Assembly: GCA_040221055.1 (NCBI GenBank)
Contig: JAVJVN010000012.1
Span: 1 to 48,889, forward strand
Length of the DNA: 48,889 bases
Direction of reading: 5' to 3'
Source of the DNA: Rhodothermales bacterium
Lineage (GTDB): Bacteria > Bacteroidota > Rhodothermia > Rhodothermales > UBA10348
Notes under the pieces: generated by a model
Told to the model about the DNA's origin: nothing
Seen by the model: only the letters and a program-made list of their open reading frames with translations
The model's database searches: none
Translations under genes and position numbers: made by a program
Shown: positions 1 to 48,889 of the stretch, piece by piece
How the letters are laid out: each line of letters starts with the position of its first letter
Numbering within the stretch: the stretch's first letter is position 1

Positions 1-141
1 GAGATGGTCATGCCGGGCGACAATACGCAGTTCAAGGTGAAGCTGATTGTGCCTGTTGCCATGGAGCAGGGCCTTCGTTTCGCCATCCGTGAAGGCGGCC
101 GCACCGTCGGTGCCGGCGTCGTCTCCAAAATCCTGGACTGA
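1..141 (+). CDS. tuf: Elongation factor Tu, C-terminal end (partial)
   Basis: The window opens inside this gene; only the last 46 codons and the TGA are present. The reading frame contains [21 protein letters not shown] and a terminal VGAGVVSKI, the conserved beta-barrel domain 3 end of EF-Tu. EF-Tu carries aminoacyl-tRNA to the ribosome as a GTPase in the cytoplasm. rpsJ follows after five bases, so tuf is probably co-transcribed with the S10 operon, the common str-S10 arrangement. The start and GTPase domain lie outside the window. Confidence 0.96.
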
Positions 142-146
142 TCAAC

Positions 147-458
147 ATGGCTGCAAGTCAAAAAATCCGGATCAAGCTCAAGTCATACGATCATACACTG
201 ATCGACAAGAGCGCCGAAAAGATCATCAAGACGGTCAAGTCGACCGGTGCTGTCGTCAGCGGTCCCATCCCGCTTCCGACGCGCAAGTCGATCTACACGG
301 TTCTGCGGTCTCCTCACGTAAACAAGAAGAGCCGGGAACAGTTTGAAACCCGTAATCACAAGCGACTCATCGACATCCTGTCGACGAGCAGCAAGACGGT
401 CGACGCCCTCATGAAGCTCGAGCTTCCGAGTGGCGTGGACGTTGAAATCAAGGTCTGA
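147..458 (+). CDS. rpsJ: 30S ribosomal protein S10
   Basis: 103 residues, the usual S10 length. The protein has the family pattern [10 protein letters not shown] near the start, [14 protein letters not shown] in the middle (residues about 35-49) and SGVDVEIKV at the end. S10 sits in the head of the small subunit and, as NusE, also joins the antitermination complex with NusB. The gene starts five bases after tuf and ends one base before a lipoprotein gene, so it is the first S10-operon gene here, but the gene after it is not the expected rplC. Confidence 0.97.
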
Positions 459-459
459 T

Positions 460-933
460 ATGGAAAAGATGCTTCGTAAGCTCACTCTCTTCGTTCTGCT
501 CATCGGCTTTGTTGCCGTGACTGCAGGGTGTGACAGCAATGACGACGACGACGCCAGTGTGGTCGTGGGCGCATGGGGCCTGGGTGGTCTCAGTGATGCC
601 TCCGGCGATCGCACGGAAGGTTTCTCGGAAGGGTTCAACAGCGTGGTCATCACGTTCAATGGCGACAACACGATGTCACTGGCCATTGACAGCAAGAATG
701 ACGCCCTGGACCAGAACATTTCCGGTACCTATACCACGAACGAGTCGGCCGAGTCGCTGAGTGCCTCGTTGACGGTGGGCGGCAGCAGCCTTCCGTTGAC
801 TTTCACCTACGAAGAAGTCAACAGCAACTCCCTCCGCCTTACGGCAACGGGCAACACGTCAGTGCTGCTTGGATCCGTATTCCAGACATCCCTGGCCGAT
901 CCGGTGGTTATCACCGTCGTCCGGGTCAATTGA
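460..933 (+). CDS. Small lipoprotein inserted between rpsJ and rplC
   Basis: 157 residues from ATG 460; ATG 469 is a possible alternative. A basic start (MEKMLRKLT), a hydrophobic stretch FVLLIGFVAV and the lipobox VTAGC followed by DSNDDDD mark a type II signal peptide and a lipidated cysteine. The acidic run after the cysteine resembles Bacteroidota lipoproteins. The rest is Ser/Thr/Asn-rich with alternating hydrophobic residues, suggesting a small beta-barrel or beta-sandwich (for example ITFNGDNTMSLAID, GTYTTN), reminiscent of lipocalin-like or META-type lipoproteins. I do not recognise a precise family. ATG lies one base after the rpsJ stop, so it is probably translated from the ribosomal operon message. 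A surface protein in this place is unusual. Confidence 0.8.
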   Translation: MEKMLRKLTLFVLLIGFVAVTAGCDSNDDDDASVVVGAWGLGGLSDASGDRTEGFSEGFNSVVITFNGDNTMSLAIDSKNDALDQNISGTYTTNESAESLSASLTVGGSSLPLTFTYEEVNSNSLRLTATGNTSVLLGSVFQTSLADPVVITVVRVN

Positions 934-959
934 ACGCGAACGTAACGCGCTTACCAATC

Positions 960-979
960 CGGTCGTGGTGACACGGCCG
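960..979 (+). promoter_or_regulatory. Stem-loop with GUGA tetraloop upstream of rplC
   Basis: An 8-bp stem (CGGTCGTG / CACGGCCG, one G-U wobble) closes a GTGA loop of the stable GNRA class. It ends 17 bases before the rplC start, in the gap after the lipoprotein gene. There is no T-run, so it is not a standard terminator. A role as translational control element or transcript-processing site is inference. Confidence 0.4.
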
Positions 980-996
980 AACCAAACAGGATTGCA

Positions 997-1626
997 ATGA
1001 GCAAAGGAATTTTAGGCCGGAAAATCGGCATGAGCAGCTACTTCACGCCTCAGGGGGACCATGTCGCCTGTACCGTGATTGAAGTGGAGCCCAATGTCGT
1101 GACGCAGATCCGGACGGAAGAAAAGGACGGCTACAATGCGGTCCAGTTGGCCATGACGGCCCGCAAGGAAAAGCGGACCTCCTCGGCCATGAAGGGCCAT
1201 TTCGAAGCTGCGGGCACGACGCCCAAGCGCTTTGTATGCGAATTCCGTCCATCGGACATGGAATTGTCCCTCGGCGATGAGGTCACGGCCTCCCAGATTT
1301 TCGTCGAAGGCGAGAAGATTGATGTCACGGGCACATCCAAGGGCAAAGGCTTCCAGGGTGTGGTCAAGCGCCATGGCTTTGCCGGCGTGGGCGATGCCAC
1401 CCATGGTCAGCACAATCGTCAGCGTGCACCCGGTTCCATTGGCGCATCGTCATGGCCGTCGCGCGTGTTCAAAGGGATGCGGATGGCCGGTCGTACCGGG
1501 AATGACCGGGTAACGGTCAAGAACCTGCAGATCATCCGCATTCTCGAAGATCAGAATACAGTTCTCGTCCACGGGGCCGTCCCGGGTGCAAAGAACTCCC
1601 TGATCGAACTCAACAAGAAAAAGTGA
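997..1626 (+). CDS. rplC: 50S ribosomal protein L3
   Basis: 209 residues, the normal length for bacterial L3. The N-terminus GILGRKIGM and the central loop region TGTSKGKGFQGVVKRHGF, then HGQHNRQRAPGSIG and MAGRTGNDRVTVKNL, are hallmark L3 segments; the loop reaches toward the peptidyl transferase centre. The Q in GQHNRQRAPGSIG is the position methylated by PrmB in some bacteria. The gene is preceded by the lipoprotein gene and a small hairpin, and followed by rplD after 14 bases. Confidence 0.97.
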   Translation: MSKGILGRKIGMSSYFTPQGDHVACTVIEVEPNVVTQIRTEEKDGYNAVQLAMTARKEKRTSSAMKGHFEAAGTTPKRFVCEFRPSDMELSLGDEVTASQIFVEGEKIDVTGTSKGKGFQGVVKRHGFAGVGDATHGQHNRQRAPGSIGASSWPSRVFKGMRMAGRTGNDRVTVKNLQIIRILEDQNTVLVHGAVPGAKNSLIELNKKK

Positions 1627-1640
1627 GCCTCGGATAGACG

Positions 1641-2270
1641 ATGAAATTGAAGATTCACAAGCAGGACGGGACTGCGTCGTCCAAGAGCGTCGCGCTGAGC
1701 GAGGCTGTGTTCGGTGTTGAGCCGAACGACCACGCCATCTGGCTGGATGTCCGCCGTATCCAGACGAATGCCCGCCAGGGTACCGCCAAGTCCAAGGAGA
1801 AGAGCGAAGTTGCCGGAAGTACGCGCAAGCTCTATCGCCAGAAGGGCACCGGTAACGCCCGTGCGGGATCGGCCAAGTCACCTGTGCGCAAGTCGGGAGG
1901 TACCATGTTCGGTCCTCGCCCGCGCGTGCACGGCATAAAGGTCAACAAGAAGACGCAGAAGGTGGCACGTCGCAGTGCGCTCACCTACAAAGCGCGGGAA
2001 GAAGCCGTCCGGTTGATCGAAGACTTTTCCTTCGATGCGCCGAGCAGCAAGGCCCTGTCGTCCATCCTTAAGGCTCTCGAGCTGAACGGACGGAGCGTAC
2101 TGGTCCTGACGGGCGATCACTCGCCGGCCATTGCGCGCTCCGGACACAATGTGCCCAAGGTGACCGTGCGGGCTGTCCGTGACGTCTCGACGCTGGATGT
2201 CATGGCGGCACAGGTCGTGCTCATGCAGGCAAGTGCGCTTGAATCACTCGAAAAGCAGCTCGGACAGTAA
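1641..2270 (+). CDS. rplD: 50S ribosomal protein L4
   Basis: 209 residues. The long loop that lines the exit tunnel is visible: STRKLYRQKGTGNARAGSAKSP at about residues 58-79, then GGTMFGPRPR. The C-terminal half (VLVLTGDH, NVPKVTVRAVRDVSTLDVM) matches the L4 globular domain. In Gammaproteobacteria L4 represses its own operon; nothing here shows whether that holds. rplW follows after one base. Confidence 0.96.
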   Translation: MKLKIHKQDGTASSKSVALSEAVFGVEPNDHAIWLDVRRIQTNARQGTAKSKEKSEVAGSTRKLYRQKGTGNARAGSAKSPVRKSGGTMFGPRPRVHGIKVNKKTQKVARRSALTYKAREEAVRLIEDFSFDAPSSKALSSILKALELNGRSVLVLTGDHSPAIARSGHNVPKVTVRAVRDVSTLDVMAAQVVLMQASALESLEKQLGQ

Positions 2271-2271
2271 C

Positions 2272-2571
2272 ATGAGCAACTCCATTCTCATTCAGCCTCT
2301 GGTAACAGAGAAGCTTACGGCCCTCATGGAAGAGGGACACTTTGCCTTTGAAGTCGCGAAATCGGCGAACAAGGTGGAAATCCGTAAGGCCATCGAGACG
2401 CGTTACCCGGGCGTCAAGGTCAAAGAAGTGCGCACCATGATCGTTCGCGGCAAGCGCCGCGCGCAGATGACGAAGCGTGGGCGAATTGAAGGTCGTCGGG
2501 CTGCCTACAAGAAGGCACTCGTTACGCTCCTTCCTGACAGTGAACAGATCGATTTCTTCGAGGAAGTATAG
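2272..2571 (+). CDS. rplW: 50S ribosomal protein L23
   Basis: 99 residues from ATG 2272, one base after the rplD stop; an upstream in-frame start would overlap rplD and add unrelated sequence. The start SNSILIQPLVTEKLTALME and the block VEIRKAIETRYPGVKVKEVRT are typical of L23, followed by the basic loop RGKRRAQMTKRGRIEG. L23 lies at the tunnel exit, where trigger factor and SRP dock. Confidence 0.96.
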   Translation: MSNSILIQPLVTEKLTALMEEGHFAFEVAKSANKVEIRKAIETRYPGVKVKEVRTMIVRGKRRAQMTKRGRIEGRRAAYKKALVTLLPDSEQIDFFEEV

Positions 2572-2598
2572 GGCTGAACGCCCGGACTGGAATCCATC

Positions 2599-3426
2599 AT
2601 GGCAATCAAGAAACTCAAGCCCAATACTCCGGCACAGCGCCAGCGCTCGGTATCGGCGTTCGAGACGATTACAAAGTCTGAACCCGAGAAGAGCCTGTTG
2701 TCGCCGCTGAAGAAGAAGGGTGGACGCAACAACAACGGCCGCATCACGGTCCGCCACCAGGGTGGTGGGCACAAGCGCCGGTACCGCATCATCGATTTCA
2801 AGCGCAACAAGATCGGCATTCCCGCCCGTGTTGCCAGCATTGAATACGATCCCAACCGGACGGCGCGTATTGCCCTTCTGGTCTATGCGGACGGCGAAAA
2901 GCGGTACATCATTGCTCCGAACGAGATCACTGTGGGCATGACGCTTCACAATGGTCCGGATTCACCTCCGGAGGCCGGCAACTGCCTGCCCCTCGCGAAG
3001 ATTCCGGTCGGCTCGTTCGTTCACGCGATCGAAATGCGTCCCGGGAAGGGTGCTCAGATGGCCCGGTCCGCCGGCACCTTTGCACAGCTCACGGCTCGCG
3101 AAGGGAAGTACGCCAATCTCAAGCTGCCCTCTGGCGAGACGCGTATGGTACCGGTTGTCTGCATGGCCACGATCGGCACAACCAGCAACCCGGACCATAT
3201 GAACATCGAGTTGGGCAAGGCCGGACGCAGCCGCTGGCTGGGCATCCGTCCGAAGACCCGCGGTGTTGCCATGAACCCGGTTGATCACCCCATGGGTGGT
3301 GGTGAAGGCAAGGCTTCTGGTGGACATCCTCGTTCTCCCTCGGGCGTCCCTGCGAAGGGTTTCAAGACGCGCAAGAAGAAGAATTCCTCTGACAAGTACA
3401 TCGTACGCAGTCGCAAACGTAAGTAA
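2599..3426 (+). CDS. rplB: 50S ribosomal protein L2
   Basis: 275 residues, standard for L2. Seen in order: [18 protein letters not shown], the [20 protein letters not shown] block (about residues 40-60), the OB-fold region and the C-terminal [16 protein letters not shown] (about residues 216-231) with the conserved histidine close to the peptidyl transferase centre, then a basic tail. The gene sits 27 bases after rplW and two bases before rpsS. Confidence 0.98.
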
Positions 3427-3428
3427 GT

Positions 3429-3713
3429 ATGGCTCGGTCACTCAAAAAAGGCCCCTTCATCCACTTCAAACTCCAGGAGAAGGTGGATGAACTGAACAGC
3501 TCCGGCAAGAAGAAAGTCGTCAAGACCTGGTCGCGGGCGTCGATGATCACTCCGGAGTTTGTTGGGCACACGTTCGCCGTGCACAACGGCAAGCAGTTCA
3601 TTCCGGTGTATATCACCGAAAACATGGTGGGTCATCGTCTCGGGGAATTCTCTCCGACGCGCGCCTATCGCAGCCATGCTGGTACATCCAAGGACCGCAA
3701 GGGCAAGAAGTAA
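3429..3713 (+). CDS. rpsS: 30S ribosomal protein S19
   Basis: 94 residues. [55 protein letters not shown] and SPTRAYRSH in order give an unambiguous S19, a head protein contacting S13 and the A-site region. It begins two bases after rplB and is followed by rplV after 25 bases. Confidence 0.98.
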
Positions 3714-3738
3714 ACCGACGGTCTAATCATCCGAGACA

Positions 3739-4110
3739 ATGGAATCCAGAGCAGTACGTAAACACATCCGGAGCTCAGCCAAGAAGATGCGGCCGGTCGT
3801 CAATGTGGTCCGTGGACAGAGTGTCCCGGCAGCGCTTGATGCACTGAGCTTTCTCCCGCAGAAAGTGACGTCCATCGTCCGGCTTACCATCCTTTCTGCC
3901 GTCCATAATCTTATGGACCAGAACAAGGAAGAGCGGGTCGATGAGCAAGAGCTCGTGATCAGTGAGATCCGCGTGGACCAGGGGCCGGCATTCAAGCGGT
4001 TCCGTCCTGTCTCCCGTGGTCGGGCGCATCCGATCCTGAAGCGAACGTGTCATCTCACGGTTGTCGTCTCGAACCCGGCTGCGGTCGCGGTTGCCGACGA
4101 GGAAGCCTAA
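3739..4110 (+). CDS. rplV: 50S ribosomal protein L22
   Basis: 123 residues, normal length. The start [26 protein letters not shown] and the C-terminal hairpin [29 protein letters not shown] are diagnostic; the hairpin loop lines the exit tunnel where macrolides bind. The start ATG at 3739 matches the family N-terminus. rpsC follows 14 bases later. Confidence 0.97.
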
Positions 4111-4124
4111 ACGAATACAATAGA

Positions 4125-4895
4125 ATGGGTCAGAAAACACATCCGATCGGTTTCCGCCTGGGCATCATCCGGGGCTGGGATTCCAACTGGTACGCAGGCA
4201 AGGACTTTGCCGAGAAGCTGGTTGAGGACGAGGAAATCCGCAACTATCTCGCCGCACGTCTGAAGCGTGCCGGTCTGAGCCGTGTCGTCATCGAGCGGAC
4301 GCCCAAGCGCGTCATCCTGACGTTGCACACGAGCCGTCCCGGCGTTGTCATCGGTCGCGGTGGAGCCGAGGTGGAGAAGCTTCGCGAAGAGATCAAGAAG
4401 CTTACCAACAAGGACATCCAGATCAACATCAACGAGATCAAGCGCCCCGAATTGGACGCCAGTCTGGTTGCGCAGAACATTGCCCAGCAGCTTGAAGGAC
4501 GTGTGTCCTTCCGCCGTGCAATGAAGCAGACCATCACGGCTGCCATGCGGATGGGTGCAGAAGGCATCCGTATCCGGGTCGGTGGACGCCTTGGTGGCGC
4601 TGAAATGGGTCGCACCGAGCAGTATCTCGAGGGACGCGTGCCGCTGCACACCATCCGTGCGGATATAGACTACTCGGAGGCCACAGCCTATACCATTTAC
4701 GGCACGACGGGTGTGAAGGTGTGGATTTACCGGGGTGAGATCCTCGGCAAGCCGGACCTCAGCCCGAATGTGCAGGCCCAGCGCCAGCAGCTGCAGCAGA
4801 TGGAGCCCGAGCGGCGTCGTGGAGGACGCGGTCGGAGGGACCGTCGCGATGGCGAGCGGGATGCCGGTCGCGGTGGACGGGGCGGCAAACGATAA
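4125..4895 (+). CDS. rpsC: 30S ribosomal protein S3
   Basis: 256 residues from ATG 4125 ([13 protein letters not shown]), the universal S3 start; an upstream in-frame start would run into rplV. The KH domain motif [12 protein letters not shown] is at about residues 75-86, and [16 protein letters not shown] and [24 protein letters not shown] follow. After residue about 215 comes a Gln- and then Arg/Gly-rich tail ([21 protein letters not shown]) typical of extended S3 proteins. S3 forms part of the mRNA entry channel and helicase site. Confidence 0.97.
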
Positions 4896-4919
4896 TATTC
4901 GATTCAGAGAGGTAGCATC

Positions 4920-5342
4920 ATGTTAATGCCAAAGCGCGTCAAGCGCCGCAAAGTCCATAAGGGAAGGATCAAGGGTAACGCCCAGCGCGGAACGCGTGTG
5001 GACTTCGGGGATTTCGGGATCAAAGCTCTTGAAATCGGTCGACTTACCAGCCGCCAGATTGAAGCCGCACGTATTTCCATGACGCGCCACATGAAGCGTC
5101 AGGGTAAGGTCTGGATCCGCATTTTCCCGGACAAACCCATCACCAAGAAGCCTGCTGAGACCCGAATGGGTAAAGGCAAGGGCTCACCCGAATATTGGGT
5201 AGCCGTGGTTCGTCCGGGCAGGATCCTGTTCGAGGTCGGCGGTGGCATCCAGTGGGATCTGGCCTCCGAGGCCATGCGGCGTGCCCAGCAGAAGCTTCCC
5301 ATCAAGACGAAACAGGTCATCCGACCTGACTATACAGCCTGA
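4920..5342 (+). CDS. rplP: 50S ribosomal protein L16
   Basis: 140 residues. The start is set at ATG 4920 because an AGAGAGG purine tract lies about seven bases upstream and L16 proteins usually begin MLxPKR; ATG 4926 is less likely. Core segments include [72 protein letters not shown] in pieces along residues 25-105. L16 helps position tRNA in the A site. rpmC follows after eight bases. Confidence 0.97.
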
Positions 5343-5350
5343 GGACGGTC

Positions 5351-5545
5351 ATGAAGGCAAAGGAAATACGCGAAATGTCAACGGAGGAGATCGCAACGCG
5401 CATCCAGGAGGAGCAGGCGGCCTACGGCCAGATGCACTTCCAGCATGCGATCGCCGATCTTCAGAATCCCATGCAGATTCGCCAGAAAAGAAGACTCATT
5501 GCACAGCTCCACACCATTCTGCGTGAGCGGACTGCTGCATCCTGA
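5351..5545 (+). CDS. rpmC: 50S ribosomal protein L29
   Basis: 64 residues, an all-helical L29: MKAKEIREMSTEEI at the start, then QMHFQHAIADLQNPMQIRQKRRLIAQLHTILRER, the conserved second half. L29 lies next to L23 at the tunnel exit. It is followed by a 64-base gap holding a stem-loop before rpsQ, longer than most gaps in this operon. Confidence 0.94.
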   Translation: MKAKEIREMSTEEIATRIQEEQAAYGQMHFQHAIADLQNPMQIRQKRRLIAQLHTILRERTAAS

Positions 5546-5566
5546 CAGGAATCAATAAACAGGTAG

Positions 5567-5596
5567 TTGGTGGGGAAACGGTAAACGGCCCACCAA
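5567..5596 (+). promoter_or_regulatory. Stem-loop in the rpmC-rpsQ gap
   Basis: Perfect 8-bp arms TTGGTGGG (5567-5574) and CCCACCAA (5589-5596) enclose a 14-base loop in which AAACGG occurs twice. It lies 13 bases before the rpsQ start and has no T-run. It could be a protein-binding leader or processing element; the function is not known. Confidence 0.4.
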
Positions 5597-5609
5597 GCCG
5601 GAAAAACGA

Positions 5610-5876
5610 ATGGAAACGACAACACAGAGAAACGCCCGTAAGGAAAGGGTTGGCGTTGTGGTGAGCGACAAGATGGACAAGTCCATCACGGTAGCCATCG
5701 AACGCCGGATGAAGCATCCGATCTACGGCAAGTTCGTCAAGAAGACGTCGAAGATCATGGCTCATGACGAAGAGAACACCGCCGGAACCGGCGATACCGT
5801 TCGAGTCATGGAGACGCGTCCGCTCAGCAAGAACAAGCGTTGGAGACTCGTCGAAATCGTCGAGCGGGCCAAGTAA
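5610..5876 (+). CDS. rpsQ: 30S ribosomal protein S17
   Basis: 88 residues, OB-fold S17. Seen: [45 protein letters not shown] in pieces along residues 10-55, then [23 protein letters not shown]. The motif KMDKTI/KMDKSI and the HPxYGKFV segment are diagnostic. S17 binds the lower body of 16S rRNA early in assembly. The 64-base upstream gap contains an 8-bp stem-loop that could affect its translation. Confidence 0.97.
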
Positions 5877-5906
5877 GACCACCAACCCAATCCAAGTGCC
5901 AAAGAA

Positions 5907-6275
5907 ATGATTCAGCAGGAATCCAGACTCAAAGTCGCGGACAACAGCGGAGCCAAGGAAGTGCTTTGCATCCGCGTTCTTGGTGGCAGCGGACGTCGTT
6001 ACGCCCGTATCGGTGACCAGATTGTCGTCTCCGTGAAGTCAGCCATTCCGGGCGGAAACGTCAAGAAAGGTGATGTCTCGAAGGCGGTCATCGTTCGTAC
6101 CAAGAAAGAATATCGCCGCCCTGACGGGACATACATCCGCTTCGACGAGAACGCGGCTGTATTGCTCAACGCCCAGGGCGAACCTCGTGGAACACGCATT
6201 TTCGGCCCGGTAGCGCGCGAGCTTCGTGAGCGCCAGTACATGCGCATTGTTTCCCTCGCACCCGAAGTATTGTAA
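5907..6275 (+). CDS. rplN: 50S ribosomal protein L14
   Basis: 122 residues, the standard L14 length. [37 protein letters not shown] in pieces at the N-terminus, then [20 protein letters not shown] and the terminal [11 protein letters not shown] are classic. L14 forms an intersubunit bridge and is the docking site of the silencing factor RsfS. It follows rpsQ by 30 bases and precedes rplX by 12. Confidence 0.98.
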
Positions 6276-6287
6276 ACCCCAGACGTC

Positions 6288-6644
6288 ATGCCACGGACGA
6301 AGAACAAGCAGAACAAGCTCCATATCCGTAAAGGGGATATCATTCGTGTGCTGTCCGGTAATGATCGCGGCAAGGAAGGAAAAATCCTCCGCGTATTTCC
6401 GGAAAAGCATCGTGTGATTGTCGAGGGTGTGAATGTGCGCATCCGCCATACCCGCCCGAACCAGATGTATCCCCAAGGTGGACGCATTGAGCAGGAGATG
6501 CCCATCCATGCATCGAATGTCATGCCCCTTGACGGGAACGGCGAGCCCACGCGGATTGGTCGCAAGAAGATCGAGGATCCTGAAACCGGCCGCGGCCGCT
6601 GGGTCCGTTATGCAAAGACGACCGGCGAGGAGCTGGACAGCTAA
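6288..6644 (+). CDS. rplX: 50S ribosomal protein L24
   Basis: 118 residues, slightly longer than the E. coli protein. The KOW motif is clear in [23 protein letters not shown] (residues about 11-33), followed by [15 protein letters not shown] and a C-terminal region with [21 protein letters not shown]24 is an early assembly initiator of the large subunit. rplE follows after 14 bases. Confidence 0.97.
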
Positions 6645-6658
6645 AATATTGGAATCCC

Positions 6659-7234
6659 ATGGACGGTTACGTACCTAGACTCAAACAACACTACCGGGGC
6701 GAGATCATCGGCTCCATGACGAAGCAATTCGGCTATGAGAATCCGATGCAGGTTCCGAAGCTGGTGAAGATTGCCATCAACAAAGGTGTTGGTGAAGCGT
6801 CCCTGAACAAGAAGATCCTGGACGATGCGATCGAGGAGATCCGCACCATCACCGGGCAGCAGCCGACGGTCCGCATGGCCCGCAAGGCCGTGTCGAACTT
6901 CAAGCTTCGTGAAGGGATGGCCATCGGGGCAGCGGTTACCCTCCGGGGTGATCGGATGTACGAATTCCTGGATCGGTTGGTCACGCTGGCGCTGCCACGT
7001 GTTCGCGACTTCCGGGGTATCCCGGACAAGAGCTTCGATGGCCGTGGCAACTACACGCTCGGCATCAAGGAGCAGATCATTTTCCCGGAAATCAACGTGG
7101 ACAAGACGGACCGGATTTCCGGTCTGGATGTGACCTTCGTTACCACCGCTGAAACCGACGAGGAGGCTTTTGCCCTCTTGAAGGCTTTCGGTATGCCCTT
7201 CATCCGGCGCGGCGAAGAAGCAGAAGCTGTTTAA
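6659..7234 (+). CDS. rplE: 50S ribosomal protein L5
   Basis: 191 residues. [31 protein letters not shown], the central [32 protein letters not shown] (in pieces, residues about 65-97) and [15 protein letters not shown] are L5 hallmarks. L5 binds 5S rRNA and forms the B1b bridge to S13. The ATG at 6659 gives [12 protein letters not shown], a reasonable start; 6716 is too far in. rpsN follows after 15 bases. Confidence 0.97.
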
Positions 7235-7249
7235 GAACACACAAACATC

Positions 7250-7519
7250 ATGGCAAAGAAAAGTTGGATAGCCCGCGAGAAGAAGCGCGAACGCATGGTC
7301 GCCCAGTACGCCGATCGGCGTAAGGCGCTCAAGAAGGCGCTGGACTCTGAGGGATTGCAGAAGCTGCCCAGGGATGCTAGCCCGGTCCGTATGCGGAACC
7401 GGTGCAAGCTGACCGGTCGGTCGCGCGGCTACATCCGTCGCTTCGGATTGAGCCGGATTGCTTTCCGGGAAATGGCACTGGCGGGTCTCATCCCCGGTGT
7501 CCGTAAATCAAGCTGGTAG
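7250..7519 (+). CDS. rpsN: 30S ribosomal protein S14, zinc-independent form
   Basis: 89 residues. [17 protein letters not shown] at the start and [39 protein letters not shown] at the end are S14. Only one cysteine is present (in NRCKLTG); the CxxC pairs of the short zinc-binding form are missing, and the length matches the C-minus class. The position inside the spc operon suggests that this is the main S14 and not a zinc-starvation paralogue. Confidence 0.97.
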
Positions 7520-7588
7520 GAACCTCCTGCCGCTTCGTTCACGTGGTCAAGCGCTACGGCGAACTGACCGCAACACGAGACAAGAAAA

Positions 7589-7987
7589 ATGAACGTAGTT
7601 GATCCAGTTGCAGACATGCTGACGCGTATAAGAAACGCACAGCAAGCCTCGCATCGACATGTGGATATTCCTGCTTCCAAGTTGAAGCGTGCCGTAACCC
7701 AGATCCTTCTGGACAAGGGGTACATCCGTCGCTACATCGACATCGATGATGACAAGCAGGGACTTATCCGCATCTACCTCAAGTACAGCAAGAAGGGTAC
7801 TCCGGTTATCCAGAACCTGAAACGGGTTTCCACGCCCGGTTTGCGTACGTACGTCAATGCTGACGATCTGCCCCGCGTGCGGAACGGTCTGGGTATTGCC
7901 ATCATTTCCACATCCCGTGGCGTGATGACCGACAAGGAAGCCCGTCTCCACCACATTGGTGGGGAAGTGTTGGCCTACGTCTACTAG
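7589..7987 (+). CDS. rpsH: 30S ribosomal protein S8
   Basis: 132 residues, the usual length. [20 protein letters not shown] at the N-terminus and the C-terminal [37 protein letters not shown] with a final GGEVLAYVY are diagnostic. S8 organises the central domain of 16S rRNA and in E. coli represses the spc operon. It is preceded by a 69-base gap in which I see only a weak inverted repeat. Confidence 0.97.
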
Positions 7988-8014
7988 GATTTTTAAAACG
8001 AAGCGAGTGTAACA

Positions 8015-8569
8015 ATGTCACGAGTGGGAAAAGCTCCGATTGCGGTCAGCAGCCAGGTAAAGGTTGACGTCGCGTCGAACAACGTTGTGACGGTCAAGGG
8101 ACCCAAGGGCGAAATGACGCTCCAGGTGGACCCGGACCTTTCGTTGGCCCTCGAAAACGGGGAACTCACGGTCACACGCCCGACGGAGCAGAAGCGTCAC
8201 AAGGCCATGCATGGCCTGTACCGGTCGCTCCTGGACAACATGGTCACCGGTGTCACCACCGGTTACAAGAAGGAACTCGAGGTAATCGGGGTCGGCTTCC
8301 GTGCCGCCGTACAGAACGGCGTGCTGGAATTGGCCCTTGGCTTCTCGCATCCCATTTACTTCCTGCCGCCGGACGGTATCTCGATTGATGTCGATACCAA
8401 GCGCGGAAAGAACACCATCATCATCATTGAGGGCATAGACAAGCAGATGGTCGGTCAGGTCGCTGCGAAAATCCGTGCCCTGCGTCCGCCAGAGCCCTAC
8501 AAGGGCAAGGGTGTTCGCTACACGGATGAGTTTGTCCGTCGCAAGGCCGGCAAGACTGCTGCCCGATAA
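8015..8569 (+). CDS. rplF: 50S ribosomal protein L6
   Basis: 184 residues with the two tandem L6 repeats: [28 protein letters not shown] and [32 protein letters not shown] (in pieces), then the C-terminal domain with [31 protein letters not shown]6 lies near the sarcin-ricin loop and factor-binding site. The next gene, rplR, starts 17 bases downstream. Confidence 0.97.
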
Positions 8570-8586
8570 CCCCGATTTCAACGATC

Positions 8587-8934
8587 ATGGCACACAAGAA
8601 GAACGAACAGCGCGCCCGCGTAAAACGCGGTATTCGCAAAAAGGTGACCGGAACGGGCGTGCGCCCACGTCTTTCCGTGTTCCGCTCGAATCGGCACATC
8701 TATGCCCAGCTCATTGACGATTCGAATGGCGTGACCCTTGCTGCGGCATCGAGCCAGACGGCTGGTGCAGAAGGCAAGCCGGTGGACGTCAGTCGCGCCG
8801 TCGGGAAGAAGTTGGCCGAGTTGGCCAAGGCATCCGGTGTCGATGGCGCCGTATTCGATCGTAACGGCTACCGTTACCACGGCCGCGTCAAGGCGCTCGC
8901 CGAGGGTGCGCGCGAGGCCGGTCTCGAGTTTTAA
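8587..8934 (+). CDS. rplR: 50S ribosomal protein L18
   Basis: 115 residues. [37 protein letters not shown] in pieces along residues 8-45, then [45 protein letters not shown] at the C-terminus: a complete L18, which binds 5S rRNA together with L5. Gap of 20 bases to rpsE. Confidence 0.97.
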
Positions 8935-8954
8935 CCATATTCAACGGCTTTATA

Positions 8955-9494
8955 ATGGCAAAGGGAAGAAATCGTCAGGATCGTCGCGACCGTACGCGGG
9001 CAACCGACGCACAGATCGAGTGGATTGAACGACTCGTTTCTGTCAAGCGCGTCGCGAAGGTGGTCAAAGGTGGTCGCCGATTCTCATTCAACGCGGTAGT
9101 TGTCGTCGGTGATGGCAAAGGCAGCGTAGGAACGGGTCTCGGCAAGGCCAACGAAGTGGCCGACGCCATCTCGAAGGGTACGGAAGACGCGAAGAAGAAC
9201 GTCATCAACGTTCCGATGTCAAAGGGTACGGTTCCGCATCCGGTCATCGGAAAGCAGGATGCCGGTCGTGTCCTCTTGAAGCCGGCTTCGCACGGTACCG
9301 GTGTCATAGCCGGTGGTGGTGTACGCGCCGTCCTCGAGTGCGCCGGATACACGGACATCCTTTCGAAATCCCTGGGCTCGAGCAACCCACACAACCAGGT
9401 GGCAGCCACAATGGATGCGCTGGCCAACCTGGAAGACCCGCGGGAAGTGGCCAAGCGTCGCGGTATTCCGCTTTCACGAGTGTTCGAAGGATAG
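8955..9494 (+). CDS. rpsE: 30S ribosomal protein S5
   Basis: 179 residues. The double-stranded-RNA-binding domain begins with [44 protein letters not shown] (in pieces, residues about 22-70) and the C-terminal domain contains [35 protein letters not shown]5 helps accuracy and mRNA unwinding. rpmD follows after four bases. Confidence 0.98.
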
Positions 9495-9498
9495 GATC

Positions 9499-9681
9499 AT
9501 GGCAACATTGAAAATCACACAGGTCCGAAGCGTCATCCGACGCCCCAAGGTCCAGAAACTGACCATGCAGGCCCTCGGTCTGCGTCGTTTGCACCAATCG
9601 GTCGAGCACAAAGACACCCCGGAAATCCGTGGGATGCTGCAGCGCGTCAACCACTTGGTCAGCATTGAACCGACGAAATAA
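9499..9681 (+). CDS. rpmD: 50S ribosomal protein L30
   Basis: 60 residues from ATG 9499, four bases after the rpsE stop. The chain begins MATLKITQVRSVIRRPKVQKLTMQALGLRR (in pieces) and contains the conserved KxTxxALGLR turn and the terminal IRGMLQRVNHLVSIEP, all typical L30. An in-frame upstream start would overlap rpsE and add unrelated sequence. Confidence 0.96.
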   Translation: MATLKITQVRSVIRRPKVQKLTMQALGLRRLHQSVEHKDTPEIRGMLQRVNHLVSIEPTK

Positions 9682-9696
9682 TCCAATCATCAGCGA

Positions 9697-9713
9697 GTCC
9701 CGGTCTCCGGGGC
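9697..9713 (+). promoter_or_regulatory. Small hairpin before rplO
   Basis: GTCCCGG / CCGGGGC arms (one G-T pair) around TCT, 12 bases before the rplO start. It has no T-run, so it is not a terminator. A regulatory role is only a possibility; such short GC hairpins arise by chance in GC-rich DNA. Confidence 0.2.
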
Positions 9714-9725
9714 GTAAAGCATACC

Positions 9726-10184
9726 ATGGATCTCAGCAATCTCAAGCCCGCAAAGGGCGCTACGAAGTCGCGTAAGCGAATTGGTCGTGGAGTCGGCTCC
9801 GGTTACGGTGGTCACTCCTCAACGAAGGGCAACAAGGGCCAGAAGAGCCGCGCCGGTGCCAGCATCCCTGTCTGGTTCGAGGGTGGTCAGATGCCCCTCC
9901 AGCGTCGCTTGCCGAAGTTCGGATTCAAGAATCCGTTCCGCGTGGCCTACAAGGCCGTCAATGTGGCTCGTCTCCAGAAGCTCGTCGACGACGGTGCGCT
10001 GGATGGGTCTGCTCCGGTTACGCCAGAATTGCTGCGCGAATTGGGACAGATCGGAAAAGGCGACCTGGTCAAGGTCCTGGGCAGTGGCGAATTGACCGCC
10101 AAGCTCCAGGTCACCGCGAACGCATTCAGCGCGTCAGCCCGCAAGAAAATTGAAGAAGCTGGCGGTAGCGTCACCGAACTGTAA
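9726..10184 (+). CDS. rplO: 50S ribosomal protein L15
   Basis: 152 residues. MDLSNLKPAKGATKSRKRIGRGVGSGYGGHSSTKGNKGQKSR in pieces forms the long extended arm that enters 23S rRNA; FEGGQMPLQRRLPKFGF is the conserved middle; the C-terminal globular part ends SARKKIEEAGGSVTEL. Directly upstream of secY, as in most bacteria. Confidence 0.98.
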   Translation: MDLSNLKPAKGATKSRKRIGRGVGSGYGGHSSTKGNKGQKSRAGASIPVWFEGGQMPLQRRLPKFGFKNPFRVAYKAVNVARLQKLVDDGALDGSAPVTPELLRELGQIGKGDLVKVLGSGELTAKLQVTANAFSASARKKIEEAGGSVTEL

Positions 10185-10215
10185 CAGGCGCAATCGCCCT
10201 CAACAACGTTGAATT

Positions 10216-11529
10216 ATGGCAGGTCTTACCGAGAGCGTCCGCAATATCTGGAAAATTGAGGAGTTGCGACGCCGCATCTTGTACACGATCGGGCTTTTGC
10301 TGATCTACCGACTTGGTGCCTTTGTTACATTGCCGGGTGTGGATGCTGCACAGCTGGCGGCAATCAACGCCCAGTCGGATTCCAACAACCTTCTGGGGAT
10401 GCTGGACATGTTCGTGGGCGGCGCGTTCAGTGCAGCCGGTATTTTTGCCCTCGGGATCATGCCGTACATCACGGCATCGATCATCATCCAGCTCATGGGA
10501 GCGGTTGTCCCGTATTTCCAGAAGCTGCAGCGTGAGGGAGAGGAAGGGCGACGCAAGATCACCCAGCTCACCCGTTACGGTACCATCCTGGTCACGGCCC
10601 TCCAAAGCATCGGGTTTGCCATCAACCTGCAGTACGGTGCCACCGGGGCCGCCATCGTGATCGGTCCGACCTTTTTCATGGTGTCGACCGTGATCGTGCT
10701 TACCTCCGGGACCATGTTCGTGATGTGGCTGGGTGAACGAATCACGGAGAGCGGAATCGGAAACGGCATATCCCTGATCATCATGATCAGCATCATTGCG
10801 TTCCTTCCGCAGTCCCTGTTCAACGAATGGGAGCTGTCCGGCAACATGTTCATCTTCCTCCTTGAAATAGGCGTATTCGTGCTGGTGACGGCGGGTGTGG
10901 TCATGGTTACCCAGGGCATGCGACGGATTCCGGTCCAATACGCCAAGCGTGTGGTTGGACGGAAGGTGTTCGGGGGTTCGACCCAGTACCTGCCCATCCG
11001 CGTGAACGCGGCGGGCGTCATGCCCATCATCTTTGCGCAGTCCATCATGTTCGTTCCTGCGACGTTTGCCACGCTGTTTCCGGCGTCTCCGTTCATGCAG
11101 GAAATGGGCGTGTTCTTTACGGACATCAGTGGTTGGGGATACTCCACCGTCTTTTTCATCATCTGTGTGTTCTTCACGTACTTCTACACCGCCATCGCGG
11201 TGAATCCGAAGGAAATGGCGGACACCATGAAGCGTCAGGGTGGCTTCATTCCGGGCATCCGTCCGGGCAAGCAGACCAGTGAGTTCATTGACAACATCCT
11301 GACGCGAATCACGCTTCCTGGGTCGATCTTCCTGGGCTTTGTGGCCATCCTTCCCGCGTTCGCCATCATGTTCGGCGTGACGCAGGGCTTCGCACAGTTC
11401 TTCGGGGGAACGAGCCTGCTGATCCTGGTTGGCGTGACCCTCGATACGTTGAAGCAGGTCGAGAGCCACCTGCTCATGCGTCACTACGACGGCTTCATGA
11501 AGTCCGGACGCGTCCGGGGTCGCAGCTGA
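10216..11529 (+). CDS. secY: Preprotein translocase subunit SecY
   Basis: 437 residues, the usual length for a ten-helix SecY. The N-terminus ESVRNIWKIEELRRRILYTIGLLLIYRLGAFV leads into helix 1, the plug region GMLDMFVGGAFSAAGIFALGIMPYITASIIIQLM follows, and the cytosolic loops with the SecA/ribosome contacts (QREGEEGRRKITQLTRYG) and NPKEMADTMKRQGGFIPGIRPGKQT (about residues 331-355) are intact. It is the membrane channel for Sec export. It lies two bases before map. Confidence 0.98.
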   Translation: MAGLTESVRNIWKIEELRRRILYTIGLLLIYRLGAFVTLPGVDAAQLAAINAQSDSNNLLGMLDMFVGGAFSAAGIFALGIMPYITASIIIQLMGAVVPYFQKLQREGEEGRRKITQLTRYGTILVTALQSIGFAINLQYGATGAAIVIGPTFFMVSTVIVLTSGTMFVMWLGERITESGIGNGISLIIMISIIAFLPQSLFNEWELSGNMFIFLLEIGVFVLVTAGVVMVTQGMRRIPVQYAKRVVGRKVFGGSTQYLPIRVNAAGVMPIIFAQSIMFVPATFATLFPASPFMQEMGVFFTDISGWGYSTVFFIICVFFTYFYTAIAVNPKEMADTMKRQGGFIPGIRPGKQTSEFIDNILTRITLPGSIFLGFVAILPAFAIMFGVTQGFAQFFGGTSLLILVGVTLDTLKQVESHLLMRHYDGFMKSGRVRGRS

Positions 11530-11531
11530 GC

Positions 11532-12353
11532 ATGATCCACTACAAGAGCAATAGCGAATTGGAGAAACTCCGCGCATCGGCCGACCTGGTAGGTCGTACG
11601 CTGGCGGAAGTCGCCACGCGTGTTGCTCCGGGTGTATCCACCAATACGTTGGACAAGATCGCGGAGACATTCATCCGGGATCATGGCGCGTCGCCGGCCT
11701 TCAAGGGCTACCGCGTAGGACACCTCGTATTTCCCGGCTCCCTGTGCACGTCCGTCAACGACACCGTGGTTCATGGCATTCCCAACGACAAACTCCTCAC
11801 TGAAGGAGATATCGTGACCCTGGATTGCGGCGTGCTTCTGGATGGTTTCTACGGGGACTCCGCCTACACCTTTGCCGTCGGAGAGATTTCCGATGACAAG
11901 CGTGCGCTCTGCTCGACGACCTATGAGTCGCTGTATGCTGGCATTGATCAGTGCGTGCCGGGGCGCCGTCTTGGTGACATCGGGTTTGCGGTGCAGTCGC
12001 TTTGCGAGGCGCGCGGATACGGCGTCGTTAAGGACCTGGTGGGCCACGGCATAGGTCGCAGTCTGCACGAGGATCCCCAGGTACCCAATTTTGGCCGGGC
12101 AGGAAACGGGCGGAAACTGAAAGCCGGTCTGGTAATTTGTATTGAACCCATGATCAACATGGGCGATGCGGCGGTGTCCACGGATGCCGACGGATGGACC
12201 ATCCGCACGATCGACAACCAGCCATCGGCTCATTATGAGCATATGGTTGCTGTGACGGACGGCGGTCCCGAAGTGCTTACGACATTCCAGTACATCGAGG
12301 ATGTCCTGACCACATTACCCTACGAACCTTGCACCGATGCAGCGGTCCGATGA
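11532..12353 (+). CDS. map: Type I methionine aminopeptidase
   Basis: 273 residues. It removes the initiator methionine from nascent proteins. All five metal ligands are visible at about D98 (LDCG), D109 (GDSAY), H172 (GHGIGRSLHED), E205 (CIEPM) and E236 (YEHMVAV), and the substrate histidine at H81 (VVHGIP). The chain is about 15-20 residues longer than the shortest family members at the C-terminus. It begins two bases after secY. In many bacteria infA or adk lies in this cluster; neither is present. Confidence 0.97.
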   Translation: MIHYKSNSELEKLRASADLVGRTLAEVATRVAPGVSTNTLDKIAETFIRDHGASPAFKGYRVGHLVFPGSLCTSVNDTVVHGIPNDKLLTEGDIVTLDCGVLLDGFYGDSAYTFAVGEISDDKRALCSTTYESLYAGIDQCVPGRRLGDIGFAVQSLCEARGYGVVKDLVGHGIGRSLHEDPQVPNFGRAGNGRKLKAGLVICIEPMINMGDAAVSTDADGWTIRTIDNQPSAHYEHMVAVTDGGPEVLTTFQYIEDVLTTLPYEPCTDAAVR

Positions 12354-12370
12354 ATCCAAGCTTCACACAA

Positions 12371-12401
12371 AACGTGCGAACCTCGATTGAATCGGGACGT
12401 T
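12371..12401 (+). promoter_or_regulatory. Imperfect stem-loop between map and rpmJ
   Basis: Outer arms AACGT / ACGTT and inner arms CTCGAT / ATCGGG around a TGA loop form an 11-bp stem with a six-base bulge on the 5' side and one G-T pair. It sits in the 84-base gap where infA would be expected, 36 bases before rpmJ. It could be a leader of the alpha-operon part of the message. Function not known. Confidence 0.3.
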
Positions 12402-12437
12402 AATAATCGGCTGCAACCAAAAATGGCTTGAATTGAC

Positions 12438-12554
12438 ATGAAAGTCCGCGCAAGTGTAAAGAAGCGTTCCGCCGACGACAAAATTGTCCGTCGCAAGGGA
12501 CGCATTTACGTGATCAACAAGAAGAATCCGAAACACAAGCAACGTCAGGGTTGA
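12438..12554 (+). CDS. rpmJ: 50S ribosomal protein L36, zinc-independent form
   Basis: A 38-residue protein starting [14 protein letters not shown] and ending NPKHKQRQG, clearly L36. The zinc-ribbon cysteines of the common form (two in a CxxC near residue 11 and one near 27) are replaced, here by Ser/Asp and Lys, so this is the C-minus version found in many Bacteroidota. It lies between map and rpsM as usual, without an infA gene before it. Confidence 0.96.
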
Positions 12555-12581
12555 TCCCCAGACGGTCAAACAGCTGAATCC

Positions 12582-12962
12582 ATGCCTCGAATTGCAGGAG
12601 TAGACGTTCCTACACACAAGCGCGGAGAAATCGCGCTGACGTCCATTTTTGGTATCGGACGCCCGTTGGCGATCCAGATCCTCAAGAATGCGGGCGTTGA
12701 CCCGAACGTGCACCCAGAAAACTGGACCGAAGATCAGACCAAGGAAATCCGTCGGGTGATCGAGGACGAGTCGTTGGTGGAGGGTCAACTCCGAACGGAA
12801 GTTCAGTTGAACATAAAGCGTCTGATGGATATCGGATGCTACCGCGGACTTCGTCATCGTCGCGGTTTGCCGGTCCGTGGACAGCGGACCCAGACGAACG
12901 CGCGTACACGGAAGGGCAAGAAGAAGACGGTGGCCGGAAAGAAGAAGGCACCGCGCAAGTAA
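12582..12962 (+). CDS. rpsM: 30S ribosomal protein S13
   Basis: 126 residues. [30 protein letters not shown] at the start, the helix-two-turn-helix region, and the C-terminal [31 protein letters not shown] basic tail are diagnostic. S13 contacts the P-site tRNA and L5. It is separated from rpsK by 54 bases holding a small hairpin. Confidence 0.98.
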
Positions 12963-12972
12963 ACCAACGGTC

Positions 12973-12988
12973 CCGGTCGACTGACCGG
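12973..12988 (+). promoter_or_regulatory. Hairpin in the rpsM-rpsK gap
   Basis: Perfect 6-bp arms CCGGTC / GACCGG with a GACT loop, 28 bases before rpsK. No T-run follows. It belongs to a series of stem-loops found in the intergenic gaps of this operon, but alone it is weak. Confidence 0.25.
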
Positions 12989-13016
12989 AATCATTTGAAC
13001 CACAAGAGCAGGATCA

Positions 13017-13415
13017 ATGGCAAAAAGACAACGGGGAAGTGCCCGGCCACGTAAGAAGAATGTTGTTGTAGAGTCAAACGGACAGGCTCATATCAAGGCA
13101 ACGTTCAACAACGTGCAGGTGACACTCACCGACCAGTACGGGAATACCATTTCCTGGGCCAGTTCCGGAAAGATGGGCTTCAAGGGCAGTCGCAAGAACA
13201 CGCCGTATGCCGCACAGGTGGCAGCGTCGACGGCTGGCAAGGAAGCTTACGATCTGGGTCTGCGTCGGGTCGAGGTCTATGTAAAAGGACCTGGATCCGG
13301 TCGTGAGTCCGCCATACGGGCATTGTCGGGGGTAGGGCTGGAAATAGCCACTATCCGCGACGTTACGCCTGTTCCCCACAATGGCTGTCGGCCTCCAAAG
13401 CGTCGCCGCGTGTGA
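13017..13415 (+). CDS. rpsK: 30S ribosomal protein S11
   Basis: 132 residues. [49 protein letters not shown] in pieces along residues 22-70, and the C-terminal [26 protein letters not shown] with the basic end, identify S11, part of the mRNA exit platform. The N-terminus [21 protein letters not shown] is basic and normal for the family. Confidence 0.98.
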
Positions 13416-13424
13416 CGCTGTCCG

Positions 13425-13448
13425 GATGCGTGTTTTGCCACACGCATC
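13425..13448 (+). promoter_or_regulatory. First stem-loop of the rpsD leader
   Basis: Perfect 8-bp inverted repeat GATGCGTG (13425-13432) / CACGCATC (13441-13448) with an eight-base loop TTTTGCCA, starting ten bases after the rpsK stop. The bases after it (TTGGTTT) are only moderately T-rich, so it could be a weak terminator or attenuator, or the first half of an S4-binding leader with the next stem-loop. Confidence 0.45.
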
Positions 13449-13465
13449 TTGGTTTAAGCCCGACT

Positions 13466-13490
13466 ACTGAGTGCACATGGGGCATTCAGT
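13466..13490 (+). promoter_or_regulatory. Second stem-loop of the rpsD leader
   Basis: A 9-bp stem ACTGAGTGC (13466-13474) / GCATTCAGT (13482-13490), one G-T wobble, with loop ACATGGG. It ends 33 bases before the rpsD start. With the hairpin at 13425-13448 it makes a structured leader of about 100 bases in front of the gene for S4, a protein known to repress its own synthesis in several bacteria. That S4 binds this one is inference. Confidence 0.45.
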
Positions 13491-13523
13491 ACGTTTGTAC
13501 AACCTTCAAACGAGGAAATCATC

Positions 13524-14126
13524 ATGGCCCGTTACAGAGGCCCGAAACAAAAGATCGCGCGCCGGTTCAAGGAGCCGATCTTCGGCCCGAGCAAGGCGCT
13601 CGAGCGCAAGCCCCACCCACCGGGGCAACATGGCCGTTCGCGCCGCCGCAAGGAAAGCGAATACTCCGTTCAGCTCAAGGAAAAGCAGAAGGCCCGTTTC
13701 ACGTACGGTCTGCTTGAGCGTCAATTCCGGAATCTGTTCGAGAAGGCAGCCCGGAAGAAGGGCGTGACAGGAGAGAACCTGCTGAAGTTCCTCGAAGCAC
13801 GTCTGGACAACACGGTCTATCGCCTTGGTTTTGCCCGTACACGTCGTCAGGCGCGTCAGTTGGTGAACCATGGTCACATCATGGTCAACGGAAGCGTTGT
13901 TGATATCCCATCCGCCATGCTGCGTGGTGGAGATATCGTTTCCATCCGGCCCAAGAGCCGGAATCTGGAAATCGTAAGGGATGCGGCGAATACGACCCGC
14001 CGCAGTTTCCCGTGGTTGGAAGTCGACCGGAACATGCTGCAGGGCAAGTTCCTGGATTTCCCGAATCGCGAGGACATCCCGGAGAACATCAAGGAGCAAC
14101 TCATTGTCGAGTTGTACTCGAAGTAA
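13524..14126 (+). CDS. rpsD: 30S ribosomal protein S4, zinc-independent form
   Basis: 200 residues, starting at ATG 13524. MARYRGPKQKIARRF lacks the four cysteines found near the N-terminus of zinc-binding S4 proteins. The S4 RNA-binding domain is clear at residues about 91-150 (RLDNTVYRLGFARTRRQARQLVNHGHIMVNG). S4 nucleates 30S assembly and often represses its own operon. The 108-base upstream gap, the longest in the ribosomal cluster, carries two stem-loops. Confidence 0.98.
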   Translation: MARYRGPKQKIARRFKEPIFGPSKALERKPHPPGQHGRSRRRKESEYSVQLKEKQKARFTYGLLERQFRNLFEKAARKKGVTGENLLKFLEARLDNTVYRLGFARTRRQARQLVNHGHIMVNGSVVDIPSAMLRGGDIVSIRPKSRNLEIVRDAANTTRRSFPWLEVDRNMLQGKFLDFPNREDIPENIKEQLIVELYSK

Positions 14127-14159
14127 TCCGTACACCTACATTATTTGCATCAAGCTGAT

Positions 14160-15143
14160 ATGAGCACTTACTCGATTCAGATGCCCGATGGCGTTGACCT
14201 GGAAGAAACGACCGAAACGTTCGGTCGATTCACGATCCAGCCGCTTGAGCGTGGTTTCGGAGTTACGATCGGAAACGCGCTTCGCCGCGTATTGCTGTCG
14301 TCCCTTCAGGGCATTGCCATCACGGCAGTCAAGATTGACGGCGTTCAGCACGAATTTTCGACCATTGAAGGCGTCTCGGAGGATGTGGCCGATATCATCC
14401 TGAACCTCAAGGGTGTCCGATTCCGTGCCAATGACGGAGCGGATGGCAACATCCACTTCATCGTCAAGGGTCCCGGAGCCTGGACCGCCAAGAACATCGG
14501 TGACGCCACCTCGGACTTCGAAGTCCTGAACCCTGATCATCACATTGCGACGCTGGACAAAGGGTCCAGCTTTGCGGTCGAGTTGAGGATGGATCGTGGC
14601 CGTGGCTATGTTCCGGCCGAGGAGAACAAGCGTGCCGACGATCCCATTGGCGTTGTTGCCATGGACGCCATCTTTACGCCCATCAAGAATGTCCGCTACA
14701 CCGTCAACCCGACGCGTGTTGGCGAAAAGATTGACTATGAGTCGTTGACCATCGAGGTCAACACGGACGGATCGGTCATGCCCGAGGATGCGCTTGCCCA
14801 GGCAGCGTCCATTCTCCGTGACCATGTCAATCTGTTCATCAAGATGGACAGCGAGCCGCAACCGACTGAAGAAGAGAAGGAAGTCGATGCCGAAGTGCAG
14901 CGCATCCGCGAGCTGTTGAATCAGTCGGTCGACGAATTGGACCTTTCCGTCCGCGCCCACAACTGCCTCAAGGCGGCCAACATCAAGACGATTGGTGACC
15001 TGGTCCGCCGGGAAGAGTCGGAAATGCTCAAGTTCCGGAATTTCGGTCGCAAGTCCCTGCAGGAACTCATGCAGGTGATTGAAGAGCGGAATCTGGAGTT
15101 CGGAATGGACGTCGACAAGTACCTCGAAGAAATTAAAAGCTGA
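14160..15143 (+). CDS. rpoA: DNA-directed RNA polymerase alpha subunit
   Basis: 327 residues from ATG 14160 ([16 protein letters not shown]). An in-frame TTG at 14145 is less likely. The N-terminal dimerisation domain has [28 protein letters not shown] (in pieces, residues about 24-52) and the C-terminal domain has [25 protein letters not shown] and the [22 protein letters not shown] end. The alpha subunit starts polymerase assembly and contacts UP elements and activators. There is no strong Shine-Dalgarno sequence, in keeping with Bacteroidota genes. rplQ follows after five bases. Confidence 0.98.
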
Positions 15144-15148
15144 TTCCG

Positions 15149-15841
15149 ATGAGACATCAACACAAAGGATTCAAGCTTGGGCGTACCAGTTCCCACCGGA
15201 AGGCGACGTTGTCCGCACTCTCCACGGCCCTGATCCGTCACAAGCGTATTGAAACGACCATCACCAAGGCCAAGGCCTTGCGCATGTTTGTCGAGCCCAT
15301 CATCAACCGGGCGAAGGCCGATACGACGCACAATCGTCGCGAGGTATTCCGCGCACTCCAGGACAAGCATGCCGTGACCGAATTGTTCACGGACATCGCA
15401 GGTCGGATTTCCGACCGTCCCGGCGGATATACGCGGATCATCAAGTTGGGGCAGCGTGCCGGTGACTCCGCTGAAATGGCGGTCATCGAGCTCGTGGACT
15501 ACAACGATGTACGTCCGGATGGCGCCGCAGGTGGCTCGAAGAAGAAGACCCGTCGCGGCGGCAGTGGCGGAGGACGGCGCCGGAAGGGTGGTGACGCCCA
15601 GGCAGCCGCACCTGCGGCCGTTGCTGATGCCGACGTGACAGAAGCGCCGGAGGCCGTAGCTGAGGAGCCGGAAGTCGCAGAAGCCGACGTCATCGAGGCC
15701 GAGGTCGTGGCAGAAGAGCCCAAAGCTGCAGAAGCCGAGGCAGAACCGGAAGCAGAAGCTGCCGCGGAAGAGCCGGAAGCAGAAGCTGCCGTGGAAGAGC
15801 CGGAAGCCGACGAATCGACGGACGAAGAGAAGAAGGGTTAA
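15149..15841 (+). CDS. rplQ: 50S ribosomal protein L17 with long acidic C-terminal extension
   Basis: 230 residues, against about 115-130 for the L17 core. Residues 1 to about 118 are a normal L17: [45 protein letters not shown] in pieces, then KPIIxRA-like [11 protein letters not shown] and [11 protein letters not shown]. After a basic Gly/Arg segment ([18 protein letters not shown]) comes a tail of about 80 residues almost wholly Ala, Glu, Pro, Val and Asp, partly made by a 27-base tandem repeat. Bacteroidota L17 proteins often carry such tails; their function is not established. It ends the operon, just before a strong terminator. Confidence 0.96.
15746..15807 (+). repeat. 27-base tandem repeat inside the rplQ tail
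   Basis: Unit starting CCGGAAGCAGAAGCTGCC repeats at 15746-15772 and 15773-15799, with an eight-base third copy to 15807. It differs at one base (CGCGGA/CGTGGA). It encodes the repeated nonapeptide PEAEAAAEE / PEAEAAVEE in the acidic extension of L17. Slippage could change the tail length between strains. Confidence 0.85.
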
Positions 15842-15875
15842 ACCGCCCTGTTCCGTCCATCGGAAAGCCTTGAAA

Positions 15876-15907
15876 GGGGCGGCTCCCACCGGGAGCCGCC
15901 CCTTTTT
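15876..15907 (+). terminator. Intrinsic terminator of the S10-spc-alpha operon
   Basis: A perfect 12-bp GC-rich stem GGGGCGGCTCCC / GGGAGCCGCCCC with an ACC loop is followed by TTTTT (15903-15907). It is 34 bases after the rplQ stop, preceded by AAA, and could work on both strands only weakly because the A-run is short. It ends the 15-kb ribosomal transcript; no other structure in the cluster has a matching T-run. Confidence 0.93.
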
Positions 15908-15999
15908 CTTGCGGGTGGACAGGCCCGAGCGTTCATGGTTTGCATGCACAATCGGGTGTTCGGGCCAGGAACTGCCTTTTGGCATGGGGTATAAGGCGT

Positions 16000-18258
16000 A
16001 TGATTGAGACTTCCGCCATTCTCAAAGGAAACGGGCTGCACATCGAGGAGCCGTTTGTCGAGGCACTGGACGAACTGGTTGCCTTGTGTCATCGCCATCT
16101 GCCGAGCGTCGATGAGGATCTCATCAGACGGGCATTCCGGCTCAGCTATTGGGCACACAGGAATGATCGACGGAGCTCCGGTGAGCCTTACATCATCCAC
16201 CCGTTGGCTGTGGCCCGTATTTATGTCGAGCAGATCGGGTTTGATGATGTGAGTGTGGCGGCGGCGCTCCTGCACGACGTGGTGGAGGACACGGAGCTGT
16301 CGCTCGAATTCATTTCGGATACGTTCGGACCTTCGCTGGCTACCATCATCGATGGTCTCACGAAGATCAGCGGTGCGTTCGAGAGCAGGGATATCACGAA
16401 GGCAGAGAATGTCCGGAAGCTCATGCTGTCCATGGCGTCGGACATCCGGGTCATCTTCGTCAAGTTTGCCGACCGTTTGCATAACATGCGGACGCTGGAT
16501 TCCCTGCCTCCGCACAAGCGATACAAGATTGCGAACGAGACGCTGACGCTGTTCGCCCCGCTTGCCCACCGGTTCGGATTCTTTTCCATCAAGAGTGAAT
16601 TCGAAGATCTGTCGCTCAAGTACATCCACCCGGAGGAGTATGCGGAGATCACGCAGGGCCTCCGGGATGCGAAGAGGGACCGGGAGCTGTACATCGAGCG
16701 AGTGATTGCCCCGCTCAAGCAGCGGCTGGAGGAGAACGGGTTCGAATTCGAGATCTACGGCCGGTCCAAAAATCTGTACAGCATTTTCCGGAAGATGAAA
16801 CGGCAGGACAAGCCACTTTCGGAGATCTATGACATATTTGCCATCCGGATTGTCCTGAAAGGTCCACATTCGAGGGGCAAGGAGGACTGTTGGCGGGTCT
16901 ATTCGCTCGTGACGGATCTGTTCAAGCCCCTCCAGGAGCGGTTCCGGGATTTCCTTTCGGTTCCCAAATCGAACGGATACCAGAGTTTGCACACGACCGT
17001 CGTCGGGCCCGAAGGCAGGAAGGTGGAAATCCAGATACGTACCCAGGAAATGCACGAAATCGCCGAGAAGGGTGTCGCTGCACACTGGAAATACAAGGAA
17101 GGGACGGTAGACAACAGTGACGAGAAGATGGACCAGTTCCTGTACTGGGTCCGTGAGTTGCTGGAAAACCCGGAGTCGGAGCGCGCCACGGATTTCGTGA
17201 AGGATTTCCGCCTGAACCTGTACGATGAGGAAATCTATGTTTTTACTCCGAAGGGTGATCTCTTTACCTTGCCCAGAGGGGCCTCTCCGGTGGATTTTGC
17301 CTTCCTCATCCACACGGAAGTCGGTCACCATTGCATTGGAGCAAAAGTCAACGGGAAGATGGTCCCGCTGTCCCACGGCCTGACGAGTGGAGACCAGGTG
17401 GAAATCATTACGTCGAAGAAACAGACGCCGAATCCGGATTGGATCAAGTTCGTCGTGACGCAGAAGGCTCGCAGCCGGATCCGTAACTGGGTCAACGAGA
17501 AGCGACGCAAAGCCGAGGATACGGGGCGGGAACTGTGGGAACGCAAGTCGAAGCGTGAACACCTTGAGCTGACCGAGCACGAACTCAACCAGGTTGCCAA
17601 CCGCCTGAAGTACCCCAGCCTGAAACAGCTGCTGTATGAAGTGGGATCGGGGCTCCTTGACATCGACGAGATGATCAAGGCAGCGCGCCTTGTTCAGCGC
17701 GCTGAAGGGGAAGAGCCCAGTGAAGAGAAATTGCGGCTGCAGTACGAGAACTTCCTTGAGTCGGCCCAGTCATCGGGATCGCCTGCCTTGCTCATTGACG
17801 GAGAGGTCCAGACCGATCTGGCGACATCCTATGCGTCATGTTGCAATCCCATTCCGGGAGATGCCGTGTTCGGTTTCGTATCCCGTACCGGCACCATCAA
17901 GATCCATCGCGTGAGCTGCAAGAACGCTCCACATCTCATGTTGAACCGGGCCGACCGGATTGTTCCGGTTGAGTGGAGCCGGCAGAAGGATGTTCGTTTC
18001 GTGTCGGGTCTGCGGGTGATGGGTGAAGATCGGGTCGGAATGCTCAATGACGTAACGACGGTGATCTCAAAGAATCTCAAGACGAATATCCGATCGCTCA
18101 CCATTTCCACGGAGGATGGCGTATTCGACGGAAAGATCGTCCTGTTGGTCAGTGATCTGGACCACCTCCGGAGACTCATTGAGCGAATAAAGCGACTGGA
18201 CGGCGTTCACGGCGTCTATCGGATTGAAGAGCAGTATGATGACGCCCAGGATGCTTGA
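16000..18258 (+). CDS. rel: RelA/SpoT-type bifunctional (p)ppGpp synthetase/hydrolase
   Basis: 752 residues from ATG 16000 (MIETSAIL). It makes and degrades the alarmone (p)ppGpp in the cytoplasm. The HD hydrolase domain is intact: H53, H92-D93 in LLHDVVEDT and D158 in VKFADRLHNMRTL. The synthetase domain has GRSKNLYSIFRKM and, at about 314-317, RFRD before FLSVPKSNGYQSLHT; this basic form is the one seen in bifunctional enzymes, versus the acidic ExDD of RelA. A TGS domain follows (EIYVFTPKGD, about 411-472), and an ACT domain ends the protein (about 675-750). It follows the ribosomal terminator and has its own upstream region of about 90 bases. Confidence 0.96.
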   Translation: MIETSAILKGNGLHIEEPFVEALDELVALCHRHLPSVDEDLIRRAFRLSYWAHRNDRRSSGEPYIIHPLAVARIYVEQIGFDDVSVAAALLHDVVEDTELSLEFISDTFGPSLATIIDGLTKISGAFESRDITKAENVRKLMLSMASDIRVIFVKFADRLHNMRTLDSLPPHKRYKIANETLTLFAPLAHRFGFFSIKSEFEDLSLKYIHPEEYAEITQGLRDAKRDRELYIERVIAPLKQRLEENGFEFEIYGRSKNLYSIFRKMKRQDKPLSEIYDIFAIRIVLKGPHSRGKEDCWRVYSLVTDLFKPLQERFRDFLSVPKSNGYQSLHTTVVGPEGRKVEIQIRTQEMHEIAEKGVAAHWKYKEGTVDNSDEKMDQFLYWVRELLENPESERATDFVKDFRLNLYDEEIYVFTPKGDLFTLPRGASPVDFAFLIHTEVGHHCIGAKVNGKMVPLSHGLTSGDQVEIITSKKQTPNPDWIKFVVTQKARSRIRNWVNEKRRKAEDTGRELWERKSKREHLELTEHELNQVANRLKYPSLKQLLYEVGSGLLDIDEMIKAARLVQRAEGEEPSEEKLRLQYENFLESAQSSGSPALLIDGEVQTDLATSYASCCNPIPGDAVFGFVSRTGTIKIHRVSCKNAPHLMLNRADRIVPVEWSRQKDVRFVSGLRVMGEDRVGMLNDVTTVISKNLKTNIRSLTISTEDGVFDGKIVLLVSDLDHLRRLIERIKRLDGVHGVYRIEEQYDDAQDA

Positions 18259-18271
18259 CCCGGAGTCTGGA

Positions 18272-18289
18272 GCGCCGCCCGGACGGCGC
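18272..18289 (+). terminator. GC hairpin after rel, weak terminator candidate
   Basis: Perfect 6-bp arms GCGCCG / CGGCGC with a CCCGGA loop, 14 bases after the rel stop. The following bases (GTGCCAAATTT) include only a short T-run at a distance, so it is at best a weak terminator between rel and the HU-like gene. Confidence 0.35.
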
Positions 18290-18381
18290 GTGCCAAATTT
18301 CTGATAAAAGTCTGTAATCCTTGATTTTGGATGCCTGAGTTCGTTTCTTGGGCGGCCCCATTTACGTTATACCTTTCAAGC

Positions 18382-18750
18382 ATGTCGGACAGACCTAGAA
18401 CATTGACGAAGAAGGACGTGGCACGGCGCGTGTCCGAATTGGTGGATGAACCGATCTACAAATGCGAACCCTGGGTTTCGGTTGCCATTGAGGCCATTGG
18501 ACAACTCATGATGGAAGCCGACCCGGAGGTCAGGATCGAGCTTCGCGACTTCGGCGTATTCGAAGTCAAGAAGACCCGTGCCAAGCCCAAGGCCCGCAAC
18601 CCCAAAACCAACGAGACTGTGTTCATACCCAGCCGTCGGAAAACGCATTTCAAGCCCGGCAAGCGCATGCGTCAGGTGCTCCAGCAGCCCCTATCCGATC
18701 TGAATTATGATGTCCCGGACGGCAGTGCAGACCTCATCCGCTCCTCGTGA
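18382..18750 (+). CDS. HU/IHF-family DNA-binding protein
   Basis: 122 residues from ATG 18382; an upstream in-frame ATG at 18331 adds an unrelated hydrophobic stretch and is less likely. LTKKDVARRVSELVDEP begins the helical dimer body, and the DNA-binding arm is seen in ELRDFGVFEVKKTRAKPKARNPKTNETVFIPSRRKTHFKPGKRM (in pieces, residues about 52-96). The tail beyond residue 100 is longer than classic HU. It bends and compacts DNA; whether it acts like HU or IHF cannot be told. The AT-rich gap before it (18290-18381) probably holds its promoter. ruvX starts one base after its stop. Confidence 0.9.
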   Translation: MSDRPRTLTKKDVARRVSELVDEPIYKCEPWVSVAIEAIGQLMMEADPEVRIELRDFGVFEVKKTRAKPKARNPKTNETVFIPSRRKTHFKPGKRMRQVLQQPLSDLNYDVPDGSADLIRSS

Positions 18751-18751
18751 C

Positions 18752-19177
18752 ATGCGGCGCGTGGTCGGTCTTGATTTCGGAACCAAGCGGGTTGGACTCG
18801 CTGTTTCGGACCCACTGCGTCTTTTTGCCCAACCCGTAGGCACCTTCACACCGGATGACGCGGTCGGCCAGCTTACCCGATTGGAGTCAGAGTTCGGTAT
18901 AGATGCCATCGTTGTCGGGTGGCCCCTACTGGAGGATGGCGTGGAAGGAATTGCCGCGGAACGGGTACAACATTACATCAATCGCATCGTCAAGAAGCTG
19001 CCCGGTGCCAGGATCGTAAAGTGGGACGAGCGGTTTTCCACGGAACGCGCCCGGGACCAACTCAAAACAGGATCGCGCCCCTCGTTGCGCAAAACCGGTC
19101 GCGGTCGCATAGATACAGCCGTTGCCGGAATACTCCTTCAGGAATACCTGGACGAGACAGACCAGCATCCATCATGA
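18752..19177 (+). CDS. ruvX: Holliday junction resolvase-like / pre-16S rRNA nuclease YqgF
   Basis: 141 residues from ATG 18752, one base after the upstream stop. MRRVVGLDFGTKRVGLAVSDPLRLFAQP is the first RNase H-fold strand with the catalytic Asp; VGWPL, KWDERFSTERA and the late RKTGRGRIDTAVAGILLQEYL with a further Asp complete the family pattern. YqgF proteins mature the 5' end of 16S rRNA in E. coli. The stop overlaps the def start by the ATGA arrangement, so the two are translationally coupled. Confidence 0.94.
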   Translation: MRRVVGLDFGTKRVGLAVSDPLRLFAQPVGTFTPDDAVGQLTRLESEFGIDAIVVGWPLLEDGVEGIAAERVQHYINRIVKKLPGARIVKWDERFSTERARDQLKTGSRPSLRKTGRGRIDTAVAGILLQEYLDETDQHPS

Positions 19178-19770
19178 TTCTTCCCATACATCTGCTCGGC
19201 TCACCTATTCTGCGCGAAGACACCGTGGAGGTCACACCGGACATGCCGGAGGTCCAAGGCCTCATAGATGACATGATCGAGACCATGCAGGGTGCCCGTG
19301 GGATCGGCTTGGCAGCGCCCCAGGTAGGGAGGTCCGAACGGATTTTTGTAGTGGACGTCTCGCCAATGGCTGAGGACTTCCTGGAGGCCGGACTGGCCAT
19401 GCCCGAGCAACCGATGGTCTTCCTGAACGCACGGATCACGGCGTCGGGCGACGAGGAGTCGGAGTTCGAGGAGGGATGTCTGTCCATTCCTGACATCCAC
19501 GAAACCGTATTTCGACCCGATCGGATTGAGCTGGAATGGATGGATGGTTCATTCAAGCTGCATCGGGCCTGGTTCGATGGCATTCTTGCCCGGGTAATCC
19601 AGCATGAATACGACCATGTGGACGGAGTCCTGTTCATCGATCACCTTCGTCCGTTGCGAAGAAGGCTTCTCAAGCGGCGTCTGCTGGATATCCAGGAAGG
19701 CCGCGTTTCCTCCGACTACCCCACATATGGACACGGGATCGGCCTCATTGCGGCCGACCCCGTGTCCTGA
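19174..19770 (+). CDS. def: Peptide deformylase
   Basis: 198 residues from ATG 19174, overlapping ruvX by four bases. It removes the formyl group from nascent chains before methionine aminopeptidase acts. The three signature motifs are present: GIGLAAPQ (43-50), EGCLS (100-104, metal ligand Cys102) and HEYDH (144-148, metal ligands His144 and His148 and catalytic Glu145). N-terminus ILPIHLLGSPILR is typical. The iron-type active site sits in a normal-length enzyme; the C-terminus HGIGLIAADPVS is family-variable. Confidence 0.97.
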   Translation: MILPIHLLGSPILREDTVEVTPDMPEVQGLIDDMIETMQGARGIGLAAPQVGRSERIFVVDVSPMAEDFLEAGLAMPEQPMVFLNARITASGDEESEFEEGCLSIPDIHETVFRPDRIELEWMDGSFKLHRAWFDGILARVIQHEYDHVDGVLFIDHLRPLRRRLLKRRLLDIQEGRVSSDYPTYGHGIGLIAADPVS

Positions 19771-19797
19771 AGTCAATACGCTCGCTGTTGAGTAGAC

Positions 19798-20376
19798 CTA
19801 CGGTTCGATGGTCACCGGAAACGTGACGTCGATATCTGTCTCGTCACTCTGATTGACGCCGTCCTTCGGGTCGTCGTCGAAGTGACTGAGGATGACGCGC
19901 AGGGATGCCTGACCAGCTCCACCGGATGTCGTTGCCACGGTGAATGCAAGACCCACGGGCAAGCCATTGCTGTCCGAGTCGGTGACGGTGACCGACAGGC
20001 GCGAGGCATCCTGGCCACCAGGCAGGAAGAAGAACTGGTGCTCATCGGCTTCCTCGTCGATCTCTGCGCCCACGTTTTCCCCATTCACATCGTCGAACAC
20101 ACCGATCGTACCGGTATACGTTACGCCCGCCTTGAGCACCAGTGTTCCGATGGTCAGATTGGCTCCGTCACCGTCGGGATCCGTAGCCTCCACAACGACC
20201 TGTGGGGCCTGTGGTGAGGTGAGTGTCAGTTGGATGCGAGTAATCAACTCCTCGTCTCCTGCACCGTGATCGTCCGGTTCCGTGGAGTCACACCCGGAGG
20301 CGGAAAGGGCCACGATCAGGGCCGCGGAGAGAAGAAGAGGGAAGTGAAAGCGCTGGATTGGAAAAAGGGTATTCAT
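19798..20376 (-). CDS. Lipoprotein linked to the TonB-dependent receptor
   Basis: 192 residues. The signal peptide ends LIVALSASGC, a lipobox, followed by DSTEPDDHGAGDE. The mature part is a beta-rich domain with ITRIQLTLTS, ATDPDGDGANLTIGTLVLKAGVTYTG, an acidic stretch and a final HFDDDPKDGVNQSDETDIDVTFPV. I recognise this as the small Bacteroidota lipoprotein family often found next to TonB-dependent receptors of metal loci, but no function is established. It begins 14 bases after the receptor stop on the same strand, so it is the last gene of the operon. It may be an outer-membrane partner that captures metal; the many Asp/Glu and two His near the end fit that idea but do not prove it. Confidence 0.85.
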   Translation of the reverse strand: MNTLFPIQRFHFPLLLSAALIVALSASGCDSTEPDDHGAGDEELITRIQLTLTSPQAPQVVVEATDPDGDGANLTIGTLVLKAGVTYTGTIGVFDDVNGENVGAEIDEEADEHQFFFLPGGQDASRLSVTVTDSDSNGLPVGLAFTVATTSGGAGQASLRVILSHFDDDPKDGVNQSDETDIDVTFPVTIEP

Positions 20377-20390
20377 GATGGTATTAAGGT

Positions 20391-22724
20391 TCAGGATCCG
20401 GCACCGAACGACAGCTGCATCCGCAGCGATACATTCCGTCCCGGATCGTCAATGAAATAGCGAAAGCGACTCATGTAGTCGCGATAAGCGGTGTCAAAAA
20501 CGTTGTTGACATCCAAAGACCAAGAGAGGGGTGTCGACCCGCGTGTCCAGCTACCGGAGATTCCGGCATTGACCAGGGAGTAACCGGGAGGCGGCGGCGC
20601 ATAGTCCACACCTTCCGGGATTCTGTCCTGTTGCTTCACGGCGATGATATCCAGGTGGAGGCTGGTCGGACGCTCCGAACCCGAAAGGAATCGGGGAGAC
20701 CACTCCACGCCTCCACGGATGCGGTCCGCGGGCATCTCCACCAGTGCTTCGCCAGACTCCCGGTCGGTTCCACGAACAATCGACGACGTCACATGGACAT
20801 CCAGTCGATCGGTAAGATGGACCTCGATCCAGCCGTCCAGACCCTTCAACGTCGCATTCTTCTGGACGTAGTGGAAGGCCGGGAACGTACCCCGGATGGT
20901 CACGCGGGGCTCATCATCCGGAAAGAGGAATATGTATCCGTCCATGCGGTTCCGGAAGGCACTCAGCTCGGCGGTGACTCCATCGGAGGTGTGCCGGAGT
21001 GTGACATCCAGGTTCCAGGACTGTTCGACACCCAGATCCGGATTTCCGGTCTCGAACTGGGCCGTGCCGTGGTGGACTCCATAGTTGAACAATTCGTTCA
21101 CGCCGGGAGGTCGCCAGGCATGTCCCAGGTTCGATGACACAGACCAGGAGGGATCCATGCGCCAGATGACCCCGGCGATGGCCGACAGGCTGCCATACGT
21201 GGCATCGTGACGGACAAAGGGTCCACTGGACAGGTTTTCCCTTGGCCAGGCACGCAGCCAGCGATGATCGTACCGCAATCCGGCATCGAACGTCCAGGCA
21301 TCCGTGACGAACATCTCATGGATGAAGGCGCCCACCGTCGTGGCCCGGAAATTGGGAATCAGGAAACCGGACTCCCCGTTGTGGTTGCCCTGGGTGGTCG
21401 CGGAAAGACCGATTGAGCCGATGAGGCCACCACGCGGACGCTGCCGCAGCTGGACTTCAGCCGAACTCGTCTGCAGGGTAAGGGAGAATGCCGGATCCGT
21501 ATCCGGATCACCGAACCGACGATGCGCATCGAACTCGCTTCGCCGGTTCGACTGGAACCCCAATTGGGCGTCAATCCAGTCTCCCGAGGAAAGCCGGATG
21601 TGCCCATTCAGGGAAATCGCGTCGTGCGAAATCCGTTGTTTTGGCGCCGAAATATCATACGTGAACGCATAATCAACGGCTGGCTGGCCGCGCTCGATGG
21701 CCCGGAGGAGGTCGTCGAAGTTGCCGATATGGGCACCGGAAAACAGGCCGAGGGTGGTTCCGAAGTGCGACACGTGCAGACGGAATCCGGCACGATTCGA
21801 GTGGAAGCCCACGGTCGCTGCGGCGTCGAGTTCCTGGAAGCCCGAGTTGCCGATGACGTAGTCGGGCGTCCGCGAATCGCCGGCTTTCCGGGCGCTCGTG
21901 CGCACCCGCCAGGCCCACTTCGACCCCAGGCCGCTGAATACACTGGCCGACACCGCCCCGTGGCGGTTGTTGGAGAACGCATTCAGGGCCAGGTCGGCAC
22001 CCAGACCACGGTCATAGGGCAGCTCTTCCGGCTCAATCCGGATGACGCCACCAATGGCTCCGACGCCGTATTCGACCGAGGCCGCACCCCGGATGACTTC
22101 CACGCGCCCCGCCGAGAACGGATCGATCTCCGGGGCATGTTCACCGCCCCATTGCTGACCTTCCTGCTGGACCCCGGCGTTCACGACCACGAGTCGCTGG
22201 CTGTGCAACCCCCGGATGACCGGTTTTGCAATGGAAGGCCCCGTCGACAATACGGAGACGCCCGGAAGCTCGGAAAGCATGGCCCCGATGGTCTGTCCGC
22301 GGGACCGATCCAGGTCTTCCGGCGCCAGGATGGACACCGAACGCGTGGACCGCTTCAGCATGGCATCGGCTTGTCCCTCGGCTGTAATGACGGTTTCCGC
22401 GAGGTCCACCCGGGCCTCCTGCATGACGACATTCACCACGGTTTCTCCGGCCACCACGTCCACGAGCCTGTTTTCCGTTCGGAATCCGACGAACCGGAAC
22501 TCCAGCGAAACGGGCTCGAGAGGCAGTTTATCCAAGAACCATCGGCCCCCCTCGTCGGTAACGGTGCCCCGATCCAGACGCTCCACAACCACCTGGACCA
22601 ACTCCAGAGGCGCGCCATCGGTCGTGGTAACACGACCGACAAGCGTCTGGGCATGGGCGGTGGTTGAAAGGGAAAACAGGAGGATGGCCAACAGGAGCCA
22701 GCCCCGTTTTTTCAACGGTATCAT
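20391..22724 (-). CDS. TonB-dependent outer-membrane receptor, probable zinc/metal receptor
   Basis: 777 residues. A signal peptide ends TTAHA-QT. An N-terminal carboxypeptidase-regulatory-like beta domain (about residues 27-105, LVGRVTTTDGAPLELVQVVVE) is followed by the plug (about 120-235; DLDRSRGQTIGAMLSELPGV, VIRGLHSQRLVVVNAGV, VEVIRGAASVEYGVGAIGGVI) and a beta-barrel ending in RNVSLRMQLSFGAGS, without the classic terminal aromatic residue. Two sequences rich in His (HIGNFDD, NRHGAVS and EHAPEID after GQQWGGEH) are scattered. The GEHAPEID segment after the plug resembles ZnuD-type receptors. With the ABC importer upstream this supports zinc as substrate; manganese or a siderophore-type ligand remain possible. 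Confidence 0.88.
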   Translation of the reverse strand: MIPLKKRGWLLLAILLFSLSTTAHAQTLVGRVTTTDGAPLELVQVVVERLDRGTVTDEGGRWFLDKLPLEPVSLEFRFVGFRTENRLVDVVAGETVVNVVMQEARVDLAETVITAEGQADAMLKRSTRSVSILAPEDLDRSRGQTIGAMLSELPGVSVLSTGPSIAKPVIRGLHSQRLVVVNAGVQQEGQQWGGEHAPEIDPFSAGRVEVIRGAASVEYGVGAIGGVIRIEPEELPYDRGLGADLALNAFSNNRHGAVSASVFSGLGSKWAWRVRTSARKAGDSRTPDYVIGNSGFQELDAAATVGFHSNRAGFRLHVSHFGTTLGLFSGAHIGNFDDLLRAIERGQPAVDYAFTYDISAPKQRISHDAISLNGHIRLSSGDWIDAQLGFQSNRRSEFDAHRRFGDPDTDPAFSLTLQTSSAEVQLRQRPRGGLIGSIGLSATTQGNHNGESGFLIPNFRATTVGAFIHEMFVTDAWTFDAGLRYDHRWLRAWPRENLSSGPFVRHDATYGSLSAIAGVIWRMDPSWSVSSNLGHAWRPPGVNELFNYGVHHGTAQFETGNPDLGVEQSWNLDVTLRHTSDGVTAELSAFRNRMDGYIFLFPDDEPRVTIRGTFPAFHYVQKNATLKGLDGWIEVHLTDRLDVHVTSSIVRGTDRESGEALVEMPADRIRGGVEWSPRFLSGSERPTSLHLDIIAVKQQDRIPEGVDYAPPPPGYSLVNAGISGSWTRGSTPLSWSLDVNNVFDTAYRDYMSRFRYFIDDPGRNVSLRMQLSFGAGS

Positions 22725-22799
22725 GGACGGGAAATCAGAGTGAACAAAGGGGGTCGGCCGGGATGGATCCCGGATCGGGTCAACACGCCTCGGGCGCGG

Positions 22800-23174
22800 T
22801 CAGACGCCCTGGTTCACTGGAGGTCCTCGTGTCCGGAGACCGTTACCCCGATCCTGTCCCTGCAGGCGGCCGGAGTCGGCATGCACTTCATTCCGCATGC
22901 CGGACGGAACGGTGAACGGGATGGCAGACGGACCCAAGGATGTCGTCGTACGCTGGTGGAACACACATTGCGTGTGGTCGACGGACGAATGATGACGTTC
23001 GAATGCCGTCTGGTGCTCATGGTGCGGACAATGCGCGCTGGATTCCTGCTCGTGATCGGCAGGATGATGCAGTGCATCGTGCAGGTTCGGAATCAGTCCA
23101 CCACCAACCAGAAGGCCAATGGCGAGCAGGGGGCTGAGGATAGCCGTGCATATGACAGATCGGAAGACACGCAT
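22800..23174 (-). CDS. Small exported histidine-rich protein
   Basis: 124 residues. A basic start and hydrophobic segment (VICTAILSPLLAIGLLVGGGL, about residues 7-27) look like a signal peptide or single anchor. Residues 32-73 hold twelve histidines and two cysteines (patches LHDALHH, HCPHHEH, FERHHSSVDHTQC). The C-terminal 50 residues are of ordinary composition. No family is recognised. The place between znuB and the receptor gene, same strand, suggests a periplasmic or membrane-tethered metal-binding or -ferrying protein. It could instead be a low-constraint ORF, because GC-rich DNA has many long frames; its position, start and signal argue for a real gene. Confidence 0.6.
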   Translation of the reverse strand: MRVFRSVICTAILSPLLAIGLLVGGGLIPNLHDALHHPADHEQESSAHCPHHEHQTAFERHHSSVDHTQCVFHQRTTTSLGPSAIPFTVPSGMRNEVHADSGRLQGQDRGNGLRTRGPPVNQGV

Positions 23175-23211
23175 GATTGCATGCTAATGCACGCTTGCTC
23201 CCGGGGGTTCC

Positions 23212-24027
23212 TCAGGGACGTCGGATACCGAAATACAGCAGGAAGGCCACGATCTGGCTCAGGACGATCGCCGCACCGGAGGGGATATTGAAGACCCAGG
23301 AAGCATGCAAGCCGGCCATGGTGGCCACCACCGAAAGAACAATGGCCGACAGCATCATGGTCGAGAAGCGACGGGATCGGAGCCGCGCGGCCGCAGGCGG
23401 TATGACGAGCCAAGCGGAGACCAGAAGGATGCCGACCATTTTGATGGAGACGACGATGACCAACGCGACAAAGACCGTAAGCAATAGACTGTCCCGTCCG
23501 GTATGGAGGCCCTGAGCTCGGGCCGACTCATCGTCGAATGTGGCGTAAGCCCATCGTCCCCATAGTCGTGGCAGCGTCAACAGACTGAGAAGAGCCAGTC
23601 CGCAGACCAACCAGAGATCCGCCGGACTTACGGCAAGGATGGACCCGAACAGGTACGAAGCCGCGTCCATGGTGGAGCCGGTCCTGAGCGACAGGAACAG
23701 TACGCCCAGAGCAACGGACAGCGAGAAAAAGATGCCGATGGCGGTGTCATCGGCCAGATCGGTGGCTTGGCGGATCCAGTGGATGCCCGCTGCAACGAGC
23801 ACCGTGAATGGCAAGGCAATCCAGAGCGGTTCGACACCTGTCAACAAACCGGCCGCAATGCCTCCGAACGCCGCGTGCGCGAGGCCGGCACCCAGGAAGC
23901 TCATTTTTCGCTGTACGACAAACGAACCGAAATACCCGCCCAAAGAAGCCAGCAGGATGCCGATGACCAGGGCGCGCTGCATGAAGGGAACCCCGAGCCA
24001 ATCGAAAGCAAACAGATCAATGCCCAT
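23212..24027 (-). CDS. znuB: Zinc/manganese ABC transporter permease
   Basis: 271 residues from ATG 24027 (MGIDLFAFDWLGVPFM); a longer frame upstream lies within znuC. About eight or nine hydrophobic segments are seen, with the family pattern GSFVVQRKMSFLGAGLAHAAFGG near residues 33-55, and SIKMVGILLVSAWLVIPPAAA (about residues 204-224). This is an ABC-3 type permease forming the inner-membrane channel. It overlaps the end of znuC by 11 bases, so the two are coupled. Family members carry zinc, manganese or iron; the context favours zinc. Confidence 0.94.
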   Translation of the reverse strand: MGIDLFAFDWLGVPFMQRALVIGILLASLGGYFGSFVVQRKMSFLGAGLAHAAFGGIAAGLLTGVEPLWIALPFTVLVAAGIHWIRQATDLADDTAIGIFFSLSVALGVLFLSLRTGSTMDAASYLFGSILAVSPADLWLVCGLALLSLLTLPRLWGRWAYATFDDESARAQGLHTGRDSLLLTVFVALVIVVSIKMVGILLVSAWLVIPPAAARLRSRRFSTMMLSAIVLSVVATMAGLHASWVFNIPSGAAIVLSQIVAFLLYFGIRRP

Positions 24028-24739
24028 GTTGGCCTCCCACGACATCGTGCGCATGACCCACATGCCCGAAGGCCTCACGGACCGCACTGTCCGTGAGCGC
24101 CGCTCCGGGTGCTCCCGACGACACCACGCGCCGGTTCAGCAGCACCACGGACGACGCGTGATGATACGCCACATCCCAGTCGTGCGTGACCATGACGATG
24201 GTGGCCTGGTGCTGTCTCCTGTAGGTCTCCAGGATATCGAACAAATCCAATGCACCAGCCCGGTCGACACCCGCTTCCGGTTCATCCAGAATGAGGAGCG
24301 GAGGCGAACAGGCGACCGCCCGCGCCAGGTAGACGCGCTGGAGTTCGCCTCCGGACAGACGGGCCAGGGGTGCCGAGGCCAATTTCTCGGCACCCACTTT
24401 TTCCAGGGCGGCCTGTGCAATGCGACGATCTTCCTTGCCGAGACGAAGGGGCCACCGCCCCAATCGACCACTGGCCACCAATTCGAGGGCCGTAGCGGGA
24501 AATGCGCGATCCAGGGTTTTGACCTGGGGTACGTACCCGACGACGGCGTTGCCCGTTTCGGATTCAATGGTCCCCGAGACCAGCGGGACCAGGCCCAGGA
24601 TGGCCCGGATAAGCGTCGACTTTCCGCCGCCATTCGGCCCCAGGATGGCTACGAAATCGCCTCTTTCCGCCCGGAATCGTACGGAATCAAGAATCAGGCG
24701 ACCGCCCAACCGGACGGTGATGTCATTGACGTGCAGCAT
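24017..24739 (-). CDS. znuC: Zinc/manganese ABC transporter ATPase
   Basis: 240 residues. Walker A GPNGGGKST (34-42), Q-loop PQVKTLDRAFP (about 71-81), signature LSGGELQ (128-134), Walker B LLILDEP (148-154) and the switch His in VTHDWD are complete. The C-terminal end HVGHAHDVVGGQHGH holds four histidines, a frequent feature of metal ABC ATPases in this family. The gene overlaps both neighbours, znuA by 17 bases and znuB by 11. Confidence 0.96.
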   Translation of the reverse strand: MLHVNDITVRLGGRLILDSVRFRAERGDFVAILGPNGGGKSTLIRAILGLVPLVSGTIESETGNAVVGYVPQVKTLDRAFPATALELVASGRLGRWPLRLGKEDRRIAQAALEKVGAEKLASAPLARLSGGELQRVYLARAVACSPPLLILDEPEAGVDRAGALDLFDILETYRRQHQATIVMVTHDWDVAYHHASSVVLLNRRVVSSGAPGAALTDSAVREAFGHVGHAHDVVGGQHGH

Positions 24740-25625
24740 GGACGCGTGAAATCAGGTCCCGGATGTACGCATCGTAATGTGCGTGCCCCGAGCCCACGGG
24801 TTCAACTGGGGTGACGGTCAGTCCGTTGTCCATGGCAAACTGTTTCAATCCGCTGTCATTCAAGATGGTTTGCGTCAGTAGTCCGACGGCCGCTGACGTC
24901 GCGGCCTTGTTGGCGACCGCGTCCAGCGTAGACGGTGCATGCATTTGCCCGGGGACCGATTGGAGGGGGCCAAGATAGGGAACGTCATAGCGATCCAGGA
25001 GCGGAATCAGGAAGGGGAGTGCAAGGACAACCGGAGGTCGATCCGTCTGTTCGCCGAACAAGGTCCGGGCCCAGCGGTCCAGTTCCTTCCATACGACCGT
25101 GAGCGAATCGGCCCGATACCGGATTCCGTCACAGTCGTCGGGAAAGAGGCCGCAAAGGTCTGCAGCAACCACCGGAATGCCCTCGGCAAAGTGGACGGGA
25201 TCCATCCAGACATGGGCGTCCTCCGAGTGGTCATGCGCATGGCCTGTTGGGCTGTGGCCGCTTGCGTCACGAGTGATCTCACCGTCCTGTTGGTCCTGGA
25301 ACACAAATCGCACCGGGTCGGCGGTCATCCTTTCGAACCACCCGTCTATGTCAGGGTGCAGGGCAATCCGGATCCGGGCCCGGGCCAGAAGGATGGCGTC
25401 GGACGGCCGTGGTTCGAATCCGTGGGGCGATGCGCCGTCGGGAAGCAGGACCCGTACGTCCGCATCCATCCCTGCCAGCGGTTCCACCAGATGCGCCGCG
25501 ACAGGCATGCTTACGACAATCAGCGGACGTTCATCGGAATCCTCCTGTGCCGGCGGGCTGCAGGAGGAAAGGACCGCCAGGACGAGCGGCACCAGTAACC
25601 GGAACGGGATGGCCCTTGAATTCAT
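24723..25625 (-). CDS. znuA: Zinc/manganese ABC transporter substrate-binding lipoprotein
   Basis: 300 residues. Lipobox LSSC with the lipidated Cys at 22, then an acidic linker. The family core shows H68 (PHGFEP), a histidine-rich loop with HAHDH (129-133) and H138-V-W (DAHVWMDP), and later metal-site candidates near the C-terminal half, including GSGHAHYDAY. The metal-binding ligands are consistent with cluster A-I solute-binding proteins for zinc or manganese. The His-rich loop favours zinc. The start overlaps the stop of the upstream epimerase by four bases (ATGA). Confidence 0.94.
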   Translation of the reverse strand: MNSRAIPFRLLVPLVLAVLSSCSPPAQEDSDERPLIVVSMPVAAHLVEPLAGMDADVRVLLPDGASPHGFEPRPSDAILLARARIRIALHPDIDGWFERMTADPVRFVFQDQQDGEITRDASGHSPTGHAHDHSEDAHVWMDPVHFAEGIPVVAADLCGLFPDDCDGIRYRADSLTVVWKELDRWARTLFGEQTDRPPVVLALPFLIPLLDRYDVPYLGPLQSVPGQMHAPSTLDAVANKAATSAAVGLLTQTILNDSGLKQFAMDNGLTVTPVEPVGSGHAHYDAYIRDLISRVHAARQ

Positions 25626-26599
25626 GTCAGTGACGCTGCAATACGTTCCACCGTCTGCGCAAACGGGCGGGGGGCGAACGCCAGTTCGCGCCCCGCCTTG
25701 CTGTTGTCATAGCACGACATGGAGGTGGACAAACGCGCTGTTTCCCTGGTGATGAGCGGTTTCTTTCCCGTCAGGCGGGCGGCGGTTTCAAGGAAGAATG
25801 CAGCCGTCATGAGCAGGCCGGACGGAAGGGGTGCGCGCGGAGGACGGACACCGAATGCGCAGGCGTAGGATTCCAGGATGTACTTCCAGGGCAGATTGTG
25901 TCCTGAAAGAAGGTAACGTTCCCCCGTCCGGCCGGCATCGCCGGCCGCGATCATCCCCTCGACAACATCGTCCACATCCACGACATTCGTGCTTCCGGGG
26001 GGCATGAATGGCAACTTTCCGTCCCGGACCTGCGCGGCAATCTGGGTCGTGTTTTCACCTTCCCGACCCGGTCCAATGACCAGGGAAGGGTTGACAATGA
26101 CGGCATCCAGACCCTCGGCAATACCCCGGTGGACTTCCAGTTCAGCCAGGTATTTGGAATGGGCATATTCCGTGTTGAGACGCGACGGCGTCCACGAAGC
26201 CGACTCGTCCAGGCAGTCCGTGCTTCGCTCACTCCGACCGAGTGCCGCAATGCTTGAGGTATGGACGAATCGACCGACTCCGGCGTCCAGGCAAGCGTCC
26301 ACCATGGATGCGGTGCCCTCCACGTTTACCCGTCTGAGTTGGTCGCGGCTCCGGGGGCCCCCGAAGCCGAGCCATGCGGCACAGTGGAAGACCCGGTCCA
26401 CACCGGCCAATGCATCCTGCAGCATCTCCTTGTCGAAGAGATCTCCGGTGTACCACGACACGTCGGCGCCGCAACTGCCGATCAGGTCATCCGATGACGT
26501 CGAACGGCGGAGCGCACGGACGTCGTGCCCCTGACCAACAAGGTGACAGACCAGACGGGAACCCAGGAATCCGGTCGCACCGGTAACGAAAATGGTCAT
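25622..26599 (-). CDS. NAD-dependent epimerase/dehydratase family protein
   Basis: 325 residues. The Rossmann glycine motif TGATGFLGS (6-14) and the catalytic pattern Tyr-x-x-x-Lys in YAHSKYLAE (about residue 145-153) are present, with a Ser/Thr in the preceding VHTSSIAALG. This is an extended short-chain dehydrogenase, similar to dihydroflavonol-4-reductase-like and sugar/steroid-epimerase proteins; the substrate cannot be told. It overlaps the biotinyl protein and znuA by four bases on either side (ATGA), so it is translated with both. Confidence 0.9.
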   Translation of the reverse strand: MTIFVTGATGFLGSRLVCHLVGQGHDVRALRRSTSSDDLIGSCGADVSWYTGDLFDKEMLQDALAGVDRVFHCAAWLGFGGPRSRDQLRRVNVEGTASMVDACLDAGVGRFVHTSSIAALGRSERSTDCLDESASWTPSRLNTEYAHSKYLAELEVHRGIAEGLDAVIVNPSLVIGPGREGENTTQIAAQVRDGKLPFMPPGSTNVVDVDDVVEGMIAAGDAGRTGERYLLSGHNLPWKYILESYACAFGVRPPRAPLPSGLLMTAAFFLETAARLTGKKPLITRETARLSTSMSCYDNSKAGRELAFAPRPFAQTVERIAASLT

Positions 26600-27093
26600 G
26601 ATTCGAATTCGATCAGGACCTGGGCCTTCGTCACGGCGTCTCCGGCCTGGACCCGGACGGACCGGACCGTTGCGCCTTTTTCGGCGCGGAGTTCGTTTTC
26701 CATTTTCATGGCCTCCAGCACAAGGAGCGGCTGACCGACATCGACGGTCTCACCGTCCGACACCAGGACGGACAGCACCAGCCCGGGCATGGGAGCCACC
26801 AGTTCCAGCACTTCTGAATCTCCGCCGGCCGCGAATCCCCATTCAGCCAACAATTGATCCCGCTCATCCTGGACGGTTGCCGAGAAGACCCGGTTGCCGG
26901 ACCAGAGCCGGATATCCCGTTTTCCGACATACTCCACCGTCACGGGCATGCAGGTCCCGCGGAACCGGAGCAGATAGTGATGATCCCGGACGCGGATCAA
27001 TCCGGTGTCAGACGGATCATGTGCACCGGGATCCACAGGAAGAGCCGCAGCGGCATCCAGTTCAACCAGATAGGGCGTCTTGGAGTCAGGCAT
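26596..27093 (-). CDS. Biotinyl (biotin/lipoyl-attachment) carrier protein
   Basis: 165 residues from ATG 27093 (MPDSKTPYLV); an upstream frame extends to 27168 without family similarity. The C-terminal 80-residue barrel holds the biotinylation motif EAMKMEN (127-133, Lys130), preceded by APMPGLVLSVLVSDGETVDVGQPLLVLE. The N-terminal half is a less conserved domain seen in the carrier subunit of acyl-CoA carboxylases in Bacteroidota. No carboxylase subunit is adjacent, so the partner is elsewhere. It is the first gene of a tightly overlapped run that continues into the zinc importer. Confidence 0.9.
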   Translation of the reverse strand: MPDSKTPYLVELDAAAALPVDPGAHDPSDTGLIRVRDHHYLLRFRGTCMPVTVEYVGKRDIRLWSGNRVFSATVQDERDQLLAEWGFAAGGDSEVLELVAPMPGLVLSVLVSDGETVDVGQPLLVLEAMKMENELRAEKGATVRSVRVQAGDAVTKAQVLIEFES

Positions 27094-27112
27094 GTTGGAG
27101 GTGGGTATAGTG

Positions 27113-27127
27113 ACGTCCGGAGGACGT
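27113..27127. promoter_or_regulatory. 15-base palindrome between the biotinyl gene and pfkA
   Basis: ACGTCC GGA GGACGT is a perfect dyad with a 3-base centre. It sits 20 bases upstream of the biotinyl protein start and about 118 bases upstream of pfkA, in a divergent intergenic region where an operator or promoter would be expected. It could be a repressor site or just a hairpin. Nothing shows which regulator. Confidence 0.35.
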
Positions 27128-27166
27128 GGTACGATGCCCTGTCGGCGGGTGTTTCTACATATATTC

Positions 27167-27199
27167 AAGCCGTCCGGAGAACTGTTTGCCCTCCGGCTT
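27167..27199 (+). promoter_or_regulatory. Stem-loop in the pfkA leader
   Basis: AAGCC+GGAG pairs with CTCCGGCTT (27191-27199), with a four-base bulge (GTCC) on the 5' side and an 11-base loop. It ends 45 bases before pfkA ATG. A TATATT-like element (27160-27165) lies just before it, but no good -35 matches. Possible leader structure; not a terminator, since no T-run follows. Confidence 0.25.
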
Positions 27200-27244
27200 C
27201 ATTCCACCCCGCAGCAACCACCCGGCATTGGAGCCGACGCTCTC

Positions 27245-28228
27245 ATGGACACCTTGAGTCGAATAGGAATTTTCACCTCGGGCGGCGATTCGCCAGGCAT
27301 GAATGCATGCCTCCGAGCCGTCGTTCGCAGCGCCATTGCCCACGATCTCGAAGTCATGGGTATCCGTCGTGGATACCAGGGCATGATTGAGGGTGACATG
27401 GTCGAAATGGACTCGAAGTCCGTATCGAACATCGTACAGAAAGGGGGGACCATCCTGAAGAGCGCCCGATCCGCCGAATTCCGTACGCCGGAAGGCCGCG
27501 CCAAGGCGGCCGACCAACTCAAGCGGAACGGCATCGATGGTCTGATTGCCATCGGCGGGGACGGAACGCTCAAGGGGGCGGCCGTCTTTTATGACGAGTA
27601 TGCGATCCCGTTGGTCGGATGTCCGGGCACGATTGACAATGACTTGTTCGGAACCGACGAGACGATAGGGTTCGATACAGCGCTCAATACCGCACTGGAA
27701 AACATTGACCGGATCCGTGACACGGCCGATGCGCACGACCGCCTGTTCCTGGTGGAGGTCATGGGACGGGATGCCGGGTTCATCGCGCTGCATTGCGGCA
27801 TTGGCGGCGGAGCGGAAATGGTTCTTATACCGGAGACGCTGAACGATATCGACGACATCAAGAGCCATATCCACTCCCTGATGTCCTCGCAGCACAGAAG
27901 CTCCATCGTGGTGGTGGCCGAAGGCGATGAGTTGGGTGGCGCTACGCAGATTGCCGAAGCCATGCGTGCCGATGACCAGTTCGCGAATATCGACCTTCGC
28001 GTGTGCATTCTGGGTCACACCCAGCGGGGCGGTGCCCCCACAGCCCGGGATCGTGTCCTGGCCAGTCGACTGGGTGTTGCAGCGGTCGATGCCCTCGTGG
28101 AAGGTCACAGCAATGTGATGGTTGGCCTGGTCAACAATGAAGTCAAGCTGACCCCTTCAAGGAACGTCTGGAGTCGGAAGAAGAGCATCAATTATGACCT
28201 CCTCAAGCTTACCCAGATCCTGAGTTGA
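27245..28228 (+). CDS. pfkA: 6-phosphofructokinase
   Basis: 327 residues from ATG 27245 (MDTLSRIGIFTSGGDSPGMNA); an upstream frame without family similarity is excluded. It phosphorylates fructose 6-phosphate in glycolysis. GGDGT at 104-108 has the glycine typical of ATP-using enzymes, where pyrophosphate-dependent ones have Asp. The catalytic segment PGTIDND (127-133) and the fructose-6-phosphate segment EVMGRDAGFIALHCGIGGGAE are intact. menG begins one base after its stop. Confidence 0.96.
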   Translation: MDTLSRIGIFTSGGDSPGMNACLRAVVRSAIAHDLEVMGIRRGYQGMIEGDMVEMDSKSVSNIVQKGGTILKSARSAEFRTPEGRAKAADQLKRNGIDGLIAIGGDGTLKGAAVFYDEYAIPLVGCPGTIDNDLFGTDETIGFDTALNTALENIDRIRDTADAHDRLFLVEVMGRDAGFIALHCGIGGGAEMVLIPETLNDIDDIKSHIHSLMSSQHRSSIVVVAEGDELGGATQIAEAMRADDQFANIDLRVCILGHTQRGGAPTARDRVLASRLGVAAVDALVEGHSNVMVGLVNNEVKLTPSRNVWSRKKSINYDLLKLTQILS

Positions 28229-28229
28229 T

Positions 28230-28976
28230 ATGGCATCTTCCCGAAATGTACCCCCGGTAGGCATGGTCGAAGGCAAGAAGCCGGCCGTACGTGCCATGTT
28301 CAATGCCATCGCTCCACGCTACGATTTGTTGAACCGGGTGTTGAGTGGGGGGATTGATCAGTCCTGGAGGCGCAAGGTCATTCGTACGCTCATGGAGACG
28401 GCACCGGAATCCGTTCTCGATGTCGCCACGGGTACCGCCGACCTGGCCATCATGGCAGCGCGGAACGGGGTAGCCGAGAACATCGGAGTGGATATTTCGG
28501 AAGACATGCTGGAAGTGGGGCGTCGTAAAGTGTCCCGGGCAGGACTCCAGGAGCAGGTCATCCTTGAAACCGGGGACGCCGAGGCGCTGCCCTATCCGGA
28601 AGGCCGCTTCGATGCCGCCACGGTATCGTTCGGCGTCCGGAATTTCGAGGATCTGGATGCGGGTCTGCGGGAGTTGCACCGGGTGCTGAAGCCGGGTGGT
28701 CGTCTGATTGTCCTGGAATTCAGCCGACCGCGGGCGTTTCCGGTCAAGCAGTTCTATTCTTTCTACAACGCTCGCATCCTTCCGCTCATTGGACGCATGG
28801 TGTCCGGCGATTCAGGTGCGTATACCTATTTGCCCGAGTCGATCGCCGTGTTTCCCGACGGAGACGATTTTGAACGTCATCTGACGGATGCCGGGTTTGC
28901 AGAACCGTCAACACGTCGTCTGACGTTCGGCATTGCCTCGTTGTACGTGGGCGTGAAAAGCCCTACCGCTCCTTGA
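28230..28976 (+). CDS. menG: Demethylmenaquinone/ubiquinone methyltransferase
   Basis: 248 residues. The UbiE/MenG start VRAMFNAIAPRYDLLNRVLSGGIDQSWRR, the SAM motif I VLDVATGTADLA (about residues 63-74), GVDISEDML and the C-terminal VSFGVRNFEDLDAGLRELHRVLKPGG and YNARILPLIGRMVSGD are all classical. It methylates demethylmenaquinone in the last step of menaquinone synthesis. It is one base after pfkA and overlaps the convergent anti-sigma kinase gene by 14 bases. Confidence 0.95.
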   Translation: MASSRNVPPVGMVEGKKPAVRAMFNAIAPRYDLLNRVLSGGIDQSWRRKVIRTLMETAPESVLDVATGTADLAIMAARNGVAENIGVDISEDMLEVGRRKVSRAGLQEQVILETGDAEALPYPEGRFDAATVSFGVRNFEDLDAGLRELHRVLKPGGRLIVLEFSRPRAFPVKQFYSFYNARILPLIGRMVSGDSGAYTYLPESIAVFPDGDDFERHLTDAGFAEPSTRRLTFGIASLYVGVKSPTAP

Positions 28977-29379
28977 CCATGAGGCACTCGTTGGTGCCGT
29001 TGCGCGTGGAAAAGGTCACGGCATCCATCAATTTCCGCATGATGTGGACGCCGAATCCGCCCGACTTGCGGTTCTTGGCAAATTCAGCGAGATCCGGCTC
29101 ACGATAGGTACTGGCGTCGAAGGCACGTCCCTCATCACGGATGCGGATGGAGAAGTGACGATCGTCTACGAGGACGGCGATATCTATGGTTTTAGACGCA
29201 TCGTTGCCGTACGCATGTTCAATCACATTCGTGCAGCATTCGTCCACGGCGATTTTCAATTCCTCGACGTCCTCATCCGAAAAATTCGCGGCCAAGGCAT
29301 GCGTCTTGACGAACTCGCGTACATCTTCCAGGAACCGCGTGGAACTGGGAATCGTGATGGTATGGATGGTGGCGGCCAC
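28963..29379 (-). CDS. Anti-sigma regulatory factor, RsbW-type serine kinase
   Basis: 138 residues from GTG 29379, 16 bases after the STAS gene stop; an ATG at 29436 would overlap that gene by 41 bases and add unlike sequence. The GHKL ATPase boxes are visible: N box ELKIAVDECCTNVIEHAYG (about 40-58), G1 DEGRAFD and G2 GGFGVHIMRKLMD. Such proteins bind a sigma factor or phosphorylate a STAS antagonist. No sigma factor is in the window. The stop overlaps the end of menG on the opposite strand. Confidence 0.85.
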   Translation of the reverse strand: MAATIHTITIPSSTRFLEDVREFVKTHALAANFSDEDVEELKIAVDECCTNVIEHAYGNDASKTIDIAVLVDDRHFSIRIRDEGRAFDASTYREPDLAEFAKNRKSGGFGVHIMRKLMDAVTFSTRNGTNECLMVKER

Positions 29380-29395
29380 GTGCGCTTGGTCCAGA

Positions 29396-29755
29396 TCAGT
29401 CCGAAACGGCCGATGAAAATTTGGATACGGCCTCATCTTCGGTTTCCATGATGTCGAACAACATGGGGAATCCCAGCAGGTCGAAGACGTTGTAGACCTT
29501 GGGTTGAAGGGCAGCAATCTTGATGTCTCCACCACATTCGCGGACCTCCTCTATGAAGGCCATGAATACGCCGAGCCCGGCGCTCGAGATGTAGACGAGA
29601 TTCTGGCCATTCACCAGAATGTTCACGGCCTGCTCACTTTGGCACTTCTGGATGGCCGTCTCCAGTTCGGCGGCCGTGTGTGCGTCCAATTCACCGTGCA
29701 AATCCAGGATCCGAACGGTTCCTTGATTCCTGAAGCCGACTGAAAAGTCACTCAT
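29396..29755 (-). CDS. Anti-sigma factor antagonist (STAS domain)
   Basis: 119 residues from ATG 29755 (MSDFSVGF); a longer frame upstream is unlike the family. The STAS domain is clear: TVRILDLHGELDAHTAAELETAI (in pieces, residues 13-36) and LVYISSAGLGVF, where Ser57 or Ser58 is the phosphorylation-site candidate. It continues with the leucine-rich QPKVYNVFDLLGFPMLF. The kinase gene follows on the same strand, making a partner-switching pair. The trigger is not visible; phosphatase or sensor genes are not adjacent. Confidence 0.93.
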   Translation of the reverse strand: MSDFSVGFRNQGTVRILDLHGELDAHTAAELETAIQKCQSEQAVNILVNGQNLVYISSAGLGVFMAFIEEVRECGGDIKIAALQPKVYNVFDLLGFPMLFDIMETEDEAVSKFSSAVSD

Positions 29756-29937
29756 GAGTCTCGTGGGGAGCAAATGATGGTCAATATCCTGCGACGCACC
29801 TGCTTGGCAGCTGCATCTGTTGCCCGGAATATAGGGCCGCCCGGGGACTCTTCTGCACGCCGTTCGCATGAAGGGATGTTTTACCGGCGCGGCGCAATGT
29901 TTGTTACACATCGGTAACTTCAAACTTGCGCGACCGT

Positions 29938-31743
29938 ATGACGACGCATCCCATGCATCCCCCCGACGCTGTTCCCATGAGAAATCGCACGCTGGTTCGC
30001 ATTCAGCTCCTTCTGCTCGTATCCCTCGTCATCCTGATCGTGTGGCGGTTTTCGGCCGGTCCCCGGATTGGTGAGGGCTTCGTCCAGATCCAGCCCTCCG
30101 ATCTCGGACAGCTCGACGAGGTCTCCTTCACCGTTGAACGGCCCACGTCCATTCATGTCCGCGCCGTGGGTGCGTTCGAAACGGATGAGGCCGGTGCGCC
30201 GCTGGCTGCCTATGGATGGGTGTTGGACCGGAGCAATGCGCAGGTGGTGTGGAGCATGGAGACCTTCAGGGTGGATCGTGACGGCGTGTTGGCATCGGCC
30301 GACGATTCCCTCCGACTCGCCCCCGGTTCCTATACTGCATACTTCACGTCTTTTGGACCGACGCCGTCATCGCGGGAACAGCGGGCATTCCTGGGCTTGA
30401 AGCCGCACTGGACGAACCATCGGGATGCCTTCCATCTGGTGCTTTCGACCCGTGATTCAGACGAGGACGCCATCCGCTCCGGAATGACCGTTACGGCCGA
30501 AAGCGGAGACGCCACCTCCACGCCACTGTGGTCGGCCCTGCGGGTGTCCAACCGGAAAACCATGGAAGAGCTGGTCCGCGTTGATTCGGACGCGGGATTG
30601 CGTATCCAGGCGATCATCGGGCTCTGTTCATCCGGATGCGACATGGCTTATATCGAGGACCTGGACACCGGGGCCACGGTCTGGGAGATGTCCATGGAGA
30701 ACACTGTCGCGGCCGGTGGATGGGAGGCCAACCGATTGTTCGACGACATCATTCGTCTTGGAGAAGGTATTTATCGATTTGTGTTGACGACGGACAGACG
30801 GCATTCCTGGAACCGTTGGAGCGCAAATACGCCATACAACCCCGAAGGCTTCGGGATGCAGGTGGAGGTTGTTTCCGGGAGTGCCGTCACGCTCGATCCC
30901 ACAGCCGGGGATGCACGATTGGTCTCCATGGTCGACATAGGATCGAGTGAGCACCGGACCATGCGGATGCGTGTTTCGGAACGGACGCTTGTGCTCGTCG
31001 ATGCGATGGGTGAGATCTCGTCGAACGGGACGCTCTATGATTACGGATACATTGTCCGGGATTCCAACGGGGAACGTGTCTGGCGGATGAGTCTGGACAA
31101 GAGTGTCCCGGCCGGTGGGCACGAGACGAATCGTCAGGAGCGCGCCGTGGTACGGTTGGATGCCGGTGAATACACGCTCCACTACGAAACAGATGACAGC
31201 CACGCGTTTGGCGATTGGCGCAAAGACCGGCCCCGCGAGACGGACAGGTGGGGAATGACCCTTTACCTTCTCAGCGGGACTCCGGGTTCCGTTTCAATCC
31301 TCGAGGACTCCGCGGCTTCTGCCCCGGCCTCTGTTTCCGCCCCAACCCATGCACCGATCACGCGCAGCGATGTCGGGCCCCTGTTGGCCGGATTGCATGA
31401 GGCCGGCAACGATACCCGGTTCGAACAACCCTTCCAACTCACCGCTGCGACGACGGTCCATGTCGAGGCCATGGGTGAAGTGTCCACCAATGGCCGCTAT
31501 GATTATGGTTGGATCGAGCGCGCGGATACGGGTGAGCGCGTCTGGGAGATGACGTTGGAGAACACGGTACATGCGGGAGGCGATGACCGGAATCGAATGT
31601 TTGATGGAGCAGTTTCCCTGCCGGCAGGTGAGTACGTTGTCCACTACATTTCGGACTTCAATCACGCGTTCGGCGACTACGGAGATGGTCCCCCGACGCA
31701 GGCTGCCGACTGGGGCATTCGCATCTACAATCCTCTTCCATGA
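29938..31743 (+). CDS. Membrane-anchored protein of four related beta-rich modules
   Basis: 601 residues from ATG 29938. A single hydrophobic segment (about 20-38, RIQLLLLVSLVILIVWRF) anchors the N-terminus; most of the chain is probably periplasmic. Four modules of about 110-150 residues recur around residues 104, 249, 381 and 535, each with a VW-x-M-x-L/M core. The last two share AMGE[IV]S[ST]NG at about 356 and 511, then YDYG[YW]I, GERVW, AGG, NR, AGEY and HAFGD. A Ser/Ala/Pro linker sits before the fourth. The first two modules are more diverged. I do not recognise a family. It overlaps prmA by four bases. Confidence 0.9.
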   Translation: MTTHPMHPPDAVPMRNRTLVRIQLLLLVSLVILIVWRFSAGPRIGEGFVQIQPSDLGQLDEVSFTVERPTSIHVRAVGAFETDEAGAPLAAYGWVLDRSNAQVVWSMETFRVDRDGVLASADDSLRLAPGSYTAYFTSFGPTPSSREQRAFLGLKPHWTNHRDAFHLVLSTRDSDEDAIRSGMTVTAESGDATSTPLWSALRVSNRKTMEELVRVDSDAGLRIQAIIGLCSSGCDMAYIEDLDTGATVWEMSMENTVAAGGWEANRLFDDIIRLGEGIYRFVLTTDRRHSWNRWSANTPYNPEGFGMQVEVVSGSAVTLDPTAGDARLVSMVDIGSSEHRTMRMRVSERTLVLVDAMGEISSNGTLYDYGYIVRDSNGERVWRMSLDKSVPAGGHETNRQERAVVRLDAGEYTLHYETDDSHAFGDWRKDRPRETDRWGMTLYLLSGTPGSVSILEDSAASAPASVSAPTHAPITRSDVGPLLAGLHEAGNDTRFEQPFQLTAATTVHVEAMGEVSTNGRYDYGWIERADTGERVWEMTLENTVHAGGDDRNRMFDGAVSLPAGEYVVHYISDFNHAFGDYGDGPPTQAADWGIRIYNPLP

Positions 31744-32582
31744 CTTCCTGTCGTATTGCATTATCGGTTGACCCTGCCCATCATGATCGGCTGGTTGCCG
31801 AATTGTCGGACTGGGGAGCTGAAGGATTCGAGGAATTGGACCACGTGCTTGTGGCGTTCTTCCCGGAATCGGAGTGGGATTCGGTCGAACCGGCCGTCGA
31901 GCGGCTGGTGGCCGGGATGGGTGGGGAGCGGGTCGGTCCGGTTGAGCGGCTGGAAGACCGTAACTGGAATGCCGATTGGGAGGCAACCATCCAGCCCATT
32001 GACGTGGATCCGTTCTGGATCCGGGCATCATGGAATGACGGTACCGTACCGGAGGGGAGAACCGTCGTTGTCATCGACCCCAAAATGAGTTTCGGAACCG
32101 GATATCATGAGACGACCCGCCTCATGCTGCGTAATCTGGCACGTTTCGTCCGGCCTGGAGACCGGGTCCTGGATGCGGGTACGGGTACCGGAGTCCTGGG
32201 TATTGCGGCGTTGCTGAAGGGCGCTTCGCACTGTATAGGCTTCGATATCGACGAGTGGTCGACCGACAACGCGACCGAGAACGCTCTCCGAAACGACGTC
32301 GGGGATCGCTTCGAGGTACGGGAAGGGGATGAAACCACGGTCCCGGAAACCGGATTCGGACTGGTCATGGCGAATATCAACCGGAACGCCCTGCTGGCCA
32401 TGTTGGATTGGCTCCTCTCGCGAACGGCACGCGACGGGACCCTGGGACTGTCGGGATTGCTGATGACGGACCGGGACGATATGATGGACGCGCTCGCGGC
32501 CCGCGAGGTGGCCGTGATTGCGGAAGAGCGTGAAGGAGAATGGTGGAGTGTCTGGGTACGGCATGCGACTGGCAACCATTGA
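31740..32582 (+). CDS. prmA: Ribosomal protein L11 methyltransferase
   Basis: 280 residues, starting at ATG 31740 inside the stop of the preceding gene (ATGA). SAM motif I VLDAGTGTGVLGIA (about residues 143-156) is preceded by the PrmA hallmark FGTGYHETTRLML, and the late MANINRNALL is the NxxxN-like motif of the family. It trimethylates L11. The N-terminal substrate-recognition domain is complete. The Ppx gene begins 20 bases before its stop. Confidence 0.95.
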   Translation: MTSCRIALSVDPAHHDRLVAELSDWGAEGFEELDHVLVAFFPESEWDSVEPAVERLVAGMGGERVGPVERLEDRNWNADWEATIQPIDVDPFWIRASWNDGTVPEGRTVVVIDPKMSFGTGYHETTRLMLRNLARFVRPGDRVLDAGTGTGVLGIAALLKGASHCIGFDIDEWSTDNATENALRNDVGDRFEVREGDETTVPETGFGLVMANINRNALLAMLDWLLSRTARDGTLGLSGLLMTDRDDMMDALAAREVAVIAEEREGEWWSVWVRHATGNH

Positions 32583-33501
32583 TGTCGGGACGAATACCGC
32601 ACTTCTGCTGATTTCGGAATGGCAGCAGGGTCGGCTGGTCGAGGTGACCAGATCCTCCGGTTACGTTCGACTCGGAGAAGGTCTGGAGGCAAGTGGACGG
32701 GTCTCCGGGGCCGCTCTGGAACGTCTGCGAGGTGTACTTGAGGCGCACATGCAACTGGTACGGGAATCCGGAGCTGCCGATGTGGTGGTCACGGGTACCA
32801 GTGCCTCACGGGATGCCGGAAATGGTCACCTACTCCATGACATCGTCCGGGAAATCACGGGCACACCGTACCGGATCCTGTCCGGGGAAGAAGAGGCCGA
32901 AGTGACGTTCCTTGGGGCCGTCTCGGGGTGGACGGGTGCTTGGCCGGGTATCGGGATTCCCACCGTTGTGGACGTGGGTGGGGGGTCCACTGAAGTGGTC
33001 CAGGGTCGGGCCACGGATGAGAATGTCGAGTTGGGACACCGAACGAGCATGGACCTGGGCTCGGTACGGATTACGGAGCGGTTCTTTGATCGCTTGCCCC
33101 CGAAAACGTTGGATGTCGAGGCGGCGCGCATGCATGTCGGAGAAATGGTCCGGAAACGGTTGTCCCTTTTCGATCGGCCGGTACACTTGGTGGGAGCATC
33201 GGGGACGGCCCAGGTACTGGGCAGTCTCCATGCCGAACAGACCGGTCGTCCAGGACCGGGTGAGGATGGCATACCGCGCGGGGATGTGGACGCATGGGCC
33301 CATCGACTGGAGGGCATGTCTGCGGATGAAGTCATGGCTCTTGATCCTGCACGGATGCGCGGACGGGCCGATGTGTTCGCTGCAGGCGTGATGATCCTGC
33401 GTGAGGTCATGGAGGCATTGGATGCGCCGCGCTTGTTCATTTCCGGGTATGGGGTCAGACACGGCGTGGCCATTCGATATTTCAGGGAATTGACGGGTTG
33501 A
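32563..33501 (+). CDS. Ppx/GppA-family phosphatase
   Basis: 312 residues from ATG 32563 (MRLATIDVGTNTALLLI), overlapping prmA by 20 bases. The ASKHA-fold phosphate motifs are IDVGTNTALLLI (6-17) and VVDVGGGSTEVV (about 136-147). It is the short, single-domain form of exopolyphosphatase/guanosine pentaphosphate phosphatase; C-terminal HD domain is absent. It probably hydrolyses polyphosphate or pppGpp, and so relates functionally to the Rel enzyme further up, though the two genes are not linked. Confidence 0.93.
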   Translation: MRLATIDVGTNTALLLISEWQQGRLVEVTRSSGYVRLGEGLEASGRVSGAALERLRGVLEAHMQLVRESGAADVVVTGTSASRDAGNGHLLHDIVREITGTPYRILSGEEEAEVTFLGAVSGWTGAWPGIGIPTVVDVGGGSTEVVQGRATDENVELGHRTSMDLGSVRITERFFDRLPPKTLDVEAARMHVGEMVRKRLSLFDRPVHLVGASGTAQVLGSLHAEQTGRPGPGEDGIPRGDVDAWAHRLEGMSADEVMALDPARMRGRADVFAAGVMILREVMEALDAPRLFISGYGVRHGVAIRYFRELTG

Positions 33502-33556
33502 ACGGAACAGCCGGATGGAAGTCCGGTCCAACGAGTCCCATCAACAGCCTCTCCCT

Positions 33557-34660
33557 ATGACCGTCGAACACGTTCTCAAAGCACTGGCCCAGGTGGTCGA
33601 CCCGGACACCGGATCCAATGTTCTCCGACTGGACATGATCAAGGAATTGCAGGTGTCCGAATCGGGCATTGCATTCACCATCCTGCTCCACGACCCGACC
33701 GCCGGATTCGCCCGGACGGTCGAGACCGATTGCCGGAAGGTGCTCGCCGCGGAGTTCGGTCCTGATGTGCGTCTGGATATCCGGATGGACAACGAAATGC
33801 TGGATCTCGGAATGGATCTGCAGGTCGATGGTCAGACGCAGGCAGAAGGCTTCCGGGGTGTCCGCAATATCATTGCCGTGGCTTCCGGCAAGGGGGGTGT
33901 GGGCAAGAGCACGGTGTCCGTGAACCTCGCCGTTGCGTTGGCCCGTCAAGGATTCTCGGTCGGGCTCGTCGATGCCGATATCTACGGTCCATCCATTCCG
34001 ACCATGTTCGGGGTCGAGAATGCCAAACCCCGTGTTTCGGCCGATCGACGGATAATCCCGTTGGAAAAATTCGGTGTCAAACTGTTGTCCATGGGATTCC
34101 TGGTGGATCCGGAAAAAGCCGTCATTTGGCGGGGACCCATGGTAACGAGCGCCATCAAACAGTTCCTGGGCGATACGGAATGGGGGAACCTCGATTACCT
34201 GTTGCTGGATTTGCCGCCAGGGACGGGAGACATCCAGCTCACGATTGTCCAGACGGTTCCGCTGAACGGTGCCGTCATTGTCTCCACGCCCCAGCGTGTG
34301 GCGTTGGCCGATGCGCGCAAGGGCGTGGCCATGTTCGAGCAGGTAGGCGTGCCGGTTCTCGGCCTGGTGGAAAACATGGCTTGGTTCACGCCACCCGAGC
34401 TGCCCGAGAACAGGTACTACCTGTTCGGAAAGGGAGGTGCCCGGGCCCTGGCCAATGAGTTGGGGGTTCCGCTTCTGGCCGAACTTCCCATCCAGGAGAC
34501 CATCCGTCAGAATTGTGATGACGGGACCCCTGCTGCGAGCGAAGCCGATACGTCGGCTTCAAAAGCCTTCGCGGGTTTGGCACAGGCGGTCGACGAACAG
34601 GTCATCCTGCGCAATGCCACGCGACCGGCCACGGAAAAAGTAGATATCCTCCACCGGTAA
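33557..34660 (+). CDS. mrp: Mrp/ApbC-type P-loop NTPase, iron-sulfur carrier
   Basis: 367 residues from ATG 33557; an earlier ATG at 33515 adds unlike sequence. The N-terminal MIP18/DUF59 domain covers about residues 3-80, then the Mrp ATPase has P-loop GKGGVGKST (111-119), DADIYGPSIPTMFG and DLPPGTGD. The CxxC of many ApbC proteins is missing: the segment ENMAWFTPPELPENRYYLFGKGG in pieces has no cysteine, as often in Bacteroidota. It probably still carries or inserts Fe-S clusters, but the cluster ligands would have to differ. The NifU-C gene follows 63 bases downstream. Confidence 0.93.
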   Translation: MTVEHVLKALAQVVDPDTGSNVLRLDMIKELQVSESGIAFTILLHDPTAGFARTVETDCRKVLAAEFGPDVRLDIRMDNEMLDLGMDLQVDGQTQAEGFRGVRNIIAVASGKGGVGKSTVSVNLAVALARQGFSVGLVDADIYGPSIPTMFGVENAKPRVSADRRIIPLEKFGVKLLSMGFLVDPEKAVIWRGPMVTSAIKQFLGDTEWGNLDYLLLDLPPGTGDIQLTIVQTVPLNGAVIVSTPQRVALADARKGVAMFEQVGVPVLGLVENMAWFTPPELPENRYYLFGKGGARALANELGVPLLAELPIQETIRQNCDDGTPAASEADTSASKAFAGLAQAVDEQVILRNATRPATEKVDILHR

Positions 34661-34723
34661 GCCCGCTTTCCGCGAACCCGTCGCGTTCAATGACGTAGGA
34701 CGGAGACACATCCGGATTTCCCA

Positions 34724-34990
34724 ATGATCATGCGTCCCGACATCGACAACAACCTGGTCCAACAGGTCGAATCGGCCCTCGATACGCTGCGTCCTTATCT
34801 GAAAGCGGACGGCGGAGAAGTCCGCCTGCTCGACATCACCGACGAGATGGTCGTGGAACTGGAGCTGTTGGGTGCATGCGGAACGTGTCCCATGAGCACC
34901 ATGACGCTCAGGGCCGGGATTGAACAGGCCGTGAAACGGTCGGTCCCCCAGATTTCCCGCGTCGAGGCCATCAACGCCAGCGGGGCGTAG
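34724..34990 (+). CDS. NifU C-terminal domain protein (Nfu-type iron-sulfur scaffold)
   Basis: 88 residues. Only the Nfu domain is present: QQVESALDTLRPYLKADGGEVRLLDIT (in pieces) and the cluster-binding ACGTCPMSTMTLRAGIE with CxxC at Cys52 and Cys55. Such short Nfu proteins carry a [4Fe-4S] cluster as a dimer. A role together with the preceding Mrp is likely from adjacency. The start is ATG 34724; 34730 is possible. Confidence 0.93.
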   Translation: MIMRPDIDNNLVQQVESALDTLRPYLKADGGEVRLLDITDEMVVELELLGACGTCPMSTMTLRAGIEQAVKRSVPQISRVEAINASGA

Positions 34991-35002
34991 TGTCAACAGG
35001 CC

Positions 35003-36760
35003 CTAGTTGAACCCTTCGCCGGTAACCGCCGGGGGATTGTCCTGGTTGGCAACCTGCCATGCTGTACCGAAGATCAGTCGGGCAATCCGCTCCATTCGCT
35101 CGTATTCGATCTTGTCGGGCTCATCGTCCACGCCGTGATAATCGTCGTGCGTCCCGGTGAAGAAGAATATGAACGGAATGTTGTGCTTGCCGAAGTTCCA
35201 GTGGTCGGAACGACGGTAGAACTGGTTCGGATCGTCCTTGGAATTGAACCGCTCGTTGAGGTCCAGGTCCGTACCCATGACCTCGTTCGTTTTCACGTTG
35301 ATGTCGTGGAGCTCCTGCGAGATGAGGTTGGAGCCGATCAAGTAGACGTAATCGCCGTCTGGACCCGGGTGCGTGGGATCAATCCGACCGATCATGTCGA
35401 TGTTGAGGTTCGTTACGGTCTTTTCCAACGGGAAAATCGGTTCGTGATCCGTGTACCAGGCGGAGCCCAGCAAGCCTTTCTCTTCGCCGGTGACGTTCAT
35501 GAACAGGACCGAGCGACGGGGACCGTACCCCTGTTTCTTGGCAGCCATGAAGGCTTCCGCGATCTCAAGGATGGTGACCGTGCCGGAACCGTCATCATCG
35601 GCACCGTTGTTGATCCGGTCTTCACCCGTGCCACTGAACCCGATATGATCGTAATGTGACGTGACGACAACCAGTTCATCCTTCAGGTCCGACCCCTCCA
35701 GGTAGGCCACCACGTTCTCGGTCTGGGCCTCGAACGCATCGTTTTCCACATTGCCGTTCAGGGTCAGACCCGGCACTTCAAGGACCGTGGGCTCGAGAGA
35801 CGCAGTGATTCCGTTCTGGAGGGCTTCAACGGTGGTGCCGGCGGGCGACAGGAGTTGATTGGCCAGTTCAACCGAGATCTCGAATACGGGCGGAAAACTG
35901 CGACGCCGTGATCCCGAAGCATTGGGATCGGGAGGGGTGAGCGACAGGCCGCCAACGCCAGCTGGCGCTGTCGCAGCCACTGCAACGCGTTCGGCAAGCG
36001 GGGTCGCCGCGTCAGGGGAAACGACGAGGATCCCCTTGGGCATGCCGGTCTGGCCCATGGAGCTGAACTTCGTGAATCGTCCCGTCGTCCAGCGGGACGG
36101 CTCACCATCCGTGGTCAGGAGACTCTTGCCCGACGCATCCATCGGTTCTCCAGCCAGAATGAGGAGCCAGTTCTGCGTGAGGTCCAGGTTGGCGGCGGCC
36201 AGGGCGCTCATGTCATTGTAGCCCAATTCATCATCCGCAATACCGTATCCCCCGAAAATCAAGCCCCCCGATACATCCTCACCGCTTCCGAACTGGAGCA
36301 TGAGGTGTCCGTCCGAGTTGGAGCCACCGTACGTGGCAGACGCGAGCGGACCATCGCCGGTGCGGGCCACCAGGCCGGCCTGCTTGAATTTGGATCCATA
36401 CACCGTGAAGGGTTGCATGTAAGCAGCTGGATCCCGCGGATTGTCCGTTCCGGCTGTTCCACGGGGCTCGAGTCCGATCTTGCGATACTGCGAGGCCAGG
36501 TACTGCGCCGCGAGTTTCTGTCCCCGGGCGGACGTTTCCCGCCCTTCGAAGAAGTCCGACGCAAAAAAGTAGAGGTGTGCGGCCAGATCCTCCGCGGTGA
36601 TGGTCTCGGCGAACGCATTGACTACAGCCGGGTCATCGAACAAGGTGGGCGTTGGCGACGGCGGGGACGCAATGGGCTGTCGGACGTCGGTGTCCTGGGC
36701 CATGACGGCCAAAGGACCGACAAGCAGGGCGAAAAGGGCGATCTGCAGGAATCTTTTCAT
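35003..36760 (-). CDS. Secreted M28-family metallopeptidase
   Basis: 585 residues. Signal peptide MKRFLQIALFALLVGPLAVMA, then about residues 40-120 a helical region. A PA-type insertion lies in the middle (SGGLIFGGYGIADDELGYND ... DASGKSLL). The zinc site is complete: SHYDHIG (about 366-372), NGADDDGSGT, GEEKGLLGS, DMIGR and the last His in THDDYHGVDDE. It cleaves peptides in the periplasm or outside the cell. Substrate not known. It overlaps the DUF58 gene by four bases. Confidence 0.93.
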   Translation of the reverse strand: MKRFLQIALFALLVGPLAVMAQDTDVRQPIASPPSPTPTLFDDPAVVNAFAETITAEDLAAHLYFFASDFFEGRETSARGQKLAAQYLASQYRKIGLEPRGTAGTDNPRDPAAYMQPFTVYGSKFKQAGLVARTGDGPLASATYGGSNSDGHLMLQFGSGEDVSGGLIFGGYGIADDELGYNDMSALAAANLDLTQNWLLILAGEPMDASGKSLLTTDGEPSRWTTGRFTKFSSMGQTGMPKGILVVSPDAATPLAERVAVAATAPAGVGGLSLTPPDPNASGSRRRSFPPVFEISVELANQLLSPAGTTVEALQNGITASLEPTVLEVPGLTLNGNVENDAFEAQTENVVAYLEGSDLKDELVVVTSHYDHIGFSGTGEDRINNGADDDGSGTVTILEIAEAFMAAKKQGYGPRRSVLFMNVTGEEKGLLGSAWYTDHEPIFPLEKTVTNLNIDMIGRIDPTHPGPDGDYVYLIGSNLISQELHDINVKTNEVMGTDLDLNERFNSKDDPNQFYRRSDHWNFGKHNIPFIFFFTGTHDDYHGVDDEPDKIEYERMERIARLIFGTAWQVANQDNPPAVTGEGFN

Positions 36761-37689
36761 GACAACCTCTGGCGTTTGTTCAGATACGCGAGTAAAGCGG
36801 CACGGTAGCTCGTGGACGTGTCGAGTTCTATGAAATCAATGTTACGTTCCCGGCACCGGTCACGGAAACGATCAGAGAACGCTTGGACGGCTTCTGCGTA
36901 ATTTTCACGCAATTGGGACGGTTGAAGGCTCATTTCCTCACCCGTCTCCATGTCCACGAATCGCATGGGGACATCCGGAAAGCGGAAGCGACGCTCGGTT
37001 TCCGTTTCAAGGACGTGGAATACCAACACCTCATGACCCCGGTATCGCAAGTGCCGGAGCGACTTGAGCAGGGCTTCGTGTTCACTGACGTTTTCGAACA
37101 GGTCTGTTATGAGGACCACCATGGACCGGCGACCAATACGCTCGGCAACTTCGTCAAGAACGGCAGCGGCGCCGGTCCTGTTTTCGGTGGGTGCGGCACC
37201 GGTAAGCTCTTCCAAACGGGTCAGCAGCTGCCGCAGATAGCCCTGGGTAGACTTGGGCGGCATGAGGGTGTGGATGTGGTCATCGAAACCAATGAGCCCG
37301 GTCGCGTCGCGCTGGCGCACCATCATGAAATGCAGGGCACCGGCCAACCACGCGCCGTATTCCAGTTTGCTGATACCGGATGCATGCTTGTACCGCATGG
37401 AAGGAGACGTGTCGAGGACGACGTACTGACGCAGGTTGGTTTCTTCCTCGTACTGCTTCACGTAGTGCCGGTCGGTCTTCGCGAATACTTTCCAGTCGAC
37501 GTGACGGAGTTCATCGCCCGGATTGTACGGGCGATGTTCCGCAAATTCCACGGAAAACCCGTGATACGGGCTTTTATGGAGACCGGTAATGAACCCCTCA
37601 ACAATCATCCTGGCCCGCATTTCCATGGTGGACACCTGGGATATGAACGCCGGGTCGAGGTATTTCAGCAATTTGGATTCTGCAGCCAC
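36757..37689 (-). CDS. DUF58-family protein (von Willebrand A-like)
   Basis: 310 residues from GTG 37689 (VAAESKLLKYLDPAF); homologues begin close to this motif. A frame upstream to ATG 37770 would add 27 residues of poor similarity that run over a tandem repeat. Hallmarks: ARMIVEGFITGLHKSPYHGFSVEFAEHRPYNPGDELRHVDWKVFAKTDR (in pieces) and a vWA-like fold starting VVLDTSPSM with DxSxS, T, D metal site candidates. Related proteins often lie beside a MoxR ATPase; none is here. The downstream gene is the M28 peptidase, translationally coupled. The job is not known. Confidence 0.92.
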   Translation of the reverse strand: MAAESKLLKYLDPAFISQVSTMEMRARMIVEGFITGLHKSPYHGFSVEFAEHRPYNPGDELRHVDWKVFAKTDRHYVKQYEEETNLRQYVVLDTSPSMRYKHASGISKLEYGAWLAGALHFMMVRQRDATGLIGFDDHIHTLMPPKSTQGYLRQLLTRLEELTGAAPTENRTGAAAVLDEVAERIGRRSMVVLITDLFENVSEHEALLKSLRHLRYRGHEVLVFHVLETETERRFRFPDVPMRFVDMETGEEMSLQPSQLRENYAEAVQAFSDRFRDRCRERNIDFIELDTSTSYRAALLAYLNKRQRLS

Positions 37690-37734
37690 CGTTGTCGGGA
37701 ATTGTTGGATGGAATGGGTGAAACGGGTCGGCCC

Positions 37735-37760
37735 CAATCGGTTCCGGCAATCGGTTCCGG
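37735..37760. repeat. 13-base tandem direct repeat
   Basis: CAATCGGTTCCGG occurs twice, head to tail, without a gap (37735-37747 and 37748-37760). It lies between the start of the DUF58 gene and pyrR, inside what may be the promoter region. It could be a pair of regulator half-sites or a replication slip. Confidence 0.85.
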
Positions 37761-37764
37761 ATCT

Positions 37765-37808
37765 TTTCACGCGCTCTACGACGACAAACTTCCGTTGGGT
37801 GCGTGAAA
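37765..37808 (+). promoter_or_regulatory. Long-range inverted repeat in the pyrR leader
   Basis: TTTCACGC (37765-37772) pairs perfectly with GCGTGAAA (37801-37808) over a 28-base loop; the arm ends 17 bases before pyrR ATG. PyrR of Gram-positive bacteria controls pyr operons by binding leader RNA. Whether this structure is bound by PyrR is inference; no terminator/antiterminator pair with T-run is seen. Confidence 0.3.
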
Positions 37809-37825
37809 TGCACTAACTTTCCGGC

Positions 37826-38401
37826 ATGGAACCCACCGACGTCATCAAAGCCCGGTTGATGGATGAACGCGACCTGGAGCGAACGCTCCAACGCATGGCG
37901 CATCAATTGATTGAGGTTTTCGAACTGGATGAGGCCCGTGGGGAGACATTCGGACTCATTGGCATGCAGACGCGGGGAGCCCATCTCGCTGCCCGTATGC
38001 AGCGGATGATCCACGATGACATCGGTATCCAGGTCCCGCTCGGTGTACTGGATGCCACCATGTACCGCGACGACTTCCGCATGCGCATGAAGCAGCCTGT
38101 GGTTCGGGAGACGCGGGTCGAATTCGACATACGCAACCGGCATCTGGTCCTTGTGGACGACGTATTGTTCACGGGACGCACGTTGAGGGCGGCCCTCGAT
38201 GCATTGATGGACATGGGTCGACCGGCATCGGTGCATTCCCTCGTCATCATCGATCGCGGGCTCCGGGAGCTGCCCTTGCGTGCCGATTTCGTGGGCAGGG
38301 TGGTTCCCACGCTCCCTGGCGAAGAGGTTCGCGTCCGTGTCCGGGAATGCGACCAGATGGAAGGTGTATGGTTGGTTTCCCATCCTGACAGCGAGGAATA
38401 A
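37826..38401 (+). CDS. pyrR: PyrR bifunctional pyr operon regulator/uracil phosphoribosyltransferase
   Basis: 191 residues. The PRPP-binding loop HLVLVDDVLFTGRTLRAAL (about 106-124) and the N-terminal core MAHQLIEVFELDEARGETFGLIGMQTRG are classic PyrR, as is the middle YRDDFRMRM. It binds UMP/UTP and RNA in Firmicutes; here it may be enzyme, regulator or both. It directly abuts pyrB, whose GTG start is the next base after its TAA. Confidence 0.94.
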   Translation: MEPTDVIKARLMDERDLERTLQRMAHQLIEVFELDEARGETFGLIGMQTRGAHLAARMQRMIHDDIGIQVPLGVLDATMYRDDFRMRMKQPVVRETRVEFDIRNRHLVLVDDVLFTGRTLRAALDALMDMGRPASVHSLVIIDRGLRELPLRADFVGRVVPTLPGEEVRVRVRECDQMEGVWLVSHPDSEE

Positions 38402-39358
38402 GTGGAAAATGTGATCCCCGAAAAGCTTGAACACCGGCACCTTCTGGGGCTTGCCGACTACTCCGCCGGGGAAATCCAGTTGATCCTGGAGACGGCACGC
38501 CGATTCCGGGATGTGTTGGATCGCCCCATCCGTCGTGTACCCACCCTGCGGGGGATCACGGTGGTGAACCTGTTTTTCGAGGCGTCCACCCGGACCCGGA
38601 TTTCGTTTGAGCTGGCCGAAAAGCGCCTGTCGGCCGATACCGTGAACTTTTCCGCATCAGGATCGAGTGTATCCAAGGGGGAAACGCTCAAGGACACCGC
38701 CCGGAATATCGAGGCCATGAAAATCGATATGGTCGTCGTCCGCCACGCGTCTGCCGGTGCGCCCAGCTTCCTGACCCGTTGTGTGGATGCCGTCATCGTG
38801 AATGCCGGAGACGGGGCGCATGAACACCCCACCCAGGCATTGCTCGATGCCCTCACGATTTCGGACCGCTTCGGGTCGTTCAAAGGATTGAACGTATCGA
38901 TCATCGGGGACATCATGCACAGCCGGGTGGCCCGGTCCAACATGCATGCCCTGCTGGCCCTCGGCGCAAATGTCACACTCTGTGGCCCCCGTTCACTGTT
39001 GCCCGTTGCATTGGACAGGATGGTCGGACACGGATCGGTTCGGGTGACTACGCGTCTGGATGAGGCGCTCGAGGGGTGTGATGTGGCCATGGCGCTCCGT
39101 ATCCAGATGGAGCGTCAGGGGCGGAGCCTTTTTCCGTCGGTCCGGGAATACCACGACCAATTCGGCATACGACGTGACCATCTGGATACGTACAAGGATT
39201 TGATCATCATGCACCCGGGCCCCGTGAACCGCGGTGTGGAATTGGCCACCGACGTCGTGGATCATGAACGCGCGCTGATTCTGAACCAGGTCACCAATGG
39301 CGTTGCCGTCCGCATGGCCGTCCTCTATCTCCTGTCCGGAACCCGGGAAGAGGCGTAA
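38402..39358 (+). CDS. pyrB: Aspartate carbamoyltransferase catalytic subunit
   Basis: 318 residues from GTG 38402 directly after the pyrR stop. Carbamoyl-phosphate motif STRTR (62-66), the [12 protein letters not shown] loop (about 88-99) and HPTQAL (142-147), NSRVxRS-like HSRVARSN and [11 protein letters not shown] are all present. It makes N-carbamoyl-L-aspartate in pyrimidine synthesis. No pyrI regulatory gene is adjacent, so it is likely the unregulated trimer form or acts with other pyr enzymes elsewhere. Confidence 0.97.
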
Positions 39359-39765
39359 TGGGAAGGCAGATCCACGATGCGGTCCGTCGTCGTCACGTCG
39401 TGGATGGTCCGGAGGAGCGGGTCCGGCAGGCCGTCCTGGACTGGTTGATCGGACAGGCCGGCGTACCGGCCGGACTGATAGCCGTCGAAAAGTCCATTCG
39501 GGTACAGGGTCAGGTGCGTCGACCGGATATCGTGGTCCACGACAGGAAGGGCCGGCCCTGGCTCGTGGTGGAGTGCAAGGCCCCGTCTGTCCGTCTGGAT
39601 CGATCTGTCGCCGAGCAGGTTGCCGCCTACAACGCCGTACTGAAGGCCCCGTATGTCATGGTCACGAATGGGCAGGATCATGTGGGCATGCATCTCCTTG
39701 CTGCCGAGACATCCATCCGCTTCCTGACGGAATTTCCGACGTATCCACGGGTCGACACGCCATGA
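39358..39765 (+). CDS. Standalone HsdR-N-like PD-(D/E)XK domain protein
   Basis: 135 residues, overlapping the pyrB stop by one base. The segment RRPDIVV (54-60) followed by LVVECKAP (69-76) gives the D...ExK pattern of the restriction-nuclease fold as in the N-terminal region of type I restriction R subunits, but there is no helicase domain, M or S gene. Bacteroidota often have such a small gene. The catalytic residues (Asp57, Glu72, Lys74) are intact, so nuclease activity is possible. It is coupled to pyrB and cysQ; the reason is not clear. Confidence 0.88.
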   Translation: MGRQIHDAVRRRHVVDGPEERVRQAVLDWLIGQAGVPAGLIAVEKSIRVQGQVRRPDIVVHDRKGRPWLVVECKAPSVRLDRSVAEQVAAYNAVLKAPYVMVTNGQDHVGMHLLAAETSIRFLTEFPTYPRVDTP

Positions 39766-40751
39766 CATCACATACTGAGCAAGCCATGGTGGGATTGGCC
39801 GCTGTTCGCGAGGCGGGGGCCCTGTGTGAGGTCATCCGCCGTGATCTGGCAGGCGCCACGCTCCAGAAGCAGGACCGGTCACCGGTCACCGTGGCGGATT
39901 TTGCCAGCCAGGCGCTGGTCTGCTCGCGACTCCAGCGGGCCTTTCCGGACATTCCCATCGTGGCCGAAGAGTCCTCATCCATCCTTCGCGAGGAGGAGTC
40001 CGCCGGTATCCGGGCGCAGGTTGTCCAGCACGTACGTTCGGTCCGGCCGCACGCCACGGAAGCCGACGTACTCGCATGGTTGGATGCCGGAAGCGAGCGA
40101 ATCCGCCCTGCGCGCCCGGACCCGCCTGCCACGTACTGGACCCTCGATCCGATTGATGGTACCAAGGGATTCCTTCGTGGTGATCAATATGCCGTGGCGC
40201 TGGGCCTGGTAGAGGGCGGGAAGGTGGTTGCCGCCGCCATGGCCTGTCCGAACCTGATGCTTCCGGAATGGTCCACCAGGCGCGGCATTCTGGCGGCAGC
40301 CACCCGGGGAGGAGGCGTGGACCTGTACGGGTTCCACCATGCCGACCACCTGGGCCGGGCAATCGTCAGTCAGGAGCACGACCCCGGAGGCATGCGGATG
40401 TGCGAGTCCGTGGAGTCGGCCCATACGTCCCACGAGGAGTCGGTCCGGGTGGTCGGCCGGATCGGGATCGGTGGCTCGCCGGTTCGCATGGATTCACAGG
40501 CCAAGTACATGATGGTCGCATCGGGCGCTGCCGAGATTTACCTCCGATTGCCCAAAGGCGGATCCTATGTGGAAAACGTGTGGGACCACGCGGCGGGCTG
40601 CCTGCTGGTGGAGGAAGCCGGAGGACGGGTCACCGACGTGCACGGCGAGCCCTTGGATTTCGGACGGGGATCAACGCTGTCCGGAAATTCAGGCATTGTC
40701 GCATCCCACGGGCCGCTGCACGACGAAATCGTACGGACCCTCTCCGCGTGA
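39762..40751 (+). CDS. cysQ: 3'(2'),5'-bisphosphate nucleotidase-like phosphatase
   Basis: 329 residues from ATG 39762, overlapping the previous gene by four bases. The lithium-sensitive phosphatase motifs are present: VAEESSS (67-73), WTLDPIDGTKGFLRGDQYAVAL (126-147) and NVWDHAAGCLLVEEAGG. The FLRGDQYAVAL form points to the plant/fungal SAL1/Hal2-like class that removes the 3'-phosphate from PAP. Sulfate-assimilation genes are not adjacent. It may also act on inositol phosphates. Confidence 0.92.
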   Translation: MTSHTEQAMVGLAAVREAGALCEVIRRDLAGATLQKQDRSPVTVADFASQALVCSRLQRAFPDIPIVAEESSSILREEESAGIRAQVVQHVRSVRPHATEADVLAWLDAGSERIRPARPDPPATYWTLDPIDGTKGFLRGDQYAVALGLVEGGKVVAAAMACPNLMLPEWSTRRGILAAATRGGGVDLYGFHHADHLGRAIVSQEHDPGGMRMCESVESAHTSHEESVRVVGRIGIGGSPVRMDSQAKYMMVASGAAEIYLRLPKGGSYVENVWDHAAGCLLVEEAGGRVTDVHGEPLDFGRGSTLSGNSGIVASHGPLHDEIVRTLSA

Positions 40752-40760
40752 CCGACAGGG

Positions 40761-41930
40761 TCAGCCGAATGCCGAACGCAGCCGATTGCACGCATCTTCC
40801 AGGACCGGGTACTCTTTTGCGAAGCAGAAGCGCAGGCAGGAGCTTCCGTCGGCCTCATCGGTGAAGAACGAACGCCCGGCGACGGTACCCACGCCCGCCC
40901 GATCGACCAGCGTACGGGTAGCGGCGAAGTCATCCTCGAATCCGTCGAAACGCTTACGGAGCGGGGAAAAGTCGGCCAGGACGTAATAGGCCCCCTGGGG
41001 CCATGGTACCAGGAAGCCTATGTCCTCCAGGGTCTTGCACATCAGCTCGCGCTTGCGGGCATAGGCCGTGGCCATGTCGTCAAAGTAGGTGTCGGACATG
41101 GAAAACGCTTCAGCGACCCCATGCTGCAGCGGGGTCGGAGCGCAGATATAGATCAAATCCGACAGCAATCCCATCCGATCAATGATTTCCCGGGGCCCGG
41201 TGGCGTATCCCAGGCGCCAGCCGGTCATGTTGTAGGTCTTGGAAAACCCGGACAATGTGATGGTCCGCTCGAAGGCACCGGGCAGGGACGCCAGCGAGAG
41301 GTGCTCACGCCCGTCGTACAGCATGTACTCGTAGATCTCGTCCGTGATGGCATACAGATCATGCTTTTCCAGGAGGGTCAGCATGGTCTCCAGTTCCGTC
41401 CGGGACCAGACCTTGCCGTTGGGGTTGCCCGGTGTATTGATGATGATGGCTTTCGTCTTGTCCGAAATCGCCGCCTCGACGGCCGCGAAATCAATTTCCC
41501 AATCGGGTCCCGTGGTCGTGATGGTCCGGATCCCGATGCCCATGACCGTCAGCAGGTTGACGTGGTACCCGTAATAGGGTTCGAACACAATGACTTCGTC
41601 CCCGGGATTGAACAAGGTCAGGAGCGTGGACACGAAGGCCCCGGTCGAACCCACGCTGACCATTACGTGGTCGGCCGTGACGGGCAACCGGTTGTACGTG
41701 CGACACTTCTCGGCGATGGCCTCCCGCAACGGGGCGATGCCGCCGTAGAAGGAATAGATGGACTCGTCGCCGTCGATGGCGGCGTGGGCTCCTGCCTTGA
41801 TGGGATCCGGTGTCGGCATGTCACAGATGCCCTGACCCAGATTGATGCCGTTCGTGTCCTTCAACAGGAGCGTGATCGCGCGGATATTGCTCTGGCGGAG
41901 ATCGTGTGTTCGGTCGGCGAGGTCTTTCAT
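40761..41930 (-). CDS. Class I/II PLP-dependent aminotransferase
   Basis: 389 residues. LGQGICDMPTPDPIKA, YSFYGGIAPLREAIA, NTPGNPNGKVW (165-175), the Schiff-base segment SGFSKTYNMTGWRLGY with Lys231, and a late Arg in CLRFCFAKEY. It looks like the methionine/kynurenine/aspartate-type branch (YbdL/ MalY neighbours) of fold-type I. The substrate cannot be fixed from sequence alone. A 95-base gap before guaD holds the divergent promoters; no clear boxes are seen. Confidence 0.93.
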   Translation of the reverse strand: MKDLADRTHDLRQSNIRAITLLLKDTNGINLGQGICDMPTPDPIKAGAHAAIDGDESIYSFYGGIAPLREAIAEKCRTYNRLPVTADHVMVSVGSTGAFVSTLLTLFNPGDEVIVFEPYYGYHVNLLTVMGIGIRTITTTGPDWEIDFAAVEAAISDKTKAIIINTPGNPNGKVWSRTELETMLTLLEKHDLYAITDEIYEYMLYDGREHLSLASLPGAFERTITLSGFSKTYNMTGWRLGYATGPREIIDRMGLLSDLIYICAPTPLQHGVAEAFSMSDTYFDDMATAYARKRELMCKTLEDIGFLVPWPQGAYYVLADFSPLRKRFDGFEDDFAATRTLVDRAGVGTVAGRSFFTDEADGSSCLRFCFAKEYPVLEDACNRLRSAFG

Positions 41931-42025
41931 ACAGTGCAGGAAGGGGATCTGGGCGTCGAGGAACTATCTTGTCGGGCTGCGCAATATAGCAGTACGCATG
42001 TGCCCTCCGATAGAATTGATGTGAA

Positions 42026-42493
42026 ATGACGGATATCGACTACCTGGAAGCAACGCTGACCATGGCCCGTGAGAACGTCGATCGGGGAGGCGGTCCGTTT
42101 GCGTGCCTCATTGTGCGGGATGGCGTTGTCGTCGGCGAGGGGACGAACGTCGTAACGCTCCGGAACGATCCTACGGCTCATGCCGAGGTGGTGGCCATCC
42201 GCGATGCCTGCGCCCGGTTGACCTCCTTCCAGTTGGCCGGCTGCGTGGTCTACGCTTCGTGTGAACCGTGCCCCATGTGTCTGGGCGCATTGTACTGGGC
42301 GCGCCCGGATCGCGTGGTATATGCCGCGGACAGGGCCATGGCAGCTGAGGCCGGATTCGACGACGGCTTCATATACGACGAAATACATCTCCCGGACGCC
42401 GAACGCTCCCTGTCCATCCACCATATGCCATCGGATGGGGCGCAGGCGCCGTTCAACGCGTGGAAGGCGGCCGAGGGCAAGACCCGCTACTGA
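42026..42493 (+). CDS. guaD: Guanine deaminase (cytidine-deaminase-like fold)
   Basis: 155 residues. The zinc site is HAE (52-54) and PCPMC (81-85), and the family hallmarks YASCEPCPMCLGALYWARPDRVVYAA, EAGFDDGFIYDEI and the terminal aromatic residue (KTRY) match the short B. subtilis-type guanine deaminase rather than cytidine or tRNA adenosine deaminases. It converts guanine to xanthine. Its stop overlaps the end of tamB on the opposite strand by seven bases. Confidence 0.93.
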   Translation: MTDIDYLEATLTMARENVDRGGGPFACLIVRDGVVVGEGTNVVTLRNDPTAHAEVVAIRDACARLTSFQLAGCVVYASCEPCPMCLGALYWARPDRVVYAADRAMAAEAGFDDGFIYDEIHLPDAERSLSIHHMPSDGAQAPFNAWKAAEGKTRY

Positions 42494-45400
42494 CCGGTCA
42501 GCAGCCGTCGCCAGGACGTGAAATCCGTCTGGTAGGATACGCCCACGCCTCCCGTATTGGTCAATTCGGTTCGTTGCAGGATGTCGCCCTCCCGGCGATA
42601 GAAGACTTCGATGGCAACCCGCGGAGTCAGTCGGATTTCAACCACGAACTCGCCTTGCAGTCCGTCGTTGGCCCGGACGTTGTCGGTGGCGTTGGCTCCC
42701 TGGTATACGCCCTCTCCGCGGATGATGAGCCGCTCATCCACGAGTCGCAGGGCCACGCCGTACGTGACATCCAGATCCTGGGCATTCTCGCCCTGCAGTC
42801 CAAAATTGAACTCCACATTCGGCAGGGCCGCATTCAGGAAGCGGTTGAGCTGTGCCGAAACCAGCTGGGATACACTGTTGAACGCCAGTTGCCCGCCGGA
42901 TTCGGTTGAGATGTTTTCGGTCGTCAGGATGAACGAATTGGTCAACAGGACACTGGTGGCATACTCGGTTGCACGATCCGGACGGTTGAGTCGGGCTTCC
43001 AGGGCCTGGTAATCACCCAGCACATTCTGGTCTGATCGGTCCACCTGAAGGGCCAGGTCAACGGCCGGGGAGGAGACGGTACCGGTAATATGCAGTTCCA
43101 CGATCAGCGGAATGAGCCCCTGGGATTCGTTCAGATCCGAAAGTCCGGCAAGCGAGGCGCGGGTGCGGAATGAACCGACAATGTCCAGGCTGGCATCGAG
43201 CGGATCGCCATCCCAGCGCATGGTGCCGCCATCCTGGATGAAGAAGCGACGTTGGAACACGTCTCCTGCCGTGAACAGGTAGTCTCCGCCGGCCACCTGC
43301 AACTCACCGTACACGAAGAACTCCCCGTTTTCGCGGACCAGTTGGATGCTGCCCCGACTGGAGGCATTGATGACATCCCCGAGCAGCGGATCGATGACCA
43401 GGTGGACCATGGACCCGGAGGGTGCCTGGATGTTCAGGTCCATATCCAGGGCATCCAGGAACTGGCGTTCGGCGGCCGGTCGGCGTGCAAGCAGAAACGT
43501 CCGTCGGGAAAGCCGCTGGAAGTCCGGGATCACGCCCACCGAATCCTCGAATACGATGAAGCTCTCGTCCGTCTCGGATACCTCGTCTTCGATGGGAATG
43601 AAAATACGGGACTCGGGCGTCGTTACGGCGTTGTTGGAGCGAAGCACGGCGTCGTACAACGGACCCGTGAGCGCAAACGTGCCCGAGGCCCAGATGTATC
43701 CATAGAACGGCATGTCGGAGTTGGCTCCGATGCCGATGATCTGGAGATTGCGGATATCTCCGCCCAAATCCAGCGTGAATTCGCGGTATTCATTGAAATC
43801 CAGTCGCCCGGCAATGCGTCCGGAGCCGCCGGTGGACTCCCGAACGTCTGCCCGGAGAACGTGGATGGCATCGGCGTCAATCCGGACATCACCGTCCATC
43901 CGGTACGACAATCCGGTCTTCGGAATGCTGAACGTGCCATCCAGGATACCGGCATTGATCTGGAAAACCGGGCGTTTGAACGTACCCCGGATGGTGCCGT
44001 CCCCGGTCGCGAATCCGGCCACGTCACTCAGGGCCGTATTGAAGATGTACTGGAAGAAGAAAAGATCGACGCGCTCCAGGTCGGCCTGAAGATCCAGCCG
44101 GCCGTCGTCGCCATCGTTCGAGGATGGCAGCCGCATGGTGCCGTGGAAGCGCAGGTCGTTCGCCACCTCCAACGGGGAGGACAGGGAGTCCAGCGGGGTT
44201 ATCCGGACGTCGACGCTCACTTCAGGGGTACCCGCAACGAGGCGGCTTTCCACGAAGAGGTTTCCGACGGTGTGATCCTCGAACGAGGCACGGGACAATT
44301 CCAGGTATCCGGCCAATTGAGGCTGTACGAGTCCTCCGGTCAGGACCAGTTCGCTGTTCAACATGCCTCCGATCCGTTTCCGGATGCCCAGGAATGCCGA
44401 TAATTCCTCCATCCGGACCTGCCCTGCCGAAATATGGAGTGAATCGGTCGGTACGGACGAAAGGGTGCCGGAGGCCCGGATGAACTCTTCCCCCGGGATG
44501 TGGTCAAACGCGGTCGGGGACAGTCGGATGGCATCGGAATAGACGTCCAACCTGGACGGCTCTGTCAGCGCCCACGCTGCCCCGTCGGTGGTAACGGTTG
44601 CCTCCTGGACGGTAATGGCATTGCGGTCGTCCAGCAAGTGCACCACCGCAGCCAACGAAAGGGAATCGGTCTGTCCGATACCCGACGAGCGGATGGCCAC
44701 GGACGCCCGACCATTGGCGGCATCCATGGAAAACGTTGGCGCATTGACACCCAGTCCGCCCAGGGAAAGTCTGTCTGCCGAACCCCGGAGCCCCCCGGTC
44801 ATACTCCGGGACAGCAATTCGGACCGTGCGACCGAAAGATCCAGATGGATACGGCTCCGCTCGGCGTGGATGGATCCCACGGAGAGCGTGCCGATGTCCG
44901 ACCGGGCATCAATCAACAGTCGGTCTGCGTCGAGCGTCAGGTGGACATCCGTTGCCCCATCCAGGGCCAGCGGATTCCGGTGCGGCCGGATCGCATTGAT
45001 GATGGCCGCATCCCGCACCGTGGCCGAGAAGACGGCTTGACCCGGGCCCGCCGTTTCCCCGGCTTCGACGAAGGCCGCCTCCATCCGGGTGCGGAACCGT
45101 TCCGGGGATCGGCGTCCGGGTACGGCAGCGGCCGCCGTGGAGTCGGGTTCGGTCAGCGGCTTCGCCAATTCCTCCATCCACGTATGCTGGAATCCACGAT
45201 ACCACGCGTTTGCGCGCGCAACAAGCAATGAGACCGGACGATCCGACTCCAGTCGCATTTCCGCACCCGGGAAGACCAGCGACGCTACGGCGTCACCAAC
45301 GCCGGGAGGTTGGACGGTAAGGATGGCGTGCTGCGGCTGGATGACGCCCACGAACCCGTCGCGCGAGACGGTGGAAGAATCGGCGACCACATCCAGGCTG

Positions 45401-47022
45401 AGAGCGAAGCGCGGGTCCCAGACGGGGAGGAGAGAGCCCGCCGCCCGGACGGTCAGATCGGTGCTCAGGTTGTCATCGGCCAACAGTGGACCCACGTCTG
45501 CATGGGTCAGGTCCAGGTCCACCCGCATGGGCCCCCGCTCCGGATGGACGCGTCCGCTCGTGCGTACGTCCACGCGTCCTGCACCGTGCTCAATCAGGGC
45601 CTGACCGGTCACGAAGCCCCGTTCCCAGAACGTGGTTACCGTCATCCGGTCGGCTCGGCGGTCGTTCCACTGGGGGCGGTTCAAGCTGAGCACGGCCTCT
45701 GTTGACGCATTCTCCAGGGACGTTCCCGTCCCGGTAAGGACCAAGGTCCCGGTCAGGACCGACGCATCGGACGGCCGGCCCAACCAGGGTCCGAGATTCA
45801 TCCGGTCCGTGCGGATCTGAACGCGGTGGCGAACGGCGGGTCCCACCGTGCGACGCACGTCAAAGGAAGCCGACGCCCGGCCCGCCGGACTCTGGAGGTC
45901 CAGATTTCCCTCGACGTGCTGTCCGGCGGGCCAGCCCGACCGCCATTGCGCAACGTCCACCAGGGTCCCCGTGGCATAGGACTGTACATGTACTCCGACC
46001 AGTTGGTCATTGAACGGTACATTCTCTGCATCCACCGACAACTCGAACCGGGCTGACTCCGGAAGACCCTGAATGGTCCCCGATGCTTCGTACGCGGCGT
46101 TGTTGTGGCGAACGCGCATCCAGTTGATGGCCATATCGGAGACGGCACCCTGGATGCGGGCAGAGACGGATGCCTGACCGGCAACGGTCAGGTCGGGCAC
46201 GAGCCGGCGAAGCTCGTCCAGGTCCAGTGCGGACGACGGGATTTCCAGTTGGAAGAGGCGATGCACCAGCGCCGTATCGGTCCGCGCAAGCGACCCACTC
46301 GCCGCGACCGACGATGCGCCGAGCCGGGCAAACGCATTGGTCAGTCTGAACTGGTCATCCGAGACCACCAATTGGCTGCGTGCCTCGGACAGCATGAGGT
46401 CATCCTCGAAGAACCGGCCTCGCAGGGAAAGCAGGTCCACCTGCCGGATTTCAGGGGACCAGGCTACGTTCATCTCGGCCTGGATGTCCCGTGCCGGATG
46501 CATGATGAGCCAGTCCATCCAGGCTGGCAGCGGAGCGCCTCCATCCCGTGCGGCATGTATTTGAACGCCATCGAGCAGGATGGCGGCATTCTGGACGGCC
46601 CATGGATTGGACGAACCCGTCGGGCGGAACACCTGCTGGATGTTGGACCGGTCCCCGTCGTGCCGGATATGGATCCGGGTGTTCACCGCTTCAATGCGCC
46701 GTACCGAAAACTTCCTGGACCACAGCGCTGTCCAGCGGGGGACCACGATCAGTGAATCCATTTCCAGGAGGAAATGTCCCGTCTCGTCGGTGATCGAAAT
46801 GCCGGACAGGTACATGGTTCGGGCCAGGTTGCCCGTCATCGTCTCGATATGCAGTTCACCGAAGAACCGTTGATTGAACTCCGTTTCGATCTGCCGCGCC
46901 AACGTATCGCGTCCCACCTGGGAACGAGTGACGGCAAAAAACAGCAGGACGGCCGCGAAAAGGACGACGCCGGCAAACGTAAGAACGGCCCTGACAATAT
47001 TGGACGTAATGCGGATCAGCAC
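42487..47022 (-). CDS. tamB: TamB-like translocation and assembly module protein (AsmA/DUF490)
   Basis: 1511 residues, starting at GTG 47022 within the end of aroB (seven-base overlap). A single N-terminal transmembrane segment (VRAVLTFAGVVLFAAVLLFFAV, about 9-30) is followed by a long beta-rich periplasmic chain and the conserved C-terminal DUF490/TamB domain (from about residue 1100; contains GSMVHLVIDPLLGDVINASSRGSIQLV and FVYGELQVAGGDYLFTAGDVFQRRFFI in pieces). It bridges the membranes for outer-membrane protein or lipid transport. tamA is not adjacent. Confidence 0.93.
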   Translation of the reverse strand: MLIRITSNIVRAVLTFAGVVLFAAVLLFFAVTRSQVGRDTLARQIETEFNQRFFGELHIETMTGNLARTMYLSGISITDETGHFLLEMDSLIVVPRWTALWSRKFSVRRIEAVNTRIHIRHDGDRSNIQQVFRPTGSSNPWAVQNAAILLDGVQIHAARDGGAPLPAWMDWLIMHPARDIQAEMNVAWSPEIRQVDLLSLRGRFFEDDLMLSEARSQLVVSDDQFRLTNAFARLGASSVAASGSLARTDTALVHRLFQLEIPSSALDLDELRRLVPDLTVAGQASVSARIQGAVSDMAINWMRVRHNNAAYEASGTIQGLPESARFELSVDAENVPFNDQLVGVHVQSYATGTLVDVAQWRSGWPAGQHVEGNLDLQSPAGRASASFDVRRTVGPAVRHRVQIRTDRMNLGPWLGRPSDASVLTGTLVLTGTGTSLENASTEAVLSLNRPQWNDRRADRMTVTTFWERGFVTGQALIEHGAGRVDVRTSGRVHPERGPMRVDLDLTHADVGPLLADDNLSTDLTVRAAGSLLPVWDPRFALSLDVVADSSTVSRDGFVGVIQPQHAILTVQPPGVGDAVASLVFPGAEMRLESDRPVSLLVARANAWYRGFQHTWMEELAKPLTEPDSTAAAAVPGRRSPERFRTRMEAAFVEAGETAGPGQAVFSATVRDAAIINAIRPHRNPLALDGATDVHLTLDADRLLIDARSDIGTLSVGSIHAERSRIHLDLSVARSELLSRSMTGGLRGSADRLSLGGLGVNAPTFSMDAANGRASVAIRSSGIGQTDSLSLAAVVHLLDDRNAITVQEATVTTDGAAWALTEPSRLDVYSDAIRLSPTAFDHIPGEEFIRASGTLSSVPTDSLHISAGQVRMEELSAFLGIRKRIGGMLNSELVLTGGLVQPQLAGYLELSRASFEDHTVGNLFVESRLVAGTPEVSVDVRITPLDSLSSPLEVANDLRFHGTMRLPSSNDGDDGRLDLQADLERVDLFFFQYIFNTALSDVAGFATGDGTIRGTFKRPVFQINAGILDGTFSIPKTGLSYRMDGDVRIDADAIHVLRADVRESTGGSGRIAGRLDFNEYREFTLDLGGDIRNLQIIGIGANSDMPFYGYIWASGTFALTGPLYDAVLRSNNAVTTPESRIFIPIEDEVSETDESFIVFEDSVGVIPDFQRLSRRTFLLARRPAAERQFLDALDMDLNIQAPSGSMVHLVIDPLLGDVINASSRGSIQLVRENGEFFVYGELQVAGGDYLFTAGDVFQRRFFIQDGGTMRWDGDPLDASLDIVGSFRTRASLAGLSDLNESQGLIPLIVELHITGTVSSPAVDLALQVDRSDQNVLGDYQALEARLNRPDRATEYATSVLLTNSFILTTENISTESGGQLAFNSVSQLVSAQLNRFLNAALPNVEFNFGLQGENAQDLDVTYGVALRLVDERLIIRGEGVYQGANATDNVRANDGLQGEFVVEIRLTPRVAIEVFYRREGDILQRTELTNTGGVGVSYQTDFTSWRRLLTGQ

Positions 47023-48122
47023 GGACGACCCAGGGCGTACGCCCAGGCGGCTTCGACATCAGGTGAGGTCACGTCCCGCTCCACGTAGGCTTCGCCCAGT
47101 TTCTTGAGAAGCACGAACCGGAGTGCGCCCGACTCCTGCTTCTTATCTGCGTCCATGGCAGCGTGGAGGGTGCCCGTGGTCAACCCTTCAGGAAAGGGTG
47201 GGATGGGAAGCGCGTCCAGGATGGTCTCGGCGCGCACCTGATTCACCTGGCGGTGCAGGCGTCTGGACAGGAACAGAGCTGCCCGCATGCCGACCGCCAC
47301 CGCTTCGCCATGCGTCAGCGTTCCGTAACCCGTCACATTTTCCAGGGCGTGTGCGAACGTGTGACCGAAATTCAGGAGGGCGCGGCGGCCGTCCTCGCGC
47401 TCGTCGTCGGAGACGACGCGCGCCTTGACGGCCGCCGCGCGATAGACCATGTCCGGTACCACACCGGGGTCCCGGGCCAGGATCCGCGGCCACTCCGCCT
47501 CCATCCAGGCGAAGAAGGGTTCGTCGGCAATCAAGGCATGTTTCACGGCTTCGGCCAGCCCACTGGTCCACTGGCGGCGCTCGAGCGTGTACAGGAGACG
47601 CGTATCGGTAAGTACGAGGCGGGGTTGGTGGAAGGCACCTATGAGGTTCTTGCCGACCGGGTGGTTGATGCCGGTCTTGCCACCGATGGCGCTGTCCACC
47701 TGGGCAATCAGGGACGTGGGTACCTGGACCAGCGGAAGCCCGCGAAGCAACGTGGCTGCAGCGTATCCCGCGAGGTCACCCACGACACCGCCACCCAACG
47801 CCACGATCGGGGTCCGGCGGTCGACTCCCCACTGGAGCGCTGCATCGTAAACGGCATGAAGGTGTTTGGGGCTTTTGGTGGCCTCCCCGGCCGGCAGGAC
47901 GAGGATGAACGGCTCCCAACCATCCGCCGTCATGAGGGCGTCCACCCGGTCACGGTAGTGATGGCCGACGTTGGAATCGGTGACAATGAGTACCTTTCCT
48001 GCACGTAACCCGACCGACCGCATGGCCTCGGGAAGGGTGTCCAGTTCGGCGAAGACGATTTCATAGGATCGCTTCTCCGGCAGACGCACGGGAATGGGTT
48101 GGTCGACGCGTTGCAACAGCAT
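47016..48122 (-). CDS. aroB: 3-dehydroquinate synthase
   Basis: 368 residues from ATG 48122 (MLLQRVDQPIPVRLPE). The frame stays open further upstream to 48749, but that part overlaps mnmM and is unlike the family. NAD and zinc site hallmarks are seen: GGGVVGDLAGYAAATLLRGLPLVQVPTSLIAQVDSAIGGKTGINHP in pieces, GLAEAVKHALI with a zinc Glu, NFGHTFAHALE and LTHGEAVAVGM with zinc His. It makes dehydroquinate in the shikimate pathway. Confidence 0.96.
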   Translation of the reverse strand: MLLQRVDQPIPVRLPEKRSYEIVFAELDTLPEAMRSVGLRAGKVLIVTDSNVGHHYRDRVDALMTADGWEPFILVLPAGEATKSPKHLHAVYDAALQWGVDRRTPIVALGGGVVGDLAGYAAATLLRGLPLVQVPTSLIAQVDSAIGGKTGINHPVGKNLIGAFHQPRLVLTDTRLLYTLERRQWTSGLAEAVKHALIADEPFFAWMEAEWPRILARDPGVVPDMVYRAAAVKARVVSDDEREDGRRALLNFGHTFAHALENVTGYGTLTHGEAVAVGMRAALFLSRRLHRQVNQVRAETILDALPIPPFPEGLTTGTLHAAMDADKKQESGALRFVLLKKLGEAYVERDVTSPDVEAAWAYALGRPC

Positions 48123-48179
48123 TCGGTAACGGGAAAAACGGGACGTAAAGAGGGCCCCGAAAGATACGATCGCATCCGG

Positions 48180-48755
48180 ATGAGGATTACGAACATCGTA
48201 CATACAATGGTCCGGGAGGTCATCCGGCCGGGAGATCGGGTGGTCGATGCGACCTGCGGTAACGGGCACGACTCGGAATTCCTGGCCGCGAAAGTGGGTC
48301 CGGAAGGCCATGTATGGAGCCTGGATGTCCAGGATGCGGCGGTGCAGGCCACCCGGATGCGGCTGTCGACAGCCGGCCTGGCTGTACAGAGTACCGTCGT
48401 GCAGGCAGATCATGCCAGTCTGGCGACGGTGGTGCCCGCGGCTTGGAAGGGTACGGTCTCCGCGGTCCTGTTCAACCTGGGGTATTTGCCCGGGGCCGAT
48501 CGGGGTATTCGCACACGCCCCGGATCGACGATTGCGGCCCTCGGGGATGCGTTGGATCTCTTGCGGCAGGACGGCATGGTTTCGGTCGTGGTGTATCCCG
48601 GACACGAAGGCGGGGCGGACGAATCCCATGCCGTCCGTGGGTACGTATCCGCACTGGATCCGAAACAATTCGGGGTCTGGAGGTACGAATCCATGAACGG
48701 ACCTCCGACCGTACCTTGGCTTGCGATCATCCGCCGATCGCGCCACCATCCTTGA
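48180..48755 (+). CDS. mnmM: tRNA 5-aminomethyl-2-thiouridine methyltransferase, MnmM (YtqB) type
   Basis: 191 residues from ATG 48180; an earlier frame start would overlap aroB by 24 bases. It has the SAM motif VVDATCGNGHDSEFLA (about residues 20-35) and the family mark FNLGYLPGADRGI (about residues 99-111) with a terminal PPTVPWLAIIRR. YtqB/MnmM completes mnm5s2U at the tRNA wobble position in Gram-positives. Assigning this function here is based on those motifs. The stop overlaps the next gene's possible first ATG. Confidence 0.88.
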   Translation: MRITNIVHTMVREVIRPGDRVVDATCGNGHDSEFLAAKVGPEGHVWSLDVQDAAVQATRMRLSTAGLAVQSTVVQADHASLATVVPAAWKGTVSAVLFNLGYLPGADRGIRTRPGSTIAALGDALDLLRQDGMVSVVVYPGHEGGADESHAVRGYVSALDPKQFGVWRYESMNGPPTVPWLAIIRRSRHHP

Positions 48756-48760
48756 TGCCC

Positions 48761-48889
48761 ATGTGCCTGATCCTGTTTTCCTGGAAAGAGACGCCCGGTC
48801 ATGACCTCGTGCTGCTGGCGAATCGGGATGAATTCCTGGCCCGTCCGACGCGCCAGGCCGACTTCTGGGAGGATCATCCGGATATCCTG
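48761..48889 (+). CDS. NRDE/TANGO2-family protein (partial, cut by window end)
   Basis: First 43 codons only. The N-terminus Met-Cys-Leu-Ile-Leu-Phe and the motif ANRDEFLARPTRQADFW identify the NRDE family, homologous to eukaryotic TANGO2. ATG 48761 is chosen over 48755 because the family begins Met-Cys, and the cysteine after Met removal is a presumed N-terminal nucleophile. The function in bacteria is not well understood. Confidence 0.9.
   Translation, partial: MCLILFSWKETPGHDLVLLANRDEFLARPTRQADFWEDHPDIL

Follow-up and report, generated by a model that had tools for sequence, protein, structure and literature searches.

A putative zinc uptake locus in a Rhodothermales bacterium joins a ZnuABC-type importer to an outer-membrane cassette with a candidate metal-sensing arrest leader

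What might explain why a small histidine-rich exported protein is encoded between genes resembling a zinc ABC importer and a gene for a TonB-dependent receptor, and do these genes form a single import system? The question arises in a Rhodothermales bacterium (GCA_040221055.1, contig JAVJVN010000012.1, positions 1 to 48,889); the window is this whole analysed stretch of 48,889 nt. At 19798-25625 it carries six ORFs, all on the minus strand, in the order znuA, znuC, znuB, small ORF, receptor and lipoprotein. Both this arrangement and the overlaps in the ABC part, from which the original prediction of a six-gene metal-uptake system started, were borne out by the ORF list and the family scans. In the direction of transcription, and with two genes upstream, the features are:

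26596..27168, minus strand: biotin-carrier-like ORF, so named from its position and a motif in its translation
25622..26599, minus strand: hpnA-like sugar epimerase (TIGR03466, 247 bits, below the cut-off of 368)
24723..25625, minus strand: ZnuA-like periplasmic metal-binding lipoprotein, 300 aa (PF01297, PDB matches, alignment)
24017..24739, minus strand: ZnuC-like ABC ATPase, 240 aa (PF00005)
23212..24087, minus strand: ZnuB-like permease, 291 aa, with the ATG at 24027 as a possible start (PF00950)
22800..23174, minus strand: small His/Cys-rich ORF, 124 aa, with a signal-like N-terminus, proposed as a metal-sensing arrest leader (RGPP end, CVFH spacing)
20391..22724, minus strand: ZnuD-like TonB-dependent receptor, 777 aa (Plug and barrel domains; best PDB match ZnuD, 4rdr)
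19798..20376, minus strand: lipoprotein, 192 aa, SGC-DSTEPDD, of a family found nearly always directly behind the receptor

The znuA and znuC genes overlap by 17 bases, and znuC and znuB by up to 71, or by 11 should znuB translation begin at the in-frame ATG at 24027. Overlaps of 4 bases link znuA with the hpnA-like gene, which usually adjoins znuABC in this family, and the hpnA-like gene with the biotin-carrier-like ORF, whose translation contains EAMKMENE, which we take to be a biotin-type motif. Because the run extends upstream into these two ORFs, the six genes are probably part of a longer run and not a self-standing operon. Within the genus the joined six-gene order is kept in all four genomes, and its recurrence in the three besides the window places it beyond chance. 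Beyond the genus it fails: DNA behind znuB was inspected in 20 family genomes, and none of the 12 others in which it is readable has the joined order, the receptor and ABC portions having been found apart. The locus combines, in one genus, two units: a ZnuABC-type importer beside hpnA and an outer-membrane cassette. The predicted route from the outer membrane to the cytoplasm holds as metal import, with zinc as the best guess, but the idea that the six genes are one old system does not. Nor does pairing a receptor with a zinc ABC importer go beyond known sets, as was supposed, since in Caulobacter crescentus the TonB receptor gene znuK adjoins znuGHI (PMC4176598). That system is Zur-controlled, unlike what we propose here, and its report, as far as the accessible text goes, describes no leader or lipoprotein (PMC4176598).

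The ABC part encodes a ZnuA domain (PF01297, 101 bits, cut-off 29), an ABC ATPase domain (PF00005, ABC_tran) and an ABC-3 permease domain (PF00950, 218 bits, cut-off 20.1) together, which identifies it as a ZnuABC-type importer. All three subunits of the ZnuABC, AztABC and MntABC importers are present at the Pfam level, whereas scores stay below the NCBIfam equivalog cut-offs (32 of 268 bits for ZnuA, 158 of 306 for ZnuC and 147 of 284 for ZnuB); the best models for the ATPase are MntA, AztA, an anchored-repeat type and ZnuC, each under its cut-off. The ZnuA-like protein is the single match of its kind in the genome, resembles zinc/manganese binding proteins in the PDB (best E 6.5e-8) and has a His-rich loop before HVWMDP. 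The ligand set of ZnuA comprises three histidines. In an alignment that took in 29 related loci, the first and second are kept in the window protein and the third position, which is His in 9 of 30 aligned rows, is Leu in all four genus members, unlike in the known importers.

The cassette, composed of a small His/Cys ORF, a ZnuD-like receptor and a lipoprotein, occurs across the phylum. The lipoprotein family is present in 83 of 394 phylum genomes, and the receptor gene lies directly upstream of it in 37 of the 40 phylum loci checked and in 19 of 20 order-level loci. Family scans assigned neither the lipoprotein nor the small ORF to a family above cut-off. The small ORF of the window has 13 His and ends in RGPPVNQGV, and 40 of 54 cassettes have, ahead of the receptor gene, an ORF with [RHQ][GAS]PP in its last 22 residues; the other 14 have no such ORF, and 9 of 63 sequences had been set aside (lipoprotein or receptor not found, receptor not upstream, or N-terminus missing). 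The same ending occurs in 54 of 3441 ORFs of 60-250 aa from the same loci, the true leaders included. A C-x-x-C/H/Q motif precedes the ending by 41-45 residues in 34 of the 40 leaders, as CXXC in 30 and as CXXH/Q in the four of this genus. Aligned from the motif, the leaders reach 40% identity in only one column.

This layout closely resembles that of CruR, a metal-sensing uORF before a TonB receptor gene, in which CXXC and a C-terminal RAPP stand 45 residues apart (PMC9426467). CruR-CrtA, formerly bp2923-bfrG of Bordetella pertussis, is a DUF2946 system (PMC9426467, PMC12914433). The window leader is likewise a small ORF with a signal-like N-terminus, a Cys motif and an RGPP end just before a TonB receptor gene, and C-terminal R-A/G-P-P is shared with ApdA, ApdP and SecM (PMC10951233, PMC10987492, PMC12992588). 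Unlike CruR, it has CVFH in place of CXXC at the fixed spacing, the second Cys being His or Gln throughout this genus, and it has no match to DUF2946 (PF11162). In a scan that covered 12 small ORFs of other loci (L061 counted twice), two come close to the DUF2946 cut-off of 23.7 bits and none reaches it: one of ten leaders scores 21.8 bits, and the small ORF of L112, which ends in RAAP and not R[GAS]PP, scores 18.3. CruR-CrtA also differs in serving copper, whereas a ZnuD-like receptor and a lipoprotein follow the leader here (PMC9426467, PMC12914433), and in this genus the leader stands behind znuABC in one run. The small ORF, which had been counted as an extra transport part, is most likely a metal-sensing translation-arrest leader, judging by its RGPP end, its Cys spacing and the RNA pairing described below, and a type of sensor known for copper seems here to serve another receptor family. 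The features on which its proposed action depends are:

22956..22967, minus strand: codons for CVFH, 42 residues before RGPP, a proposed element of the metal-sensing site
22818..22829, minus strand: RGPP codons, proposed arrest site (RAPP/RGPP arrest motifs in PMC10987492, PMC12992588)
22803..22819, minus strand: leader arm of a proposed RNA helix, under the ribosome stalled at RGPP, pairing with 22738-22754
22738..22754, minus strand: second arm of this proposed helix, in the receptor start region, 14-30 bases upstream of the ATG at 22724, identified by complementarity

In the mechanism that we propose, which reads ribosome stalling, metal sensing and the direction of control from these motifs, scarcity of metal would cause the ribosome on the small ORF to stall at RGPP, covering mRNA otherwise free to pair with the receptor start, so that receptor and lipoprotein are made. 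Metal binding to the nascent chain, through CxxC or CxxH and His about 42 residues back and near the tunnel exit, would relieve the stall, let the helix form and shut the receptor off. The second Pro is held in the A site during RAPP arrest (PMC10951233), so the pairing stretch is the one that a stalled ribosome would cover. Beginning at the second Pro codon, a stretch of 18 bases is complementary to the receptor start region with a mean z of -1.08 (SE 0.26, n=37, the other three of 40 cassettes having arms that would overlap), and z lies below -1.64 in 15 of 37. At 12 other offsets the mean z ranges from -0.25 to +0.28, with at most 5 of 40 below -1.64. These figures replace a first run (mean z -1.13, 17 of 40) that let arms overlap in short-gap loci; they take one locus per genome, related by descent and uncorrected for the tree. 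Re-pairing leaders with starts at random gave a mean as good as the matched one in none of 20,000 permutations, a test that ignores base composition shared within a locus, for which the shuffles and the offset control account. When the 120 leader windows of the locus described here are ranked, the top five begin between offsets -9 and +3 relative to the second Pro codon. Complementarity on the start side peaks at -20 to -1, and masking the ribosome footprint lowers mean start-region pairing from 0.58 to 0.50 over 35 loci (both analyses with three siblings set aside) and from 0.41 to 0.38 in the window, whose intergenic fold is not unusual (z -0.63). Position-specific RNA complementarity is seen across the cassettes as a group; within the genus the helix z is -2.6 in the window, -1.7 in L057, 0.0 in L056 and +1.3 in L055.

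Would such a leader have to act through the helix? CruR works through Rho-dependent termination (PMC9426467), whereas pairing with the receptor start is suggested here, and a true arrest leader that acts through Rho and leaves the helix unused would explain why a significant helix is missing in 22 of 37 cassettes. We regard this as unlikely, if a serious contender, since over all cassettes the signal coincides with the expected position of a stalled ribosome and is seen at no other tested offset. A comparable system is CutF of Rhodobacter capsulatus, an exported metal-sensing leader with a Cys motif and a proline-rich end, where RNA structure shields the start of the next gene and a copper oxidase is switched on with copper present (PMC9973294). 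In our proposal, by contrast, the gene controlled is that of an uptake receptor, which should be on at low metal. TonB-related RAPP/RGPP uORFs were previously reported as universal in Gram-negatives (PMC12992588). The accessible part of that survey treats no ZnuD-like family, lipoprotein partner or RNA pairing, the word zinc is absent from its main text, and the sensed signal is mostly left unsettled there, a question that the cassette makes directly testable (PMC12992588). Metal-sensing arrest peptides are known from proteobacterial copper systems; if true, a version widespread in Bacteroidota that gates a zinc-type receptor would extend them to a further metal, phylum and mechanism.

Which metal would the receptor take up? 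The protein has Plug and TonB barrel domains (Pfam) and a carboxypeptidase-regulatory-like N-terminal domain; its structure model (pLDDT 43.5) was left unused. Its closest solved relative is Neisseria ZnuD (4rdr, E 3e-25; next match E 5e-11), from which it differs in the N-terminal domain, the paired lipoprotein and the leader. At 133 bits against the ZnuD model NF038289, with a cut-off of 950, it is named ZnuD-like and not ZnuD. E195-H196 and H551 align with ZnuD D99-H100 and H499 (PMC4557270), and E/D, H and H occupy these positions in all 46 cassette receptors counted, with E first in 43, including the window, and D in three. This count covers the window and 45 of 62 loci, the others being without a same-strand receptor ORF >600 aa in the ORF choice. 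Among 27 other plug proteins of the genome, two of which (L177, L181) have no HMM score and are probably in the wrong frame, none has all three; E-H occurs in one (L187), and His at position 551 in another (L167). The fourth ZnuD ligand, E340, lies outside the local alignments, and a conserved His332 might stand in its place. ZigA-like GTPase genes adjoin the lipoprotein gene in two other genomes (L115, L118). A clear GTPase of the ZigA type is missing from the window's genome, where the top cobW score is 31.5 bits, compared with 163-186 beside cassettes elsewhere. From the ZnuD-type ligand positions, the ZnuABC-type importer and the ZigA-like neighbours, zinc is our best guess for the metal. 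With reasonable confidence we therefore read the locus as one for uptake of zinc, or possibly another transition metal, in which lipoprotein and receptor would capture metal for TonB-energised transfer to the periplasm, and the ZnuA-like protein and ZnuBC would carry it into the cell, the leader acting as proposed above.

A cassette that serves copper, with a leader sensing copper, a receptor importing copper chelates and an incidental znuABC adjacency, would follow from the layout and copper role of CruR (PMC9426467) and from copper import by CrtA (PMC12914433), and one cassette (L128) lies among genes that, judged by eye, resemble heavy-metal handling genes. We think it rather improbable: in a comparison made without CrtA, the copper porin OprC (E 1.4e-5) and the TonB-copper model (53 bits) are far more distant from the receptor than ZnuD is, the second Cys is replaced in this genus, and the ZigA-like and znuABC neighbours point to zinc. 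Import of haem or a metallophore complex in place of the bare ion, with the ABC genes a separate zinc/manganese importer in the run, has slightly less in its favour. The haem subfamily TIGR01785 is the best NCBIfam match of the receptor (180 bits, like ZnuD below cut-off), the ZnuD site overlaps the HasR haem site (PMC4557270), and PhuR has a His aligned with H196; however, PhuR has Asn at the H551 position in a weak alignment, and ZnuD itself binds no haem (PMC4557270). The small ORF could instead encode a transport protein that binds metal in the periplasm or after secretion, as its signal-like N-terminus, its histidines and the exported zinc-uptake protein ZepA (PMC10957091) would allow, with the RGPP end and RNA pairing as side effects. 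We find this quite doubtful, given that little besides the ending and Cys spacing is kept and that the RNA signal does not extend beyond the footprint of a stalled ribosome.

No Zur-type site stood out. The palindrome TGCATNNNNATGCA (TGCAT-N4-ATGCA) at 23178-23191, upstream of the small ORF and seemingly common to siblings, was rejected, with 1.2 occurrences expected by chance in the window, and reading by eye of the DNA ahead of 18 cassettes and 29 znuA genes gave no operator motif that we would claim. With the genome's own Fur as query, one weak match to a Fur-family gene was found beside the cassettes of 62 loci (L127, E 7e-4). The window's genome encodes one Fur-family protein, as do 11 of 12 family and order genomes, G019 having two; a phylum-wide claim of Zur-less genomes was dropped, since seven of eight other phylum genomes have two or three. 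Leader control may be more general, and we tentatively suggest, a little short of an even bet, that in much of the Bacteroidota outer-membrane zinc uptake is governed by a zinc-sensing nascent His/Cys leader arresting at RGPP/RAPP, the stalled ribosome freeing the start of a ZnuD-like receptor from a helix of lineage-specific sequence and conserved position, and that this may replace Zur in single-Fur lineages such as this order. If true, this would amount to a position-locked RNA switch, and would provide one way of regulating zinc entry where no Zur is recognised in the genome.

The same proposal would give the lipoprotein family a place beside the receptor. The modeled lipoprotein is all-beta (mean pLDDT 54.8), and a Foldseek search with this model returned no match at or below 1e-3. 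Acidic residues immediately following the lipobox Cys constitute a surface-lipoprotein export signal (PMC5080379); the window protein reads CDSTEPDD, near the published consensus and not identical to it (PMC5080379), and some other family members have CSDDD or CKKDD types. In the proposed route the lipoprotein would probably sit on the cell surface. In six loci, MerC-domain genes adjoin the cassette.

The six ORFs follow one another on the minus strand as the original prediction described, with ZnuA, ABC, ABC-3 and Plug/barrel domains recognizable at the Pfam level:

19798-25625, minus strand: in order, znuA-like, znuC-like and znuB-like genes, a small His/Cys ORF, a TonB-dependent receptor gene and a lipoprotein gene
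24723-25625, minus strand: the znuA-like gene of this run
25622-27168: a biotin-carrier-like ORF and an hpnA-like gene, extending the run upstream of znuA with 4-base overlaps

The far end of the run faces def, ruvX, hup and relA, all on the plus strand. The ordinary part of the locus is a ZnuABC-type importer, and the earlier view of a complete import route survives in part; the small fourth gene, taken there as a transport component, is more likely a switch, and it is in this gene that the interest of the locus rests. The genome (3.32 Mb, 22 contigs, 99.5% complete) contains one match to the znuA-like protein, one ZIP-type match, one Fur-family protein and one DtxR-type regulator.

The locus is two units joined in one genus. 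All four genus genomes, including that of the window, have the six-gene order, and since the units were found apart outside it, its conservation, though real, is shallow. Counting the window's own genome, the znuA-like protein was matched in 36 of 60 genomes and the lipoprotein in 22. The biotin, hpnA, znuA, znuC and znuB genes are grouped in most family loci fetched, with pfkA alongside where seen, and a functional link of the first two to znuABC is not obvious. When znuABC DNA was fetched from 20 other family genomes, at least 3 kb behind znuB was readable in 12, and none of the 12 had a match there to the leader (the small ORF), receptor or lipoprotein, the three genes we call the cassette. 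The lipoprotein occurs outside the genus in 3 of 23 family genomes (G010, G019, G022), on contigs other than that of znuA; in other families the receptor-lipoprotein pair is located elsewhere, several times adjoining def-ruvX-hup (L061, L064, L067, L071). One genome of another genus of the family (G024; L209 4-1452), with a shorter readable stretch, has an opposite-strand TonB receptor close behind znuB, 31% identical to that of the window.

The small ORF has a signal-like N-terminus, 13 histidines and the C-terminal end LRTRGPPVNQGV. In 63 sequences, of which 54 were usable, we searched the ORFs that precede the receptor for [RHQ][GAS]PP among their final 22 residues. An ORF bearing the motif was present in 40 of the 54 cassettes, against a background of 54 in 3441 ORFs of 60-250 aa from the same loci, true leaders included. 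In 34 of the 40, a Cys motif precedes [RHQ][GAS]PP by 41-45 residues (C-x-x-C in 30; C-x-x-H/Q in 4, the window's genus), and, counted from the motif, the leaders conserve little else. This architecture, a Cys motif and a C-terminal RAPP-type motif with a TonB receptor next, is shared with CruR of Bordetella pertussis. There 45 residues separate CXXC from RAPP; arrest is attributed to RAPP and is lifted when the nascent chain binds copper, thereby controlling a TonB receptor (PMC9426467). RAPP/RGPP leaders upstream of TonB receptors have been described as universal in Gram-negatives (PMC12992588). Two of the 28 plug proteins of the window's genome have such an upstream ORF. Beside a different TonB receptor (L166, G000:C14 near 485552), a 165-aa exported ORF ending LRGPPVV lies 44 bases upstream, with borderline start-region pairing (z -1.6).

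SecM stalling reportedly opens the start of secA. If stalling at RGPP likewise opens the receptor start, the stretch of mRNA that such a ribosome covers is expected to be complementary to the start region. We compared 18 bases from the second Pro codon with receptor bases -30 to +9, using dinucleotide shuffles as control, in those 37 of the 40 cassettes whose arms do not overlap. Pairing was stronger than in shuffles (mean z -1.08, SE 0.26, a statistic that ignores kinship among sequences related by descent), with z < -1.64 in 15 cassettes and the other 22 not individually significant; at twelve further offsets between -96 and +48, mean z lay between -0.25 and +0.28. Matched leader-start pairs averaged -12.1 kcal/mol versus -8.2 when mismatched, and the matched mean was reached by none of 20,000 permutations, which likewise disregard descent. 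On the leader side, in 3-base steps, the signal spans -3 to +9 and peaks at +3; within the receptor start region it is strongest at -20 to -1. The pairing sequences vary by lineage (AGTGAAC/GTTCACT in the window, CCAGCCATAG/CTATGGCTGG in L060). Several results speak against the pairing: besides the 22 cassettes without individual significance, it was absent in the same test from two of the three siblings of the genus, and masking the ribosome in ensemble folding produced only a modest change in start-region pairing, from 0.58 to 0.50 (over 35) and from 0.41 to 0.38 in the window.

The best solved relative of the receptor is ZnuD (E 3e-25; next 5e-11). If the printed alignment is taken to number the chain with an offset of 14, the D99 position is E in 43 and D in 3 of the 46 aligned cassette receptors, and the H100 and H499 positions are His in all 46; further His are conserved at 332 (45/46), 367 (46/46) and 552 (45/46). 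None of the genome's other 27 plug-domain proteins had the E/D-H pair together with the His. Haem uptake stays a live rival, because the NCBIfam haem model TIGR01785 outscores ZnuD on the receptor, both under cut-off; the plug His is common to PhuR and the cassette receptor, but the second His is absent from PhuR, in a weak alignment.

We consider zinc the probable metal. It is favoured by znuABC in the same run, by the ZnuD ligand positions and by a ZigA-like GTPase gene that in L115 and L118 immediately follows that of the lipoprotein (NF038288 about 310 bits, under the cut-off of 600); part of COG0523 is reportedly linked to zinc, and L109 has a third cobW-type gene near the cassette. A clear ZigA-type gene is missing from the genome that contains the window, where the best match scores 31.5 bits. 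Against zinc, or neutral, are that CruR and CrtA form a copper system, that CxxC can bind both metals, and that the third His of the ZnuA-like protein is lost in this genus. Across the ZnuA-like proteins of the window and L026-L051 the usual third ligand position varies (Leu, Gln, Glu, His, Ser, Gly, Thr); a change in specificity, or metal binding through the His-rich loop, may explain this. In six loci the gene of a MerC-like membrane protein immediately precedes the receptor (L109-L111, L132) or the small ORF (L112, L136), with the Pfam assignment checked for three; an R[GAS]PP leader was not found in L109, L110 and L132, and the small ORF of L112 ends RAAP.

A metal-sensing arrest leader upstream of a TonB receptor is an already known kind. 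In the open-licence literature searched we found no paper combining arrest peptide, TonB-dependent receptor and zinc, and none joining TonB-dependent receptor, zinc, znuABC, Bacteroidetes and lipoprotein; in that literature, as far as it was covered, the cassette family, its probable metal, the lipoprotein partner, the joining with znuABC and the position-locked pairing were not found described. Several TonB receptors change in a Riemerella zntR mutant (PMC11960050). In the part covered, PMC12992588 does not say what this leader family senses.

The lipoprotein, which had no match in Pfam and NCBIfam scans and is predicted with low confidence to be all-beta, is likely a surface capture protein serving the receptor. 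Searched as an aligned family of 24 rows, it was matched in 83 of 394 phylum genomes, and in 37 of 40 loci taken from the 83 the receptor gene immediately precedes it in the same orientation (in two of them across gaps of 1.6 and 2.3 kb, and in three as a fragment), as it does in 19 of 20 order-level loci. Residues behind the lipid-bearing Cys are acidic or His-rich (CDSTEPDD in the window, CGINDHDHDHDQDH or CKSHDHDHEHGA elsewhere) and resemble, but do not exactly match, Bacteroidetes surface-lipoprotein export signals (PMC5080379). In L116, L129, L130 and L132 a His/Asp-rich stretch directly follows this Cys, as if the anchor segment binds metal. L073 has the lipoprotein in two tandem copies, with no receptor match within the 16 kb fetched, and in L118 (5681-7966) a 761-aa exported ORF lies between receptor and lipoprotein.
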